From IMG/VR virus record IMGVR_UViG_3300022707_002784, positions 1 to 47,540 of that record: 47,540 nucleotides of DNA; one strand, given 5' to 3'. The stretch comes from a virus. Positions 1 to 47,540 of this stretch are shown one piece after another (position 1 is the stretch's first letter; the number at the start of each line of letters is the position of its first letter). A program made the position numbers and the translations under genes. A model generated the notes under the pieces. The model saw only the letters and a list, made by a program, of their open reading frames with translations. It ran no database searches and was not told where the DNA came from.

Positions 1-444
1 TGGAAGCAACCCTACGCGACCCTCATGGGTTACGATAAGATCGAAACCAGAGTATGGAAGACTAATTACCGTGGCATGGTCCTTATTTGTGCAAGCAAAA
101 TGCAATACACAGAGAACCAAGTGATTCGCATTGCTGGACTTGAGCAATTCAATAGAATCACTGAAATCCTGAAGACTGAAGGCCCAGAAAAGATGCTTGA
201 TGCAAGAGGTCATGCGATTATGGTCGGAGAACTGGTGGACTGTAGACCAATGGAAATAACGGATGAAAATCCCTGCTTTGTCGAGTTCAATCCACAATTA
301 TATTGCCACATATACCAGAATGTAAGACGAATCAAACCAATTCCGTGGATCGGAAGTCTTGGCTGGAGGAAGTTGGATCCAGAATTCATGAATCAGGTTG
401 AGTTTCTACATGAAGAAACCGTATCTTTATCAGATAATAACTAG
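1..444 (+). CDS. ASCH-domain protein, 5' truncated by window edge
   Basis: The reading frame is open from base 1, and the residues before the first Met (WKQPYATL) match the start of an ASCH domain, so the true start lies upstream of the window. The signature KIETRVWKTNYRG followed by LICAS is typical of ASCH/PUA-like domains, which bind RNA or modified nucleotides. The rest, with several prolines and a conserved Trp near the end, fits a complete domain. The exact substrate is unknown. It is followed after 2 nt by the next gene. The family call is by motif recognition; the function is inferred only at domain level. Confidence 0.75.
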   Translation, partial: WKQPYATLMGYDKIETRVWKTNYRGMVLICASKMQYTENQVIRIAGLEQFNRITEILKTEGPEKMLDARGHAIMVGELVDCRPMEITDENPCFVEFNPQLYCHIYQNVRRIKPIPWIGSLGWRKLDPEFMNQVEFLHEETVSLSDNN

Positions 445-446
445 CC

Positions 447-719
447 ATGGTATTCGAACATCCAAAAAACGAAGGAGAAAACAGGGTTACGGCTTACATT
501 AAAGGCCAACGCCAAGCGAAAAAAGGAAAAGAACACTTCAATCCCTACTCCTTTGTAACTCAAAGACAGTTATTCAATGATTTCGAAGGTGGATGGAAGG
601 AAACGCAACGTAGAATGCATCCTGGTCAAGTCACAACAAGGACAAAGTATCCTCAATTAGTAGTACTAATCTTAGGATTAATCTTAGCCGGTGTCTTTTA
701 CTGGTGGAATTATATGTAA
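447..719 (+). CDS. Small protein with C-terminal transmembrane helix
   Basis: A 90-aa basic protein of unknown function. Residues 1-65 are hydrophilic and rich in Lys and Gln. Residues 69-88 form one hydrophobic helix ending in YWWNYM, so it is probably tail-anchored with the basic domain in the cytoplasm. It starts 2 nt after the ASCH gene stop and ends 1 nt before the next ATG, which supports an operon. Confidence 0.6.
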   Translation: MVFEHPKNEGENRVTAYIKGQRQAKKGKEHFNPYSFVTQRQLFNDFEGGWKETQRRMHPGQVTTRTKYPQLVVLILGLILAGVFYWWNYM

Positions 720-720
720 G

Positions 721-1296
721 ATGGAAGAATCAACAATAATTGCAAAACTCCTACCAGTAAAAGGAGAAATCAAGGTTGGAAGCAAAGTTATTTGGACAGC
801 CCATCCATTTATACAGTTTATGACTGTCACATCAATTGAGGATGGTATTGCTATCGTGAATACATTCGAACATCTAGAAATGCCTGTTGATGAATTGATT
901 CTTGTGGCAATGTGCGCTATTGAAACCGATTTCAAAGCACCATGCAAGGTCACGGCTCTTACCAATCATGCATTTGCCAAATTCGGCAAAGGATACAAAC
1001 TGAAGAAGGAAAGGGAACGTGGAAAGGATAATACAGTGGTTATTGTCAAGGGATTCGAAAAGATTGGTGACTTCTACGAAAAAGCAAAGGCAGATGACCT
1101 TAGGAAGGATTTGTGGATGAAGAAGGAAGTCTTTGGAATCAATCTTGGTGAAATATCAGACAAGGCCAAGTGGGTGACCGATGGAATGTCAGTCACCATC
1201 AAAACCAAAAGTAGCCTGTTGGGATTGATCGAGCCGAAATTTAATGCTCAGGGAAAAATCACGGTGATGTGTGATACCTGCACATCGTATCATTAA
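721..1296 (+). CDS. Hypothetical protein, 191 aa
   Basis: No family recognised. I take the ATG at 721, directly after the previous stop, rather than the GTG at 691, which would overlap the upstream gene by 29 nt. The protein mixes beta-rich N-terminal stretches with a lysine-rich middle, and ends in a segment with CDTC near the C-terminus. It has no signal peptide or membrane segment. Confidence 0.6.
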   Translation: MEESTIIAKLLPVKGEIKVGSKVIWTAHPFIQFMTVTSIEDGIAIVNTFEHLEMPVDELILVAMCAIETDFKAPCKVTALTNHAFAKFGKGYKLKKERERGKDNTVVIVKGFEKIGDFYEKAKADDLRKDLWMKKEVFGINLGEISDKAKWVTDGMSVTIKTKSSLLGLIEPKFNAQGKITVMCDTCTSYH

Positions 1297-1316
1297 TCTT
1301 AACTTATAAGTGAATT

Positions 1317-1472
1317 ATGAAAAGAATAGCTAAGATAGCTTATGCGTGTATTTTGATTTGTATTATGAATGTAAGCGTTACATCGTTCATTTATTCTATA
1401 AAGCATCCTGATAAAACTCAAATGGAAGTATTAATGCACGTGCCGTATCATTACGGCTGGAATTTCGAATAG
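1317..1472 (+). CDS. Small membrane or secreted protein, 51 aa
   Basis: A short ORF. Its N-terminus has two Lys/Arg residues followed by a hydrophobic stretch (residues 6-27), consistent with a signal anchor or signal peptide, and then a short polar tail. It fits tightly between its neighbours (20 nt after the previous gene, 2 nt before the next). Function unknown. Confidence 0.5.
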   Translation: MKRIAKIAYACILICIMNVSVTSFIYSIKHPDKTQMEVLMHVPYHYGWNFE

Positions 1473-1474
1473 TC

Positions 1475-1933
1475 ATGGGACTCAAAAAAGAACACATTGC
1501 CATATATGAACCGTTTGATCTTCAATGGTTCGACATTGAGGATGGAGTAAAAACAATGCATGGAATGATTGGCAATGATGTAATTTTAGAAATGGATGGT
1601 CCCGACATTGTTGTGCAATATAATTTCACGGGGCCATATGATGGTTGCAAACCACTATTCAGAAGACTATCCCAAATCACCAAGCCAATAACCCATAACG
1701 GTGAAACCTTCATTCCAGCAGAGCGAATCGCAGCTGAAGGATATAAGTTTGCCAAGTATGATCCGAAGATTGGATATGGTTACAAGAAGATTGGTCAAAA
1801 GCCAGGTGAGAAGATTGGATACCTGAATCTCGATGTAACGAAATGGCCCTATGAATACTTCATTCAATTAGTGGAGATGCATTTTGATGTGTTTTCGAAA
1901 ATAGATTCTGGGGATGCTAGTGTGAAGAAATGA
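1475..1933 (+). CDS. Hypothetical protein, 152 aa
   Basis: Soluble acidic protein with no recognised domain. The middle of the protein (residues 80-125) is rich in Gly, Tyr and Lys. Its stop overlaps the start of the next gene (ATGA), suggesting translational coupling. Function unknown. Confidence 0.6.
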   Translation: MGLKKEHIAIYEPFDLQWFDIEDGVKTMHGMIGNDVILEMDGPDIVVQYNFTGPYDGCKPLFRRLSQITKPITHNGETFIPAERIAAEGYKFAKYDPKIGYGYKKIGQKPGEKIGYLNLDVTKWPYEYFIQLVEMHFDVFSKIDSGDASVKK

Positions 1934-2091
1934 GCATAATGATTGCAGAAGTAATAAAAAGGCGACATGCAATATCAAAGGCGTATTGTGATAAGAAAGG
2001 TTGGGACTTTAACAACCTGTCCATCGATCAGATTTTTGAAATAAGAAAACAGCAGGAATGGAAGGATGCCACAATTGGATTGATTAATTGA
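1930..2091 (+). CDS. Hypothetical protein, 53 aa
   Basis: Small basic protein, probably helical. It overlaps the previous gene by 4 nt (ATGA) and shares one base with the next start (TGATG). The tight packing on both sides is the main support for it being a real gene. Confidence 0.5.
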   Translation: MSIMIAEVIKRRHAISKAYCDKKGWDFNNLSIDQIFEIRKQQEWKDATIGLIN

Positions 2092-2330
2092 TGAAGCATG
2101 GATACTATTGTGACAACAAAAGGCATTTGGTATGCGTTCCCTACAGCATAGGAAGACTGCATGAAATGGCAGATATACTGAACATCAAGGGTTGTTGGTT
2201 CCACAAGGATCACTACGACATTCCCAAATTACGAATTCATGAGATAAAGGATAAGTGCACCATTGTTTCAAGCAAGGAAATTGTAACCATCATCAAGACT
2301 CAGGCAACCCAACCCACATTATTTTCGTAA
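2091..2330 (+). CDS. DUF4031-like protein
   Basis: 79 aa from the ATG at 2091 (a TTG at 2088 is also in frame). The pattern HLVCVPYS, then LHEMAD, then CWFHKDHYDIPKLR resembles the DUF4031 family, a small domain of unknown function common in phages and bacteria, with a conserved HYD motif. A -7-like promoter box overlaps its stop codon, and the terminase genes follow after 9 nt. Confidence 0.65.
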   Translation: MKHGYYCDNKRHLVCVPYSIGRLHEMADILNIKGCWFHKDHYDIPKLRIHEIKDKCTIVSSKEIVTIIKTQATQPTLFS

Positions 2331-2335
2331 ATTTG
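2328..2335 (+). promoter_or_regulatory. Candidate -7 promoter box before terminase
   Basis: TAAATTTG fits the Bacteroidota -7 consensus TAnnTTTG, and lies 4 nt before the terminase small-subunit ATG. I see no good -33 element at the usual distance, so the call is weak. A 12-nt match to the surrounding bases (TTTCGTAAATTT) recurs before the cytosine methyltransferase gene. Confidence 0.25.
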
Positions 2336-2339
2336 AATT

Positions 2340-2882
2340 ATGTGTGCAGCACCCAAAGGAAATGTTTTCTGGAAACTCCGAACACGACACGGAAGGGAAA
2401 AACTATTCTCTGACCCAAAGGTTCTTTGGAGAGAAGCATGCAAGTACTTTGAGTGGTGTGATGAAAATCCTTTAATGAAGACTGAGCAAATAAAAGGAAG
2501 GAAGCTCAGAATAGTAAAGGATGAGGAAGAAGAAGGCGAGGTTAAAATAGATGATTCAGGACTGATCCAAATGCCATTGATGAGGGCATACACTTGGGAA
2601 GGGCTTGAATTGTATCTGGGTTTGGAGTCTTTGAGAGAGTATAAAACCAATCCTGACTATGAAGATTTTTCCCAAGTCATAGGTCACATTAGCAAAATTA
2701 TCTACTCTCAAAAGTTCACTGGAGCAGCTTCAGGGCTATTAAATGCGAACATAATAGCTAGGGACTTGGGACTGTCTGACAAGAAGGAACTCACTGGAAA
2801 GGACGGTGAAAGCCTGTTTTCAAATGTAAGTGATGACAAAGCAAAAGAAATCGCAGAAAAAATCACCGGAGCCTCCGACTAA
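2340..2882 (+). CDS. terS: Terminase small subunit
   Basis: 180 aa. It binds phage DNA and presents it to the large terminase subunit for packaging. The N-terminal pattern GNVFWKLRTRHGREKLFSDP, then LWREACKYFEWCDENPL, matches the small terminase type common in phages of Bacteroidota. A helical region with an acidic insert follows, and the C-terminus (AKEIAEKI) is helical. The gene overlaps the large subunit by 50 nt in another frame, so the two are very likely translationally coupled. Position directly upstream of the large subunit supports the call. Confidence 0.88.
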   Translation: MCAAPKGNVFWKLRTRHGREKLFSDPKVLWREACKYFEWCDENPLMKTEQIKGRKLRIVKDEEEEGEVKIDDSGLIQMPLMRAYTWEGLELYLGLESLREYKTNPDYEDFSQVIGHISKIIYSQKFTGAASGLLNANIIARDLGLSDKKELTGKDGESLFSNVSDDKAKEIAEKITGASD

Positions 2883-4356
2883 TCAGGAGATTGTTGCTGC
2901 ATACAGATATACTCTCAAGCACAACTTTTATTTCTTCTTCAAGGAAAGCTGGCACATACTTGAGCCGGCAACGGACCTTGTTTCCAATTGGCACCACAAA
3001 TATATCTGTGACCTTCTGCAGGTCGAGACTGAGCGCATTGGCGCAAAGAAGAAGAAGACCAAGGATATCATCATCAATCTTCCTTTTCGCTCGAGCAAGA
3101 GTACCATTGTTTCCCAAATGTGGATTGCATGGGCATGGATCCGGTTTCCTCACATGCGGTTCATTACTTCTTCCTATGCAATGCGCCTGGCAACTCGAGA
3201 TGCTAAAAAGACTCGAGACTTAATTGATTCACAATGGTATCAAGAGTTGTTCGGTGACAGCTTTACATGGACTAGTGACCAGAATGTGAAGACTGAATAC
3301 CAAAATGATAAAACGGGAAAACGCTTTGTGACATCAACGGATTCGAATGTCATGGGTGAAGGTGGAGATGTATTGATATTCGATGACCCGAACAACACCA
3401 AGAAAATAAAGGCAGCGAACTTTGATTCAGTCAATGAAGCTTATGATGATGTGTTTTACAGTAGATTGAATGATGACAGTATTGGCCTTCGAATCATTAT
3501 TCAACAGCGAACCGGTGAAGATGATTTAACGGGTCACATCATGGAGGAATACCCTGAAGATATCAAGCATATAGTCATTCCTGCTGAGGTCAGTGATGAT
3601 ATCCATCCACCTGAGCTCCTTAAATATTATGATAACGGATTCTTCTGGGAATGGAAGTTTGATCGAAAGCGATTGGATAAATGGGAGAAAGTTCTTGGAG
3701 TTACTGCATACACTGGCCAGCTGCAGCAAAATCCTGAGTCAAAGGAGGGTAATAAGATCAAACGCGCCTGGTTTCAAATCATTAAGGAGGCTGAATTACC
3801 ATTTAACCTCGGCAATGCTGAGGATTATGAGAACGGTGATGATGAAGACAATGCACCCTTCCTTGGTGCAGATATTTGGATTGATGGAGCATATACCGAG
3901 AGTACCAAGAATGATCCAACAGGATTGATGTCGAGTATTTTCTTTGATGGTAATTTGTATATCATTAATGCAGTTGATAAATGGTTGGAACTGTACGAAT
4001 TATTGAAGTACATCAAGGGATATGCAAAGGAAAACTACCATGGCGCGAAGAATACTGTGTTTATTGAGCCGAAAGCAAGTGGTAAAAGCATCAAGAGTAT
4101 GCTGAATAAGAAGAAATTTAACTGTGTGGAGATTCAAAACAAGGTGGTTTCACTTGGTAAGATGTCAAGGGTGGAGGATGCAGAGCCAACTTTGGAAAGT
4201 GGAAAGGTGTTTCTGCTTAAAGGCCCATGGAATAAGAAGTTTATCAAGCAATGTGCAACGTTTCCCAACGCCAAACATGATGAACACGTTGATAATTTGT
4301 GCTATAACATTGACCGGCACTTCCTAAATAAGCGTGAAGGGCATGAATCCAGGTAG
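2833..4356 (+). CDS. terL: Terminase large subunit
   Basis: 507 aa from the ATG at 2833 (a GTG at 2830 is also in frame). This is the packaging motor: an ATPase and nuclease docked on the portal. The ATPase domain has a variant Walker A at about residues 83-91 (LPFRSSKST) and a Walker B at 180-185 (VLIFDD) followed by PNN. The C-terminal RNase H-like nuclease shows acidic positions D351 (WIDGAYTE), E412 (VFIEP) and D487 (DEHVDNLC). The length is normal for the family. No intron or frameshift is seen. The start lies inside the small-subunit gene. Confidence 0.95.
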   Translation: MTKQKKSQKKSPEPPTNQEIVAAYRYTLKHNFYFFFKESWHILEPATDLVSNWHHKYICDLLQVETERIGAKKKKTKDIIINLPFRSSKSTIVSQMWIAWAWIRFPHMRFITSSYAMRLATRDAKKTRDLIDSQWYQELFGDSFTWTSDQNVKTEYQNDKTGKRFVTSTDSNVMGEGGDVLIFDDPNNTKKIKAANFDSVNEAYDDVFYSRLNDDSIGLRIIIQQRTGEDDLTGHIMEEYPEDIKHIVIPAEVSDDIHPPELLKYYDNGFFWEWKFDRKRLDKWEKVLGVTAYTGQLQQNPESKEGNKIKRAWFQIIKEAELPFNLGNAEDYENGDDEDNAPFLGADIWIDGAYTESTKNDPTGLMSSIFFDGNLYIINAVDKWLELYELLKYIKGYAKENYHGAKNTVFIEPKASGKSIKSMLNKKKFNCVEIQNKVVSLGKMSRVEDAEPTLESGKVFLLKGPWNKKFIKQCATFPNAKHDEHVDNLCYNIDRHFLNKREGHESR

Positions 4357-4737
4357 ATTGCATTGATAAAATGCTTATATTTACATCATCTCACAATCCT
4401 ACAGGAAATCCAATGTAAACATATCCCCAATACCAGATAGCTAGGTACCTGTACCTGTGAGAGGCTTTCTGTGAGGGGTGTTTTAGTTCTTTGAAAACCT
4501 GCTCTTTGATTCAACAAGTAGTGATTGACAATGTAACCGAATGACCAGTAATGGCCCCAAGCTTACATTTAACGCTACTGTTTACAGCAGTTGATAGGAG
4601 AGGGTGCTACGTTAGATAAAAAGGGAGAATTGTATGGTGGGTTAGCTATATGCGGTTATCAACAATACCAACTATCTAGTTATTTTAATCCTTCTGTAAG
4701 GGATTAACAGGTGATCAAAGAACTTTAAAATCAAACT
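4357..4737 (+). other. Non-coding block after terminase
   Basis: 381 bases without a credible gene. It holds a short duplicated string (CTGTGAGAGG and CTGTGAGGGG near 4456-4477), an AGGTAC/GTACCT inverted repeat at 4443-4456, a 10-bp inverted repeat at 4485-4724 and a small hairpin near 4687-4705. No tRNA signature is present. It may be a leader or a structured RNA for the gene block that follows. Confidence 0.5.
4485..4724 (+). repeat. Long-range inverted repeat, possible structured RNA
   Basis: AGTTCTTTGA at 4485-4494 is perfectly complementary to TCAAAGAACT at 4715-4724. The flanks (TTTT before, TTAAAA after) allow the stem to grow past a bulge to about 14 bp. The right arm ends 13 nt before the next ATG, so the stem would close a domain of about 240 nt just upstream of translation. 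Whether it is transcribed or folded is not known. Confidence 0.4.
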
Positions 4738-5208
4738 ATGAACAGTAAAAACCTAAATATCATATTGTCGATGGTTCTTCTTATTGCCATAATATATGGA
4801 GGATCTATACAGGAAAATATTAAAGCAGAATTAAGAAGGCAGATTGAACTTACAGGAGAAGTGGAATATCGTAAAGGATATATCCAAGGATGGAAGGACG
4901 GAAGAAAGCCCATTAAGATCGATACAGTATACCATGTCGATACAGTAATAACCGATACCCAGTTCTTATTTATAAAAGATAATATCGGAACTGAATTAAT
5001 ATCGATCTCAAACGATAAAAAGAACAATACAGACTTATCAGCATATTCTGGATATTCGATTATAGGCAAATACTCCGATCACCATACTTATAAAGATTAT
5101 TGTGATTGCCATATTTCTCTACGTAAAGGAAGTAAATTCGCTAAGGTTAAAATAACCGATAAGATGCTGTATGATAATCTGGAGGTAGGCGATGTAATAC
5201 CTAATTAA
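4738..5208 (+). CDS. Membrane-anchored hypothetical protein
   Basis: 156 aa. Residues 8-23 form a hydrophobic signal anchor; the remainder is polar and would face the periplasm. It contains the repeated phrase DTVYHVDTVITDTQ, a Thr/Asp pattern also seen in the lipoprotein gene at 33179, but I recognise no family. It is the first gene after the non-coding block and may open a new operon. Confidence 0.6.
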   Translation: MNSKNLNIILSMVLLIAIIYGGSIQENIKAELRRQIELTGEVEYRKGYIQGWKDGRKPIKIDTVYHVDTVITDTQFLFIKDNIGTELISISNDKKNNTDLSAYSGYSIIGKYSDHHTYKDYCDCHISLRKGSKFAKVKITDKMLYDNLEVGDVIPN

Positions 5209-5227
5209 CCATTTTTAAACTAAATCC

Positions 5228-5632
5228 ATGAAAACAGAATCATTAGAAAACCAAGTACAAAGCCTGGCTACCTTCATACAGGAGAATTGCGAAGGCTATC
5301 CGAATGCAAATGAAGGTGCCATTGATTGTGCAATTACAATCATTCAAGATTTACAGTCAGAAAAGTCAGGTAAGAAAGCTAAAGTCATCAAAACTGAAAA
5401 CCATGAAGTTGTTGTGATGAGAAGATCAGATGATGAAAATGGTGAGCATGTTCAAGTTACCATGTTGGGATTCGAAGGTTTCTCAGCTGAAATGAAGATG
5501 GGCTTTAAGGATGACGAGGAACAAGCTGATGCATGTTTTGATAAATTCTCTAAAGAACAGGCTGAATCAATAATCGATAATGTATTTGGCATGACTTCAG
5601 ATCCAGATAAATCAGAAAACAACGCATCATGA
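5228..5632 (+). CDS. Hypothetical acidic protein, 134 aa
   Basis: Soluble, acidic, with a helical N-terminus and a C-terminal half rich in Asp, Glu and Lys. No family recognised. It overlaps the next gene by 4 nt (ATGA), indicating coupling. Confidence 0.6.
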   Translation: MKTESLENQVQSLATFIQENCEGYPNANEGAIDCAITIIQDLQSEKSGKKAKVIKTENHEVVVMRRSDDENGEHVQVTMLGFEGFSAEMKMGFKDDEEQADACFDKFSKEQAESIIDNVFGMTSDPDKSENNAS

Positions 5633-5985
5633 ATCAGAAATTCAAAGAATCATACAAAATGCTGAGAGAGTCAGTGAAAGGCACCAACAGTTCAATACTT
5701 TGGACAGCTGGAGAGATGGATGATGTGTCATACATCGAATGCTGGCTAATTGACGGCAAAGAAATTGTCATCTACCAAATACTGAAGGGTGGTGTTGGAT
5801 TCAACGAGTATGTTGTACTGACACAGAGCGAGAAGAATGTATCTAAGCTAATCATGACTGTCAATCAACTGAACAGCGCCATCAAACATCATCCGGATTG
5901 CGTAAAAGGATCTGAGTTTGCTATTCATTCATCATTGGCTGATAAAGTCATTGAGGAAACAACTGGAGTCAAACCAAAGAATTGA
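5629..5985 (+). CDS. Hypothetical protein, 118 aa
   Basis: Soluble protein with alternating beta and helical segments and no recognised domain. It starts inside the preceding stop (ATGA overlap). The C-terminus (LADKVIEETTG) is helical. Function unknown. Confidence 0.6.
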   Translation: MNQKFKESYKMLRESVKGTNSSILWTAGEMDDVSYIECWLIDGKEIVIYQILKGGVGFNEYVVLTQSEKNVSKLIMTVNQLNSAIKHHPDCVKGSEFAIHSSLADKVIEETTGVKPKN

Positions 5986-5996
5986 AATCTAAGCAT

Positions 5997-6233
5997 ATGA
6001 AGAATCCAATTGTTAATAGAGTCAAAAAGTGTTCAAGATGTGGTGAGGATCACATTGATATGAATTTGGAGGCCAAGCCATTTACGCAAGAACCCTATCA
6101 CGATTCGAAAAATCGCAAATATCATTTCACGCATTTTATAATATGTCCAAATACTGATCAGCCCATTCTTGTAAGACTCCAAGACAATCCTGGTGATAAA
6201 GATCCGTATGTAATGGATAGAACAAGAGATTAA
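5997..6233 (+). CDS. Small CxxC protein, 78 aa
   Basis: I chose the ATG at 5997 over an in-frame TTG at 5982 because the TTG would overlap the previous gene. C12-x-x-C15 near the N-terminus, with His46 and C50 further on, suggest a partial zinc ribbon. Function unknown; it lies 2 nt before the cupin gene. Confidence 0.55.
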   Translation: MKNPIVNRVKKCSRCGEDHIDMNLEAKPFTQEPYHDSKNRKYHFTHFIICPNTDQPILVRLQDNPGDKDPYVMDRTRD

Positions 6234-6235
6234 CC

Positions 6236-6697
6236 ATGATCAAGCAAGAAACCAGGTTCGGAAGACTGCTATGTGACAGTGAAGAAGGCGCTGCATATTT
6301 TGAGATAGCCATATTCAGGAGTTCAGGCAAGCCTCATGTACATGACAAATACGAAAATTGCTTTGTTATTGAAGGGAATTGTTGGGTATACATTGACAAG
6401 GCATACTACTATGTTGGCCAAGGGGATGTGATTGTAATTCCACCTGGGTGCAAGCATTGGATGAAGCCGGATGTAGTTTGTAAAATGGGTCTTGCTTATA
6501 GTAAAAGACCACTTACGCTTTCACAATACGGTCATACGAAGCATCGATTCATCAGACATAGAATGGAGATGAACACCGGTAACGAATTTGAGGAATGTGC
6601 ACATTGTTTTGGCGAGGGTAAGTTGCATACTAATAACATTGAGGAATGCCATTATTGCCATGGAAGAGGATATATCCGATCAGATTTAGAATTTTAA
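6236..6697 (+). CDS. Cupin joined to a DnaJ-type zinc finger
   Basis: 153 aa. Residues 15-90 form a cupin barrel: HVH at 34-36, Glu40, the phrase VIEGNCWVYIDK, GQGDVIVIPPG and His74 fit a metal-binding cupin. Residues 121-128 (CAHCFGEG) and 138-145 (CHYCHGRG) are two CxxCxGxG units as in the DnaJ zinc centre. Cupins bind small ligands or are metal enzymes or sensors; the zinc unit usually mediates protein contact. No J-domain is present. The joint role is unknown, and the combination is unusual for a phage. Confidence 0.75.
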   Translation: MIKQETRFGRLLCDSEEGAAYFEIAIFRSSGKPHVHDKYENCFVIEGNCWVYIDKAYYYVGQGDVIVIPPGCKHWMKPDVVCKMGLAYSKRPLTLSQYGHTKHRFIRHRMEMNTGNEFEECAHCFGEGKLHTNNIEECHYCHGRGYIRSDLEF

Positions 6698-6714
6698 CAC
6701 CAAAAACAAAACAG

Positions 6715-6906
6715 ATGACAAAAGCAGAGTTAATTAAAAAGCTATCACCATATCCTGATAACATGGAAGTATTTTTAGATGGCGGTAAAACAGACTTTAG
6801 ATACGGATTGCTTAATAGCGTTATAAAAAAGGAAATAAGCTATATGGAAGAACCCGAAGGAAAGGTCTTGGCAAAAGAAGCGGTCATAATTTTAGACGAA
6901 GAATAA
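6715..6906 (+). CDS. Hypothetical protein, 63 aa
   Basis: Starts at the ATG at 6715, 17 nt after the cupin stop; an upstream in-frame start at 6646 would run inside the cupin gene and is disfavoured. The opening MTKAELIKKLSPYPDNMEVF resembles small phage proteins of unknown function that begin with an LxxxPxDxxV pattern. Confidence 0.55.
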   Translation: MTKAELIKKLSPYPDNMEVFLDGGKTDFRYGLLNSVIKKEISYMEEPEGKVLAKEAVIILDEE

Positions 6907-6930
6907 ATTAAACCTAACACGTAAAAGGCT

Positions 6931-7221
6931 ATGAGCAAAGAGAACGAAGATTTTAGTGACGAAGTTTTATTTAAGGTTGGGCAAAGGGTTCACATCGACT
7001 TACCAGATATTCCAATAGAGCAAAGGGATGTAACAACGGGTGTGATAATTAAAATGGATACCCATTTCCCAACAACTCCAAAACATAGAAAAATTAGAGT
7101 TACAGTAAGAATAGACAGGGGTAATTATATTAAAGAAGAATTTCGGGTATCTGGAGGTATTGAACATAATTTCACTCTGGAGCAAAAAAGATTAAATCTA
7201 ATCCCCCAAAGCCATGAGTAA
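6931..7221 (+). CDS. Hypothetical protein, 96 aa
   Basis: Mostly beta, with VGQRVHI and TTGVIIKM suggesting a small SH3- or KOW-like barrel, although this is only a visual impression. It overlaps the next small gene by 8 nt. Confidence 0.55.
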   Translation: MSKENEDFSDEVLFKVGQRVHIDLPDIPIEQRDVTTGVIIKMDTHFPTTPKHRKIRVTVRIDRGNYIKEEFRVSGGIEHNFTLEQKRLNLIPQSHE

Positions 7222-7324
7222 AGAGAAGCAGTTATACTTTATGAGGTTATGTAGGGAGTGTCACGGAATTTTTGGAAGCTATTTAGGTAAGGAAACTATT
7301 TGTGAAATATGTAAAGAAGACTAA
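7214..7324 (+). CDS. Mini zinc-ribbon protein, 36 aa
   Basis: A 36-aa ORF with two CxxC pairs (CRECHG and CEIC) about 17 residues apart, an arrangement typical of a free-standing zinc ribbon. The ATG lies inside the end of the previous gene, and the stop is 3 nt before the next ATG. Four correctly spaced cysteines in so short a frame make a chance ORF less likely. It may be a protein-binding or nucleic-acid-binding module. Confidence 0.55.
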   Translation: MSKEKQLYFMRLCRECHGIFGSYLGKETICEICKED

Positions 7325-7327
7325 ATC

Positions 7328-7948
7328 ATGAGCAATCCCCTTGCAGAGAAATTCGGTGAATGCCTCGGTGATTATGCTGACATGAATGCTAATGTAGCTG
7401 GAAGGCTCGTAAGAATGGCCCAACATTGTAGGGATCCAAAAATATTGACCAGAATCAATCTTCTTATCAAGTATATTGAGCATGAAGGAAGCAAAATAAA
7501 ACTTAACTTAGAAGGGAAAATGGACAAGTCTAAATGTTGCAATGTATTGGTGATTGTTGATTCGGGTGATGAGGGAACTTCATGTTGGGTGTGCACTAAG
7601 TGTGGTGAGGCTTGTGACATAATCCAAGAACCTGTATTTGCTTCTGATCAGGTAATCCATGAATCGAAAGGCCCGGTGATTCCAGACTGCAGTAATCATC
7701 CACAAAGGATTGTGAGGTATGATGGAACATTGAAGGAGCTGGCTGAAGACATTGGAAATCTTAGGTATGATAAGCAGGCAGAACTATACAACTTGCTAGT
7801 GGAAAAGCATGCTGAAGATTCTACCAATGATCGAACCGGAGGAAGAATCCAGCTGAGTATGATGCTATCTCAAATATCCTGGCAATTTGTAAGACTCAAG
7901 GAATCAACGTTGAAGGCTTGGGAAATCTGTAAACCTTATATGAAATGA
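7328..7948 (+). CDS. Zinc-ribbon phage protein, 206 aa
   Basis: Three parts can be seen. Residues 1-65 are helical. Residues 70-96 carry a Cys cluster (C70, C71, C86, C89, C92, C96) resembling a zinc ribbon. Residues 130-206 are a helical segment with LRYDKQAELYNLL, a Gly-Gly-Arg turn and a final KAWEICKPYM, a pattern I associate with small proteins in many phages of Bacteroidota. Function unknown. It overlaps the next gene by 4 nt. Confidence 0.65.
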   Translation: MSNPLAEKFGECLGDYADMNANVAGRLVRMAQHCRDPKILTRINLLIKYIEHEGSKIKLNLEGKMDKSKCCNVLVIVDSGDEGTSCWVCTKCGEACDIIQEPVFASDQVIHESKGPVIPDCSNHPQRIVRYDGTLKELAEDIGNLRYDKQAELYNLLVEKHAEDSTNDRTGGRIQLSMMLSQISWQFVRLKESTLKAWEICKPYMK

Positions 7949-8142
7949 AATATAGAATTATTAAAAAGCCAGTAATAGGTCAAGATTCAATATTTATGAT
8001 TCAAGCATTGGGTCAAATGACTGAATTCAGATTCTTATTGCCCGACAAGAAAGTGGATTGCTGGATGCATGTTGACACTAAAGGAAGACCAATAGATTTT
8101 TCTATTGAGTTAATGTACCGTATTGGCGAACAGGAATGTTAG
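7945..8142 (+). CDS. Hypothetical protein, 65 aa
   Basis: Small, mixed alpha/beta, with no recognised domain. It is coupled to the upstream gene by an ATGA overlap and to the next by a 7-nt overlap. Confidence 0.5.
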   Translation: MKYRIIKKPVIGQDSIFMIQALGQMTEFRFLLPDKKVDCWMHVDTKGRPIDFSIELMYRIGEQEC

Positions 8143-8240
8143 GATCATTTAAAACTGAGCACATGGCCAGAAAGCATTTGAAGACGATTGAGGCTTATAA
8201 GAAGAAAAACATTGAAGTAGTATTCGAAAACGAATTCTGA
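8136..8240 (+). CDS. Small basic protein, 34 aa
   Basis: 34 aa, Lys-rich with a helical middle (ARKHLKTIEAYKKK). It overlaps its upstream neighbour by 7 nt and shares one base with the next start (TGATG). Support is positional only. Confidence 0.4.
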   Translation: MLGSFKTEHMARKHLKTIEAYKKKNIEVVFENEF

Positions 8241-8578
8241 TGGATATTACTTGGGAAGCACATCTACTTAAGCTATATATGCAAGACTATATCGATTCTA
8301 GAAAGCCGGTCACACTTGAATTTCAGTTAAATATATGGAAAGAGTATGGGTTTATCCACGAAGGATACACCGATTCCAACTTCATGAGCTTCGAAACCTG
8401 GAAGAAGATCAAGCAGGACCTGGGTTGCATTATGACCTGGATGGACTTGGAGCTGAAAGGGAAAGACCTTAAGTTTATTGAACGCGGAAGAATGTCATTC
8501 GACGATATATTCAAGCAAGGGCGCATCCCTATGCATCACCACAATCCTATATTTGTGGATCCCATATGTCATATCTAA
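8240..8578 (+). CDS. Hypothetical protein, 112 aa
   Basis: Soluble, Trp- and Tyr-rich protein with no recognised family. It begins on the last base of the previous stop, and the next ATG follows 1 nt after its own stop. Confidence 0.6.
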   Translation: MDITWEAHLLKLYMQDYIDSRKPVTLEFQLNIWKEYGFIHEGYTDSNFMSFETWKKIKQDLGCIMTWMDLELKGKDLKFIERGRMSFDDIFKQGRIPMHHHNPIFVDPICHI

Positions 8579-8579
8579 A

Positions 8580-8711
8580 ATGACAGGAACGATCATACTC
8601 AAGGACACATTGGAGGTCGAGGATTATACTATTCCTGAACAGGGTAAGCTGAAGAATTTTGAAGTTAAAAAATTAAAGGAAGGTCAAAACAAAGTAATAA
8701 TCAAAAATTAG
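8580..8711 (+). CDS. Hypothetical protein, 43 aa
   Basis: Small protein starting at the ATG at 8580, directly after the previous stop. It is lysine-rich in its second half and probably beta. An in-frame GTG/ATG further upstream lies within the preceding gene and is less likely. Confidence 0.45.
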   Translation: MTGTIILKDTLEVEDYTIPEQGKLKNFEVKKLKEGQNKVIIKN

Positions 8712-8716
8712 ATAAG

Positions 8717-8881
8717 ATGAAAGAAAAATTCTTTATGAAATTAGCATGGGTGTTACCTAAAAGCCTTGTTTATTGGTGCTCTATAAGATTAGTAGCCAAT
8801 GCAACACAAGGAGAATATAGCAATCAAATTGTCCCAGAATTAAGTACTATAGATGCATTAGAACGATGGGATAATTCATAG
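8717..8881 (+). CDS. Conserved small phage protein, 54 aa
   Basis: The pattern LPKSLVYWCSIRLVAN, then a TQGEYSNQIVPEL segment and a final LERW match a small protein family found in many phages, of unknown function. It is the last gene of the left accessory block and is followed by a strong hairpin terminator. Confidence 0.65.
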   Translation: MKEKFFMKLAWVLPKSLVYWCSIRLVANATQGEYSNQIVPELSTIDALERWDNS

Positions 8882-8911
8882 AAATTCCGTATATTCGTTA
8901 CAGATTTGAAG

Positions 8912-8924
8912 CCCCACGAAGGGG
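8912..8924 (+). terminator. Short GC hairpin after accessory block
   Basis: CCCC at 8912-8915 pairs with GGGG at 8921-8924 across a 5-nt loop and is followed by an AT-rich stretch. It could be a weak terminator upstream of the stronger hairpin at 8943. Confidence 0.35.
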
Positions 8925-8942
8925 TATATTTAATTGTTGTGT

Positions 8943-8977
8943 ACGAACCCTGTGGATTATCCACGGGGTTTCGTTTT
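8943..8977 (+). terminator. Strong hairpin terminator
   Basis: AACCCTGTGG at 8946-8955 pairs with CCACGGGGTT at 8961-8970 (one G-T pair). The arms extend through a bulge to ACGAA (8943-8947) and TTCGT (8970-8974), and the structure is followed by TTTT ending at 8977. This would end the operon that begins at 4738. It is nearly symmetrical, so it might also act on the minus strand. Confidence 0.65.
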
Positions 8978-9008
8978 GAGGGAAACATTGAACGAAGTAG
9001 GATGTTGC

Positions 9009-9080
9009 CACGTGCTGAGTAAATCGAATACGCAACATTTTAAGACTTTTTTTGATTAACACGTGGGGAGTAAATCGAAT
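9009..9080 (+). repeat. Pair of 21-nt direct repeats
   Basis: Two copies, 9009-9029 and 9060-9080, start with CACGTG and end with GAGTAAATCGAAT, differing only at two central bases. Copy 1 sits in a hairpin (ATGTTGC 9002-9008 with GCAACAT 9032-9038). Copy 2 can also be drawn in a hairpin (ACG, bulge, GG with CCCGT at 9083-9087). The shared GAGTAAATCGAAT would then lie in both loops. They could be binding sites for a phage protein. Confidence 0.6.
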
Positions 9081-9107
9081 CACCCGTAATTGGAATCCTT
9101 TAATATT

Positions 9108-9176
9108 GTCCCGAAACCGCTATCGCTTACGAAATCTCTACACGCTATCGCGTTCTCGATCTTTCTATTTCGGGAC
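9108..9176 (+). repeat. Inverted repeat GTCCCGAAA/TTTCGGGAC
   Basis: A perfect 9-bp inverted repeat (9108-9116 and 9168-9176) encloses about 50 bases that contain CGCTATCGC twice (9118-9126 and 9143-9151). GC content is higher than in the neighbouring genes. No ORF is seen. It may be a structured RNA domain or a protein-binding site. Confidence 0.5.
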
Positions 9177-9190
9177 TGAGGCGAGTAAAC
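9177..9190 (+). repeat. Left copy of 14-bp inverted repeat around a small cassette
   Basis: TGAGGCGAGTAAAC occurs here, and its exact reverse complement occurs at 10622-10635. The two copies bracket the TM2 gene and the antisense winged-helix gene. Fourteen bases matching by chance within 1.5 kb is unlikely. Confidence 0.55.
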
Positions 9191-9229
9191 TTGAAAGAAA
9201 AAACTAGGTATTATTACTCTGTTCAGTTA

Positions 9230-9434
9230 TAGATTATTGACTTAGATTTGGAACGGCGTATCTAATCCATACCGAAACACCATTTTTTTTAGCGATCGGG
9301 ATTAGTAGCACGGGCGTAGTCTGTGCCTTTCCGGTTGTGGGTATATGGTGTACCTGGTATGGTAGGGATTTCAGTTCTGCGCCCTACTGCATTATAAACG
9401 CACTGCTTGGAGCTGGTAGTACAATCTTTCTCTC
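9230..9434 (+). other. Structured leader region before TM2 gene
   Basis: About 200 non-coding bases with several complementary segments: CTAATCC near 9262 with GGATTAG near 9299, ACACCAT near 9277 with ATGGTGT near 9345, and GTAGGG (9362-9367) with CCCTAC (9382-9387). A T8 run lies at 9283-9290. These suggest a folded RNA leader or small RNA upstream of the gene at 9435. No known RNA family or tRNA was recognised. Confidence 0.35.
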
Positions 9435-9746
9435 ATGAGATATGTACCCGAAGATCTAGCACCTTATTTCAATTCGCTTTCTGAAGAAGGAAAGAAATCA
9501 TTCAAAAAACAATTTAGTAGAAGAAGAAAATCTGGATTTGTCAGCTATTTTGCATGGTTCTTTCTTGGATGGCATTATGCCTATCTAGGTAAATGGGGAG
9601 TTCAGATTATCTATTGGTTAACTGGAGGTGGATTTCTGATATGGATGCTCATTGATTTATTCAGAATGCCCTGGATAGTTGCTTCAGTAAATGCAAAGAT
9701 TGCCTATGAGGTAATGGAAGAAATAAAAGCTATTGAAAAGTCATAA
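9435..9746 (+). CDS. TM2-domain membrane protein
   Basis: 103 aa. After a charged N-terminus (1-33), two membrane helices at about 35-50 and 55-75 are joined by YLGKWG, then LTGGGFLIWMLIDLF, which is the TM2 domain signature. The tail (81-103) is helical. TM2 proteins are small inner-membrane proteins of unclear role. Isolated between non-coding blocks, this looks like an accessory gene, perhaps one that changes the host membrane. It converges with the antisense gene downstream. Confidence 0.8.
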   Translation: MRYVPEDLAPYFNSLSEEGKKSFKKQFSRRRKSGFVSYFAWFFLGWHYAYLGKWGVQIIYWLTGGGFLIWMLIDLFRMPWIVASVNAKIAYEVMEEIKAIEKS

Positions 9747-9807
9747 TATTAATTATAGGACAAGCTTGCTATTTTGATCTGGAAAAGTTATCTTGAGGGA
9801 TGGTATT

Positions 9808-10164
9808 TTAGATGTATTTGATGTATCTAAGATAGAATCCTAACAGAACTAAAATGGAACTTGTTGTAATACCAATTATTGTTATTCTTTGGCTATCATT
9901 GAGCCTACTCCAAAATGAAGAATTGTGATAAATCCTTCCAGCTTCTGAAATCCTGTAGGCGTTTTGTCTCGTTTCTGAACGCTTAATCAAGCCTTTATGC
10001 TTCAATTCCAAACAGTATATGTTTAGAATGGTCGGTTCTATTTCAGGTTTGATCTGAGCGTGAAGTTCGTCAAGCCTATAATCAGTTTGTCTTTTTTTAT
10101 CTGACCTTGCTTCAGCAAAGAATTCCAATACTATACGCCTCTCTTTTAATTTCTTGAATACCAT
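9808..10164 (-). CDS. Winged-helix protein with C-terminal membrane helix
   Basis: 118 aa from the ATG at 10164 (an in-frame TTG at 10170 is also possible). Residues 10-80 look like a winged helix: a helix rich in charges, a recognition-like stretch EPTILNIYCLELKHKGLIKR, and a wing ending in YRISEAGRIY. Residues 93-112 form one hydrophobic helix. A DNA-binding domain tethered to the membrane could be a sensor or a repressor. It is one of only three minus-strand genes in the window and lies in the repeat-bracketed region. Function is inferred from fold only. Confidence 0.65.
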   Translation of the reverse strand: MVFKKLKERRIVLEFFAEARSDKKRQTDYRLDELHAQIKPEIEPTILNIYCLELKHKGLIKRSETRQNAYRISEAGRIYHNSSFWSRLNDSQRITIIGITTSSILVLLGFYLRYIKYI

Positions 10165-10263
10165 CCCCAAACCTACTCCAATTCACAGCCTGAAAATAGA
10201 GTATAACTACCCCTACCGTAGTTTTCAATCTACCCATTACTGATCCGAACATTGCCCGGTAAG

Positions 10264-10341
10264 ACATAACGCAATGCATTATAGGACATCCACCGCTATA
10301 CGGCCATGCCCACAAAACATAACGCAGTACATTATAGGACA
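10264..10341 (+). repeat. Pair of 25-nt direct repeats
   Basis: Copies at 10264-10288 and 10317-10341 begin ACATAACGCA and end CATTATAGGACA; they differ at two central bases. The copies are 53 nt apart. A shortened inverted version (outer parts ACATAA and TTATAGGA) lies at 10425-10446. On the minus strand each copy contains TATAAT, so they could be promoters or operators for the antisense gene at 9808. Confidence 0.6.
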
Positions 10342-10452
10342 AACGCCCCGCGTGTACCTGATTAGATTTACGAATTTCGAACATCTGATTTAAGATTTTA
10401 GAAGTATCGGAATGGGGCATTTGATCCTATAATTAGACATTATGTTAAATGG

Positions 10453-10481
10453 AATAATGCCCGTTGCCGGACATTATTTTT
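10453..10481 (+). terminator. Hairpin with T tail
   Basis: AATAATG (10453-10459) pairs with CATTATT (10472-10478), with GC pairs possible inside, followed by a run of five T. It could end transcription on the plus strand; the arms are symmetrical, so the minus strand is also possible. Confidence 0.4.
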
Positions 10482-10612
10482 AACTGAAGCACATCCTCAC
10501 CAAGCCGCCTTCGGCGCATCTTGAGTTCCGTTGTGCTTCTCATAACCGCGAACAAGCGGATATTTTCTTTCATTACCCTTCGAAATTCCCGAACTATCGT
10601 TCTACATTTCTT

Positions 10613-10630
10613 CGAGTAAACGTTTACTCG
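10613..10630 (+). repeat. 18-bp perfect palindrome
   Basis: CGAGTAAACGTTTACTCG is a perfect 18-bp palindrome. Its right half belongs to the inverted repeat shared with 9177-9190. A dimeric DNA-binding protein or recombinase could recognise it. Confidence 0.7.
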
Positions 10631-10635
10631 CCTCA
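10622..10635 (-). repeat. Right copy of 14-bp inverted repeat
   Basis: Exact reverse complement of the 14-mer at 9177-9190. It overlaps the palindrome at 10613-10630. Confidence 0.55.
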
Positions 10636-10704
10636 AAATCATTCATTCCTCATGATTTTACTTTAGGCAACATTTCCGACCCAAAGTATTCCGACATTAA
10701 TAAT

Positions 10705-10712
10705 TAGTTTTG
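10705..10712 (+). promoter_or_regulatory. Candidate -7 promoter box for portal operon
   Basis: TAGTTTTG fits TAnnTTTG and lies 12 nt before the portal ATG. No clear -33 box is seen. It is the natural place for a late promoter because the gene follows a 560-bp non-coding block. Confidence 0.35.
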
Positions 10713-10724
10713 TAAAAACCTACC

Positions 10725-12059
10725 ATGTTCAAATTCTTACGTCAAAAGTTTAATGGTATTATTGGAGCAGCGATCCAACATGCTATTGTATCACATGGCT
10801 TAGGTCATCCCATATTCAGCAATGTTAATTTCGAAGCCCTTTTAAAGAACGGGTATTCCGGAAATGCTGATGTCTTTTCAATCATCGATTGGATATCCAC
10901 TGTAGCATCGAATGTTCCATGGACACTTTCTGAAGTAAAGAACGACAAGGCTTTAAGGAAATACCAAAGCTATACCAATTACGATGCCAAGGCCATATTC
11001 ATGGAGATGAAGGCATTGGAGCAGATTGACAGCCATGAACTTCTTGATGTATGGAACAATCCTAATCCATTACAGACAGGGCCGGAGTTCAGATATAATT
11101 GGGGAGGCTTTAAATTGTCAACTGGCAATGCCTTGATCAATGGAGTCAAGCCTGAAATTGGAAGGAACAAAGATAAGTTCAAGCAGCTTCATATGCTACC
11201 TACTCAGCATATACAAATCGTGCCAGGTGATTTCATGATGCCTATTAAGAAATATATCTTGGACCTACACGGAAACGAATTGAAAATTCCAGGGGAAAAC
11301 GTTAGTCATTCAAAATACTTCAATCCAGATTTTAGGCTTGGTCAATCATTGTTCGGGCAATCACCATTACAAGCAGCATTCAGAAATCTTGACACATCTA
11401 ATGAAGCTGATGTTGCTAGGATGAGGGCATTTGAGAATCAAGGAGCAGTTGGAATCATTTCTAGTTCTGCTAAGGATGAGACAATGAAGATGAGTACTAG
11501 AGAACTCGATGATTTATTAAATAGATATCAAACAAAATTCGGTGGTACTGATAATTTCAACAAGGTATTGTTCACTACTGCTCCAGTTTCATGGAACAAC
11601 ATGGGATTGAGTCCAGTTGACATGGCTATCATGGAAAGTAAGGTTCATGACCTTAGAACACTCTGCAGTGTTTATCGCGTACAGTCACAAATATTCAATG
11701 ACCCTGAAAACAAAATTGCAAGCAACTTGGCCGAGGCTGAGAAAGCTGCAATGAGAAATGCGGTTATGCCATTATTGAATAGTCTTCGTGATGAAGTAAA
11801 TCTTTGGTTGGTACCAGCATATCAAAAGCCTGGTCAGAGATTATTCCTTAGTCCTGATTGGAAAGCGGTTGCAATCCTTCAGGAGGATATTCAGAAGCTG
11901 GTAAACTGGTTACTTCGCGCATATTGGGTAACACCAAACGAAAAGAGAAGAATTCAGGGAATGGAACCTTCGATTGATCCGAATATGGATAAGATTTGGA
12001 TTCCTTCTAACTTTCAAGAACTTGGCACCGATGGAAGTATGCCGCCTGAAGATAGCTAG
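10725..12059 (+). CDS. Portal protein, HK97 family
   Basis: 444 aa. It forms the ring at one capsid vertex through which DNA enters and leaves, and docks terminase and connector. The sequence shows typical features of the HK97/SPP1 portal fold: an N-terminal region with DVFSIIDWISTVASNVPWTL, a core with NPNPLQTGPEF, then GQSPLQAAFRNLDTSNEA and RAFENQGAVGIISSS, and a C-terminal helical part with TPNEKRRIQGMEP. Length fits the family. It precedes protease and capsid genes in the usual order, but is separated from terminase by about 6.4 kb. Confidence 0.9.
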   Translation: MFKFLRQKFNGIIGAAIQHAIVSHGLGHPIFSNVNFEALLKNGYSGNADVFSIIDWISTVASNVPWTLSEVKNDKALRKYQSYTNYDAKAIFMEMKALEQIDSHELLDVWNNPNPLQTGPEFRYNWGGFKLSTGNALINGVKPEIGRNKDKFKQLHMLPTQHIQIVPGDFMMPIKKYILDLHGNELKIPGENVSHSKYFNPDFRLGQSLFGQSPLQAAFRNLDTSNEADVARMRAFENQGAVGIISSSAKDETMKMSTRELDDLLNRYQTKFGGTDNFNKVLFTTAPVSWNNMGLSPVDMAIMESKVHDLRTLCSVYRVQSQIFNDPENKIASNLAEAEKAAMRNAVMPLLNSLRDEVNLWLVPAYQKPGQRLFLSPDWKAVAILQEDIQKLVNWLLRAYWVTPNEKRRIQGMEPSIDPNMDKIWIPSNFQELGTDGSMPPEDS

Positions 12060-12355
12060 ACTGCCTTTAATTTCCTCTTAATCTTTTCAATCTTCTTCCG
12101 TTGCCTTCTTGATGTCAGCATGTCTTGCTTTAATACAGACAATCGCATTGGTCGCAACTTACCATCTCCAGAAGTAATGTTCACCCAAACCTTTCCAGTG
12201 AGTACAACCATAAGCCGTTCCATGCGTGTCATCTTGTAACAAACCACAATGTCCTTGCTTCCTTTTGGAGAAGGATCGACATAGGCAGATGTTTTGTATT
12301 GGGGATTGTCTTCTGCAAAAACAGTGTTGATTTCAGGAAATTTGTGGTTCTTCAT
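12056..12355 (-). CDS. Antisense small phage protein, 99 aa
   Basis: Encoded against the portal-protease operon; its stop overlaps the last bases of the portal gene. The sequence starts MKNHKFPEINTVFAEDNP, has a core VVCYKMTRMERLMVVLTGKVWVNI, and a basic tail. The ERL...TGKVW core resembles a small protein I associate with phages of Bacteroidota, where it is of unknown function. It overlaps the upstream minus-strand gene by 4 nt (ATGA), so the two form a mini-operon. Confidence 0.7.
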   Translation of the reverse strand: MKNHKFPEINTVFAEDNPQYKTSAYVDPSPKGSKDIVVCYKMTRMERLMVVLTGKVWVNITSGDGKLRPMRLSVLKQDMLTSRRQRKKIEKIKRKLKAV

Positions 12356-12558
12356 ATTTGTTGTGCTAATTTTCTGATTGTGTGGACGCTAAGTGGCATT
12401 TCCTTAGCTAATTGATCGTATAAAGCAAGTTTTGTTCCCTCCCATTTATCCATTGCCACCTTGATATGAAATTTGATGGCAATATATTCCTTCTGATGTT
12501 GGGTCAGTGTTTTCCGGATGAATGAAACTGGAATGTTCTTAATTGGGATGAGATTCAA
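12352..12558 (-). CDS. Antisense HTH-like protein, 68 aa
   Basis: 68 aa from a TTG at 12558; no ATG is available upstream in frame. The C-terminal half, KLALYDQLAKEMPLSVHTIRKLAQQI, has a helix-turn-helix look. It may regulate the divergent protease-capsid operon or its own promoter, since the 80-bp gap to the protease gene must hold divergent promoters. Confidence 0.6.
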   Translation of the reverse strand: MNLIPIKNIPVSFIRKTLTQHQKEYIAIKFHIKVAMDKWEGTKLALYDQLAKEMPLSVHTIRKLAQQI

Positions 12559-12598
12559 TGGGTCAATTTTTATGCCTAGATTTTGTAAAAATATAAAT

Positions 12599-12606
12599 TA
12601 ATTTTG
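12599..12606 (+). promoter_or_regulatory. Candidate -7 promoter box for protease-capsid operon
   Basis: TAATTTTG matches TAnnTTTG, 33 nt before the protease start. A TTTTG at 12581-12585 could serve as the -33 element, though the 13-nt spacing is shorter than usual. The site lies in the gap between divergent genes, where a promoter is expected. Confidence 0.4.
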
Positions 12607-12639
12607 TATTGCAATGTCTGTTAATTGAATTGAACCCAA

Positions 12640-13341
12640 GTGCTGAAGAAAGTTTACAAGTCGAATAGTGCAAACCTTATAAAGGATGTTAGTTCCAAAA
12701 AAGGACTTGTAAAAGCCTACTTCGCAATATTTGGCGTTAAGGATTCTGACAATGATATTATTGAATCAGGCGCTTTTAAAAAGAGTATTGAAGAGCGTGG
12801 GCCTGATGGAAGCAATAGGATTAAGCATTTCAAGAATCATTCTACATGGGATGTACCTGGAAGATTAATTGAGCTAGGAGAAGATCAAAAGGGTGGATGG
12901 TTTTTAAGCCAATTATCCAAGAGTACATTGGGAAAAGATACTTTGATTGAGTATGAAGAGGGGATTATTACTGAGCACTCACACGGGTTTCAGGTAATGC
13001 AAGAAGAGATTGATGAACAAGGTACAAATCATATTAAGGAGTCAAGACTTTGGGAAGTCAGTTCGTTGACAGCATGGGGAGCCAATCATCTAACGAATAC
13101 AGAGTTCGTTAAAGAAATTAGGTCTGCAGATCAATGTATTGCAGAAATTAAAAGATTAACCAGCTATTTGAAAGTTGGTCGTTTCTCTGATGAGTTGTTA
13201 GAGAAAACAGAAAAAGAATTAGCCGAATTATTGGCTGCATGTAAGTCACTTGGAATCAAAATGGAGCCGGAAAACACTCAAGATGATGACGAGCCGATCA
13301 ATTGGAATAACGTAACAAAACTTTTAAAACAACGCGCATAA
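12640..13341 (+). CDS. Prohead maturation protease, HK97 family
   Basis: 233 aa from GTG 12640, the first usable start after an in-frame stop at 12631. It cleaves capsid scaffold segments during head maturation. Residues 22-60 carry the typical opening AYFAIFGVKDSDNDIIESGAF, His67 lies in HFKNHSTWDVPGR, and Ser141 in WEVSSLTAWGAN fits the family serine. HSHGF at 113-117 is a further conserved patch. The C-terminal 70 residues are helical. It is directly upstream of the capsid gene. Confidence 0.88.
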   Translation: MLKKVYKSNSANLIKDVSSKKGLVKAYFAIFGVKDSDNDIIESGAFKKSIEERGPDGSNRIKHFKNHSTWDVPGRLIELGEDQKGGWFLSQLSKSTLGKDTLIEYEEGIITEHSHGFQVMQEEIDEQGTNHIKESRLWEVSSLTAWGANHLTNTEFVKEIRSADQCIAEIKRLTSYLKVGRFSDELLEKTEKELAELLAACKSLGIKMEPENTQDDDEPINWNNVTKLLKQRA

Positions 13342-13360
13342 GCGCACAATCTATTTTATT

Positions 13361-14740
13361 ATGAAAAACAAGAATTTTTTAATGACGTTTTTATTCGCAT
13401 TGATGGCTCCATTTGCAATGGGTATGTCATATATTGATAATCCTGATAAAGGCGGTGGAGATCCTGCACCAACTAAAAAGGAACAGAAATTATTCAAGCA
13501 GATCGACAAGAATGTTGGTAACCTAGTGAAGGCAGCAACCAAAGGATTGGTCAAATCTGAGTATGTAGATGAGAAGCATCAGGAGATCCTTGATCAACTG
13601 AAGAAGATGAAGAAGAAGACTAAGAGCATGAATTTTGAGAATGCTATTGATGACTTCAAGAAGCAAATTCAGGATGAGGTTGATGCTGCAGGTATTGAAA
13701 TCGCTAACGCTGCGAAAAACATCCAAGGTGCTGAAGGAAAGACTGTACATACAGTTATCAAGGAAGCATTGGAAACCGAAAAGATGGCCAAGTATCTGAA
13801 GGCTGGAGGCAAAGGAAACTCTGCACCAGTTGCGATTGATCTAAAAGCCGTTGTTGATGTAACTGGATTTACTGGTGCTGTCATAACTCCTAACAGAGTT
13901 GGGCCACAAGTTTCATTCGTTCCACCTAAGAAGTTTGACATCAGAGATGTGATGGCAACTGGATCTTCTGACAGTGACAGTATCGACCACTTAAAGGAAA
14001 CTGGCTTGGTTGATGCAAATGGATTCCTAGCGGAAAACGTTGCAAGTGCTGAAAGCGATTTAAATCTTGAGCAGGAAACGACCAGTTCAAAAAGGATTGC
14101 AACTCATATCAACGTGTCAAAAAGAGCATTGCGAAATGTATCTTTCTTGGCTTCTCACCTTTCAAACAGGTTCAGAGAGTTGATTGCGGTGACTATCACG
14201 GACAGTATCTTAAATGGTGACGGTACTGGTAATACGTTTGACGGGTTATTTAATAACGCTGTTGCATTTACTGCTGGATCATTAGCCGGTAAGGTTGACG
14301 AAGCAAATTTTGCTGATGTTCTTGCTGCTGCACTAGCGCGATTGAATGAGATTACAAACCTTGAGGCGAATGCAATCTTCATGAATCCTCTTGATATGTA
14401 TCTCCTTACTGTTACTAAGGACACAACTGGACAGTACTCTGAGAATAATGTTGTTGTATCCAGAGAAGGTGGAAGGTTATTTATCAATGGTGTTCCTGTC
14501 TGGGCAACGCACCACGTTGAAGCTGATAAGTATTTGGTAGCAGATTTATCTGCAACAACAACTGAATACCTTGAAACTCAGCCGTTGACCATGTTTGTTG
14601 CGGATCAGCATGCAACCAACGCTGTTGAGAACCAGGTGACATTTGTATTTGAAACAGAAGCGATTCTGCCAATTTACAAGACGTTCGCCTTCTTGAAGGG
14701 TGACCTTACTGATGATGCTGCTCTATTAGAGACTGCATAA
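13361..14740 (+). CDS. Major capsid protein, HK97 fold, with hydrophobic N-terminus
   Basis: 459 aa. Residues 1-22 are a hydrophobic segment after two lysines, like a secretion signal. Residues 36-150 are a charged coiled coil matching the delta (scaffold) domain that the protease removes. Residues 165-455 form the capsid fold, with TPNRVGPQVSF, RIATHINVSKRAL, AIFMNPLDMYLL and GRLFINGVPVWAT. The final chain forms the shell. A terminator follows the gene. The secretion-like N-terminus is odd for a capsid protein; it would be lost if the delta domain is cut. Confidence 0.9.
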   Translation: MKNKNFLMTFLFALMAPFAMGMSYIDNPDKGGGDPAPTKKEQKLFKQIDKNVGNLVKAATKGLVKSEYVDEKHQEILDQLKKMKKKTKSMNFENAIDDFKKQIQDEVDAAGIEIANAAKNIQGAEGKTVHTVIKEALETEKMAKYLKAGGKGNSAPVAIDLKAVVDVTGFTGAVITPNRVGPQVSFVPPKKFDIRDVMATGSSDSDSIDHLKETGLVDANGFLAENVASAESDLNLEQETTSSKRIATHINVSKRALRNVSFLASHLSNRFRELIAVTITDSILNGDGTGNTFDGLFNNAVAFTAGSLAGKVDEANFADVLAAALARLNEITNLEANAIFMNPLDMYLLTVTKDTTGQYSENNVVVSREGGRLFINGVPVWATHHVEADKYLVADLSATTTEYLETQPLTMFVADQHATNAVENQVTFVFETEAILPIYKTFAFLKGDLTDDAALLETA

Positions 14741-14754
14741 TCTGAAAATTAAAT

Positions 14755-14790
14755 GGGGATGGGAATCTATGGGTTTCTATCCCCTTTTTT
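14755..14790 (+). terminator. Rho-independent terminator after capsid gene
   Basis: GGGGAT (14755-14760) pairs with ATCCCC (14779-14784), with additional GGAA/TTTC pairing inside, followed at once by T6 (14785-14790). It probably limits readthrough from the highly expressed capsid gene. Confidence 0.8.
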
Positions 14791-14810
14791 AAATATTTAA
14801 TACTTATTCC

Positions 14811-15449
14811 ATGTCATCAAATATCACAATTACTGGAGATCAAAAAACAATCTACAGCATCGTAAAAGAAAGTAGAATCAGAATCAAAAGAGGTTTGATT
14901 GAAATATCTGGTGATATAGAAAATCCGCATAAAAAATTAGCGGAGATTGCGAAGGAGAGCAATAAAAAAGCTGCTAAGATAGCGAAGGAAATTGCTGATA
15001 AGGATGCAAAGGAAATTCGGGAGCGAATCAACAAAGCTGCCAAGAAGAAGGAGGATGATGCAAAAGCCAATTACGAGGCTATAAAGGCAAGGAATGAAGC
15101 TGAAGCGGAACGCCAAGCAGCCGAGAAAGAGGCATCAGACAAGCGTGCTGAAGAGATGCGCAAGAAGGATGAGTCCAAAGGCAAGAAGAAGGGGAAGAAG
15201 AAAGGCAAGAAAGGCAAGAAATCTTCTGGTAAGAAGAAGGATGCAAAACCTGCAGCCAAGAAGGATACTGAAGGTGGAGAAAAGGGTGATGCTGGTGCCA
15301 AAGAAGCCAAGCCTAAGATAAAAACGAAGGAAGAAAAGAATGGTCCGGACAAGGACAAGGAGGAAGATGATAAGGAAGAAGGCACAAAGGCACCTGCCAA
15401 TAAAAAACCTGCAGCTAAGAAAGCTGCCAAGAAAAAAGATGACAAATGA
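14811..15449 (+). CDS. Lysine/alanine-rich protein, histone H1-like composition
   Basis: 212 aa. Residues 1-45 look like a small beta domain. Residues 45-125 are a long charged helix or coiled coil. From about residue 125 the chain is very rich in Lys, Ala and Gly (KGKKKGKKGKK, and repeated PAAKK), as in histone H1-like proteins. It lies right after the capsid gene and its terminator, so it may be a head protein that binds DNA or the capsid surface. Its stop overlaps the next start by 4 nt. No family is certain. Confidence 0.7.
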   Translation: MSSNITITGDQKTIYSIVKESRIRIKRGLIEISGDIENPHKKLAEIAKESNKKAAKIAKEIADKDAKEIRERINKAAKKKEDDAKANYEAIKARNEAEAERQAAEKEASDKRAEEMRKKDESKGKKKGKKKGKKGKKSSGKKKDAKPAAKKDTEGGEKGDAGAKEAKPKIKTKEEKNGPDKDKEEDDKEEGTKAPANKKPAAKKAAKKKDDK

Positions 15450-15832
15450 GAAAAGTTCTCATAATATCTGCATTACTGGTCTGTAATCTAGTAAGTGCAC
15501 AAATTACGCATCAGGTGGATATTTCTGCAATGGGTGCGGATAGCACGTTTTATTTCACCAAGACTCAAACAAGGTTTTCCTATAATCTAGGAATGGTTGT
15601 GGAATTTGAAAGTGTAACTGGAACAGAAGGGACATTCAGGTTTATTAACTCACCTGTTGATAGCCTTGTGTTTACAATGCCTAATGGTGGCCCGTTTGCT
15701 ATTACCGGTGACACTGCACTTGCTATAATAAGTGATGTGACTCCATTTGAATTCAATGGATTCAAGATGACCAAGGGAACACTCACTGGTGGAATACTTA
15801 CATTCTACTTATCAAGAAAAATACGCAGATGA
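15446..15832 (+). CDS. Secreted-type protein in virion region, 128 aa
   Basis: Residues 1-18 are a signal peptide with a hydrophobic core and a cleavage site before Gln19 (LVSA/Q), in line with the Bacteroidetes Q-rule for signal peptidase I substrates. The remainder is beta-rich and Thr/Gly-rich. No family recognised. It is coupled by 4-nt overlaps to both neighbours. It might be a decoration or an exported protein; which is unknown. Confidence 0.7.
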   Translation: MRKVLIISALLVCNLVSAQITHQVDISAMGADSTFYFTKTQTRFSYNLGMVVEFESVTGTEGTFRFINSPVDSLVFTMPNGGPFAITGDTALAIISDVTPFEFNGFKMTKGTLTGGILTFYLSRKIRR

Positions 15833-16350
15833 GAAATGCCTTGTTAATCATATTATGTCTGTGTGCATCCATGTCATTCGGTCAGGATGGTCAGACTGTT
15901 GATATCCGAAAGGAAGAACCAATCAAGGCAACTGCTGATCTCCATGTTTCAGATGCCAGTGTAACATTGCCATTAACTCAGAATATTTATGCTCAAGTAA
16001 CCAATGCCACATTCGATCTTTTATCAAGTGAGCATTTAAAAAAATTTACTAATGGCGGTGATTCTGTTGTCACTGAATTGGCAGGCTTGTACAAGATTGA
16101 TGTGCATTTATCAATAGAAGGAAATGCCAATGACATCTATGAAAATGTAATATCCATTGGTAATGTTATAGATAACAATCATAAAGTAACCAGGAAGACA
16201 CAGAACAACGATGTTGGAGATATGTCATTCAGTGGCATTTATCAACTTGAAAAATCCCAATCGGTGAAGATAATGCTCAGAAATACAGTCAACAACAATG
16301 ATCCCGTCATAGTTAATGCCTGTTTAGTATTATTCAGATTAGGTGATTAG
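15829..16350 (+). CDS. Secreted-type protein in virion region, 173 aa
   Basis: A signal peptide at residues 1-18 with predicted cleavage before Gln19 (MSFG/Q). The mature part is beta-rich (for example NIYAQVTNATFDLLSS, then GLYKIDVHLSIEGNA), resembling jelly-roll or C1q-like folds that coat fibres or capsids. This resemblance is visual only. It directly follows another secreted-type gene. Confidence 0.7.
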   Translation: MRNALLIILCLCASMSFGQDGQTVDIRKEEPIKATADLHVSDASVTLPLTQNIYAQVTNATFDLLSSEHLKKFTNGGDSVVTELAGLYKIDVHLSIEGNANDIYENVISIGNVIDNNHKVTRKTQNNDVGDMSFSGIYQLEKSQSVKIMLRNTVNNNDPVIVNACLVLFRLGD

Positions 16351-17433
16351 GTGTATGATATCCCTACCATAAAAGCGAATCTTGCTGGAGTTGTCGGATG
16401 GAGACAGCCCCAAGAAACTGAATTTGCTATAATTGATGCAGCAAACCTTGCCAGTTCATCCGGACTATTCTATCAGGGTGTTCATCGATTGGTTACCGTT
16501 GAGAATCTAAGGAATGCTTTACCAGAAGCATTAAGCGACTCTGAATTCAACGATGAGATATTTGATATGCAGAAAGATGCTATCCAAAGGGTAGTTCAGT
16601 CTGTATTCCAGCTGAAAAAGCCAAGAACAAAGGCGCTATTGGACAAATTTCGATTGTATGACAATGCCAATGTCAAAGATGACTTCATTGAGAATGTTGC
16701 AGGTCAATGGGTTGGATATGAGATCGATCTGGCTAAGAACAACAACCTGAAAGTTGTCATTGATGCATTGGGCAGTGAGTTTGATGCAATCAAGATAGGA
16801 TTGGATATCAAATTGTTTCACAGTTCTAAAAAGGATGCTATTGTTACATTCCTATTGACAACACTTGCCGGTGATTCAAAGTTCGATGACCTCGTTGATT
16901 TTGTAATGGATTACCTCACATTCGTTGGTGGGACCTACTATATTGGGTATGAAATGGATGATTTGGGTGCAGTTCGTGCATTAAACAGGACATTTGATGT
17001 ATCTGAAAAGGCAAATGAGCCAAAACACTTCGGAATAAGACCAATTCGGGTTGAAAATTACGTTGGCCCAGACTTATTTGACATAGATGACATCGAAATT
17101 GCAAGTGAAACGCATGGTTTGAACTTCGAATTCACCACCACCGTTGACATAACCAACCTTATTAGTGATCAAAAGCAAACATTTGCAGACTTGATCAGCA
17201 AGCAAATGGCGGTTAATGTTCTTCAGACACTTATTAATTCAACGCGCACGAATGCTATCAAGCAGGAAACACGAACAATCGCGTTGTTGGAGCTCAAGGG
17301 AACGGATAAAAACCGTCAAATCGGATTAGAATGGCAGTTGGCCAGAGCAATTGAAGAAACTGAATTTGATTTCAGTGATTTGGATCCACTGATTGTTCCT
17401 ACTAGGGATAAATTTCCAATAGCTGATTTTTAG
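16351..17433 (+). CDS. Conserved structural protein, 360 aa
   Basis: Starts at GTG 16351, immediately after the previous stop; the ATG at 16355 is out of frame. The N-terminal pattern IPTIKANLAGVVGWRQPQ and later ASSSGLFYQGVHRLVTVENL resemble a structural protein I associate with phages of Bacteroidota between capsid and tail tube genes. The exact role is unknown; a connector or tail completion role is plausible from position. No signal peptide. Confidence 0.65.
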   Translation: MYDIPTIKANLAGVVGWRQPQETEFAIIDAANLASSSGLFYQGVHRLVTVENLRNALPEALSDSEFNDEIFDMQKDAIQRVVQSVFQLKKPRTKALLDKFRLYDNANVKDDFIENVAGQWVGYEIDLAKNNNLKVVIDALGSEFDAIKIGLDIKLFHSSKKDAIVTFLLTTLAGDSKFDDLVDFVMDYLTFVGGTYYIGYEMDDLGAVRALNRTFDVSEKANEPKHFGIRPIRVENYVGPDLFDIDDIEIASETHGLNFEFTTTVDITNLISDQKQTFADLISKQMAVNVLQTLINSTRTNAIKQETRTIALLELKGTDKNRQIGLEWQLARAIEETEFDFSDLDPLIVPTRDKFPIADF

Positions 17434-17512
17434 GTCATTTAATATGCCTAGATAAAATAATTTTTTTATTTAATTTTACATCAACTGATTAACGAACCAA
17501 TAAAACTATATT

Positions 17513-18127
17513 ATGGCCGGTCTTTGCGAATGTCCAAATCCAGCAGCACTTGAATCAATTGCTGATTTCACTTGTCCTGTTGATTTCTCCGAAATATCAA
17601 AGATTGTTGTAAGTAGAAAAAGAGAATTTCAGAAGACAGGCGTTGGTGCCTTGATTGAAATTGATATCATTACGTTTGCTGAATGGGCTGATACCCTTGC
17701 TGCAGTGGATGACACAAAATCAGTAATCACCCCAGAGGTTGATGATGTGGAGAACGCGCCTGGTGATGCAATCACAGAGGAATTGACTGTTCGAACTGTT
17801 GTAGTTGGCCTTGATCCAACAACTTTCACAGGATTTATGCAAGGTGCACCTGGCGCAACTATTGTTGCTTTCAAGAAATTAGCATGTGAAAAAACATTGT
17901 TCGTATATTTCATCGATAATAACGGTGACATCATTTATGCTCTAAATGGAGTTAAGCCTGAAGGATTCAAGGTAAGCAACAACAGCTTCTTTGTACAGGA
18001 CACCGAACTTATCAAGCGAACTGGTAATAAGAACAGATTTGGTTTCCAATTGGAGGCAGGATGGTCTGACACAGCTAAGAAGGCAACACCTGTTGACTTT
18101 GATGCACTTGTTGACCTCACTAACTAA
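17513..18127 (+). CDS. Major tail tube protein candidate
   Basis: 204 aa. The opening is CECPNPAALESIADFTCP. The body is beta-rich, ends in a conserved-looking GFQLEAGWSDTAKK, and the size is right for a tail tube monomer. It sits alone between a non-coding gap of 79 bp and a small gene, upstream of connector-like genes and the tail chaperones. I infer the role from position, size and fold type rather than from a named family. Confidence 0.6.
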   Translation: MAGLCECPNPAALESIADFTCPVDFSEISKIVVSRKREFQKTGVGALIEIDIITFAEWADTLAAVDDTKSVITPEVDDVENAPGDAITEELTVRTVVVGLDPTTFTGFMQGAPGATIVAFKKLACEKTLFVYFIDNNGDIIYALNGVKPEGFKVSNNSFFVQDTELIKRTGNKNRFGFQLEAGWSDTAKKATPVDFDALVDLTN

Positions 18128-18146
18128 TAATTAATTACTTTCAGTC

Positions 18147-18317
18147 ATGATAAAGCTATTACGAGGAAAAGAGGAAAGGGAATATTCTCTTGAGCACGCA
18201 CAAAACATTCTCAATCATCCAATGAATGCCAAGGTGGAGGATGATGTAAAGTTCAAACTTCCCAAGGATAGTTTGTATGAGATTAAGGATGGAAAACTTG
18301 TGAAGAAGGCTAAGTAA
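18147..18317 (+). CDS. Small protein after tail tube, 56 aa
   Basis: 56 aa, charged, with DVKFKLPKDSLYEIKDGKLVKK near the C-terminus, similar to small proteins of unknown function found near tail genes. It is followed by a terminator hairpin. Confidence 0.55.
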   Translation: MIKLLRGKEEREYSLEHAQNILNHPMNAKVEDDVKFKLPKDSLYEIKDGKLVKKAK

Positions 18318-18345
18318 TAGGTTTTAGACCGAAAAGAACAGGACA

Positions 18346-18378
18346 GCCGTTGGGAATCAAATCCTGACGGCTTTTTTT
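18346..18378 (+). terminator. Terminator overlapping the next leader
   Basis: GCCGT (18346-18350) pairs with ACGGC (18367-18371), and AGGA/TCCT can extend the structure through a bulge. T7 follows (18372-18378), and the next ATG begins on the next base. Transcription of the downstream tail genes must therefore read through or start within it. Confidence 0.75.
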
Positions 18379-18837
18379 ATGCCATTTGACAAAAAAATAA
18401 AGCAACTGAAGCTTATCGAGAAGAATCTTGATAAATTTGTAGGGCAGTCAGCCTTGAGGCATGGTAATCTTCTTGAGGATGCTATAACTGAGGATCAGTT
18501 GTTTGATAAGGGTGAAGATGGTCTTGGAAACCCTTTAGGTGAATATTCAGATTTCACCAAACTATTCAAGACTACCATTGCCGGTCAACTTGGGAGAAGC
18601 ACAAGGGTCGATCATATAACATTGCGTGACACTGGAGAATTTCATGAGAGTGTCAAGGTAAAGGTCAGTAACAAAGGTGTAATTGAAATAGTATCAGAGC
18701 CACAGAAGGAAGACACAAATCTACTTGATGAGTTCGGAAAAGAAATATTGTTTGTTAATGCTGAGAATCTTAATAATTTCATAAGACCATTTTTATTAGA
18801 TGACCTCAGAAAAGACATCAGGGCAGGGTTGCAGTAG
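18379..18837 (+). CDS. Tail completion or connector-like protein
   Basis: 152 aa. It contains TLRDTGEFHESVKVKV, a motif type seen in minor neck proteins of tailed phages. The ends are helical. The position between tail tube and tail chaperones supports a neck or connector role. The start is immediately downstream of a terminator hairpin. Confidence 0.55.
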   Translation: MPFDKKIKQLKLIEKNLDKFVGQSALRHGNLLEDAITEDQLFDKGEDGLGNPLGEYSDFTKLFKTTIAGQLGRSTRVDHITLRDTGEFHESVKVKVSNKGVIEIVSEPQKEDTNLLDEFGKEILFVNAENLNNFIRPFLLDDLRKDIRAGLQ

Positions 18838-19054
18838 TTGTGTAAACAGCAAAGGCCCGTTGCAAAGGATTATTGAAGGATGGGGAAACTATTTATTTCC
18901 GAATCCAGAGGTTGAAAAGATTGCAAAGGTAAGGGCGCTTAGGTGTGCCACTTGTGATTTTAATAAGTTTGAAATTTGTACTAAATGTGTAGGATGTCCA
19001 GTTGCAGCAAAAACACGATCAATGGATGAAGAATGCCCAATAGGAAGATGGTAA
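18800..19054 (+). CDS. Cysteine-rich zinc-binding phage protein, 84 aa
   Basis: Starts within the previous gene (38-nt overlap). C11-x-x-C14, then C49-x-x-C52, C60-x-x-C63, C66 and C79 give a dense set of zinc ligands. The phrase GPLQRIIEGWGNYLFPNPEVEKIAKVRAL is followed by PVAAKTRS and CPIGRW, typical of small zinc proteins in this neighbourhood of phages of Bacteroidota. Function unknown. Confidence 0.65.
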   Translation: MTSEKTSGQGCSSCVNSKGPLQRIIEGWGNYLFPNPEVEKIAKVRALRCATCDFNKFEICTKCVGCPVAAKTRSMDEECPIGRW

Positions 19055-19055
19055 T

Positions 19056-19655
19056 ATGAGTCAGACAAAACCAATAGTTCACATTATAGCTGATCCGGTC
19101 CTTCTGGATTTGGTGATCAAGAAGATTCAAACGGCTATGGCCGTATTGGATTGGATAACCTTTTCATTTGGTAAAGCTGTAAGGAAATTCAAGATCGTTG
19201 GTGAGCAACGAACATCATATCCTGCTATATTCCAAGCATGGAAAAAGGATTATTACAACGCATTCCCGAATGACAACATTGACAAAGGATATTCATTTGT
19301 GTTTCCGGATCCAGGTGATGAGATAACCGAATACAATACCAAGCGAAATCATCAGATTCAGCGTGATATTTCATTGATCGTATTCTTTGACATGGAAAAG
19401 ATTGACAATACTCTTCTGTATCCATTTAATGAGAAGCTGAAGGAAGATGTGTTGTTCCAGCTCAGTACATTAGGCAAAGAAGTATTACAGGTAAATGATA
19501 TCACTGATGACATAGAAGAAGTGTTTGATGATTTCACTAATTCAGAGATAAAGGCTGCATTTTTAGGTGAAAGATATGGAGCGTTCAAGTTTGAGTGCAC
19601 TGTGTTCTATAGAAACGATAATTGTGCCATTAACGCATTCAATCCAAATCCATGA
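19056..19655 (+). CDS. Tail-related structural protein, 199 aa
   Basis: Starts 1 nt after the previous stop and overlaps the next start by 4 nt. The beta/alpha mixture, with DISLIVFFDMEKID and GAFKFECTVFYRND, is like small tail terminator or tail completion proteins. It lies directly upstream of the tail assembly chaperones, where a tail terminator is common. The family call is tentative. Confidence 0.55.
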   Translation: MSQTKPIVHIIADPVLLDLVIKKIQTAMAVLDWITFSFGKAVRKFKIVGEQRTSYPAIFQAWKKDYYNAFPNDNIDKGYSFVFPDPGDEITEYNTKRNHQIQRDISLIVFFDMEKIDNTLLYPFNEKLKEDVLFQLSTLGKEVLQVNDITDDIEEVFDDFTNSEIKAAFLGERYGAFKFECTVFYRNDNCAINAFNPNP

Positions 19656-20086
19656 TTGAGATAACATTAAAGAAGCATTTGTTGGCTAAACGTCATTCTG
19701 TCATATTGTATGACAATATTGAGAATCTTCCTGCAGTCCAGTTTTCCAAGATGCAGAAGTATCAGATGATTGAAAATGGTATTGGAAGCAACATATCTGA
19801 ATTTGATCGGCATCTTGACCAGGTAACAAAGTTCCTGAAGCATGATGAAAAGAATAAGGCCATCGACGAATTGAAGAACTTACGACACCTGTTTTTTCAC
19901 TGTTTAAATGAGGTTGACCCTTCTCAGCTGGCTTTTTGTTGTCAGGTCCATAGTATTGACGGTGAGATGATCACCGATTATTCAGAAGGGTCACTTGAAA
20001 CCATGCGGAAACGGTTATCTGATTACGGATTGACACAAAAGATAATAGCCGAGCAGGCAGTAAAAAAAAATTCCAAGAAGAGCTAG
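19652..20086 (+). CDS. Tail assembly chaperone, unshifted product
   Basis: 144 aa. Proteins at this position bind the tape measure and organise the tail tube. The helical core (residues 50-90) and C-terminus are followed by a run of nine A near the end of the frame. The stop at 20084-20086 is bypassed by a proposed -1 shift into the next frame. Position directly upstream of the tape measure and the slippery run support the call, although the sequence itself is not typed to a named family. Confidence 0.75.
   Translation: MIEITLKKHLLAKRHSVILYDNIENLPAVQFSKMQKYQMIENGIGSNISEFDRHLDQVTKFLKHDEKNKAIDELKNLRHLFFHCLNEVDPSQLAFCCQVHSIDGEMITDYSEGSLETMRKRLSDYGLTQKIIAEQAVKKNSKKS
20062..20070 (+). promoter_or_regulatory. 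-1 frameshift slippery run (nine A)
   Basis: In the frame of the upstream chaperone gene the codons read GTA AAA AAA AAT, so a classic A AAA AAA heptamer occupies 20062-20068. A -1 slip moves directly into a frame that is open to 20427. No other run of this length was noticed in the tail region. Confidence 0.8.
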
Positions 20087-20427
20087 ATGAATACTTTCCT
20101 GAATTAAGACCGAAGGGTAAGCGGTTGGAGATAATTGGAAGACAAAAGAATAAAGCGTTATTGAGAGCAGATGAAATAATTGATGGTAGGGATAATCAAA
20201 GGCATATAGATCAAATTGACAAGTATATATTGGGCATTACAGAAGTGCCTAATTTTAATGGTTTTGGTGATGATAAACAACATGATAAAGATTTCGAATC
20301 ATTGTGTGCATACTTACAGAAGCAAACACCTAGAAATGTCAAAGAATTCACAACAATGGAGTTTCACAGTTTGATGATTAATATTTACAAATCAAGGCCA
20401 AGGTCTAAATCGAATATTAAAGGATGA
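20068..20427 (+). CDS. Tail assembly chaperone, frameshift extension
   Basis: After the -1 slip the frame continues as KFQEELDEYFPELRPKG and then through to a stop at 20425-20427. The fused product would have about 258 aa (139 from the first frame, 119 from the second). The segment between the slip and the TTG at 20125 looks like coding sequence (acidic helix), which argues against an independent gene starting at 20125. The stop overlaps the tape measure start. Confidence 0.75.
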   Translation, partial: KFQEELDEYFPELRPKGKRLEIIGRQKNKALLRADEIIDGRDNQRHIDQIDKYILGITEVPNFNGFGDDKQHDKDFESLCAYLQKQTPRNVKEFTTMEFHSLMINIYKSRPRSKSNIKG

Positions 20428-23054
20428 GTAATCCAATACTATCAGAAGAGTTAATTGAGAAACAGGCTAGGAAAGACCTGAAGGAACTCATTGAACTATT
20501 GCAGTCTGCCCGAAAGGAAATGGTTGCATTCGTAAAGTCTGTGAAGGGTAAACTCAAGTCTGAGGATATCACAGGCAAAGATGCAGCGAAGAATATTGCT
20601 GAATTCAGCAAGGAGATTGAAAATGCTGGTGAGCAGATTGAAGAACTTACCAAGTCTGAAAAGGAATTTCTGAAACTTCAAGAACGCCTGACTGAATCCA
20701 CAAGCGATCAGGCTAAAGAGAATGCCAAGCTGAAGGTTGAGATACTGGAGAACAACAAGGCTAATCGTGAAGCCGCTAAGTTAGCTTTGAATCTTGTTGG
20801 GGCTTATACCAAGCAGAGCAAGCGGTTAATTGCACTGAGAAAGGAATACAAGGATTTAGTTATTTCCGAGGGTAGCGCAGCAAAGGGATCTAAAAAGTTA
20901 CTACGCGAAATAGGCAAACTTGATAAAGAATTAAAAGCTGTTGATGCCTCTGCCGGTCAATTCCAGAGAAATGTTGGTAATTATCCAGATACTTTAGGTG
21001 ATGCAGCTAAGAGTATTCTTCTAGTAGCAGCAGCACTTATAACTGCTGGAGGTGCATTTGAAGGAATAAGAACATCCCTTGAGTCATCAGAAGAGGGTTC
21101 TGAAGACCTACGGGAAGCATCTGCTGGTTTAGGTGCGGTATTTAGTACAATAAAAAGTACGGTAGCCTCATTCACATTAGATGTAGTAGATTTCGGCAAA
21201 GCGATAGCGGCATCAGATGTTAGTGTGGCTGATCTTGCTACGTCCTTATTTAATGGAACATTTGCTACTGTCGCAGCTGCTACTGGATTTGATAGGACTG
21301 CTGATTCTACAGAAAATCTATTTGACAAAACATTAGCTTTAATAGCTGCTCAAGTAGCATTAACTAAAGCGATAGTTCAATTTGAAAAAGACGTTAGGCC
21401 ATTAGAAGTACGATTGGCTGTATTGAATGGATTAATTGCACAACAGCAGATAATTGCTGGTGATAGCACCAGGAGTTTCAATACTCTCTCAGCTGCTATT
21501 TTAAAAGGGCAGACCTTGCAAGTTGAAAGGGCAGCCATCAATATAAGAATTGCCAAGGAAGAACTAGAAATAAATCGAGAAAGAATAAGAATAGCTGAAT
21601 TGGCTGGTGGTGCTGGTGTTGATCTGTTAGATCAAGAAACTGCTGCAATTACTAAGTTGATAGATGCTGAAAACGAGCTAAAGAATGAAGTTCTGGAAAA
21701 TGAAAAGGAACTTCGCCAAATCAAGCAGGACAGATTAGAAATAGACCTTGATATCCTCATAGATGGATTCGACAATCAGAAGACTATCAATGAAAGGATT
21801 ATTGCCAATGACAGAGAAACATTAGCTGTTCGCGCTGCATTGTTTCAGCAGACAGTTGATTTGGCAAATAAGAGTTTTGAGGGTCAGAAAAGAGTACTTG
21901 AAGACCTTAGTAAAGCAGGTATTGATGTTGAAAGTTTACTGGCACTTGATGCAACCGAATTAGCCGAACAGATTAGGCTTCTTGAACAATCTGAGATAAT
22001 AAACACCAGAACACTTGAGGTTATTCGTGAACGTAGAATTGTTTTGCAGGATCTTGAGGATGCCCAACAGGAATTGAATGAGGCACAAAGAGAAGGTATT
22101 GAGATTCAAAAGGATATAACTTCTCAAGAAGCTGCACTGACTGCTTCTAGGACAGGAGATATAAACGCATTGATAGACCTTGAGGAAGAAAGGCATGATA
22201 ACGAAATTGAGAATCTTCGTGAACGTCTAGAACTTGTTAAAGCTGGTTCGCTTGAAGAACTTAGATTGAAGCAACAGTTGAACGATCAACTATTGCGCGA
22301 AGAGGAAGAAAGGATTGAAAAAGAGAAGAAACTGAATGAGGATCTAAGGGAAATCCGCGACTTCGGAATAAATAGTGCCATTGAAGCTATTCAAAAGAAG
22401 GCTGATGAGGCTATAGATGCTGCAGATGAAGAGATTTCCGCTACTGAAAAGCAGATATCCAGACAAGAGGCATTAGCTGCTCAAGGTTTGGAAAATTCTC
22501 TTGCATTCGAACAGGAGCAACGTGCTGAAGCATTACTAGCCAAGATAGAGGCTGAGAAGAAGAAAGAACGTGCCGAGAAGATAAGTGCATTCTGGAACCT
22601 TCTATCAAATAGCGATTCAGTACAGGAAGCGATTACCAAATTTGGAATCGGTGAGGCATTTGCCAGAACGATTGAATCACTTCCAGGCTTGGAGGAAGGT
22701 GGATTGACTCCAGATAAAGAAAGCGTAATCAGAGTAAGTGAAAAAGGAAGAGAGTTTGTTATGAGCCATGGACCTACTGAGAAGTATCTTCCTCAGCTTC
22801 AGGCTATGAATGAAGGAACTTATGATCAGCAATTCACAGGGTATATGGACAACGCTAAATTTATGCCACATAAACTTCCTGTCAATGATACCAATATTCA
22901 GTTGTTGAGTGCCGAGATGCGTGCCGTTAAAGATGCTATTGATAATAGTGTACCAAAATTTGAGTCTTATGTGGATCAGACATATGAGACTATTACCACC
23001 CTCCTGAAGTACAAGAATAAGACTGTTAAAACTCATTACAAAGTCAGGTTATGA
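20424..23054 (+). CDS. Tail tape measure protein
   Basis: 876 aa. It sets tail length and is loaded in the tail tube with the chaperones' help. Long helical coiled-coil stretches fill residues 1-150, 310-490 and 540-730. A hydrophobic segment lies near 193-206 (ILLVAAALITAGG), the type that forms a membrane pore during infection. The C-terminal part has EEGGLTPDKESVIRVSEKGREFVM and a leucine-rich end, as in other tape measures. It overlaps both neighbours by 4 nt. Confidence 0.88.
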   Translation: MSNPILSEELIEKQARKDLKELIELLQSARKEMVAFVKSVKGKLKSEDITGKDAAKNIAEFSKEIENAGEQIEELTKSEKEFLKLQERLTESTSDQAKENAKLKVEILENNKANREAAKLALNLVGAYTKQSKRLIALRKEYKDLVISEGSAAKGSKKLLREIGKLDKELKAVDASAGQFQRNVGNYPDTLGDAAKSILLVAAALITAGGAFEGIRTSLESSEEGSEDLREASAGLGAVFSTIKSTVASFTLDVVDFGKAIAASDVSVADLATSLFNGTFATVAAATGFDRTADSTENLFDKTLALIAAQVALTKAIVQFEKDVRPLEVRLAVLNGLIAQQQIIAGDSTRSFNTLSAAILKGQTLQVERAAINIRIAKEELEINRERIRIAELAGGAGVDLLDQETAAITKLIDAENELKNEVLENEKELRQIKQDRLEIDLDILIDGFDNQKTINERIIANDRETLAVRAALFQQTVDLANKSFEGQKRVLEDLSKAGIDVESLLALDATELAEQIRLLEQSEIINTRTLEVIRERRIVLQDLEDAQQELNEAQREGIEIQKDITSQEAALTASRTGDINALIDLEEERHDNEIENLRERLELVKAGSLEELRLKQQLNDQLLREEEERIEKEKKLNEDLREIRDFGINSAIEAIQKKADEAIDAADEEISATEKQISRQEALAAQGLENSLAFEQEQRAEALLAKIEAEKKKERAEKISAFWNLLSNSDSVQEAITKFGIGEAFARTIESLPGLEEGGLTPDKESVIRVSEKGREFVMSHGPTEKYLPQLQAMNEGTYDQQFTGYMDNAKFMPHKLPVNDTNIQLLSAEMRAVKDAIDNSVPKFESYVDQTYETITTLLKYKNKTVKTHYKVRL

Positions 23055-24802
23055 GCAGGGCAATATTAAAATTCTATCTGAATAACCAGCTAGTTGGTGC
23101 TGCCAATAATTGGGATGGTATTAGCATGAGCCTTGACTTCAATAATGATGGAGATGGCCCATTTGTTGTTCAGCCAGAAATTCAGACCGATAGCATTGAA
23201 TTTGTACTGAATGAAAGCAACGTTATTCGTCAATATATCCAAGATGGAGCCGATGGCGTTGGGCCAGGTATATATGAACCTATGGAACTCCGGATCGACC
23301 TTGCAAGCGGAGGAAGTAATCAAACAGCATTTGAAGGGATACTGGATATGGTCAATGATATGCAATTCATTGATAAAAACAAGGTGCTAATCAAATTGGT
23401 AAAGAAGGGGGGGCTAAACCAACTTACTGAGCGAACTCAGGCTTTCAGCTTCGCCTTCCTTTTTGCAAAGGGTGAAATCACTGCATCTGATTTCGTAAAG
23501 GTTAAATATATTCTGGCACACATTCCTAATTTTGAGGAAGTTCTATTAATCAGTATTTCAATATTTATATTAGTCAAAGAAATTGCTGAATCAGTAATGC
23601 GTATAACATCATTAATCGTCGATATTGCTGCAGCAATTGCTGGTGGGATATCGGGATCATTAGCAGGAATATTGCTTCTTATTGGTAGAGCAATTATAGA
23701 AATAATATATACTATAATTATATCTCTCGCCCTCAGGGAGTTAATGAAGGATTTAATTGACAACCTGGTAGCTAAGGAAAGAGTTCATTTAGGAATGCCG
23801 CTTGATGTATTGCTACAGAAAGGAGCAGAGCATATAGGATATACATTTGAAAGCACTCAATTTAATGACCCGTTTTTTAAATCGTTAATCATCCTTCCAG
23901 TAAAGGAAGATTCACCTAATATATTAGGATTAGGCGAAACTGGATTCCCTACTAACAAAGGTGGCCTTTACACATATTTTGACATGCTGCAATTTTATAA
24001 GCAGTTGATTAATGGTAAGATTGTAGTCAGGAATAATAAGATTATAATTGAAAGGAGAGACTTCTTTGATAAGCAAACAACCTATGTAATACGAGATGCA
24101 AGGGCGATTGACGACCAGTCAAGCTTTAACGCAGATGAGATTCAAGCGAATCTGAATATCCAATTTCTTCTTGATGAGCAGGATGATACTACTCTAATTA
24201 ATTATCGCGCTAATAATACTACATTCCAGAAGATCACAGAGGCCGTTATTGTAGTTGATAAACAGAATGTCCAAATAAAAGGACTTCAGCAAGTAAACCT
24301 GCCAGTTTCTCTTCCAACTAGGAAATCAACTCTAACGGTTGTGGAAAAATTACTACTGAGGCTTGCAAAGAAGGTTGATAAACATATAGGTGGTAATGTG
24401 TTTAGTAAACGAATAACAGGAAGGTTTGGGGCATTAAGCCTGGCAAATGATTTTACTGGTGTTCCAAAGTTAATTCCTGTTAGTAATCAAAAAGTGCCAA
24501 CTAGTTACCGTACTACCATGAGCGCAAAGGTATTGCACGATAAGTATTACTTTATCGATTCATTTACTATCGATCCGAATACAGGCGAAAATCGCAATCA
24601 ATATCGAAGACACGTAGGAGTTACCATACCATTTTGTTTTGAGGATTACGTAACTTTGTCAGAGAATCCAGGCTTTACGACCAAGGATGGCCGCGAAGGG
24701 AAATTTGAAAAAATAGAAGGAAATCCTAACTCAGGATCGGCTGTGGTTGATATAAGAATAAAGGAAGTATTTACTCGTAATCTTAAAGATACTATCGTAT
24801 GA
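23051..24802 (+). CDS. Distal tail protein with long hydrophobic insert
   Basis: 583 aa, directly after the tape measure. Residues 1-150 are beta-rich, like a distal tail or hub protein. Residues 164-230 contain several hydrophobic helices (LLISISIFILV, IVDIAAAIAGGI, LAGILLLIG, IIYTIIISLAL). The C-terminal half (240-583) is again beta-rich with YVIRDARAIDDQSSF and GVTIPFCFEDYVTL. The hydrophobic middle could insert in the host membrane. Hub function is inferred from position. Confidence 0.6.
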   Translation: MSRAILKFYLNNQLVGAANNWDGISMSLDFNNDGDGPFVVQPEIQTDSIEFVLNESNVIRQYIQDGADGVGPGIYEPMELRIDLASGGSNQTAFEGILDMVNDMQFIDKNKVLIKLVKKGGLNQLTERTQAFSFAFLFAKGEITASDFVKVKYILAHIPNFEEVLLISISIFILVKEIAESVMRITSLIVDIAAAIAGGISGSLAGILLLIGRAIIEIIYTIIISLALRELMKDLIDNLVAKERVHLGMPLDVLLQKGAEHIGYTFESTQFNDPFFKSLIILPVKEDSPNILGLGETGFPTNKGGLYTYFDMLQFYKQLINGKIVVRNNKIIIERRDFFDKQTTYVIRDARAIDDQSSFNADEIQANLNIQFLLDEQDDTTLINYRANNTTFQKITEAVIVVDKQNVQIKGLQQVNLPVSLPTRKSTLTVVEKLLLRLAKKVDKHIGGNVFSKRITGRFGALSLANDFTGVPKLIPVSNQKVPTSYRTTMSAKVLHDKYYFIDSFTIDPNTGENRNQYRRHVGVTIPFCFEDYVTLSENPGFTTKDGREGKFEKIEGNPNSGSAVVDIRIKEVFTRNLKDTIV

Positions 24803-25119
24803 GTCATAGTAGCGAAGCAATGCTGAGAATACTTGACGATTCATTAAAGCAACTGAAGCCCTTGGTGAAGATGCAAGAACAGATCACGGGGGAACTGATT
24901 TCTCAATTACCGGATGATAAAAAAATAGAGGCAATGTCATTACTAGGCGAAGCAAAAAAGGGAAAGCTAGATATGCAAAAGCTGGTTGAGTTTGGAAGGA
25001 CTTTGAAGGATGTGCAGAATAAGGATTTTGAGGAAAAGATGGAGAAAGCGGTAGATAAGATAAACAAGAAGAGGGCGCAGATGTCGAAGAAAAAAACCGC
25101 TAAGAAGAAAAAGCAGTAA
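24799..25119 (+). CDS. Small lysine-rich coiled-coil protein
   Basis: 106 aa, helical throughout and ending in a very basic tail (KKKTAKKKKQ). It lies between the distal tail protein and the large propeller protein, with 1- to 4-nt overlaps to both. Role unknown. Confidence 0.6.
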   Translation: MSHSSEAMLRILDDSLKQLKPLVKMQEQITGELISQLPDDKKIEAMSLLGEAKKGKLDMQKLVEFGRTLKDVQNKDFEEKMEKAVDKINKKRAQMSKKKTAKKKKQ

Positions 25120-28100
25120 TGGCAGTAAATATACAAATACGGAAGTTTCATAACCAGTTCAAGAACGGGCTAAATCTGGATACAAATCTAGCTGAGTCTA
25201 CTCATTATCTTCTTGGATTCGTAGGGCAAAAGCTAAAACGAACAACTGAACTTGCTACTTTTTGGAGATTCGAAGCATCAGCAAATAATACGGTAGCTGC
25301 AGTTACAGGGGGAAAAACATTAACCAGGCTTGTGGGCAGTTGGCTTGTTGATGGATTTCAAACAGATGACACGATTGAATATCGAAGTGCTGCTATACCT
25401 GCAAATAATCAAACCAATACAGTTACAAATGTCACAGCTTTGGTAATGACTGTTGATACGGGATGGGGATTTACAAATATATCTATAGATGCCATTATAC
25501 ATGGCACCACGCGCCTTTTGGGGATCGAGTATAAATCAAATCTTATTGAGAATGATGACCCACCTGGATATATATCCAACGTTGATGATATAAGTACGAG
25601 AAAATGGATAGGTGAATTTACTGTAGCCGAATACGATGCTGGTACTGAAATCACTGCTACTCCATCAGGATTGAATCAGAGTTGGCAAATGGCATCGGAC
25701 TTAGTGAAGATGAAAATCCTTCAGAAGCCTCTTCTGGCTAATGATTTTACGCAGATACTTCAAGTAACGGAGATATTTACAATCACCCCTTTCTTTGATA
25801 ACATTGCTAATCTTGAGGCTGGCATTAAACCTGATGAGTATATAGATGCTGCCTCGTTAAGGAGTATTGCCAGATACGAATTAAGGATTACCAGCCTTAA
25901 TCCAATAGTAAAGCATGTACTTGAAGATTCAGATAATCCCGAAACTGATGGAAATGTAGGATATTATGATGAGCATGCAAACGGATTTACCCCCGTTGAG
26001 TTTACAAAGGATAGCATTGTTTATGTAAATGTATCGAATGAAGATAAGATTGTTATTGATGAGCTTACATCGATCACCTGTACAATTGACAGTGTAAATA
26101 ATGTATTCTCTCAGGGCAATACACAATTCCAGATGAACATTGTCTTCTTGAATGAAGATCAAGATAATTTGGATAATATTGATACCAATTTCGCATTCGA
26201 TACAGTATTCGCAGTGGCCGATGGATCCACAAAGGATGGTGAGAACGGAGTGTTCACCAATGTTGAAGGAAATATTGTAGCAAATCAGCTGGTAGTAACT
26301 GCAGATATACAGTTTTCTCCTGCTGCACAAACACTGATCGAGGATGGGAAATACATTATCTCTATTGCCACTAACGATCATACTACTGCAATTGATCAGA
26401 GCAAGCTGGTGAATGTTCTAATGGACCTGAATGATTTCATTAAGAATAATGACGTTCCGGATCTCATGGCCATTGATACGAATTTCTTCTATGAGCATCC
26501 TCATGATAAAGGAACCCAGGGAAAGACAGATTTTCAGGGGTGGGTAGAAGATGGAATCTTGATGAGCTCAGACTTTACACTGGATTTATCAAAAGATGCG
26601 GTTATCACTAGTATGGAGATTCGGCTAATGGCCAGGAACTCAGTGACTGATGAAGATTTTGAAATTGCGAATATTCCACTGGATTTCACAACAGCAATAA
26701 TATCAGGAGGCGTTCAGCAAATCGACATAGATACTGAAAGAGGATTTCAGCTGGTGGAGGATTCTCAATTCAACTTCCTAAAGGTGCAAACTGGTATTAA
26801 GGTTGGTGATATTCAGCATTATGATTTGGATATTGGATTCAAATTACAGTGGATGGATTGGCAGGCGTTAGCTGGTGCGGATCCTGTATTCTTTGACAAC
26901 AGTAAACTAAATGACGGATTGAACAGATTGATTTCTAATTATTCAGCACTGAATAACTATGATATTGTTATGTTCGTCGATGCTGTAGTAAGCAACGGTC
27001 TGCTAAATACCAATTACAGATTCATTTCCCCGGGCCTTAGGACTTTTGAGTATGAAACGGATGATTCTGGATCACCGTCAACTAAATGGGTTGGTCTAGT
27101 TGAGACATTTGATCAAAGCGCCAATAATCTGAATTCAAATCTCCATGGATCGGAGAATACAGAACTCAAAGTAACATTCACCCCCCTAAGTGGATTGATC
27201 TCCGAAACCCCTGTATATGGAGTAATGAGATTAGAGGAATTTCAGCAAGGAGGGCTATTCAATATATTTGAACTATCTACATTTAGAAACGCTGCGGTAA
27301 ATAATCCTTTGATTCCCAAGACGGGAGAAAACAAAGCATCATTTAATGTATTTACTGATAGGATAGAGGTAGAATGCGCTGTTGATTTTACTAAGTTAAA
27401 CCCAACTTCTCAATACAAGATAAGCTGCAGACTAGGAACATCTTGTAATGAGAGCTCTGGTTGTGCTTGGCAATCTGAAAACTCAACTGTAAAAACCACA
27501 TTGTTCGGTGTTGATTTCTTTAACGAATCAATAGGAATCGCTGTTGGACTTGGTGGGCGTATATTAAAGACCACTGATGGAGGTGTAACATGGGTATCCA
27601 AGCCTAGCGGAACAGCAGCAGCCTTATCAGGTGTGATCTTTGCAGATGCCGATACTGTTTATGTATGCGGAAGGGCAGGTCTTGTAATAAAGAGTACAGA
27701 CGGTGGAGACACATGGGTTGATAAATCTGTTGGAATACTCCCAGATCTACTATCGGTTCATTTCATAAGTACTACCACAGGATGGGTATGTGGTTTAACC
27801 GGGACAATCCAAAAAACTACTGATGGCGGTGATAATTGGGTTAGCCAGGATATAACTGCAGGTGCTCTATTATCCATATTCTTTATTGATGCAAATGTAG
27901 GATGGGTATGTGGTCAAGATGGAGAGGTTTTCAAGTCAACCGATGGCGGTACAAATTTTAGTGCACAAGTTTCTGGAACACCAGATTTGTTAAATGAAGT
28001 ATTCTTTATTGATGCCAATAAGGGATGGATGGTGGGCGGTTTTGATCAAATACTATTGACTACTGATGGTGGTACGAACTGGAATATAATCGCCCTTCCT

Positions 28101-28412
28101 GTTAGCAACAATAATGTCATGCGATCCATTTCATTCTTTGATGCGGATAATGGAATAACCTGTGGAGATGGAGGATCGATGTTCAGAAGCACTGATGGCG
28201 GTAATACATGGGTACAAGAATCTACTGGAACAGTAAAAATATTATTAGATGCTGAAATACTTTCAGAAACAAGTGCCTATGCCGTTGGGATAGATGGAGA
28301 AATTATAAGATATGTATGTACTGTAGGATGCAATATCCTTGATGATGGTAAGCTTAAAGAAGATGGTACGCAGAAATTAACTGAGGACGGTAATAATAAG
28401 ATTAAGGAATGA
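25119..28412 (+). CDS. Large tail-tip protein with C-terminal Asp-box beta-propeller
   Basis: 1097 aa. Residues 1-790 are beta-rich domains without a recognised family. From about residue 795 to 1066 there are six units with a [ST]TDGG core followed by x(1-2)W or F (KTTDGGVTW, KSTDGGDTW, KTTDGGDNW, KSTDGGTNF, TTDGGTNW, RSTDGGNTW), typical of Ycf48-like or Asp-box (BNR) propellers. Units are about 40 aa apart. Such propellers bind ligands, including sugars. The last 25 residues are a Lys/Glu/Asp-rich tail. It is probably a baseplate or receptor-binding protein. Confidence 0.75.
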   Translation: MAVNIQIRKFHNQFKNGLNLDTNLAESTHYLLGFVGQKLKRTTELATFWRFEASANNTVAAVTGGKTLTRLVGSWLVDGFQTDDTIEYRSAAIPANNQTNTVTNVTALVMTVDTGWGFTNISIDAIIHGTTRLLGIEYKSNLIENDDPPGYISNVDDISTRKWIGEFTVAEYDAGTEITATPSGLNQSWQMASDLVKMKILQKPLLANDFTQILQVTEIFTITPFFDNIANLEAGIKPDEYIDAASLRSIARYELRITSLNPIVKHVLEDSDNPETDGNVGYYDEHANGFTPVEFTKDSIVYVNVSNEDKIVIDELTSITCTIDSVNNVFSQGNTQFQMNIVFLNEDQDNLDNIDTNFAFDTVFAVADGSTKDGENGVFTNVEGNIVANQLVVTADIQFSPAAQTLIEDGKYIISIATNDHTTAIDQSKLVNVLMDLNDFIKNNDVPDLMAIDTNFFYEHPHDKGTQGKTDFQGWVEDGILMSSDFTLDLSKDAVITSMEIRLMARNSVTDEDFEIANIPLDFTTAIISGGVQQIDIDTERGFQLVEDSQFNFLKVQTGIKVGDIQHYDLDIGFKLQWMDWQALAGADPVFFDNSKLNDGLNRLISNYSALNNYDIVMFVDAVVSNGLLNTNYRFISPGLRTFEYETDDSGSPSTKWVGLVETFDQSANNLNSNLHGSENTELKVTFTPLSGLISETPVYGVMRLEEFQQGGLFNIFELSTFRNAAVNNPLIPKTGENKASFNVFTDRIEVECAVDFTKLNPTSQYKISCRLGTSCNESSGCAWQSENSTVKTTLFGVDFFNESIGIAVGLGGRILKTTDGGVTWVSKPSGTAAALSGVIFADADTVYVCGRAGLVIKSTDGGDTWVDKSVGILPDLLSVHFISTTTGWVCGLTGTIQKTTDGGDNWVSQDITAGALLSIFFIDANVGWVCGQDGEVFKSTDGGTNFSAQVSGTPDLLNEVFFIDANKGWMVGGFDQILLTTDGGTNWNIIALPVSNNNVMRSISFFDADNGITCGDGGSMFRSTDGGNTWVQESTGTVKILLDAEILSETSAYAVGIDGEIIRYVCTVGCNILDDGKLKEDGTQKLTEDGNNKIKE

Positions 28413-29314
28413 TAACAGAATTATTGCCAAACGGAACACCAATGGATCTCAGGGGATTTGCTACTGCTGCAATTCCAAATGTCTTGATTATTCAAGATTT
28501 TCCTGATGAAGAAGATCGGGCATTTGTAGAGCGTTGTTGTTATGACAATCTGACGCTGGCAGGAGGTGATGAGCCATTTCAGAACGATATATCATCCGTT
28601 TTATTTAAAGTATTCGACCCTTCAGATACAGTAGAATTCTTTTTGGATGAGGATATACTAGGAGAAGTTGCGGTATTAAACGATGATACATTAGGCACCT
28701 TCTTTCCTGCTGGATCATTTCCTACTCAGCCTTTACTGGTAGGCTTCAAATTGGAATGGGAAAAGGTGCTGGATGTTCATGGTGAGGGCAATTATAAGAT
28801 CAGAACCGAAAGGGCTTTACTTACAGGAACGGATACAATAATAAGTATCAACTATAATCTGAAGACTTTTAGTCTTTTATTGGCAGATAATACTATATGG
28901 ATTGAATGGATCCAGAATGGTGATATCATTGATGGATTAGATTATACGGGGATAGAGTGGTTTCAGGCAATCAGATTACCTGGATTCTTTGGTAATAAAC
29001 AAACGGAATTTGAGGAAGAACGATTTAAGGACACCAATTACCAGACTTTTCAGATAAAGAATGAACTTACTTTTAATTATGTCACTGAAATTGGAGTGAT
29101 ACCTTCATGTGTTGGTGATTTCCTTCCTAATCTGGTACAGGCCAATATTGTTCAGATAACGGATTACAATGCTAGGAATTTTGATTATTTACTCCAGCAG
29201 AAGGTTGTGAGATTAAGCGAGATCAACGAAACTAAATATGATCGGGAGCGTCAAGCGGTCTATAATCTGACCTTTACGGACAGGAAGGAGAATCATATAA
29301 AGATTAATTGTTAA
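28409..29314 (+). CDS. Tail structural protein, 301 aa
   Basis: Beta-rich and acidic, with many aromatic residues (for example the WIEWIQNGD and IEWFQAIRLPGFFG stretches). It overlaps the previous gene by 4 nt. It may be a baseplate or fibre-connection protein; no family was recognised. Confidence 0.55.
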   Translation: MITELLPNGTPMDLRGFATAAIPNVLIIQDFPDEEDRAFVERCCYDNLTLAGGDEPFQNDISSVLFKVFDPSDTVEFFLDEDILGEVAVLNDDTLGTFFPAGSFPTQPLLVGFKLEWEKVLDVHGEGNYKIRTERALLTGTDTIISINYNLKTFSLLLADNTIWIEWIQNGDIIDGLDYTGIEWFQAIRLPGFFGNKQTEFEEERFKDTNYQTFQIKNELTFNYVTEIGVIPSCVGDFLPNLVQANIVQITDYNARNFDYLLQQKVVRLSEINETKYDRERQAVYNLTFTDRKENHIKINC

Positions 29315-29324
29315 TTTTATAGCC

Positions 29325-29831
29325 ATGCCAAACGAGAAAACATCGGAATATCCGGAAGCCGGAGAACTACAACCAGCGGATCTTCATGATATATCAGTGC
29401 CTGGTGGAGGGCTGACCACTGAAAGTGCTACTCAATATCAGGTAACAGGTGGAGAGCAGATATCTAAAGTATTTGGGGATTTCTCGGATGCTTCTCAACA
29501 ATTCGATTTAGTAGTATTTACTCTTAAGGGAGGTAGAAAATTTCAAGAATATGTACTTAAGCATGAAATAGAGTGGTCAGGACCGGGTATAACCGATGTA
29601 AAAATTGAATTAGGTATCGTAGGTAATGAAGGTAAATATACTTTCGAGCCAATTGATATTGATGTAGCACCAGGTGACGATATACTTGTTAATGAAGAGC
29701 CGAATACTATAGAGGATTTTAATAATGACGTAGATATAGTAATGAGAATTACAACGCAGGGGGCTAATCTAGATCAATTAGACACTGGATCTATAGATTT
29801 ATATATCTTTAGCAAATCAATGAAGCCATGA
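29325..29831 (+). CDS. Tail-associated hypothetical protein, 168 aa
   Basis: Acidic protein with an N-terminal low-complexity part ([20 protein letters not shown]) and a beta C-terminal part. It lies next to the fibre gene and overlaps it by 4 nt. The phrase [13 protein letters not shown] recalls N-termini of tail fibre adaptors, but this is weak. Confidence 0.5.
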
Positions 29832-31477
29832 TGAAAAGAATACTATATCTATTATTAATACTCGTATTACCGATCGGAGTACTAGGTCAGAGTAGTGTAC
29901 AGCATAAGAATGTAGAGGTTACTAAGAAGTCAAAACTGACAGGTCAAGTCGTTATAGGTGGAAGTTCCTTTGACGCATCTGCTATTCTAGAAGTAATTTC
30001 ATCAGATAAGGGGCTTCTTACTCCTAGAATGAATACAGCAGCCCGGGACGCAATTGGCTCACCGACAACTGGACTTCTTATATTCAATACCCAGACAGCT
30101 GTATTCGAATACTTTGATGTAACTTGGAAACCCATTGGGCTATCTGGCCCTACAGGTCCGACAGGAGCAACGGGAGCGACCGGAGCGCAAGGTGTAACAG
30201 GAGCAACCGGCGTAACTGGTCCTACGGGAGCAATTGGCTCGACGGGTGCGACAGGATCTACAGGAGCAATAGGGCCGACAGGACCAACAGGACCATCCGG
30301 GCCCGTTGATGGGGATGGTATTTATAGTGGTAGTGGTTCATTAACTGGACCTACTACCGTTACCATGGGTGCAAATAACCTAACTTTTTCAGGTAATCAA
30401 ACAACATTTAAGGGTATTAATGCTGCATCGGGTTCCGATGTTTTATTATTGGAAGACAATGTTGGTACTGATTTGTTGACCGTTCAAAATGATGGTAATG
30501 TCGGCATAGGCATTGTACCTGATGCAACAAGTAGATTACAAGTAAAGACCAAAAGCAATAGTACGGCTGATGGTATAATTTTCACCAATTCATCTGGCGG
30601 TAAATTATTGAGTATTAGAGAGGATGGAAATGGTGCTAGATGGCCAGGTGTTATTGGTTTTGGTCATGATAATGTACCTTTTGGAAACGTACATCTATTA
30701 CCTGGACCAGCAGGAGGAATTGGCAGACCGATGTTTATGGCCGAAACCAGCTATTTATCCTCCTTTCCTGATTACGTACTTACATCTGAGGGTAAACAGG
30801 TTATGGGTTCAATATCAACAATAGGCGGCACTCATAAAGTTGAATGGAGAATACCACAAAACACAGTGCTTGGTCAACCCGGAACATTTAATGCATTTTT
30901 TGCTACATCAGATGCTTTTGCTATAAATGTAGGTGCAGGAATCGCTCTTGGGGGACACTTTGAAGTAGGTAATCCTACTGCCTTTGCGGTAATAAACGGA
31001 GTAAAGGCCAATGCAGATGATGGTGATTCAGAAGGGATTATGCGACTTCTAGTTACTCCTGATGGTAGTGGAATTAATGAGATAATGACGTTACTTTCAA
31101 ATGGTCATGTAGGATTCTCAGATGTTACTCCGGCTGAAAAGATTCAGGTAAATGGTAATGCTATAATTGATAGCTCATTAGCCACTACAGCACGAACAAC
31201 AACACTCGGTGTAGCTGCAACAACCTTCCCTGTATTCAGCAATGTAATGACTATGACCGGTGACGGTGGAGGTAATACAGTTGCTACCATTACAGGAGCG
31301 AACAGTGGCATGCTCTTATCATTAATATTTACTGATGCAAATATTACAATTACTGATGATAATAGTCATGCAGCGAATACAGTAGATTTGCCAGCTAGTT
31401 TTTCAAGTGCCGATGATAAAACTTTATTATTAGTTTTTGATGGTACAAGTTGGTACAGTATTCCAGATACAAATTAA
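29828..31477 (+). CDS. Tail fibre-like protein with signal peptide and collagen repeats
   Basis: 549 aa (second Met at 29831). Residues 1-20 are a signal peptide with a cleavage site before Gln21 (GVLG/Q), odd for a fibre. Residues 104-160 are 19 Gly-X-Y triplets, mostly GPT, GAT and GST, a trimeric collagen-like rod. Domains after it include a conserved-looking [15 protein letters not shown] and a C-terminal beta domain found in trimeric fibres. The protein could be an adhesive fibre or an exported surface protein. A stop and the next secreted gene follow after 3 nt. Confidence 0.75.
30137..30307 (+). repeat. Collagen-like Gly-X-Y triplet repeat
   Basis: 19 consecutive Gly-X-Thr/Ile-type triplets within the fibre gene. 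Codon use within the triplets varies (GGA, GGT, GGC, GGG), so the repeat is maintained at protein level rather than by recent duplication. Confidence 0.85.
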
Positions 31478-31480
31478 AAT

Positions 31481-31900
31481 ATGAAAACAATACTTACAAT
31501 TGCTTGTTTATTATTTGCGTTCTCAGTGAGTGCTCAGGTAGATTCTATAATATATAACGCTCCACATCCAGGTGCAGATACTTTAATAGCATACAGGATC
31601 GATACAACGGTCACAGGAGGTTCAAAAGATTCTAACATGGTATGGGTTTCATATCATTGCATTGTAACAACTGGTGATAGCTTTTTATATGAGCCTCAGT
31701 TTATAATGTATGATAGCCTGAACCTTCAGATACTTCCTAACGTAGATATGGAAGGAGTAGGATGGGGTGCAAGCGGAACGAGGTATGAAACCTATATAGA
31801 CTCGGCAAAGGCTGCACAAACGCCTGATAGCCTTAGAACATTTTACATATTACCAATAATGCAATCGGTCTTCGGATCTTCTAACGTAACTAAACTTTGA
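31481..31900 (+). CDS. Secreted-type protein after fibre gene, 139 aa
   Basis: A signal peptide (residues 1-18, SVSA/Q) is followed by a Tyr/Thr/Asp-rich beta part. It resembles the secreted-type proteins near the capsid gene in design only. Function unknown. Confidence 0.65.
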   Translation: MKTILTIACLLFAFSVSAQVDSIIYNAPHPGADTLIAYRIDTTVTGGSKDSNMVWVSYHCIVTTGDSFLYEPQFIMYDSLNLQILPNVDMEGVGWGASGTRYETYIDSAKAAQTPDSLRTFYILPIMQSVFGSSNVTKL

Positions 31901-31904
31901 TATT

Positions 31905-32129
31905 ATGGAAATCATTGACAGAATAAAAAGTCCAACACCGGCATTTCATAAAAAACTACAAAACATTGCTCTGGCTGCCATTGCTATAGCTGGATCTATA
32001 ATTGGTGGATTGGCAGCTGTTCCTGAAGGTACTGATCTTGCTGTTCCTCCGATGCTTATCCAAGGTTGTTGGTATGTTATTGTGATTGGTGGCGCTGTTG
32101 CTGGAACGGGTCAAACTGCTAAAGAGTAG
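31905..32129 (+). CDS. Holin candidate
   Basis: 74 aa with two hydrophobic helices, about residues 22-42 and 48-68, a charged N-terminus and a short polar end. It opens the lysis cassette directly upstream of two small membrane proteins and the muramidase. The size, topology and position fit a holin; sequence-level family evidence is limited. Confidence 0.65.
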   Translation: MEIIDRIKSPTPAFHKKLQNIALAAIAIAGSIIGGLAAVPEGTDLAVPPMLIQGCWYVIVIGGAVAGTGQTAKE

Positions 32130-32133
32130 TATC

Positions 32134-32418
32134 ATGGAAAAGAAGGGCTTTAGCGCGAAGGATGTGGTGTACATAGTCACAATTGCTCTTGCATTTGCTG
32201 GAAATTACTTCACTATGGATGATAGAGTTGGGGATGCTGAATCAACTATTATTATACAATCAGCCAGGATAATACAGCTGGAGGAAGCCAATAAGGCTTA
32301 TTCTGGATTACCGGCTGATGTAGCTAAGATGCAATTTGATATCGCAAAAAATGCCAAAACTACTACTGCTATTTATTACGGTCTTGTGGCTAAGGGAATC
32401 ATCCCCCCTCCACAATAG
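32134..32418 (+). CDS. Small membrane protein of lysis cassette (inner spanin-like)
   Basis: 94 aa from the ATG at 32134, which lies 4 nt after the previous stop. One membrane helix (about residues 12-28) is followed by a helical periplasmic part. An inner-membrane protein with a coiled stretch overlapping another small ORF recalls the Rz/Rz1 layout. It could also be an antiholin. Family not recognised. Confidence 0.5.
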   Translation: MEKKGFSAKDVVYIVTIALAFAGNYFTMDDRVGDAESTIIIQSARIIQLEEANKAYSGLPADVAKMQFDIAKNAKTTTAIYYGLVAKGIIPPPQ

Positions 32419-32581
32419 CGATACCACAGATACAACTGTGGTTACCATCATAGAACCACTCTGTGATGAGCATTACCATTTACAGCAGGAAGAAATGGAA
32501 TTCTTCTTGGATGAAATTATGAAAGCATTCGAAATTGAAATACCAGACTCATTAAATGACAACTATAAGTATACCCCCTGA
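32351..32581 (+). CDS. Small secreted-type protein overlapping the inner spanin-like gene
   Basis: 76 aa from the ATG at 32351 (an in-frame TTG at 32336 is also possible). A short hydrophobic core LLLLFITVLWL follows Lys3. The mature part is Asp/Glu- and Thr-rich. It starts 68 nt before the end of the previous gene, in a different frame, as in Rz1-type arrangements, but no lipobox cysteine is present, so an outer spanin call is weak. Confidence 0.45.
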   Translation: MPKLLLLFITVLWLRESSPLHNSDTTDTTVVTIIEPLCDEHYHLQQEEMEFFLDEIMKAFEIEIPDSLNDNYKYTP

Positions 32582-32648
32582 CAATTCTTGGAAGGCAGTA
32601 ATAGCGTTTATTATTGTACTTGGATTATTGTTTTCATTAAGCTTATAA
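32556..32648 (+). CDS. Mini membrane protein, 30 aa
   Basis: A 30-aa ORF with one hydrophobic helix (about residues 13-30). It overlaps the previous gene by 26 nt and ends 4 nt before the muramidase ATG. It could be a small lysis regulator. Support is positional and by hydrophobicity only. Confidence 0.35.
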   Translation: MTTISIPPDNSWKAVIAFIIVLGLLFSLSL

Positions 32649-32652
32649 GATT

Positions 32653-33186
32653 ATGGATACAGAAATGAAACCAAAATTATTAAGAGAGAAAGATAAGCAG
32701 GCTCTTGCAGATCAGTTTGGTGTTGAGTTACGTGCATTAAAGGCTGTTTTGAAGGTTGAGAGCTCAGGCAGTGGGTTTGGCAAGAATGGAAAGGTAAAGA
32801 TTCAATTTGAGCCATATCATTTCAATAAATACACCGGAATCAGAATCCAAAATGGTGTAGAGAATCAAAAGGCAGAATACAAGGCTTATTTCAAGGCCGT
32901 AGAGATTGATTTAGAATCCGCTATGCTGAGTACTTCTTGGGGATTAGGTCAAATAATGGGTTTCAATTACAAGGCAGCAGGGTTTAAGTTGCTTGATAAT
33001 ATGGTCCTGTCATTTAATGCAAGTGAATATTACCAGTTAAAGGGTATGCTGAACTTCATTAAATCGAATAAGAAGCTATATAAAGCATTAAAAAATAAAG
33101 ATTGGGCTACCTTTGCCAGATACTACAATGGTAAATATTACGCTCGATTCAAATATGATACTCGATTAGCTGAAGCCTATGGATAA
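32653..33186 (+). CDS. N-acetylmuramidase endolysin (DUF3380-like)
   Basis: 177 aa. It cleaves the glycan of peptidoglycan at the end of infection. The phrase LKAVLKVESSGSGF carries the family catalytic Glu (E36), and is followed by KIQFEPYHF, then LSTSWGLGQIMGFNYKAAG, and NKDWATFARYYNG near the end. This order fits the N-acetylmuramidase (PF11860-like) family, at normal length. No signal peptide, so release probably needs the holin. It overlaps the next gene by 8 nt. Confidence 0.88.
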   Translation: MDTEMKPKLLREKDKQALADQFGVELRALKAVLKVESSGSGFGKNGKVKIQFEPYHFNKYTGIRIQNGVENQKAEYKAYFKAVEIDLESAMLSTSWGLGQIMGFNYKAAGFKLLDNMVLSFNASEYYQLKGMLNFIKSNKKLYKALKNKDWATFARYYNGKYYARFKYDTRLAEAYG

Positions 33187-33817
33187 CGGACACAAGATAC
33201 TTTCGGTGATATGTGGGGGATTACTCCTTTATATCCTCTTTTTGAATGGATGTGGTAAATCTAACATTGATAATGGCTCAGAAACGATTGTCAGCATCGA
33301 CACAGTAACGCATGAGACTGTTTATGACACTACTTGGTATGATACCACCGTATTCAAGTATATCACCGTTAAAGTGCCTAAACCGTATTATGACACCACA
33401 ATTGTATATGAATCGATATATACTCAGAACGATTTCGATCAGATGATGAAGCATCCAAGTATCTACGAGGATAGCATGATATATGATGACACTGTTCATT
33501 TGAAATACAGGGCCACTGTTCGCGGTTACCTTGATCAAATGGAGTTAGGATATAAGATTGTAAAACCATTTCTGATTGAATCAACTACCACAACGGATAT
33601 TGAAATCACTAAGGTCAAACGTCCATGGAGTGTGTATGCAGGTTTTGATGTAGGTGCAAATTCTGGTGGGCTGGTTCATTTATCCCCAATGATTGAGCTC
33701 GTTATGCCTAAAATGTCACTCGGTGCAGGCTATGATTTGAATGACCAGGCGTTTGTTATTGGCGCGAAAATGCGTATATCCTTTCGCAAAAAGCCAAATA
33801 TTATCCCAAGACCGTAA
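33179..33817 (+). CDS. Phage lipoprotein, 212 aa
   Basis: A hydrophobic stretch (residues 9-22) ends in the lipobox LNGC with Cys25, so it is probably lipid-anchored. The mature part has a run rich in Tyr, Asp and Thr (YDTTWYDTTVFKYITVKVPKP) and a C-terminal region with alternating residues that may form a small beta barrel. It follows the endolysin with an 8-nt overlap and could play an outer spanin-like role. Function inferred only from position and anchor. Confidence 0.6.
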   Translation: MDNGHKILSVICGGLLLYILFLNGCGKSNIDNGSETIVSIDTVTHETVYDTTWYDTTVFKYITVKVPKPYYDTTIVYESIYTQNDFDQMMKHPSIYEDSMIYDDTVHLKYRATVRGYLDQMELGYKIVKPFLIESTTTTDIEITKVKRPWSVYAGFDVGANSGGLVHLSPMIELVMPKMSLGAGYDLNDQAFVIGAKMRISFRKKPNIIPRP

Positions 33818-33837
33818 TCAGGTAAGTGAAAAAAGAT

Positions 33838-33857
33838 TGAATTTTTATTGAAATTCA
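33838..33857 (+). repeat. Inverted repeat after lipoprotein gene
   Basis: TGAATTT (33838-33844) is complementary to AAATTCA (33851-33857) across a 6-nt loop. AT-rich, with no T tail, so it is more likely part of the operator region or a weak terminator. Confidence 0.35.
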
Positions 33858-33877
33858 GTTGGAAGTTTGAAACTTTA
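33856..33877 (+). promoter_or_regulatory. Palindromic operator, copy 1
   Basis: This site contains the perfect palindrome AAGTTTGAAACTT (33863-33875), preceded by CAGTTGG. It is nearly identical to the site at 34094-34115. A TTG at 33859-33861 and a TACTTTC at 33878-33884 could be the promoter elements, so a bound protein would cover the promoter. The site stands 29 nt before the HTH gene. Confidence 0.65.
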
Positions 33878-33906
33878 TACTTTCCTTTGCGTTATAATAA
33901 TTAGAA

Positions 33907-34077
33907 ATGAACGTAGACAACTTACTGACAATTGCGAATTATGCCAGTTCACGAAAACCGAAAGTGACCACTAGCTACATCTACAAATTGATTAAAGAAG
34001 AACGGATGAAGCCTGAAGTAATTGACGGAGTGAAATTCATAAACAAAGTGAAATACCCATCGGTTACAGAACTGTAA
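33907..34077 (+). CDS. Small HTH regulator, 56 aa
   Basis: A 56-aa protein with the layout MNVDNLLTIANYASSRKPKV, then TTSYIYKLIKEERMKPEVID and GVKFINK: a compact MerR- or excisionase-like DNA-binding fold. Near-identical palindromic sites occur just upstream and downstream of the gene, which suggests autoregulation and control of the next genes. No effector domain is present. It may act as an excisionase or regulator; the palindromes favour the latter. Confidence 0.7.
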   Translation: MNVDNLLTIANYASSRKPKVTTSYIYKLIKEERMKPEVIDGVKFINKVKYPSVTEL

Positions 34078-34093
34078 TATTTTTTTGCCTTGT

Positions 34094-34115
34094 CAGTTGC
34101 AAGTTTCAAACTAAA
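34094..34115 (+). promoter_or_regulatory. Palindromic operator, copy 2
   Basis: CAGTTGC followed by AAGTTTCAAACT (34101-34112); it differs from copy 1 at three positions of 22. A TTG at 34097-34099 and a TATCTTAT near 34120 could be promoter elements. The next ATG (34126) is only 10 nt further, so a short leader is implied. Confidence 0.6.
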
Positions 34116-34125
34116 AACGTATCTT

Positions 34126-34395
34126 ATGAAAGAGATTTGGAAATACCCATTAGAAGTAAGTCACAATATATTAAAGATACCAAAGGGTGGTAAAATATTA
34201 TCAGTTCAATCTCAATATGGGCGACCTTGTTTATGGGTACTTGTAGATCCCAAAGCTGAAAAAGAAAATGTTGTAATAAAGACATTTGGCACTGGTCATC
34301 CATTAAGCAATGAAGAAACTACAGATATAGAATTCATTGGTACTTATCAATTGAACGGAGGTAATTTTATTGGACACGTATTTCAGGTTATATAA
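34126..34395 (+). CDS. DUF7352-like phage protein
   Basis: 89 aa from the ATG at 34126. An upstream start at 34090 is in frame but would place the operator within the gene. The phrase IWKYPLEV, then IPKGGKILSVQSQYGRPCLWVLVDP and FGTGHPL, matches the DUF7352 family of small phage proteins of unknown function. It is the first gene after operator copy 2. Confidence 0.7.
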   Translation: MKEIWKYPLEVSHNILKIPKGGKILSVQSQYGRPCLWVLVDPKAEKENVVIKTFGTGHPLSNEETTDIEFIGTYQLNGGNFIGHVFQVI

Positions 34396-34407
34396 TGATC
34401 TAAGCAT

Positions 34408-34542
34408 ATGAGAGAAGCAATCAGATGGAAATGTGATGTGTGTGGTCGATATTGCTTCGTAATGAAAGCCAAGCATAATTGTAAGGGGGAATTCAAGAAT
34501 CCCAGAAAGTGGAGAAGGAAAACCGTAATAATCAACAAATGA
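34408..34542 (+). CDS. Small zinc-binding basic protein, 44 aa
   Basis: CDVC and a further Cys at 16 and 25, with a strongly basic tail (KNPRKWRRKTV). It overlaps the next ORF by 4 nt (ATGA). Probably a mini zinc protein; function unknown. Confidence 0.5.
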   Translation: MREAIRWKCDVCGRYCFVMKAKHNCKGEFKNPRKWRRKTVIINK

Positions 34543-34667
34543 ATAGACCAACCTTACATAGCGTGATGCCCAGGCTTCGACAAGTAGCATTACTATATAG
34601 TCTGAAGCTATCGAATCACAGACAATTCCGGATATCTCTTCATATAATGAATCTGACAAAACGATGA
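34539..34667 (+). CDS. Hypothetical protein, 42 aa
   Basis: Small basic ORF coupled to both neighbours by ATGA overlaps. It may be a remnant, as an HNH endonuclease gene follows directly. Support is positional only. Confidence 0.35.
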   Translation: MNRPTLHSVMPRLRQVALLYSLKLSNHRQFRISLHIMNLTKR

Positions 34668-35197
34668 CCAAAGAAGTTTGGAAAGACATATCTGGATTTG
34701 AAGGTTATTATCAAATAAGCGATTCCGGCAGGGTTAAAAGCCTTGATCGAACAGTAAGGCAACGAAACGGAATTAACTTAATAAAGGGAAGGTTTTTAAA
34801 ACCGTCCATAAACAAAGGCGGTTATGAATACTTATCCCTGTGTAAGGAAGGCAGTCAAAAAACTTATGTAATACACAGGCTAGTTGGTGTCGAGTTTGTC
34901 AGTAATCCACAAAACAAACCACAGATAAATCACATCAATGGAATCAAAACTGACAATAGAGCTGAAAATCTTGAGTGGGTTACGAATCAGGAAAATCAAC
35001 AGCATGCAAGCAAGATCGGTTTAAGGGATAATTCTAAGGGCATTAATCACCCTCTCAGCAAGTTAACCGAAGCGGATGTTTTAGAAATAAGGTCTAATAT
35101 ATTGAATAAATCAAGGCTTGAATTAAGCATTGAATTTGGAGTTAGTAAAACCGTTATTAATCAGATAATTAACCGAAAAATGTGGAAACATATTTAA
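34664..35197 (+). CDS. HNH homing endonuclease with NUMOD4
   Basis: 177 aa. Residues 3-30 form NUMOD4 (EVWKDISGFEGYYQISDSG). Residues 70-120 form HNH_3 with VIHRLVGVEF, INHINGIKTDNRAENLEWVT, typical of the family. Residues 128-177 are a helix-turn-helix part ending in WKHI, also found in the HNH gene at 38666. Free-standing endonucleases like this spread between phages by cutting intron-less alleles. No intron is visible at this site. Confidence 0.9.
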   Translation: MTKEVWKDISGFEGYYQISDSGRVKSLDRTVRQRNGINLIKGRFLKPSINKGGYEYLSLCKEGSQKTYVIHRLVGVEFVSNPQNKPQINHINGIKTDNRAENLEWVTNQENQQHASKIGLRDNSKGINHPLSKLTEADVLEIRSNILNKSRLELSIEFGVSKTVINQIINRKMWKHI

Positions 35198-35213
35198 TCC
35201 TAAAGCAATCAAG

Positions 35214-35456
35214 ATGATGCAATCAAACATGGCACCAGGTACCGAAAATGATCCAAGAAGTGGATGTGACGACAATACCAAAGAATGTCCTGATTGTAAT
35301 GGTGAAGGTACATTCAATGAATCCGCTTGTTGTGGTGCATCAATCAAATGGACTGATATCTGTGAAGAGTGTTTAGAGCATTGTGACGAGTCTGAATGTG
35401 AAACCTGTAACGGTCTTGGAGAAATATCCAAACAACAACATCAATCTAACGAATAA
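35214..35456 (+). CDS. DnaJ-type zinc finger protein, 80 aa
   Basis: Two CxxCxGxG units (CPDCNGEG and CETCNGLG) with extra Cys pairs between them form a DnaJ-like zinc centre without a J-domain. A second zinc-finger gene of this kind (the cupin fusion) exists at 6236. It is 17 nt after the HNH gene and 10 nt before the ERF gene. Role unknown; protein contact is likely. Confidence 0.7.
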   Translation: MMQSNMAPGTENDPRSGCDDNTKECPDCNGEGTFNESACCGASIKWTDICEECLEHCDESECETCNGLGEISKQQHQSNE

Positions 35457-35465
35457 ATAGAAACC

Positions 35466-36239
35466 ATGGCAAAAGGAAAAGGCACCGAGGTTGCCGTAAC
35501 TACCTCACCAGCAAAACTACTAGAACTAGCAATTGGCAAGAATGTCGATATCGAGAAGCTGAAAGAGTTGATGGACCTTCAAGAACGCTGGGATGCTAAA
35601 CAGGCAAAGAAGGCATATTATCTGAGCCTGAGTAAATTTCAGAAAAATTGCCCTCCTATATTAAAGACGAAGGCTGGTTATAATGATCGATATTATTATG
35701 CGCCTTTGGATCAGATTATCAAGGTCATCAAACCGTCATTGTTCAAAAACCAACTTACCTATCGTTGGGAGCAAGCAGAAAAAGACAACAAGATATTAGT
35801 CACTTGTATCATTACTCATGTAGATGGACACAGTGAACAAACCACATTGGAAAGTGTTCCTGATACTTCAGGGGGTAAGAACGCTATCCAATCCAAGGGT
35901 TCAACTGTTCAATACTTGAGGCGCTACACACTTGAGAGCGTTCTGGGTATTGCAACGAGTGCAACCGATACTGATGGACAACAGGCAAGCCCACCGAAAC
36001 CTGCTAATCAGATAAAAATCAGCAAGGGTAAATCCAAAGATTTATTGGACAAATCCAAAATGATAATCGATGAATATACGGACCATAAAGATTTGATGGC
36101 TAAATACAAATCATTTGCTAAAGAACAATTGAAAGCAGGAATGCATCAGGAACATATTGATGATTTAAAGAGGTATATCAATGCAAAAAACGTATCTTTA
36201 AAGAAGGAGAACCAAACTGAGCCAACCAAATTACCATGA
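35466..36239 (+). CDS. ERF-type single-strand annealing protein
   Basis: 257 aa. It anneals complementary single strands in phage recombination and repair. The order SPAKLLELAIGKNVDIEKL, then LMDLQERWDAKQAKKAYY, then YAPLDQIIKVIKPSLF, and later KGSTVQYLRRYTLESVLGIATSATDTDG matches the ERF family closely. The C-terminal part is helical and lysine-rich. It overlaps the nuclease-FtsK fusion gene by 4 nt, so the two are probably made together. Confidence 0.88.
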   Translation: MAKGKGTEVAVTTSPAKLLELAIGKNVDIEKLKELMDLQERWDAKQAKKAYYLSLSKFQKNCPPILKTKAGYNDRYYYAPLDQIIKVIKPSLFKNQLTYRWEQAEKDNKILVTCIITHVDGHSEQTTLESVPDTSGGKNAIQSKGSTVQYLRRYTLESVLGIATSATDTDGQQASPPKPANQIKISKGKSKDLLDKSKMIIDEYTDHKDLMAKYKSFAKEQLKAGMHQEHIDDLKRYINAKNVSLKKENQTEPTKLP

Positions 36240-38341
36240 GTCACAAGTATAGGGAACTCTCACCCCAAAAACTTGAAGAAGTATTCTCGAATCTTCTCAT
36301 AGAGAGCTGGAGTTTTTCAAAGATTTCATCATTCGCCAGGAACGAAAAGGCGTTCGAAATGGATTACATTTATTGCAATCCAACAAAACGATCAGCATCA
36401 TCTGTAGCTGGCAACGCCTATCACAAAGCATTGGAATTCTACTTTGCCGAGAAGAAGGCTGGTCGAACATCTGACATTGCCAGTTTACAAATGGTGGCGT
36501 TCAATGAGATTGATGATGTTCAGGCGTATAAATGGAAATTACAGAAGACCACGGCAACAATCGAAGAGTGCCGAACCAAGGCAACAAAACTTTCCACACA
36601 ACTGCTTGAAAACTTCTTTACTGATATCTCTGTCTATGAATCAGAAATCAAGGAAGTTCTTCATGTGGAATTACGCCTAGAGGAATTCGTGACAATCAAC
36701 GGTGTTGATATTCCTATTCCATGTCATGCCATTATTGACTTGGTGTTCCTTAATCATGATGATAAACTGATCATTGCTGATCATAAATCCAAAGCCCAAT
36801 ATGCAGATGAGAAGGAATTGAAGTTCACAATTGGAAAGCAAGCGATTACATATTCCAATTGCTATGAAGAGAAATATGGTGAAATGGTCGATGAAGTGTG
36901 GTTTATAGAGAATAAGTATTCCAAGAACAGAGATGGTTCACCACAACTTAGATGCTTCAAGGTAATTCTTGATAAGGATACCAGAAGATTATATGAGGCT
37001 TTATTGTATGAGCCATTGAAGAAAATGATTGAAGCCATTTCAGATCCGGATTATGTTTACATGATTAATGACAGTGATAATTTCGTGGATACAGTACAGG
37101 TGTACGAATTCTGGAGTCAGACAATGATTGCTGAGGTTGATGATTTCAATGTTCCCAAATCCAAGAGGAAGTTGATTGCTAAAAGGCTGAAGAAAATTCG
37201 CGATTCATCTCTTGCAATGGTGGATCCAAAGACAATAAAGAAGTTCAGGGCAGATGCATCTGAGTTCATTCAATATGATTTAACAAACAAAAACATGAGT
37301 AAGCCACAGAAAATTGAGCACACATTGAGAACATTGGGCGTTATGGTAAGTGTGGCCCATACTATTGAAGGGTATTCCAGTGATACTTTTCTGATAGAAG
37401 TTTCAGCTGGAGTTAATATTGCTTCTGTACATCGATACAAATTGGATATTGCCAATGCCTTGAATGTATCGAGCATCCGGATGATGAAGGATCTATTTGT
37501 GTATGAAGGGAAGTCATACCTGGCAGTTGAGGCAACGAAGGAACGTGAACATGACTTGATGTTTGATCCAAAGTTATTGGATGGTCAGAAGATTCCAATA
37601 GGCATGAGCAACTTTAATGAGGTCATTGTGTGGGATATATCAAATCCTTCTACACCTCATGTATTGATTTGTGGTGCCACTGGTTCGGGTAAATCAGTTT
37701 GCATCATATCTATTATTGAATATGCCAAGTTGATTGGAATGGATAAGATTGTGTTGTTCGATCCGAAATATGAATTTACAGGTATGCAAGGTGGAGGTAT
37801 TCAGGTTTATAATGATATTGATCTGGTTGAAGAAAAGATGGAATCATTGGTAATTGAAATGCAAAATCTTGTAAAAGCAGGCAAGAAAACCAAGACTCTT
37901 GTTGTATTCGATGAGTTTGCTGATGCAGTTGCCATGTCAAAGAAGGGAAAGGACTTGGATATCAAGGAAGAAGTTCAGGTTGGAAACTATGCACCGAAGA
38001 AAATGGGAGATGTTGTTATACCTGGAGTTCCGAAAATGCAGATGCAGGTTATTGAAACCAAGAAGTCTCTAGAAGAAAACTTACGTCTTCTTCTGCAGAA
38101 AGGACGTTCAATCGGATATCGCATCGTTGCAGCGACTCAACGAGCATCTGTGAAAGTAATTACCGGTGATGCCAAGGTGAATTTCCCTGTACAAATCTGC
38201 TTCAGAGTACCAAAAGAGGTGGATTCAAAGGTTGTTATTGATGAACCAGGTGCAGAGAGTTTATCTGGAAAGGGTGATGGATTAATCAAGTCACCTGAAT
38301 ATCAATCTGTAGTGAGATTTCAGGCATTTTATAAAGGATAA
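36236..38341 (+). CDS. RecB-type nuclease fused to FtsK-type DNA motor
   Basis: 701 aa. Residues 25-230 are a RecB/Cas4-type nuclease: H63 (GNAYHKALE), D168 (AIIDLVF), D182-H-K184 (IADHKSK) and Q202 with Y206 (KQAITY). Residues 360-701 match the FtsK/SpoIIIE motor: ahead of the Walker A, SDTFLIEVSAGVNIASVHRY; Walker A at 479-487 (CGATGSGKS), Walker B at 555-560 (LVVFDE), then RSIGYRIVAATQRASVKVITG and SGKGDGLI. No other gene in the window encodes such a motor. Placed next to ERF, it is probably an end-resection machine feeding annealing. The functional link is inferred. Confidence 0.85.
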   Translation: MSHKYRELSPQKLEEVFSNLLIESWSFSKISSFARNEKAFEMDYIYCNPTKRSASSVAGNAYHKALEFYFAEKKAGRTSDIASLQMVAFNEIDDVQAYKWKLQKTTATIEECRTKATKLSTQLLENFFTDISVYESEIKEVLHVELRLEEFVTINGVDIPIPCHAIIDLVFLNHDDKLIIADHKSKAQYADEKELKFTIGKQAITYSNCYEEKYGEMVDEVWFIENKYSKNRDGSPQLRCFKVILDKDTRRLYEALLYEPLKKMIEAISDPDYVYMINDSDNFVDTVQVYEFWSQTMIAEVDDFNVPKSKRKLIAKRLKKIRDSSLAMVDPKTIKKFRADASEFIQYDLTNKNMSKPQKIEHTLRTLGVMVSVAHTIEGYSSDTFLIEVSAGVNIASVHRYKLDIANALNVSSIRMMKDLFVYEGKSYLAVEATKEREHDLMFDPKLLDGQKIPIGMSNFNEVIVWDISNPSTPHVLICGATGSGKSVCIISIIEYAKLIGMDKIVLFDPKYEFTGMQGGGIQVYNDIDLVEEKMESLVIEMQNLVKAGKKTKTLVVFDEFADAVAMSKKGKDLDIKEEVQVGNYAPKKMGDVVIPGVPKMQMQVIETKKSLEENLRLLLQKGRSIGYRIVAATQRASVKVITGDAKVNFPVQICFRVPKEVDSKVVIDEPGAESLSGKGDGLIKSPEYQSVVRFQAFYKG

Positions 38342-38343
38342 TT

Positions 38344-38538
38344 ATGTGTATATCAGGACTTCCAAATTATTTTGATTGCTCAGTAGACCCGTTTGAGCAT
38401 ATCGACAAAGCAGCTTTGGATGCTTCGAATGAAGTCAAGAATGGAGGCAAGATGATCAAAATGATCATGAAGCAATATCGAGTCACGGAGGTTTCTTATT
38501 CTGGTCCAAAATACTGGTTCAATTCTGAAGCGAGTTAG
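38344..38538 (+). CDS. Small protein, 64 aa, probably truncated by a frameshift
   Basis: 64 aa without a recognised family. Just after the stop, an open frame at 38529-38648 reads as a plausible continuation of the same protein. Either a frameshift mutation or a sequence error is likely. It starts 2 nt after the fusion gene. Confidence 0.55.
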   Translation: MCISGLPNYFDCSVDPFEHIDKAALDASNEVKNGGKMIKMIMKQYRVTEVSYSGPKYWFNSEAS

Positions 38539-38648
38539 TACAGAAGATCAATGATACTGATCCATTATACAAACACCGGATTGTTTATGAGGGTGCACCT
38601 ACAAACGAACACGGACAATTGACAGAATTTTCATGGAACTTCAACTAA
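38529..38648 (+). pseudogene. Open frame continuing the 38344 gene in another frame
   Basis: 40 codons with no start codon, shifted by one base from the 38344 frame, reading ELVQKINDTDPLYKHR and ending in FSWNFN. The coding look (many charged and aromatic residues) and the lack of a start suggest a broken C-terminus of the upstream gene. No slippery site is visible, so programmed shift is unlikely. Confidence 0.4.
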
Positions 38649-38665
38649 ATATATAGTCACTAGAT

Positions 38666-39070
38666 ATGGCAACAATGGATCGAGAATATCATAATATTCA
38701 TCACTGGTTAAGGCAAACACATGGCAAGGCAGACAGATGTGAGTCAAATATTTGTCAAGGCAGAAGTAAAAGTTATCATTGGGCATTAAAGAAGGGGTGT
38801 CAGTATTCAAGAAACAGGGATTTATTTTTCATGTTGTGCCAAAGTTGTCATGGATTCTATGATATGACAGATGATCGCAGGGGAAAATCATCTAAAAATA
38901 TGAGGGGTAAAAACGGCAATAATAGTAAGCTAACTGCAAAACAGGTGTTGGAAATACGACGAGATTATATTCCTATAAAAGTATCTGCTCGGATGTTAGG
39001 TAAAAAATATCGGGTAAGTACTTCAAATATTAATAGAATCATAAAGAGAGAAAGTTGGAAACATATTTAA
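38666..39070 (+). CDS. HNH-like endonuclease, 134 aa
   Basis: N-terminal half with paired cysteines (C24 and C29, then C58 and C61) and YHWAL, in the style of HNH enzymes that use zinc-stabilised folds. Residues 85-134 match the C-terminal helix-turn-helix part of the HNH gene at 34664 (SKLTxxxVLEIR and a final WKHI). Probably a mobile endonuclease with a shared DNA-binding tail. It sits next to the likely broken gene, consistent with insertion or recombination here. Confidence 0.7.
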   Translation: MATMDREYHNIHHWLRQTHGKADRCESNICQGRSKSYHWALKKGCQYSRNRDLFFMLCQSCHGFYDMTDDRRGKSSKNMRGKNGNNSKLTAKQVLEIRRDYIPIKVSARMLGKKYRVSTSNINRIIKRESWKHI

Positions 39071-39083
39071 AAAACCAGATATC

Positions 39084-39215
39084 ATGTCAATAAATTTTTG
39101 CGAAGCATGCCACAAGTATGTGGACAAACAGGATGACCAATTTCACTTTGATGAATCTGGCAACTGTGTAGAATTCATAGGGTATCAACTAACAAACGAG
39201 GAAAGTGGCACGTAG
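39084..39215 (+). CDS. Small CxxC protein, 43 aa
   Basis: A 43-aa ORF with CEAC at positions 6-9 and a further Cys. It overlaps the next gene by 11 nt. Unknown; probably a mini zinc protein. Confidence 0.45.
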   Translation: MSINFCEACHKYVDKQDDQFHFDESGNCVEFIGYQLTNEESGT

Positions 39216-39534
39216 CAATATCAGTCAGGTCAAAAGGTTCGCATTCGCTGCGTTCTTCTATCTGCGACTTCAGAAGGCTAAGCCGTATTATATCAGTAAA
39301 GAACGATCTGCATTAGCCCAGATTGCAAGAAATTACATAGGATACTGTGACAGTTACAGTGATTGTGATTTGGTTGCAAGTTTATGTCGGCTCAGTAGAA
39401 AGTTGGCAAACGAGATGGAGGAAATTGGAAAGATTGATATGGAGCAATTAAAGTTGGCTAATAAAATCACCAAGAAGGAAATTGAACTGAAGGAAATGAA
39501 AGATGAATTATTGAAACTTCAACTGGTCAAATGA
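39205..39534 (+). CDS. Hypothetical helical protein, 109 aa
   Basis: Starts at GTG 39205, overlapping the previous gene. Helical throughout, with a C-terminal coiled coil (ITKKEIELKEMKDELLKL). No domain was recognised. The following gene overlaps by 4 nt. Confidence 0.55.
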   Translation: MARSNISQVKRFAFAAFFYLRLQKAKPYYISKERSALAQIARNYIGYCDSYSDCDLVASLCRLSRKLANEMEEIGKIDMEQLKLANKITKKEIELKEMKDELLKLQLVK

Positions 39535-39812
39535 ATTACGAAGGTAAAGTTCGTGCAGTTCTTGAGTCATGGCCCGATGCCAGAGATGATGAAAACAAGC
39601 TACTTTCATCTGTTTGGAGTAATGAACTGGACCTTCAGCATGTTAAAATTACCCAGATGCATGTTTACTTATTCATGGGCATGCTCATGGAGAATAAGTT
39701 AATGCCAGCTAGTCAAATATTATCAATCCGCGATCATTTGCAGAAAGAGCATCCAGAATTGCGCGGTGAATTATACCATGAAGTAATAGGAAGACCATTC
39801 AATGATATCTGA
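39531..39812 (+). CDS. Hypothetical phage protein, 93 aa
   Basis: Helical, with VRAVLESWPDARDDENKLLSS near the start, a pattern seen in small phage proteins near replication genes. Function unknown. It overlaps the next HNH gene by 11 nt. Confidence 0.55.
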   Translation: MNYEGKVRAVLESWPDARDDENKLLSSVWSNELDLQHVKITQMHVYLFMGMLMENKLMPASQILSIRDHLQKEHPELRGELYHEVIGRPFNDI

Positions 39813-40419
39813 AGAACACGAAATGAAAGAGGTCTGGAAGGATATACGTGGATACAAGGGATTATACCAGGTTAGTAGCTTGGGCCGTATAAAATCTCTA
39901 AAAAGGATAGTATATCGAAATAAGCAAAAATGGTGTGTTATCGATGCGCAAATTCTTAAAGAGAAAATACAGAGTAACGGGTATTCAGCACAGTGTCTTT
40001 GCAATAAAGCTGTGAAAAAGTATTTTACCGTTCATAGATTAGTTGCCATTGCATTTATTCCCAATCCAGAGAATAAAAAGGAAGTGAATCATAAAAACTT
40101 CGACAAAACAGATAGTCGTGTGGAAAATCTTGAATGGTTAACACCAAAAGAAAATATTCAACATGCATTAAAAGGGGGCAGAAAGGTTGGTATTAGTAAT
40201 CTCGGTGCTGACCATCATTGCTCAAAAGCAGTTATAAAAATGAGCCTGGATGGGGTTGATTTGCAAAAATATGATTCAATAGCAATGGCAGCTGAAGATA
40301 ATGGAGTAACATCTCCTAGTATATCCGGAGTAGTTAGAGGTAAAGAAAAAACAGCTGCTGGATTTAAATGGAAATATGAAATCAAACACTCTCAACATGG
40401 CGAAAAAGTTAACACATAA
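39802..40419 (+). CDS. HNH homing endonuclease with NUMOD4 and NUMOD1
   Basis: 205 aa from ATG 39802; an internal ATG at 39823 would place the start right at NUMOD4. Order: NUMOD4 (EVWKDIRGYKGLYQVSSLG), HNH_3 (VHRLVAIAFIPNPENKKEVNH, then DSRVENLEWLT), then a NUMOD1-like tail (GVDLQKYDSIAMAAEDNGV). It is a third mobile endonuclease of this window. It overlaps the HTH gene downstream slightly. Confidence 0.88.
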   Translation: MISEEHEMKEVWKDIRGYKGLYQVSSLGRIKSLKRIVYRNKQKWCVIDAQILKEKIQSNGYSAQCLCNKAVKKYFTVHRLVAIAFIPNPENKKEVNHKNFDKTDSRVENLEWLTPKENIQHALKGGRKVGISNLGADHHCSKAVIKMSLDGVDLQKYDSIAMAAEDNGVTSPSISGVVRGKEKTAAGFKWKYEIKHSQHGEKVNT

Positions 40420-40600
40420 AGAGTCTGTAATGAAGCATTTAAAGCGGTTTGGAACCATAACTGGCCGTGAAGCATGGGCGCAATATGGAATTTACAGGTT
40501 GTCTTCAATAATTCACCGGCTAAATAATACGCCTGGTATCAATATTTCCTGTGAGATAGTTCCCGGTTATAAGCATGGAGAATACAAGCTGATTTCGTAA
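40397..40600 (+). CDS. Helix-turn-helix protein, 67 aa
   Basis: 67 aa from the ATG at 40397; an in-frame ATG at 40376 would lie deeper within the HNH gene. The pattern KESVMKHLKRFGTITGREAW, then AQYGIYRLSSIIHRL, matches helix-turn-helix domains of the PF14090 type found in phages. It may regulate the adjacent methyltransferase genes. Confidence 0.65.
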   Translation: MAKKLTHKESVMKHLKRFGTITGREAWAQYGIYRLSSIIHRLNNTPGINISCEIVPGYKHGEYKLIS

Positions 40601-40608
40601 ATTTAGGC

Positions 40609-42006
40609 ATGCTTAAAGTTTTTACAGATTGTTCTGGAATCGAGGCGCCAATTCAGGCACTTCTTCGTTTAAAGGTCAAATTCAAACACGTAGCATCTTC
40701 TGACATTGATAAATATTGTAAGAAAGTATCAGAAGCCATATATAATCCTGGTATATTCTATGATGATTTGATGGCTAGAGATAATTCCAAAGCACCATAT
40801 TCTGATATCTACATAGCAGGGTTCCCTTGTCAAGCGTTTTCAATTGCTGGCAACAGGCTTGGATTCGATGACATCCGTGGAACTATCTTCTTTGGGTGTG
40901 CCAATTATATCAGAAAAAAACAACCTCCAATATTCATTCTTGAAAACGTAAAGGGTATCCTATCTCATGATGGAGGTAAGACTATAAAGACAATCACTGA
41001 GTTATTATCAGGTAACGGTGGTACTATAAATGGGCAAATGACATTCCCATACTATGATGATGGTCTTGGATATCACATTTATACTGGCGTATTGAATACC
41101 AAAGAACATGGTGTTCCTCAGAGTCGGCCACGGTGGTTTTGTGTTGGATTCAAAGAATCCAGAGATTATCGGTTTCCAGTACCATTTCCATTGAAACTCA
41201 GATTGAAAGATTTACTTGAACCAAAAGTTGATGAGAAATATTATCTGAGTGATAAAGCAATTAGATCATTGAGTAGATATACGGATGATTTAGACACACA
41301 AGATGAACCATTTGGATTAAGATGGTCGAACAATAAAGATGGAATGAAAAAAGATTCTATTAGTAGATGCTTAGTTGCTTCAACTGGTAATGGTGGACAC
41401 AGAAAAGAACAAATCATTGTGGAGCCTCATATTGTGGCAATGAGGGGAAGAAATCCAGATAATCCCTCAAGTAGAAAAACTGGTGACCCGACAGAACAAC
41501 GTCTTGAGGCAAATACTCAGGGAACTTCAAATGCACTTACAAGTGTTCAAAAAGATAATTTAGTTGTTGAACCAGAAATCATAACTCACAATCTTCAACC
41601 AAGATCAAGTAAGTTGAATAAAGGAGGAACTGGACCACTTTCAAAAGATGATGGAACGGCTTATTGTTTAGATCAAAAGAATACACAAGCAATAGAATTG
41701 AAACAAATTTATAGTTTGAAAGAGGGTAATCCACAAGGTTACAGAGTATATGACATTAATGGATGTTCAATCACTCAAGCTGCAGAAGGTGGAGGATTTG
41801 GTGCAAAAACAGGATTATATTCACAATATTCACGTATTCGTAGACTTACTCCACTTGAATGTTTACGACTTCAAGACTTTCCTGACACATTCCACGCTGA
41901 ACTTGTTAAAATGGGAATATCTGACAACCAAATATATCGTATGGCTGGCAATTCCATGAGCGTGAATGTGTTGGTCCGGATACTGCAAAACATATTAGAT
42001 TCTTAA
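40609..42006 (+). CDS. DNA (cytosine-5) methyltransferase
   Basis: 465 aa. It methylates cytosine C5 in phage DNA, probably against host restriction. Motif IV with the catalytic Cys74 is GFPCQAFS (71-78), motif VI is ENVKG (112-116), motif VIII is QSRPRW (171-176), motif IX is RRLTPLECLRLQDFPD (about 411-426) and motif X is YRMAGNSMSV (about 443-452). The target-recognition region between VIII and IX is unusually long and polar. Motif I is atypical (FTDCSGIEAP). A 12-mer shared with the terminase upstream region overlaps the previous stop codon. Confidence 0.92.
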   Translation: MLKVFTDCSGIEAPIQALLRLKVKFKHVASSDIDKYCKKVSEAIYNPGIFYDDLMARDNSKAPYSDIYIAGFPCQAFSIAGNRLGFDDIRGTIFFGCANYIRKKQPPIFILENVKGILSHDGGKTIKTITELLSGNGGTINGQMTFPYYDDGLGYHIYTGVLNTKEHGVPQSRPRWFCVGFKESRDYRFPVPFPLKLRLKDLLEPKVDEKYYLSDKAIRSLSRYTDDLDTQDEPFGLRWSNNKDGMKKDSISRCLVASTGNGGHRKEQIIVEPHIVAMRGRNPDNPSSRKTGDPTEQRLEANTQGTSNALTSVQKDNLVVEPEIITHNLQPRSSKLNKGGTGPLSKDDGTAYCLDQKNTQAIELKQIYSLKEGNPQGYRVYDINGCSITQAAEGGGFGAKTGLYSQYSRIRRLTPLECLRLQDFPDTFHAELVKMGISDNQIYRMAGNSMSVNVLVRILQNILDS

Positions 42007-42008
42007 TC

Positions 42009-42551
42009 ATGATTATTACCAGAAAATGGGCAATGCCTAACAAGTGGACTTTTGAAATACCTCCTATTAGAAAGTTGATTTACAAATATGGTGGCGACTT
42101 TAAGGGATGGATAGATCCGTTCTCCGGATCAAATAGTCCTGCTGAAATACGAAATGACATAAATCCTGATATGCCTGCCGAATTTAACCTGGAGGCAGAA
42201 GAGTTTGTAAAACAAGTAGACAACAATAGATCTGGGGGTTTATTCGATCCCCCTTATTCTTATCGCCAAGTTAAAGAACATTATGAATTTATCGGAAAGA
42301 AAGCAACAAAATTGGATACATCAACTAACTTCTATGGTAGAGTTAAGAATCCAATGGCTAATAAAATTAAATTAGGTGGTTATGCTATTTGTTGTGGATG
42401 GAATTCTAATGGATTTGGCAAGAAAAGGGGATTTGAATTGATTGAATTATTAGTAGTCGCACATGGTACTGAGCATAATGACACCCTTGTAACAGTAGAA
42501 CGTAAATTTCAAGAGGGTTTATTTAATGAACAATCCAATGTTCATAAGTAG
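42009..42551 (+). CDS. DPPY-type DNA methyltransferase
   Basis: 180 aa. It shows a binding motif WIDPFSGSN (34-42) and the catalytic DPPY at 80-83 (FDPPYSYRQV), typical of N6-adenine or N4-cytosine methyltransferases. It lacks an obvious separate target-recognition domain, so specificity is unclear. It lies 2 nt after the cytosine methyltransferase and may act with it to modify phage DNA. Confidence 0.8.
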   Translation: MIITRKWAMPNKWTFEIPPIRKLIYKYGGDFKGWIDPFSGSNSPAEIRNDINPDMPAEFNLEAEEFVKQVDNNRSGGLFDPPYSYRQVKEHYEFIGKKATKLDTSTNFYGRVKNPMANKIKLGGYAICCGWNSNGFGKKRGFELIELLVVAHGTEHNDTLVTVERKFQEGLFNEQSNVHK

Positions 42552-42567
42552 TAATAAGTCATAGCCT

Positions 42568-42718
42568 CCCCTTCCAATAGTTATTCGCATATTTGCATAA
42601 CACAAGTATGTAATCGTGCGAAATCAAAAGAAATTTTACGTCTAATATAACCCCTGAACTTTTCGGGAGTATCGCCACGTTCGCACGAGGTACATACTTT
42701 TCCTGAGAAGGGAAGGGG
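42568..42718 (+). ncRNA. Nested inverted repeats: structured RNA or origin candidate
   Basis: Three nested stems: CCCCTTCC (42568-42575) with GGAAGGGG (42711-42718); AAGTATGTA (42604-42612) with TACATACTT (42691-42699); CGTGCGAA (42615-42622) with TTCGCACG (42680-42687). The two inner stems are separated by a small 2x3 internal loop and would stack. A further hairpin lies in the middle (CCC-T-GAA at 42652-42658 with TTCGGG at 42662-42667). No gene fits. It lies 13 nt before a replication-type gene. Structured RNA, replication origin and regulatory leader are all possible. Confidence 0.5.
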
Positions 42719-42731
42719 TTTATTTATTAAT

Positions 42732-43469
42732 ATGAAACGACCAGCATTTCAGTTTTATCCTCAAGATTGGATCGGAAGTTATAGATTAAAATTCTGTTCA
42801 CTTCCCGCCCATGGATTGATGATTAATCTCATGTGCATCTTCCATCAATCCCCAGACTATGGAAAGATTTTGCTCAAGCAAAAGTTTAAGCAAAACGGAA
42901 GCAAGCCTGTTGATTTTGCTTTACAGATAAGTACTTTTATTGCTTTCCCATTGCTCGAAATAGAGCATGCACTTGAAGAATTAATTGAAGAAAAGGTTCT
43001 TATAATCGACGAAGATTTTCTTGTTTGTGAGCGCATGGTAAAGGATGAATACATCAGGCAAGTTAGGGCATCAGCAGGTAGTAAAGGCGGTAAAACATCA
43101 ACTAAAAAATTTGCTCAAGCAAAAGGCGAGCAAATTGTAGTAGATGAAGATGAAGATGAAAATGAAGTAGAGGTTATTATTAAAAAGGACAAAATTCCTG
43201 AATTAGTCGAATTCTTGGTATACGCAGACCACCTATGTAAAAAGACGAACAGGGATTTCCACAGCTTGAAGTTTGCCATAGAATCTAAATATCAGACATG
43301 GAAAGATGACGGATGGAAAACCGGTCATGATAGGCCTATCAAAAATTGGAAGAACACACTTTCAAATACATTTCCTCATTTAAAATCAATTAATCAACAA
43401 CATGGACAATCAGCAACAGATGATCACAAAAAAGTCTTTGACGAACTCGGAGGCAGTAAGTTATCATAG
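42732..43469 (+). CDS. DUF1376-like replication protein
   Basis: 245 aa. The N-terminal pattern FYPQDWIGSYRLKFCSLPAHG, then LEELIEEKVLIIDEDFLVCERMVKDEYI, followed by RASAGSKGGK, matches DUF1376-type phage proteins used in replication initiation. The C-terminal part (from about 145) is helical with KNWKNTLSNTFP near the end. Its gene follows the palindromic element, and overlaps the next gene by 68 nt. It may bind that element, but this is inference. Confidence 0.7.
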   Translation: MKRPAFQFYPQDWIGSYRLKFCSLPAHGLMINLMCIFHQSPDYGKILLKQKFKQNGSKPVDFALQISTFIAFPLLEIEHALEELIEEKVLIIDEDFLVCERMVKDEYIRQVRASAGSKGGKTSTKKFAQAKGEQIVVDEDEDENEVEVIIKKDKIPELVEFLVYADHLCKKTNRDFHSLKFAIESKYQTWKDDGWKTGHDRPIKNWKNTLSNTFPHLKSINQQHGQSATDDHKKVFDELGGSKLS

Positions 43470-44145
43470 GGCTACGATTAGCAGTTATTTGCATCAGCAA
43501 AAATCTCACACCTATAATGATGAGTTGATTGCTGAAATGGCCAAGAGGTTGGTTGCCATCTCATTGTCGATGGGATTCGTAAAATCAAACTCAGCTGAAA
43601 TTATGTTGGCTTTATCCAAATGGATAAAAGAGCAATTTGGTGATATGTCGATGCAAGATGTTTCATTAGCGTTTGATTTGGTCACTGCCAAAAAGATTGG
43701 ATCTGATATAAGGCATTATAATTCATTTAGCAAGCAATATATTGGTGATGTGCTATATGCCTTCAGAACATTCAGAAATAAGCAACTCAAGGCTTACGAG
43801 GAAAGTTTAAAGGTTAAGGAAATACAGGAGCGCGCTACAGAACCAGTTTCGGGTGAAGAGATGTATAGTTTCATGAAGAAATTGGCTGTTGAAAAGGGTG
43901 AAATCATGCGAATTGGTGATTGGTCCGGTGCATTTAATTATGCATGGACCGAAAAGTTGATTCATAGGATGAATAAAAAGGAGCGAAAGGCGTATAAGAA
44001 AAGCACTAAACAGGCACTTGAAAGTGAAAAGAGAGCCAACTTCCTTCCTTCGACCTTTAATATTGATGATTCTCTTCAGTCTGAATGCCACAAACGAATA
44101 ATGCAGTGTCACTTTCAGGAAATGATTGATAATAAATCAAATTAG
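43402..44145 (+). CDS. Replication-associated hypothetical protein, 247 aa
   Basis: Soluble helical protein starting inside the preceding gene in another frame. It contains MSMQDVSLAFDLVTAKKIG and YIGDVLYAFRTFRNKQLKAYEE, similar to proteins of unknown function that follow phage replication initiators. An internal Met at residue 7 could also be the start. Overlap suggests coupling with the replication protein. Confidence 0.6.
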   Translation: MDNQQQMITKKSLTNSEAVSYHRATISSYLHQQKSHTYNDELIAEMAKRLVAISLSMGFVKSNSAEIMLALSKWIKEQFGDMSMQDVSLAFDLVTAKKIGSDIRHYNSFSKQYIGDVLYAFRTFRNKQLKAYEESLKVKEIQERATEPVSGEEMYSFMKKLAVEKGEIMRIGDWSGAFNYAWTEKLIHRMNKKERKAYKKSTKQALESEKRANFLPSTFNIDDSLQSECHKRIMQCHFQEMIDNKSN

Positions 44146-44169
44146 AAACCATCTTAAATAACTACAATT

Positions 44170-44382
44170 ATGAAATTAACGACAGAACAGAAATTGGCTG
44201 AAGTATCAAAAATGATTGAGATTAGAAAGGCTGTATCAATCTTAATATTAGCATTCAAGGATTGTAATTTGAAGAGCCATATTAGATTCGCTTATGAAAC
44301 AGAGGCTAACGAAAAGTTTGAAATTACATTTCTGCAATTGGTTAATGAAGTAACTATTAAAGGAGTAAAGCCAATAAAATGA
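44170..44382 (+). CDS. Hypothetical protein, 70 aa
   Basis: Small mixed alpha/beta protein; it overlaps the next gene by 4 nt. No family recognised. Confidence 0.5.
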   Translation: MKLTTEQKLAEVSKMIEIRKAVSILILAFKDCNLKSHIRFAYETEANEKFEITFLQLVNEVTIKGVKPIK

Positions 44383-44864
44383 CCGATAAGGACTACAGTA
44401 ACATGCTTGAGTTCGTCATGGAAGGGAATGGCTGGATTGCCAACAATGAGAACGCCCAGGAACTCATGGAGCAGACTTCACCTGGAGAAGTACAGATGTT
44501 CAAGGAGGTCACTGGTAGGGATATTAAACGATTAAAATGCTATTTCAGTTTGCTCAATTACATTTGGAATTACCTGCCTGATAAATTCAAGGCCAAGGTG
44601 CCATGTGATAAGTTCTATCTGTGGCTGAAGCATATTCGAGGGGAATGGGAAGTGATATTTGAGTTTGGAGATAATACCAAGTTAATCGAATACACCTCAA
44701 TTTCTTTCGGTAAAATGTCGGAGTTTGAATTTCGCGAGTATATAAAACAGCAGATGCCATTCATATACTCAGATGTAATTGGGCGCATGTACGAAGATGA
44801 AGAATGCGATGCAATTATTGAAAATATTGAGAATGATTATTCGTCGTTTTTCGCTACCTTGTAA
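44379..44864 (+). CDS. DUF1367-like protein
   Basis: 161 aa. The phrase CYFSLLNYIWNYLPD, then FYLWLKHIRGEWEVIFEF and SISFGKMSEFEF, resembles DUF1367 proteins (NinB-neighbour phage proteins of unknown function). It is placed between replication and nuclease genes, as is common. Call by visual similarity. Confidence 0.55.
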   Translation: MTDKDYSNMLEFVMEGNGWIANNENAQELMEQTSPGEVQMFKEVTGRDIKRLKCYFSLLNYIWNYLPDKFKAKVPCDKFYLWLKHIRGEWEVIFEFGDNTKLIEYTSISFGKMSEFEFREYIKQQMPFIYSDVIGRMYEDEECDAIIENIENDYSSFFATL

Positions 44865-44867
44865 GCT

Positions 44868-45044
44868 ATGGCCAATCAGAAGAAAGGATCAGTAAGGGTT
44901 GAAAAGAAAGGTGAGGAACATGGAACAACTTATGAAGTGCCAGCTGATCTTACTGACAAGCAAAAGGAAGATTACGCTAAGAAATTACACAAGGAGCGTT
45001 CAAAAAAACGTCCATACGGAATGAAATACATTGTACAGTCATGA
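44868..45044 (+). CDS. Small basic protein, 58 aa
   Basis: Lysine-rich, hydrophilic protein coupled to the next gene by an ATGA overlap. No family recognised. Confidence 0.5.
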   Translation: MANQKKGSVRVEKKGEEHGTTYEVPADLTDKQKEDYAKKLHKERSKKRPYGMKYIVQS

Positions 45045-45391
45045 AACCAAAGAGAATACAACGAAGCCGAAAAAAGGGTTGGAGAAAGCCTGAGAACGCA
45101 GTAATAGTGGATAGAACGTCAAGATATGGTAATCCATTCAAGGTCGGCACTACCTATCGTTACATTCTTGCACTTGCATTGATGGGATTCAAAGGGAAGG
45201 ATTTAGATAATGGAGTATTCGTAAAGGACAATGCCCATGCAGTTGAATTGTATAAGCGAATGATAAATATGTTTCAAGCGAAACGCCAAAAAGAGTTCTT
45301 TGAACCACTTCGAGGTAAGGATGTGATTTGTTTTTGCAAACTGGATGAACCTTGCCATGGTGATGTAATTTTGAAAGAGTCGAACAAATAA
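45041..45391 (+). CDS. DUF4326 protein
   Basis: 116 aa. The order RIQRSRKKGWRKPENAV, SRYGNPFKVG, AVELYKRMI, then LRGKDVICFCKLDEPCHGDV matches DUF4326, a small phage and bacterial domain of unknown function with a conserved CxC...CHxD end. Normal length. The next ATG overlaps its stop by one base. Confidence 0.85.
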   Translation: MKPKRIQRSRKKGWRKPENAVIVDRTSRYGNPFKVGTTYRYILALALMGFKGKDLDNGVFVKDNAHAVELYKRMINMFQAKRQKEFFEPLRGKDVICFCKLDEPCHGDVILKESNK

Positions 45392-45879
45392 TGGGACTAC
45401 AATACAAAATGGGCATCTGTACCTGTCACGGCCAAGAACGGCTGATTGTCAAGAAGATATTGCCTAACAAATACTGTCAAGTAGGCAACCAGGCAAGGCT
45501 GAATGCACGAAAAGAGGCGAGAGAGTCTAATGACACCAATAAGCCTAAAAAGAGCCAATTTGGACATACTGAACCTACTGGCGAAAAGATATTGTTTGAA
45601 ACAATCTGGAATACGCGCAAGCGTGTATCATTTTTAGATGGAAAGCTATTGGGTGATTGTGCATATGCATGGAATTTTGCACACGTTCTACGAAAAGCAC
45701 AGGGCCACTATCCAAAATTCAAGCTGCTTGATAAGAATATAATATTGCTTACCAAAAGACAGCATGAATTGTATGATGATAACGTCAGGAATCCTGAATT
45801 TCTGATTGCAAAAGATGCTAGGTGGAAAAAGGTATTTGAACTGAGAGAAGAATTAAGGGATAAATACAACGAGTCATGA
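45391..45879 (+). CDS. HNH-like phage nuclease candidate
   Basis: 162 aa. The N-terminal part has Cys pairs (CTC, C29) and a basic linker; the second half (IWNTRKRVSFLDG, then WNFAHVLRKAQGHYPKFKLLDKNIILLTKRQHELYD) fits a conserved small nuclease or NinG-like family in phages. The final His/Asp pairs could be catalytic. Family call tentative. Confidence 0.55.
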   Translation: MGLQYKMGICTCHGQERLIVKKILPNKYCQVGNQARLNARKEARESNDTNKPKKSQFGHTEPTGEKILFETIWNTRKRVSFLDGKLLGDCAYAWNFAHVLRKAQGHYPKFKLLDKNIILLTKRQHELYDDNVRNPEFLIAKDARWKKVFELREELRDKYNES

Positions 45880-46139
45880 AAAAACTATTAATCAGATTAC
45901 AATTATGTTGGTGCATCATAACCCGTAAATACGATCACTGGGTTGTTATCAACTTAGATGAAGCCAATCTTAGAGAGCTTTTAAAAGAAAATGATTTTGA
46001 GTGTGATGCAAAGTATCACGGAATACAGCCGTATATACTCTATAAAATGATCGACAGAATTAGTAAAACCAAGGATGAAACAGATATGTTTTTAGAAAAA
46101 ATGGCTTTTGAAGCAGAGGCCGGTATAATTAACAATTAA
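45876..46139 (+). CDS. Hypothetical protein, 87 aa
   Basis: Basic N-terminus with RLQLCWCI, then a helical acidic part. Coupled to the previous gene by an ATGA overlap. Function unknown. Confidence 0.5.
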   Translation: MKKLLIRLQLCWCIITRKYDHWVVINLDEANLRELLKENDFECDAKYHGIQPYILYKMIDRISKTKDETDMFLEKMAFEAEAGIINN

Positions 46140-46144
46140 CAATT

Positions 46145-46170
46145 AATCAATAATTACTAATCAATAATTA
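46145..46170 (+). repeat. 12-nt direct repeat before 46176 gene
   Basis: AATCAATAATTA occurs at 46145-46156 and at 46159-46170, inside an AT-rich gap with a further AACAATT pair just upstream. It could be an AT-rich promoter region or simple slippage. Confidence 0.5.
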
Positions 46171-46175
46171 AAATC

Positions 46176-46445
46176 ATGAAGGAATTTAAGTATAAACTTG
46201 GAAGCAAGGTCAAAGACAGTATTACTGGCTTTACTGGAATAGTTAGGGTCAGAAGCCAATATCTAACGGGATGTAATAATTACGGGGTTCAACCTATATC
46301 GCTTAAAAGTGATGGCTCTATGTCAAAGTGGGAGTATTTTGATGAGGATCTATTAACCCAAGTTGGCAAAAAGGTTCTGCTAGAAGACAGAAGCAAAGAC
46401 AAAGGAGGCCCAATGGCTTCTGATCATTATCCACCACAAAGCTAA
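46176..46445 (+). CDS. Conserved small phage protein, 89 aa
   Basis: The phrase KLGSKVKDSITGFTGIVRVRSQYLTGCNNYGVQP matches a family of small phage proteins of unknown function with a conserved DxITGFxG and LTGCNxYGxQP pattern. A basic tail follows. Confidence 0.7.
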   Translation: MKEFKYKLGSKVKDSITGFTGIVRVRSQYLTGCNNYGVQPISLKSDGSMSKWEYFDEDLLTQVGKKVLLEDRSKDKGGPMASDHYPPQS

Positions 46446-46502
46446 AGTGGCAGAACGAACTAGGGGGTGTCAATACCGGCACCTCCTGCAATATTTAAAG
46501 TA

Positions 46503-46652
46503 ATGTTAAATAAGTTACAAATATTTGGAATGCTTGTGGGAATACTCGCAATAGGACTTGGAGTATATTGGTTTGATTGGAAATTATCTCTGGTTATATT
46601 TTTAGCCATTTACGGAAATAATCTCGAACGGTCAAGTAGAAAAAAATCATGA
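46503..46652 (+). CDS. Small membrane protein, 49 aa
   Basis: From the ATG at 46503, two hydrophobic segments (about 8-19 and 25-37) with a basic tail. A GTG at 46467 is in frame, but a hairpin-like GGGGGTG/CACCTCC at 46463-46490 lies across that region. It overlaps the next small ORF by 4 nt. Confidence 0.5.
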   Translation: MLNKLQIFGMLVGILAIGLGVYWFDWKLSLVIFLAIYGNNLERSSRKKS

Positions 46653-46726
46653 AAGACAAAAACGGGAATATCATAACTGCATTGCTAAGTATCGCGGTGC
46701 TCATATGTCACTATATATTTGCATAA
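46649..46726 (+). CDS. Mini membrane protein, 25 aa
   Basis: A 25-aa ORF with a helix of ITALLSIAVLIC, ending one base into the exonuclease ATG (TAATG). It is coupled to both neighbours by position. Very small, so confidence is low. Confidence 0.35.
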   Translation: MKDKNGNIITALLSIAVLICHYIFA

Positions 46727-47289
46727 TGGAAAAACAAATAATGTTCCTAGATACTGAAACCACTGGATTTGGTTCAGATGCTAGAGTTGTACAAATTGCC
46801 TGGTTGATGGCTGATCCGGATGGTCACGAATTAAAATCAGATAATTATGTTATCAAGCCGGTTGGCTTTGAAATACCTGAAGAGGCTACCAAGATTCATG
46901 GCATTACTACTCAAGAAGCCATGGACGGTGGTGAGGATTTAGAACCAGTTATGTTAAAATTTCTCAACGATTTAGCAAGATGCAACTTATTGATTGGTCA
47001 TAACATCAGCTTTGATATTAGAATGGTCACATATGAATTCGCAAGGATAGGCGCTATCTACAACTTTGAGATGATTCAGAAGGTATGCACAATGAATAAG
47101 TCAACGGATTATTGTGCACTTCCAAGCGAGAGAAAGTATTACAAAAAGCCTAAGTTGCAGGAACTCCACATGAAATTGTTCGGTGAAGAGTTCAAGGATG
47201 CTCATGATGCATTGGGTGATGTACGGGCAACGGCAAAGTGTTATTGGGAATTGAAGAAATTAGGTGTGATTAATCCAATTATCCTTTGA
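46726..47289 (+). CDS. DnaQ-type 3'-5' exonuclease
   Basis: 187 aa from the ATG at 46726; the ATG at 46705 is in frame, but would overlap the mini gene more heavily. It has DTET (9-12), HNISFD near residues 92-97 and HDALGD near 161-166, the exonuclease I, II and III motifs of the DEDDh family. It may proofread or degrade nucleic acid during phage replication. The next gene begins on the last base of its stop. Confidence 0.88.
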   Translation: MEKQIMFLDTETTGFGSDARVVQIAWLMADPDGHELKSDNYVIKPVGFEIPEEATKIHGITTQEAMDGGEDLEPVMLKFLNDLARCNLLIGHNISFDIRMVTYEFARIGAIYNFEMIQKVCTMNKSTDYCALPSERKYYKKPKLQELHMKLFGEEFKDAHDALGDVRATAKCYWELKKLGVINPIIL

Positions 47290-47498
47290 TGAGAAGCATT
47301 ACAGAGATATTAATTGAGTCTGACAATACCGATGATCTTGGTAAGCTGTGTCAACTTTGGGATGAAATTAGAAGTAATCTATACTCATATCCACTTGTAC
47401 AGATTAAATTTGCAATTGAACATTTAAAATCAAAGGCAAGGACAATCGCAAAGAATGACATTGAAGAATTAGGACAATTAATTAAAATAGCACTATGA
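47289..47498 (+). CDS. Hypothetical protein, 69 aa
   Basis: Starts at the ATG at 47289, on the last base of the exonuclease stop (an upstream TTG at 47286 is less likely). Helical, with acidic and Leu-rich parts. Function unknown. The remaining 42 bases of the window hold no gene. Confidence 0.5.
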   Translation: MRSITEILIESDNTDDLGKLCQLWDEIRSNLYSYPLVQIKFAIEHLKSKARTIAKNDIEELGQLIKIAL

Positions 47499-47540
47499 CA
47501 GATCTGTACAAGTGGATATGAGTATAGATTACTTCTAATT

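Follow-up and report, generated by a model that had tools for sequence, protein, structure and literature searches.

An exonuclease and its annealing protein are generally regarded as a matched pair, and this restricts recombineering outside E. coli. In lambda Redα/Redβ and Rac RecE/RecT (SynExo), the gene for a PD-(D/E)XK exonuclease lies beside that for the annealing protein, whose C-terminus is needed for the partnership with the exonuclease, a precedent for exonuclease-coupled loading, and the two systems cannot swap partners (PMC5052646). In the NurA-HerA pair of archaea and Deinococcus, a ring motor of the FtsK/HerA superfamily and a nuclease act on double-stranded DNA ends to yield 3' single-stranded DNA (PMC9960219). 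Recruitment through a short C-terminal peptide is known from the SSB C-terminal tip (DDDIPF), which brings in genome-maintenance partners (PMC5928155).

The locus described here lies in a 47.5-kb virus contig, analysed over its whole length (the window), which encodes a terminase, portal, major head protein, tape measure, endolysin, methyltransferase, NinB/Orf mediator and DnaQ-like exonuclease, and hence belongs to a tailed phage. An ERF gene is followed in it by a gene for a nuclease-motor fusion, and an earlier note, made from the sequence alone, had placed both reading frames and their 4-nt overlap exactly where we find them (Table 1). The mediator gene downstream probably belongs to the same recombination toolkit as the fusion. 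Directly before the ERF gene is a small cysteine-rich 80-aa ORF (35214-35456) with a DnaJ CXXCXGXG-like pattern below cut-off; two genes are HNH-type by sequence resemblance (34664-35197 and 39802-40419) and similar to an HNH/NUMOD4 gene in locus L063, and a predicted structural protein with collagen-like repeats is encoded at 29828-31477.

Table 1. Features of the recombination locus and downstream mediator gene in the window, with the evidence for each.
Feature	Position	Strand	Evidence
ERF-family single-strand annealing protein (SSAP), 257 aa, fusion partner here	35466..36239	+	Pfam ERF 1.3e-19; PHROG Erf-like 4.8e-36
ERF C-terminal tail, ...NVSLKKENQTEPTKLP-COOH; last KLP, putative docking tag	36189..36236	+	tail statistics
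4-nt stop/start overlap ATGA, ERF/fusion	36236..36239	+	gap -4 in 39/70 non-redundant loci
PD-(D/E)XK nuclease / FtsK-type motor fusion protein, 701 aa	36236..38341	+	Pfam, PDB sequence search, homologues, predicted structure
PD-(D/E)XK (RecB/Cas4-type) nuclease domain, residues 24-226	36305..36913	+	Pfam PDDEXK_1; conserved residues; Foldseek ACE1/Cas4, AdnA
Conserved helical stretch between nuclease and alpha domains, residues 227-345, without a named domain	36914..37270	+	low entropy; predicted helices
FtsK alpha domain, residues 350-432	37283..37531	+	Pfam FtsK_alpha 3.5e-7
FtsK motor, residues 433-701	37532..38338	+	Pfam, PDB sequence search, Foldseek, conservation
NinB/Orf-type recombination mediator, 161 aa, downstream of fusion	44379..44864	+	PHROG 319, E 3.8e-9

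Domains, predicted structure and homologues of the fusion

The earlier note had read a complete nuclease motif set and a full FtsK-like motor in a single chain, and Pfam, homologues and structure prediction all bear this out. Besides FtsK_alpha, Pfam assigned PDDEXK_1 (E 2.9e-8) and an FtsK_SpoIIIE/HerA P-loop (residues 460-527); PHROGs matched the N-terminus to exonucleases and residues 345-699 to an FtsK/SpoIIIE-like entry, and a PDB sequence search matched residues 357-688 to solved FtsK (E 2.7e-25). Key residues of the nuclease motifs (H63, D168, D182-H-K184, Q202, Y206) and motor motifs (Walker A 479-487, Walker B 555-560, ATQR 633-636, SGKGDG 677-682) are kept in 66 to 68 of 68 aligned full-length homologues: H63, D168, D182, K184 and Q202 in the nuclease and G480, G483, G485, K486, E560, T634-Q635-R636, G678, G680 and D681 in the motor are invariant, while H183, Y206 and S484 are conserved in 67 and D559 in 66.

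Both domains fold as claimed in the AlphaFold model (pLDDT 88.7), whose pTM of 0.57 is low for their relative placement. Foldseek found the motor closest to FtsK (6t8o and 2ius; E 2e-22, target TM 0.68-0.69), with HerA only at ~1e-6, and matched the N-terminal part to the Cas4-family ACE1 (9iac, target TM 0.59) and to AdnA (E 2e-8 to 2e-7). Judged by its H, D, D-x-K and QxxxY motifs and its predicted fold, the N-terminal domain is a RecB/Cas4-type PD-(D/E)XK nuclease, and the alpha domain and RecA-type motor with Walker A and B place the remainder, on the same kinds of evidence, in the FtsK/SpoIIIE family. The chain ends right after the motor, at residue 701, so that the C-terminal gamma (KOPS-reading) domain is absent; so is a conserved set of four Fe-S cysteines of the Cas4/AddB type, C112 and C163 varying among the aligned homologues and C209 being mostly replaced. 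Between the domains, the model has helices at 247-269, 286-298, 308-324 and 331-343. Columns of the fusion covary weakly with the end residue of the partner tail described below, and some of the top ones (314, 318, 322) fall in this middle region, in an analysis uncorrected for phylogeny; residues 227-345 are therefore a tentative candidate for a tail site, with 314-322 as a weak lead.

The same fusion is conserved, at 44-69% identity to the window protein, in about 80 distinct loci, as expected if it is real. Full-length relatives came from viral contigs (16 in one set and 80 loci in another, many overlapping) and one Bacteroidales MAG; the set of 80 distinct fusion proteins includes the window, and two of its loci, L076 (upstream) and L097, lie on contigs cut at the end. 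Since the frame runs without a break through both domains in about 80 distinct loci from other contigs, a chance ORF or mis-assembly is excluded. One member of the set has a frameshift in the fusion (L085:2034-4210), from a sequencing error or in a decayed copy. As to split homologues, a separate nuclease or motor gene of the fusion type was found in none of the non-fusion control loci, and two annotated phage FtsK proteins (WXIN, Goe3) have no nuclease or SSAP annotated nearby. The nuclease part had no match in 50,697 phage records and the N-terminal half none in 72,556 plasmids, and when 395 genomes from the phylum to which the L018 MAG belongs were searched, the fusion occurred in that MAG only.

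The exonuclease slot and its annealing partners

In 73 of 74 non-redundant loci the fusion is preceded by the gene for an SSAP, either recognised or candidate; L051 has the fusion, but the 2.2 kb immediately before it contain no annealing gene. Spacing is tight: among 70 non-redundant loci, the gap between the two genes is -4 in 39, -1 in 10 and mostly small in the rest. In 194 loci with members of the ERF, RecT, Sak4 and phrog_3657 families but without the fusion, the commonest gene after theirs, in 138, encodes a YqaJ-type PD-(D/E)XK exonuclease, and three such proteins matched PF09588 with E values of 7e-15 to 1.5e-19; a few loci have DUF3799, a PDDEXK family, there. The YqaJ-type gene is found in none of the 80 fusion loci, and hence the fusion replaces the exonuclease of a SynExo pair, although it is no YqaJ protein itself: Pfam gives PDDEXK_1 in place of PF09588, and hhalign of fusion against YqaJ gave a probability of 0.5%. 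Fusion loci have two marks of SynExo, an exonuclease gene beside an SSAP gene and an exclusive exonuclease slot; a third mark would be direct binding of exonuclease to SSAP with 5'-3' resection, to which the tail association described below speaks only indirectly. That the fusion feeds an annealing protein, as first suggested for ERF in the window, is well supported, because it sits where phages with the same annealing families carry the YqaJ-type exonuclease.

ERF does adjoin the fusion in the window, as had been noted, but is only one of about ten partner groups with no mutual BLAST similarity at 1e-5, and we rejected it as an obligatory partner. The groups are phrog_3657 (25 members), RecT (14), Sak4/AAA_24 (12), an unnamed family, A7 (7), RecT-like phrog_561 (5), Rad52 (4), ERF (3, including the window) and phrog_15333 (3), with L038 and L044 (RecT/Bet) as singletons. 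ERF, RecT and Rad52 may be distant relatives within a Rad52 superfamily (PMC9870868). Sak4 is RecA-like, unlike these three, so that at least two folds occur among the partners. Mapped on a maximum-likelihood tree of the fusion, the class of partner switches at least 28 times (the minimum possible being 9), and strongly supported sister fusions have different partners (L020/L021, L015/L090, L089/L096 and L053/L067). Partners have thus been exchanged repeatedly.

Several of these groups are unnamed. Members of phrog_3657 (L005:451-1284 and relatives) precede either the fusion, and then carry the tail, or a YqaJ exonuclease, and then lack it; by its place, phrog_3657 is probably a new family of annealing proteins. 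Foldseek with the AlphaFold model of this protein (pLDDT 80.5) reached Redβ only at rank 6 (E 0.1). Three more unnamed families precede the fusion, nearly all of their members with the same tail, and are candidates for further annealing proteins: A7 (L001:7285-7992, L043, L053, L066, L081, L084, L089), phrog_15333 (L047, L054, L055) and the protein at L038:4183-4998.

A C-terminal tail associated with the fusion

Partners of the fusion share their last residues. Among 73 fusion-linked partners, 70 end in [L/M][P/L/M/A]-COOH and 53 in [L/M]P; the penultimate position is L or M in 72, and of the final residues 53 are P and 13 are L. In 173 fusion-less members of four of the same families (ERF, Sak4, RecT, phrog_3657), the first pattern occurs four times and [L/M]P never (P=2e-52 and P=1e-37, respectively, pooling all 73 partners against these 173). 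Family by family, [L/M]P with and without the fusion was found in 3/3 and 0/28 for ERF, 13/15 and 0/49 for Sak4, 14/19 and 0/44 for phrog_3657, and 2/2 and 0/52 for RecT, with only two RecT on the fusion side. A basic K/R-K/R-x-x-hydrophobic stretch often precedes the tail (48/73 with the fusion versus 35/173 without), and it is only there that hhalign aligned unrelated partner families, at low probabilities. In L021 (4144-4989) a stop codon splits recT, by sequencing error or in a decayed copy, and the downstream piece still ends in EEMP.

Taking domains, predicted structure, gene order and tail together, we think it likely that the fusion is a motor-driven resection exonuclease that recruits any annealing protein bearing its C-terminal docking tag. 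The 701-aa protein would be the exonuclease half of a SynExo-type two-component recombinase, built onto an FtsK-type ring motor. Its alpha and motor parts would form a ring at a double-stranded end and pull in DNA by ATP hydrolysis, and the N-terminal nuclease would remove one strand as the DNA passes, presumably leaving 3' single-stranded DNA. The annealing protein has a flexible C-terminus, whose last residues, x-[L/M]-[P/L]-COOH, mostly preceded by a K/R-rich stretch, would hold it until it is loaded onto the emerging single strand. Because it is a portable tail that would be recognised, and no part of the annealing core, cores could be freely exchanged. The broader idea that this motorised exonuclease evolved a 'universal socket', with which any annealing core, be it RecA-like Sak4, Rad52-like or unnamed, becomes a functional partner via one short C-terminal peptide, seems to us somewhat favoured.

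The tail might instead bind a host or another phage protein, such as SSB, Orf or a replisome factor, and accompany the fusion through shared hosts or replication style. SSB C-tails do recruit Sak4 (PMC5928155), and acidic tips resembling that of SSB occur on annealing proteins of some other phages: fusion-less Sak4 (L337, L341, L356 and others) often end in or near DDDPF, EGF or NNF, which suggests that the C-terminal tag of an annealing protein differs with its partner. Binding of such an outside protein is nevertheless improbable, as cores 80-83% identical differ in their tails with fusion status (L178 versus L182 and L183; L227 versus L237), the contigs of L182, L183 and L237 having no fusion anywhere. 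Moreover, at equal fusion divergence tail identity is similar between and within partner classes (for example, 0.181 versus 0.184), and hence the tail goes with the fusion and not with the annealing core; nor does any other ORF in the fusion loci carry the tail beyond chance, and other ORFs of at least 100 aa there end in [L/M]P in 5 of 603 cases. As an alternative to direct docking, the ligand of the tail could also be some third factor that serves only alongside the fusion.

As to the motor, it could translocate little and serve as a passive clamp or loader, which would make the protein a plain exonuclease tethered to DNA. The missing gamma domain would fit this, and motor activity is read here from sequence; we regard a passive role as quite improbable given that Walker A K486, Walker B E560 and the ATQR and GxGD residues are invariant in the 68 homologues. 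Inteins favour essential catalytic motifs, and the fusion ORF of L094 (from near 3784) has one, with an HNH-like segment, inside Walker A (GATG / CLSADT...VHN / SGKS).

It is very unlikely that the fusion is instead a translocase with a nuclease for packaging, DNA segregation or defence, like HerA-type defence complexes, with annealing genes as incidental neighbours. FtsK/HerA motors do serve in packaging, secretion and defence, and PADLOC gave weak matches to mad8, SspH and HerA motors, but these cover the motor only, the window phage has its own terminase, and the fusion keeps strictly to the recombination slot in the place of YqaJ, with known SSAP classes adjoining in most loci and a tail that co-varies with it.

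That the shared ending arises from the overlapping gene junction, through translational coupling or start-site signals, and is not a protein motif is scarcely credible and largely refuted: although the ATGA overlap at 39 of 70 junctions fixes the last base of the last codon, the tail also occurs at gaps of -1 and +1 to +168, other ATGA-overlapping ORFs of the fusion loci end in [L/M]P in 0 of 47 cases, and tail Leu codons vary (TTA, CTG, CTC, TTG, CTA, CTT), so that selection acts on the protein. The overlap, taken earlier as support for joint expression, is thus real, but it does not hold the pair together, since the annealing genes keep the tail (ending in MEMP or PQMP) even where an HNH/NUMOD4 gene (4471-4995) sits exactly between them and the fusion (L063) or ~1.5 kb of other genes does (L078); with the tail present at varied gaps and in separated genes, we rejected a DNA-level junction artefact. 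The evidence favours, short of proof, a universal docking tag.

Comparison with known recombination systems

Exonuclease and annealing protein are a known combination; the fusion to a motor and a tag common to unrelated annealing proteins appear new, as we found no description of either in the open-access papers searched. Unlike Redα, a motorless toroid, the nuclease in the window is fused to an FtsK-type motor, and whereas lambda and Rac have fixed partners, one family of fusion nucleases goes with about ten partner families, an exchangeability that is unusual given the non-exchangeable lambda and Rac pairs. The YqaJ-type viral recombinase exonucleases (PF09588) likewise belong to the PD-(D/E)XK superfamily and lie beside ERF, RecT, Sak4 or phrog_3657, but are standalone proteins of ~244 aa with no motor, no detectable sequence kinship to the fusion and partners without the tail. 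As a recruiting peptide, the partner tail resembles the SSB tip but reads x-[L/M]-[P/L], lacks a terminal Phe and sits on annealing proteins.

If one nuclease-motor does serve many annealing cores via a short tail, phages would have a recombination system whose annealing modules are freely exchangeable, and this would explain how readily they swap recombination modules. It would also offer a portable part for dsDNA recombineering, the loci including a Bacteroidales MAG, and the tail would be a tag by which to recognise annealing proteins among unnamed families, phrog_3657 and others.

For the motor itself, the fusion shares the alpha domain and motor of FtsK/SpoIIIE (23-25% identity over ~395 columns, target TM up to 0.69), but has neither membrane nor gamma domain and has a nuclease as its N-terminus. 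The earlier note had seen it as a compact alternative to AddAB. AddAB, AdnAB and RecBCD do join a RecB-family nuclease domain to a motor, as reflected in the Foldseek match to AdnA, but their motors are SF1 helicases, in contrast to the FtsK RecA-type ring motor of the fusion, which also lacks conserved Fe-S cysteines. By analogy, the closest mechanistic parallel is rather NurA-HerA, with its ring motor and nuclease, which differs in being two proteins with a HerA-type motor, whereas the fusion is one chain with an FtsK alpha domain and motor and a nuclease matching Cas4 and AdnA structures. With the activity predicted for it, the fusion would be a further means of resecting DNA ends with a ring motor, contained in a single polypeptide, as a counterpart of NurA-HerA.
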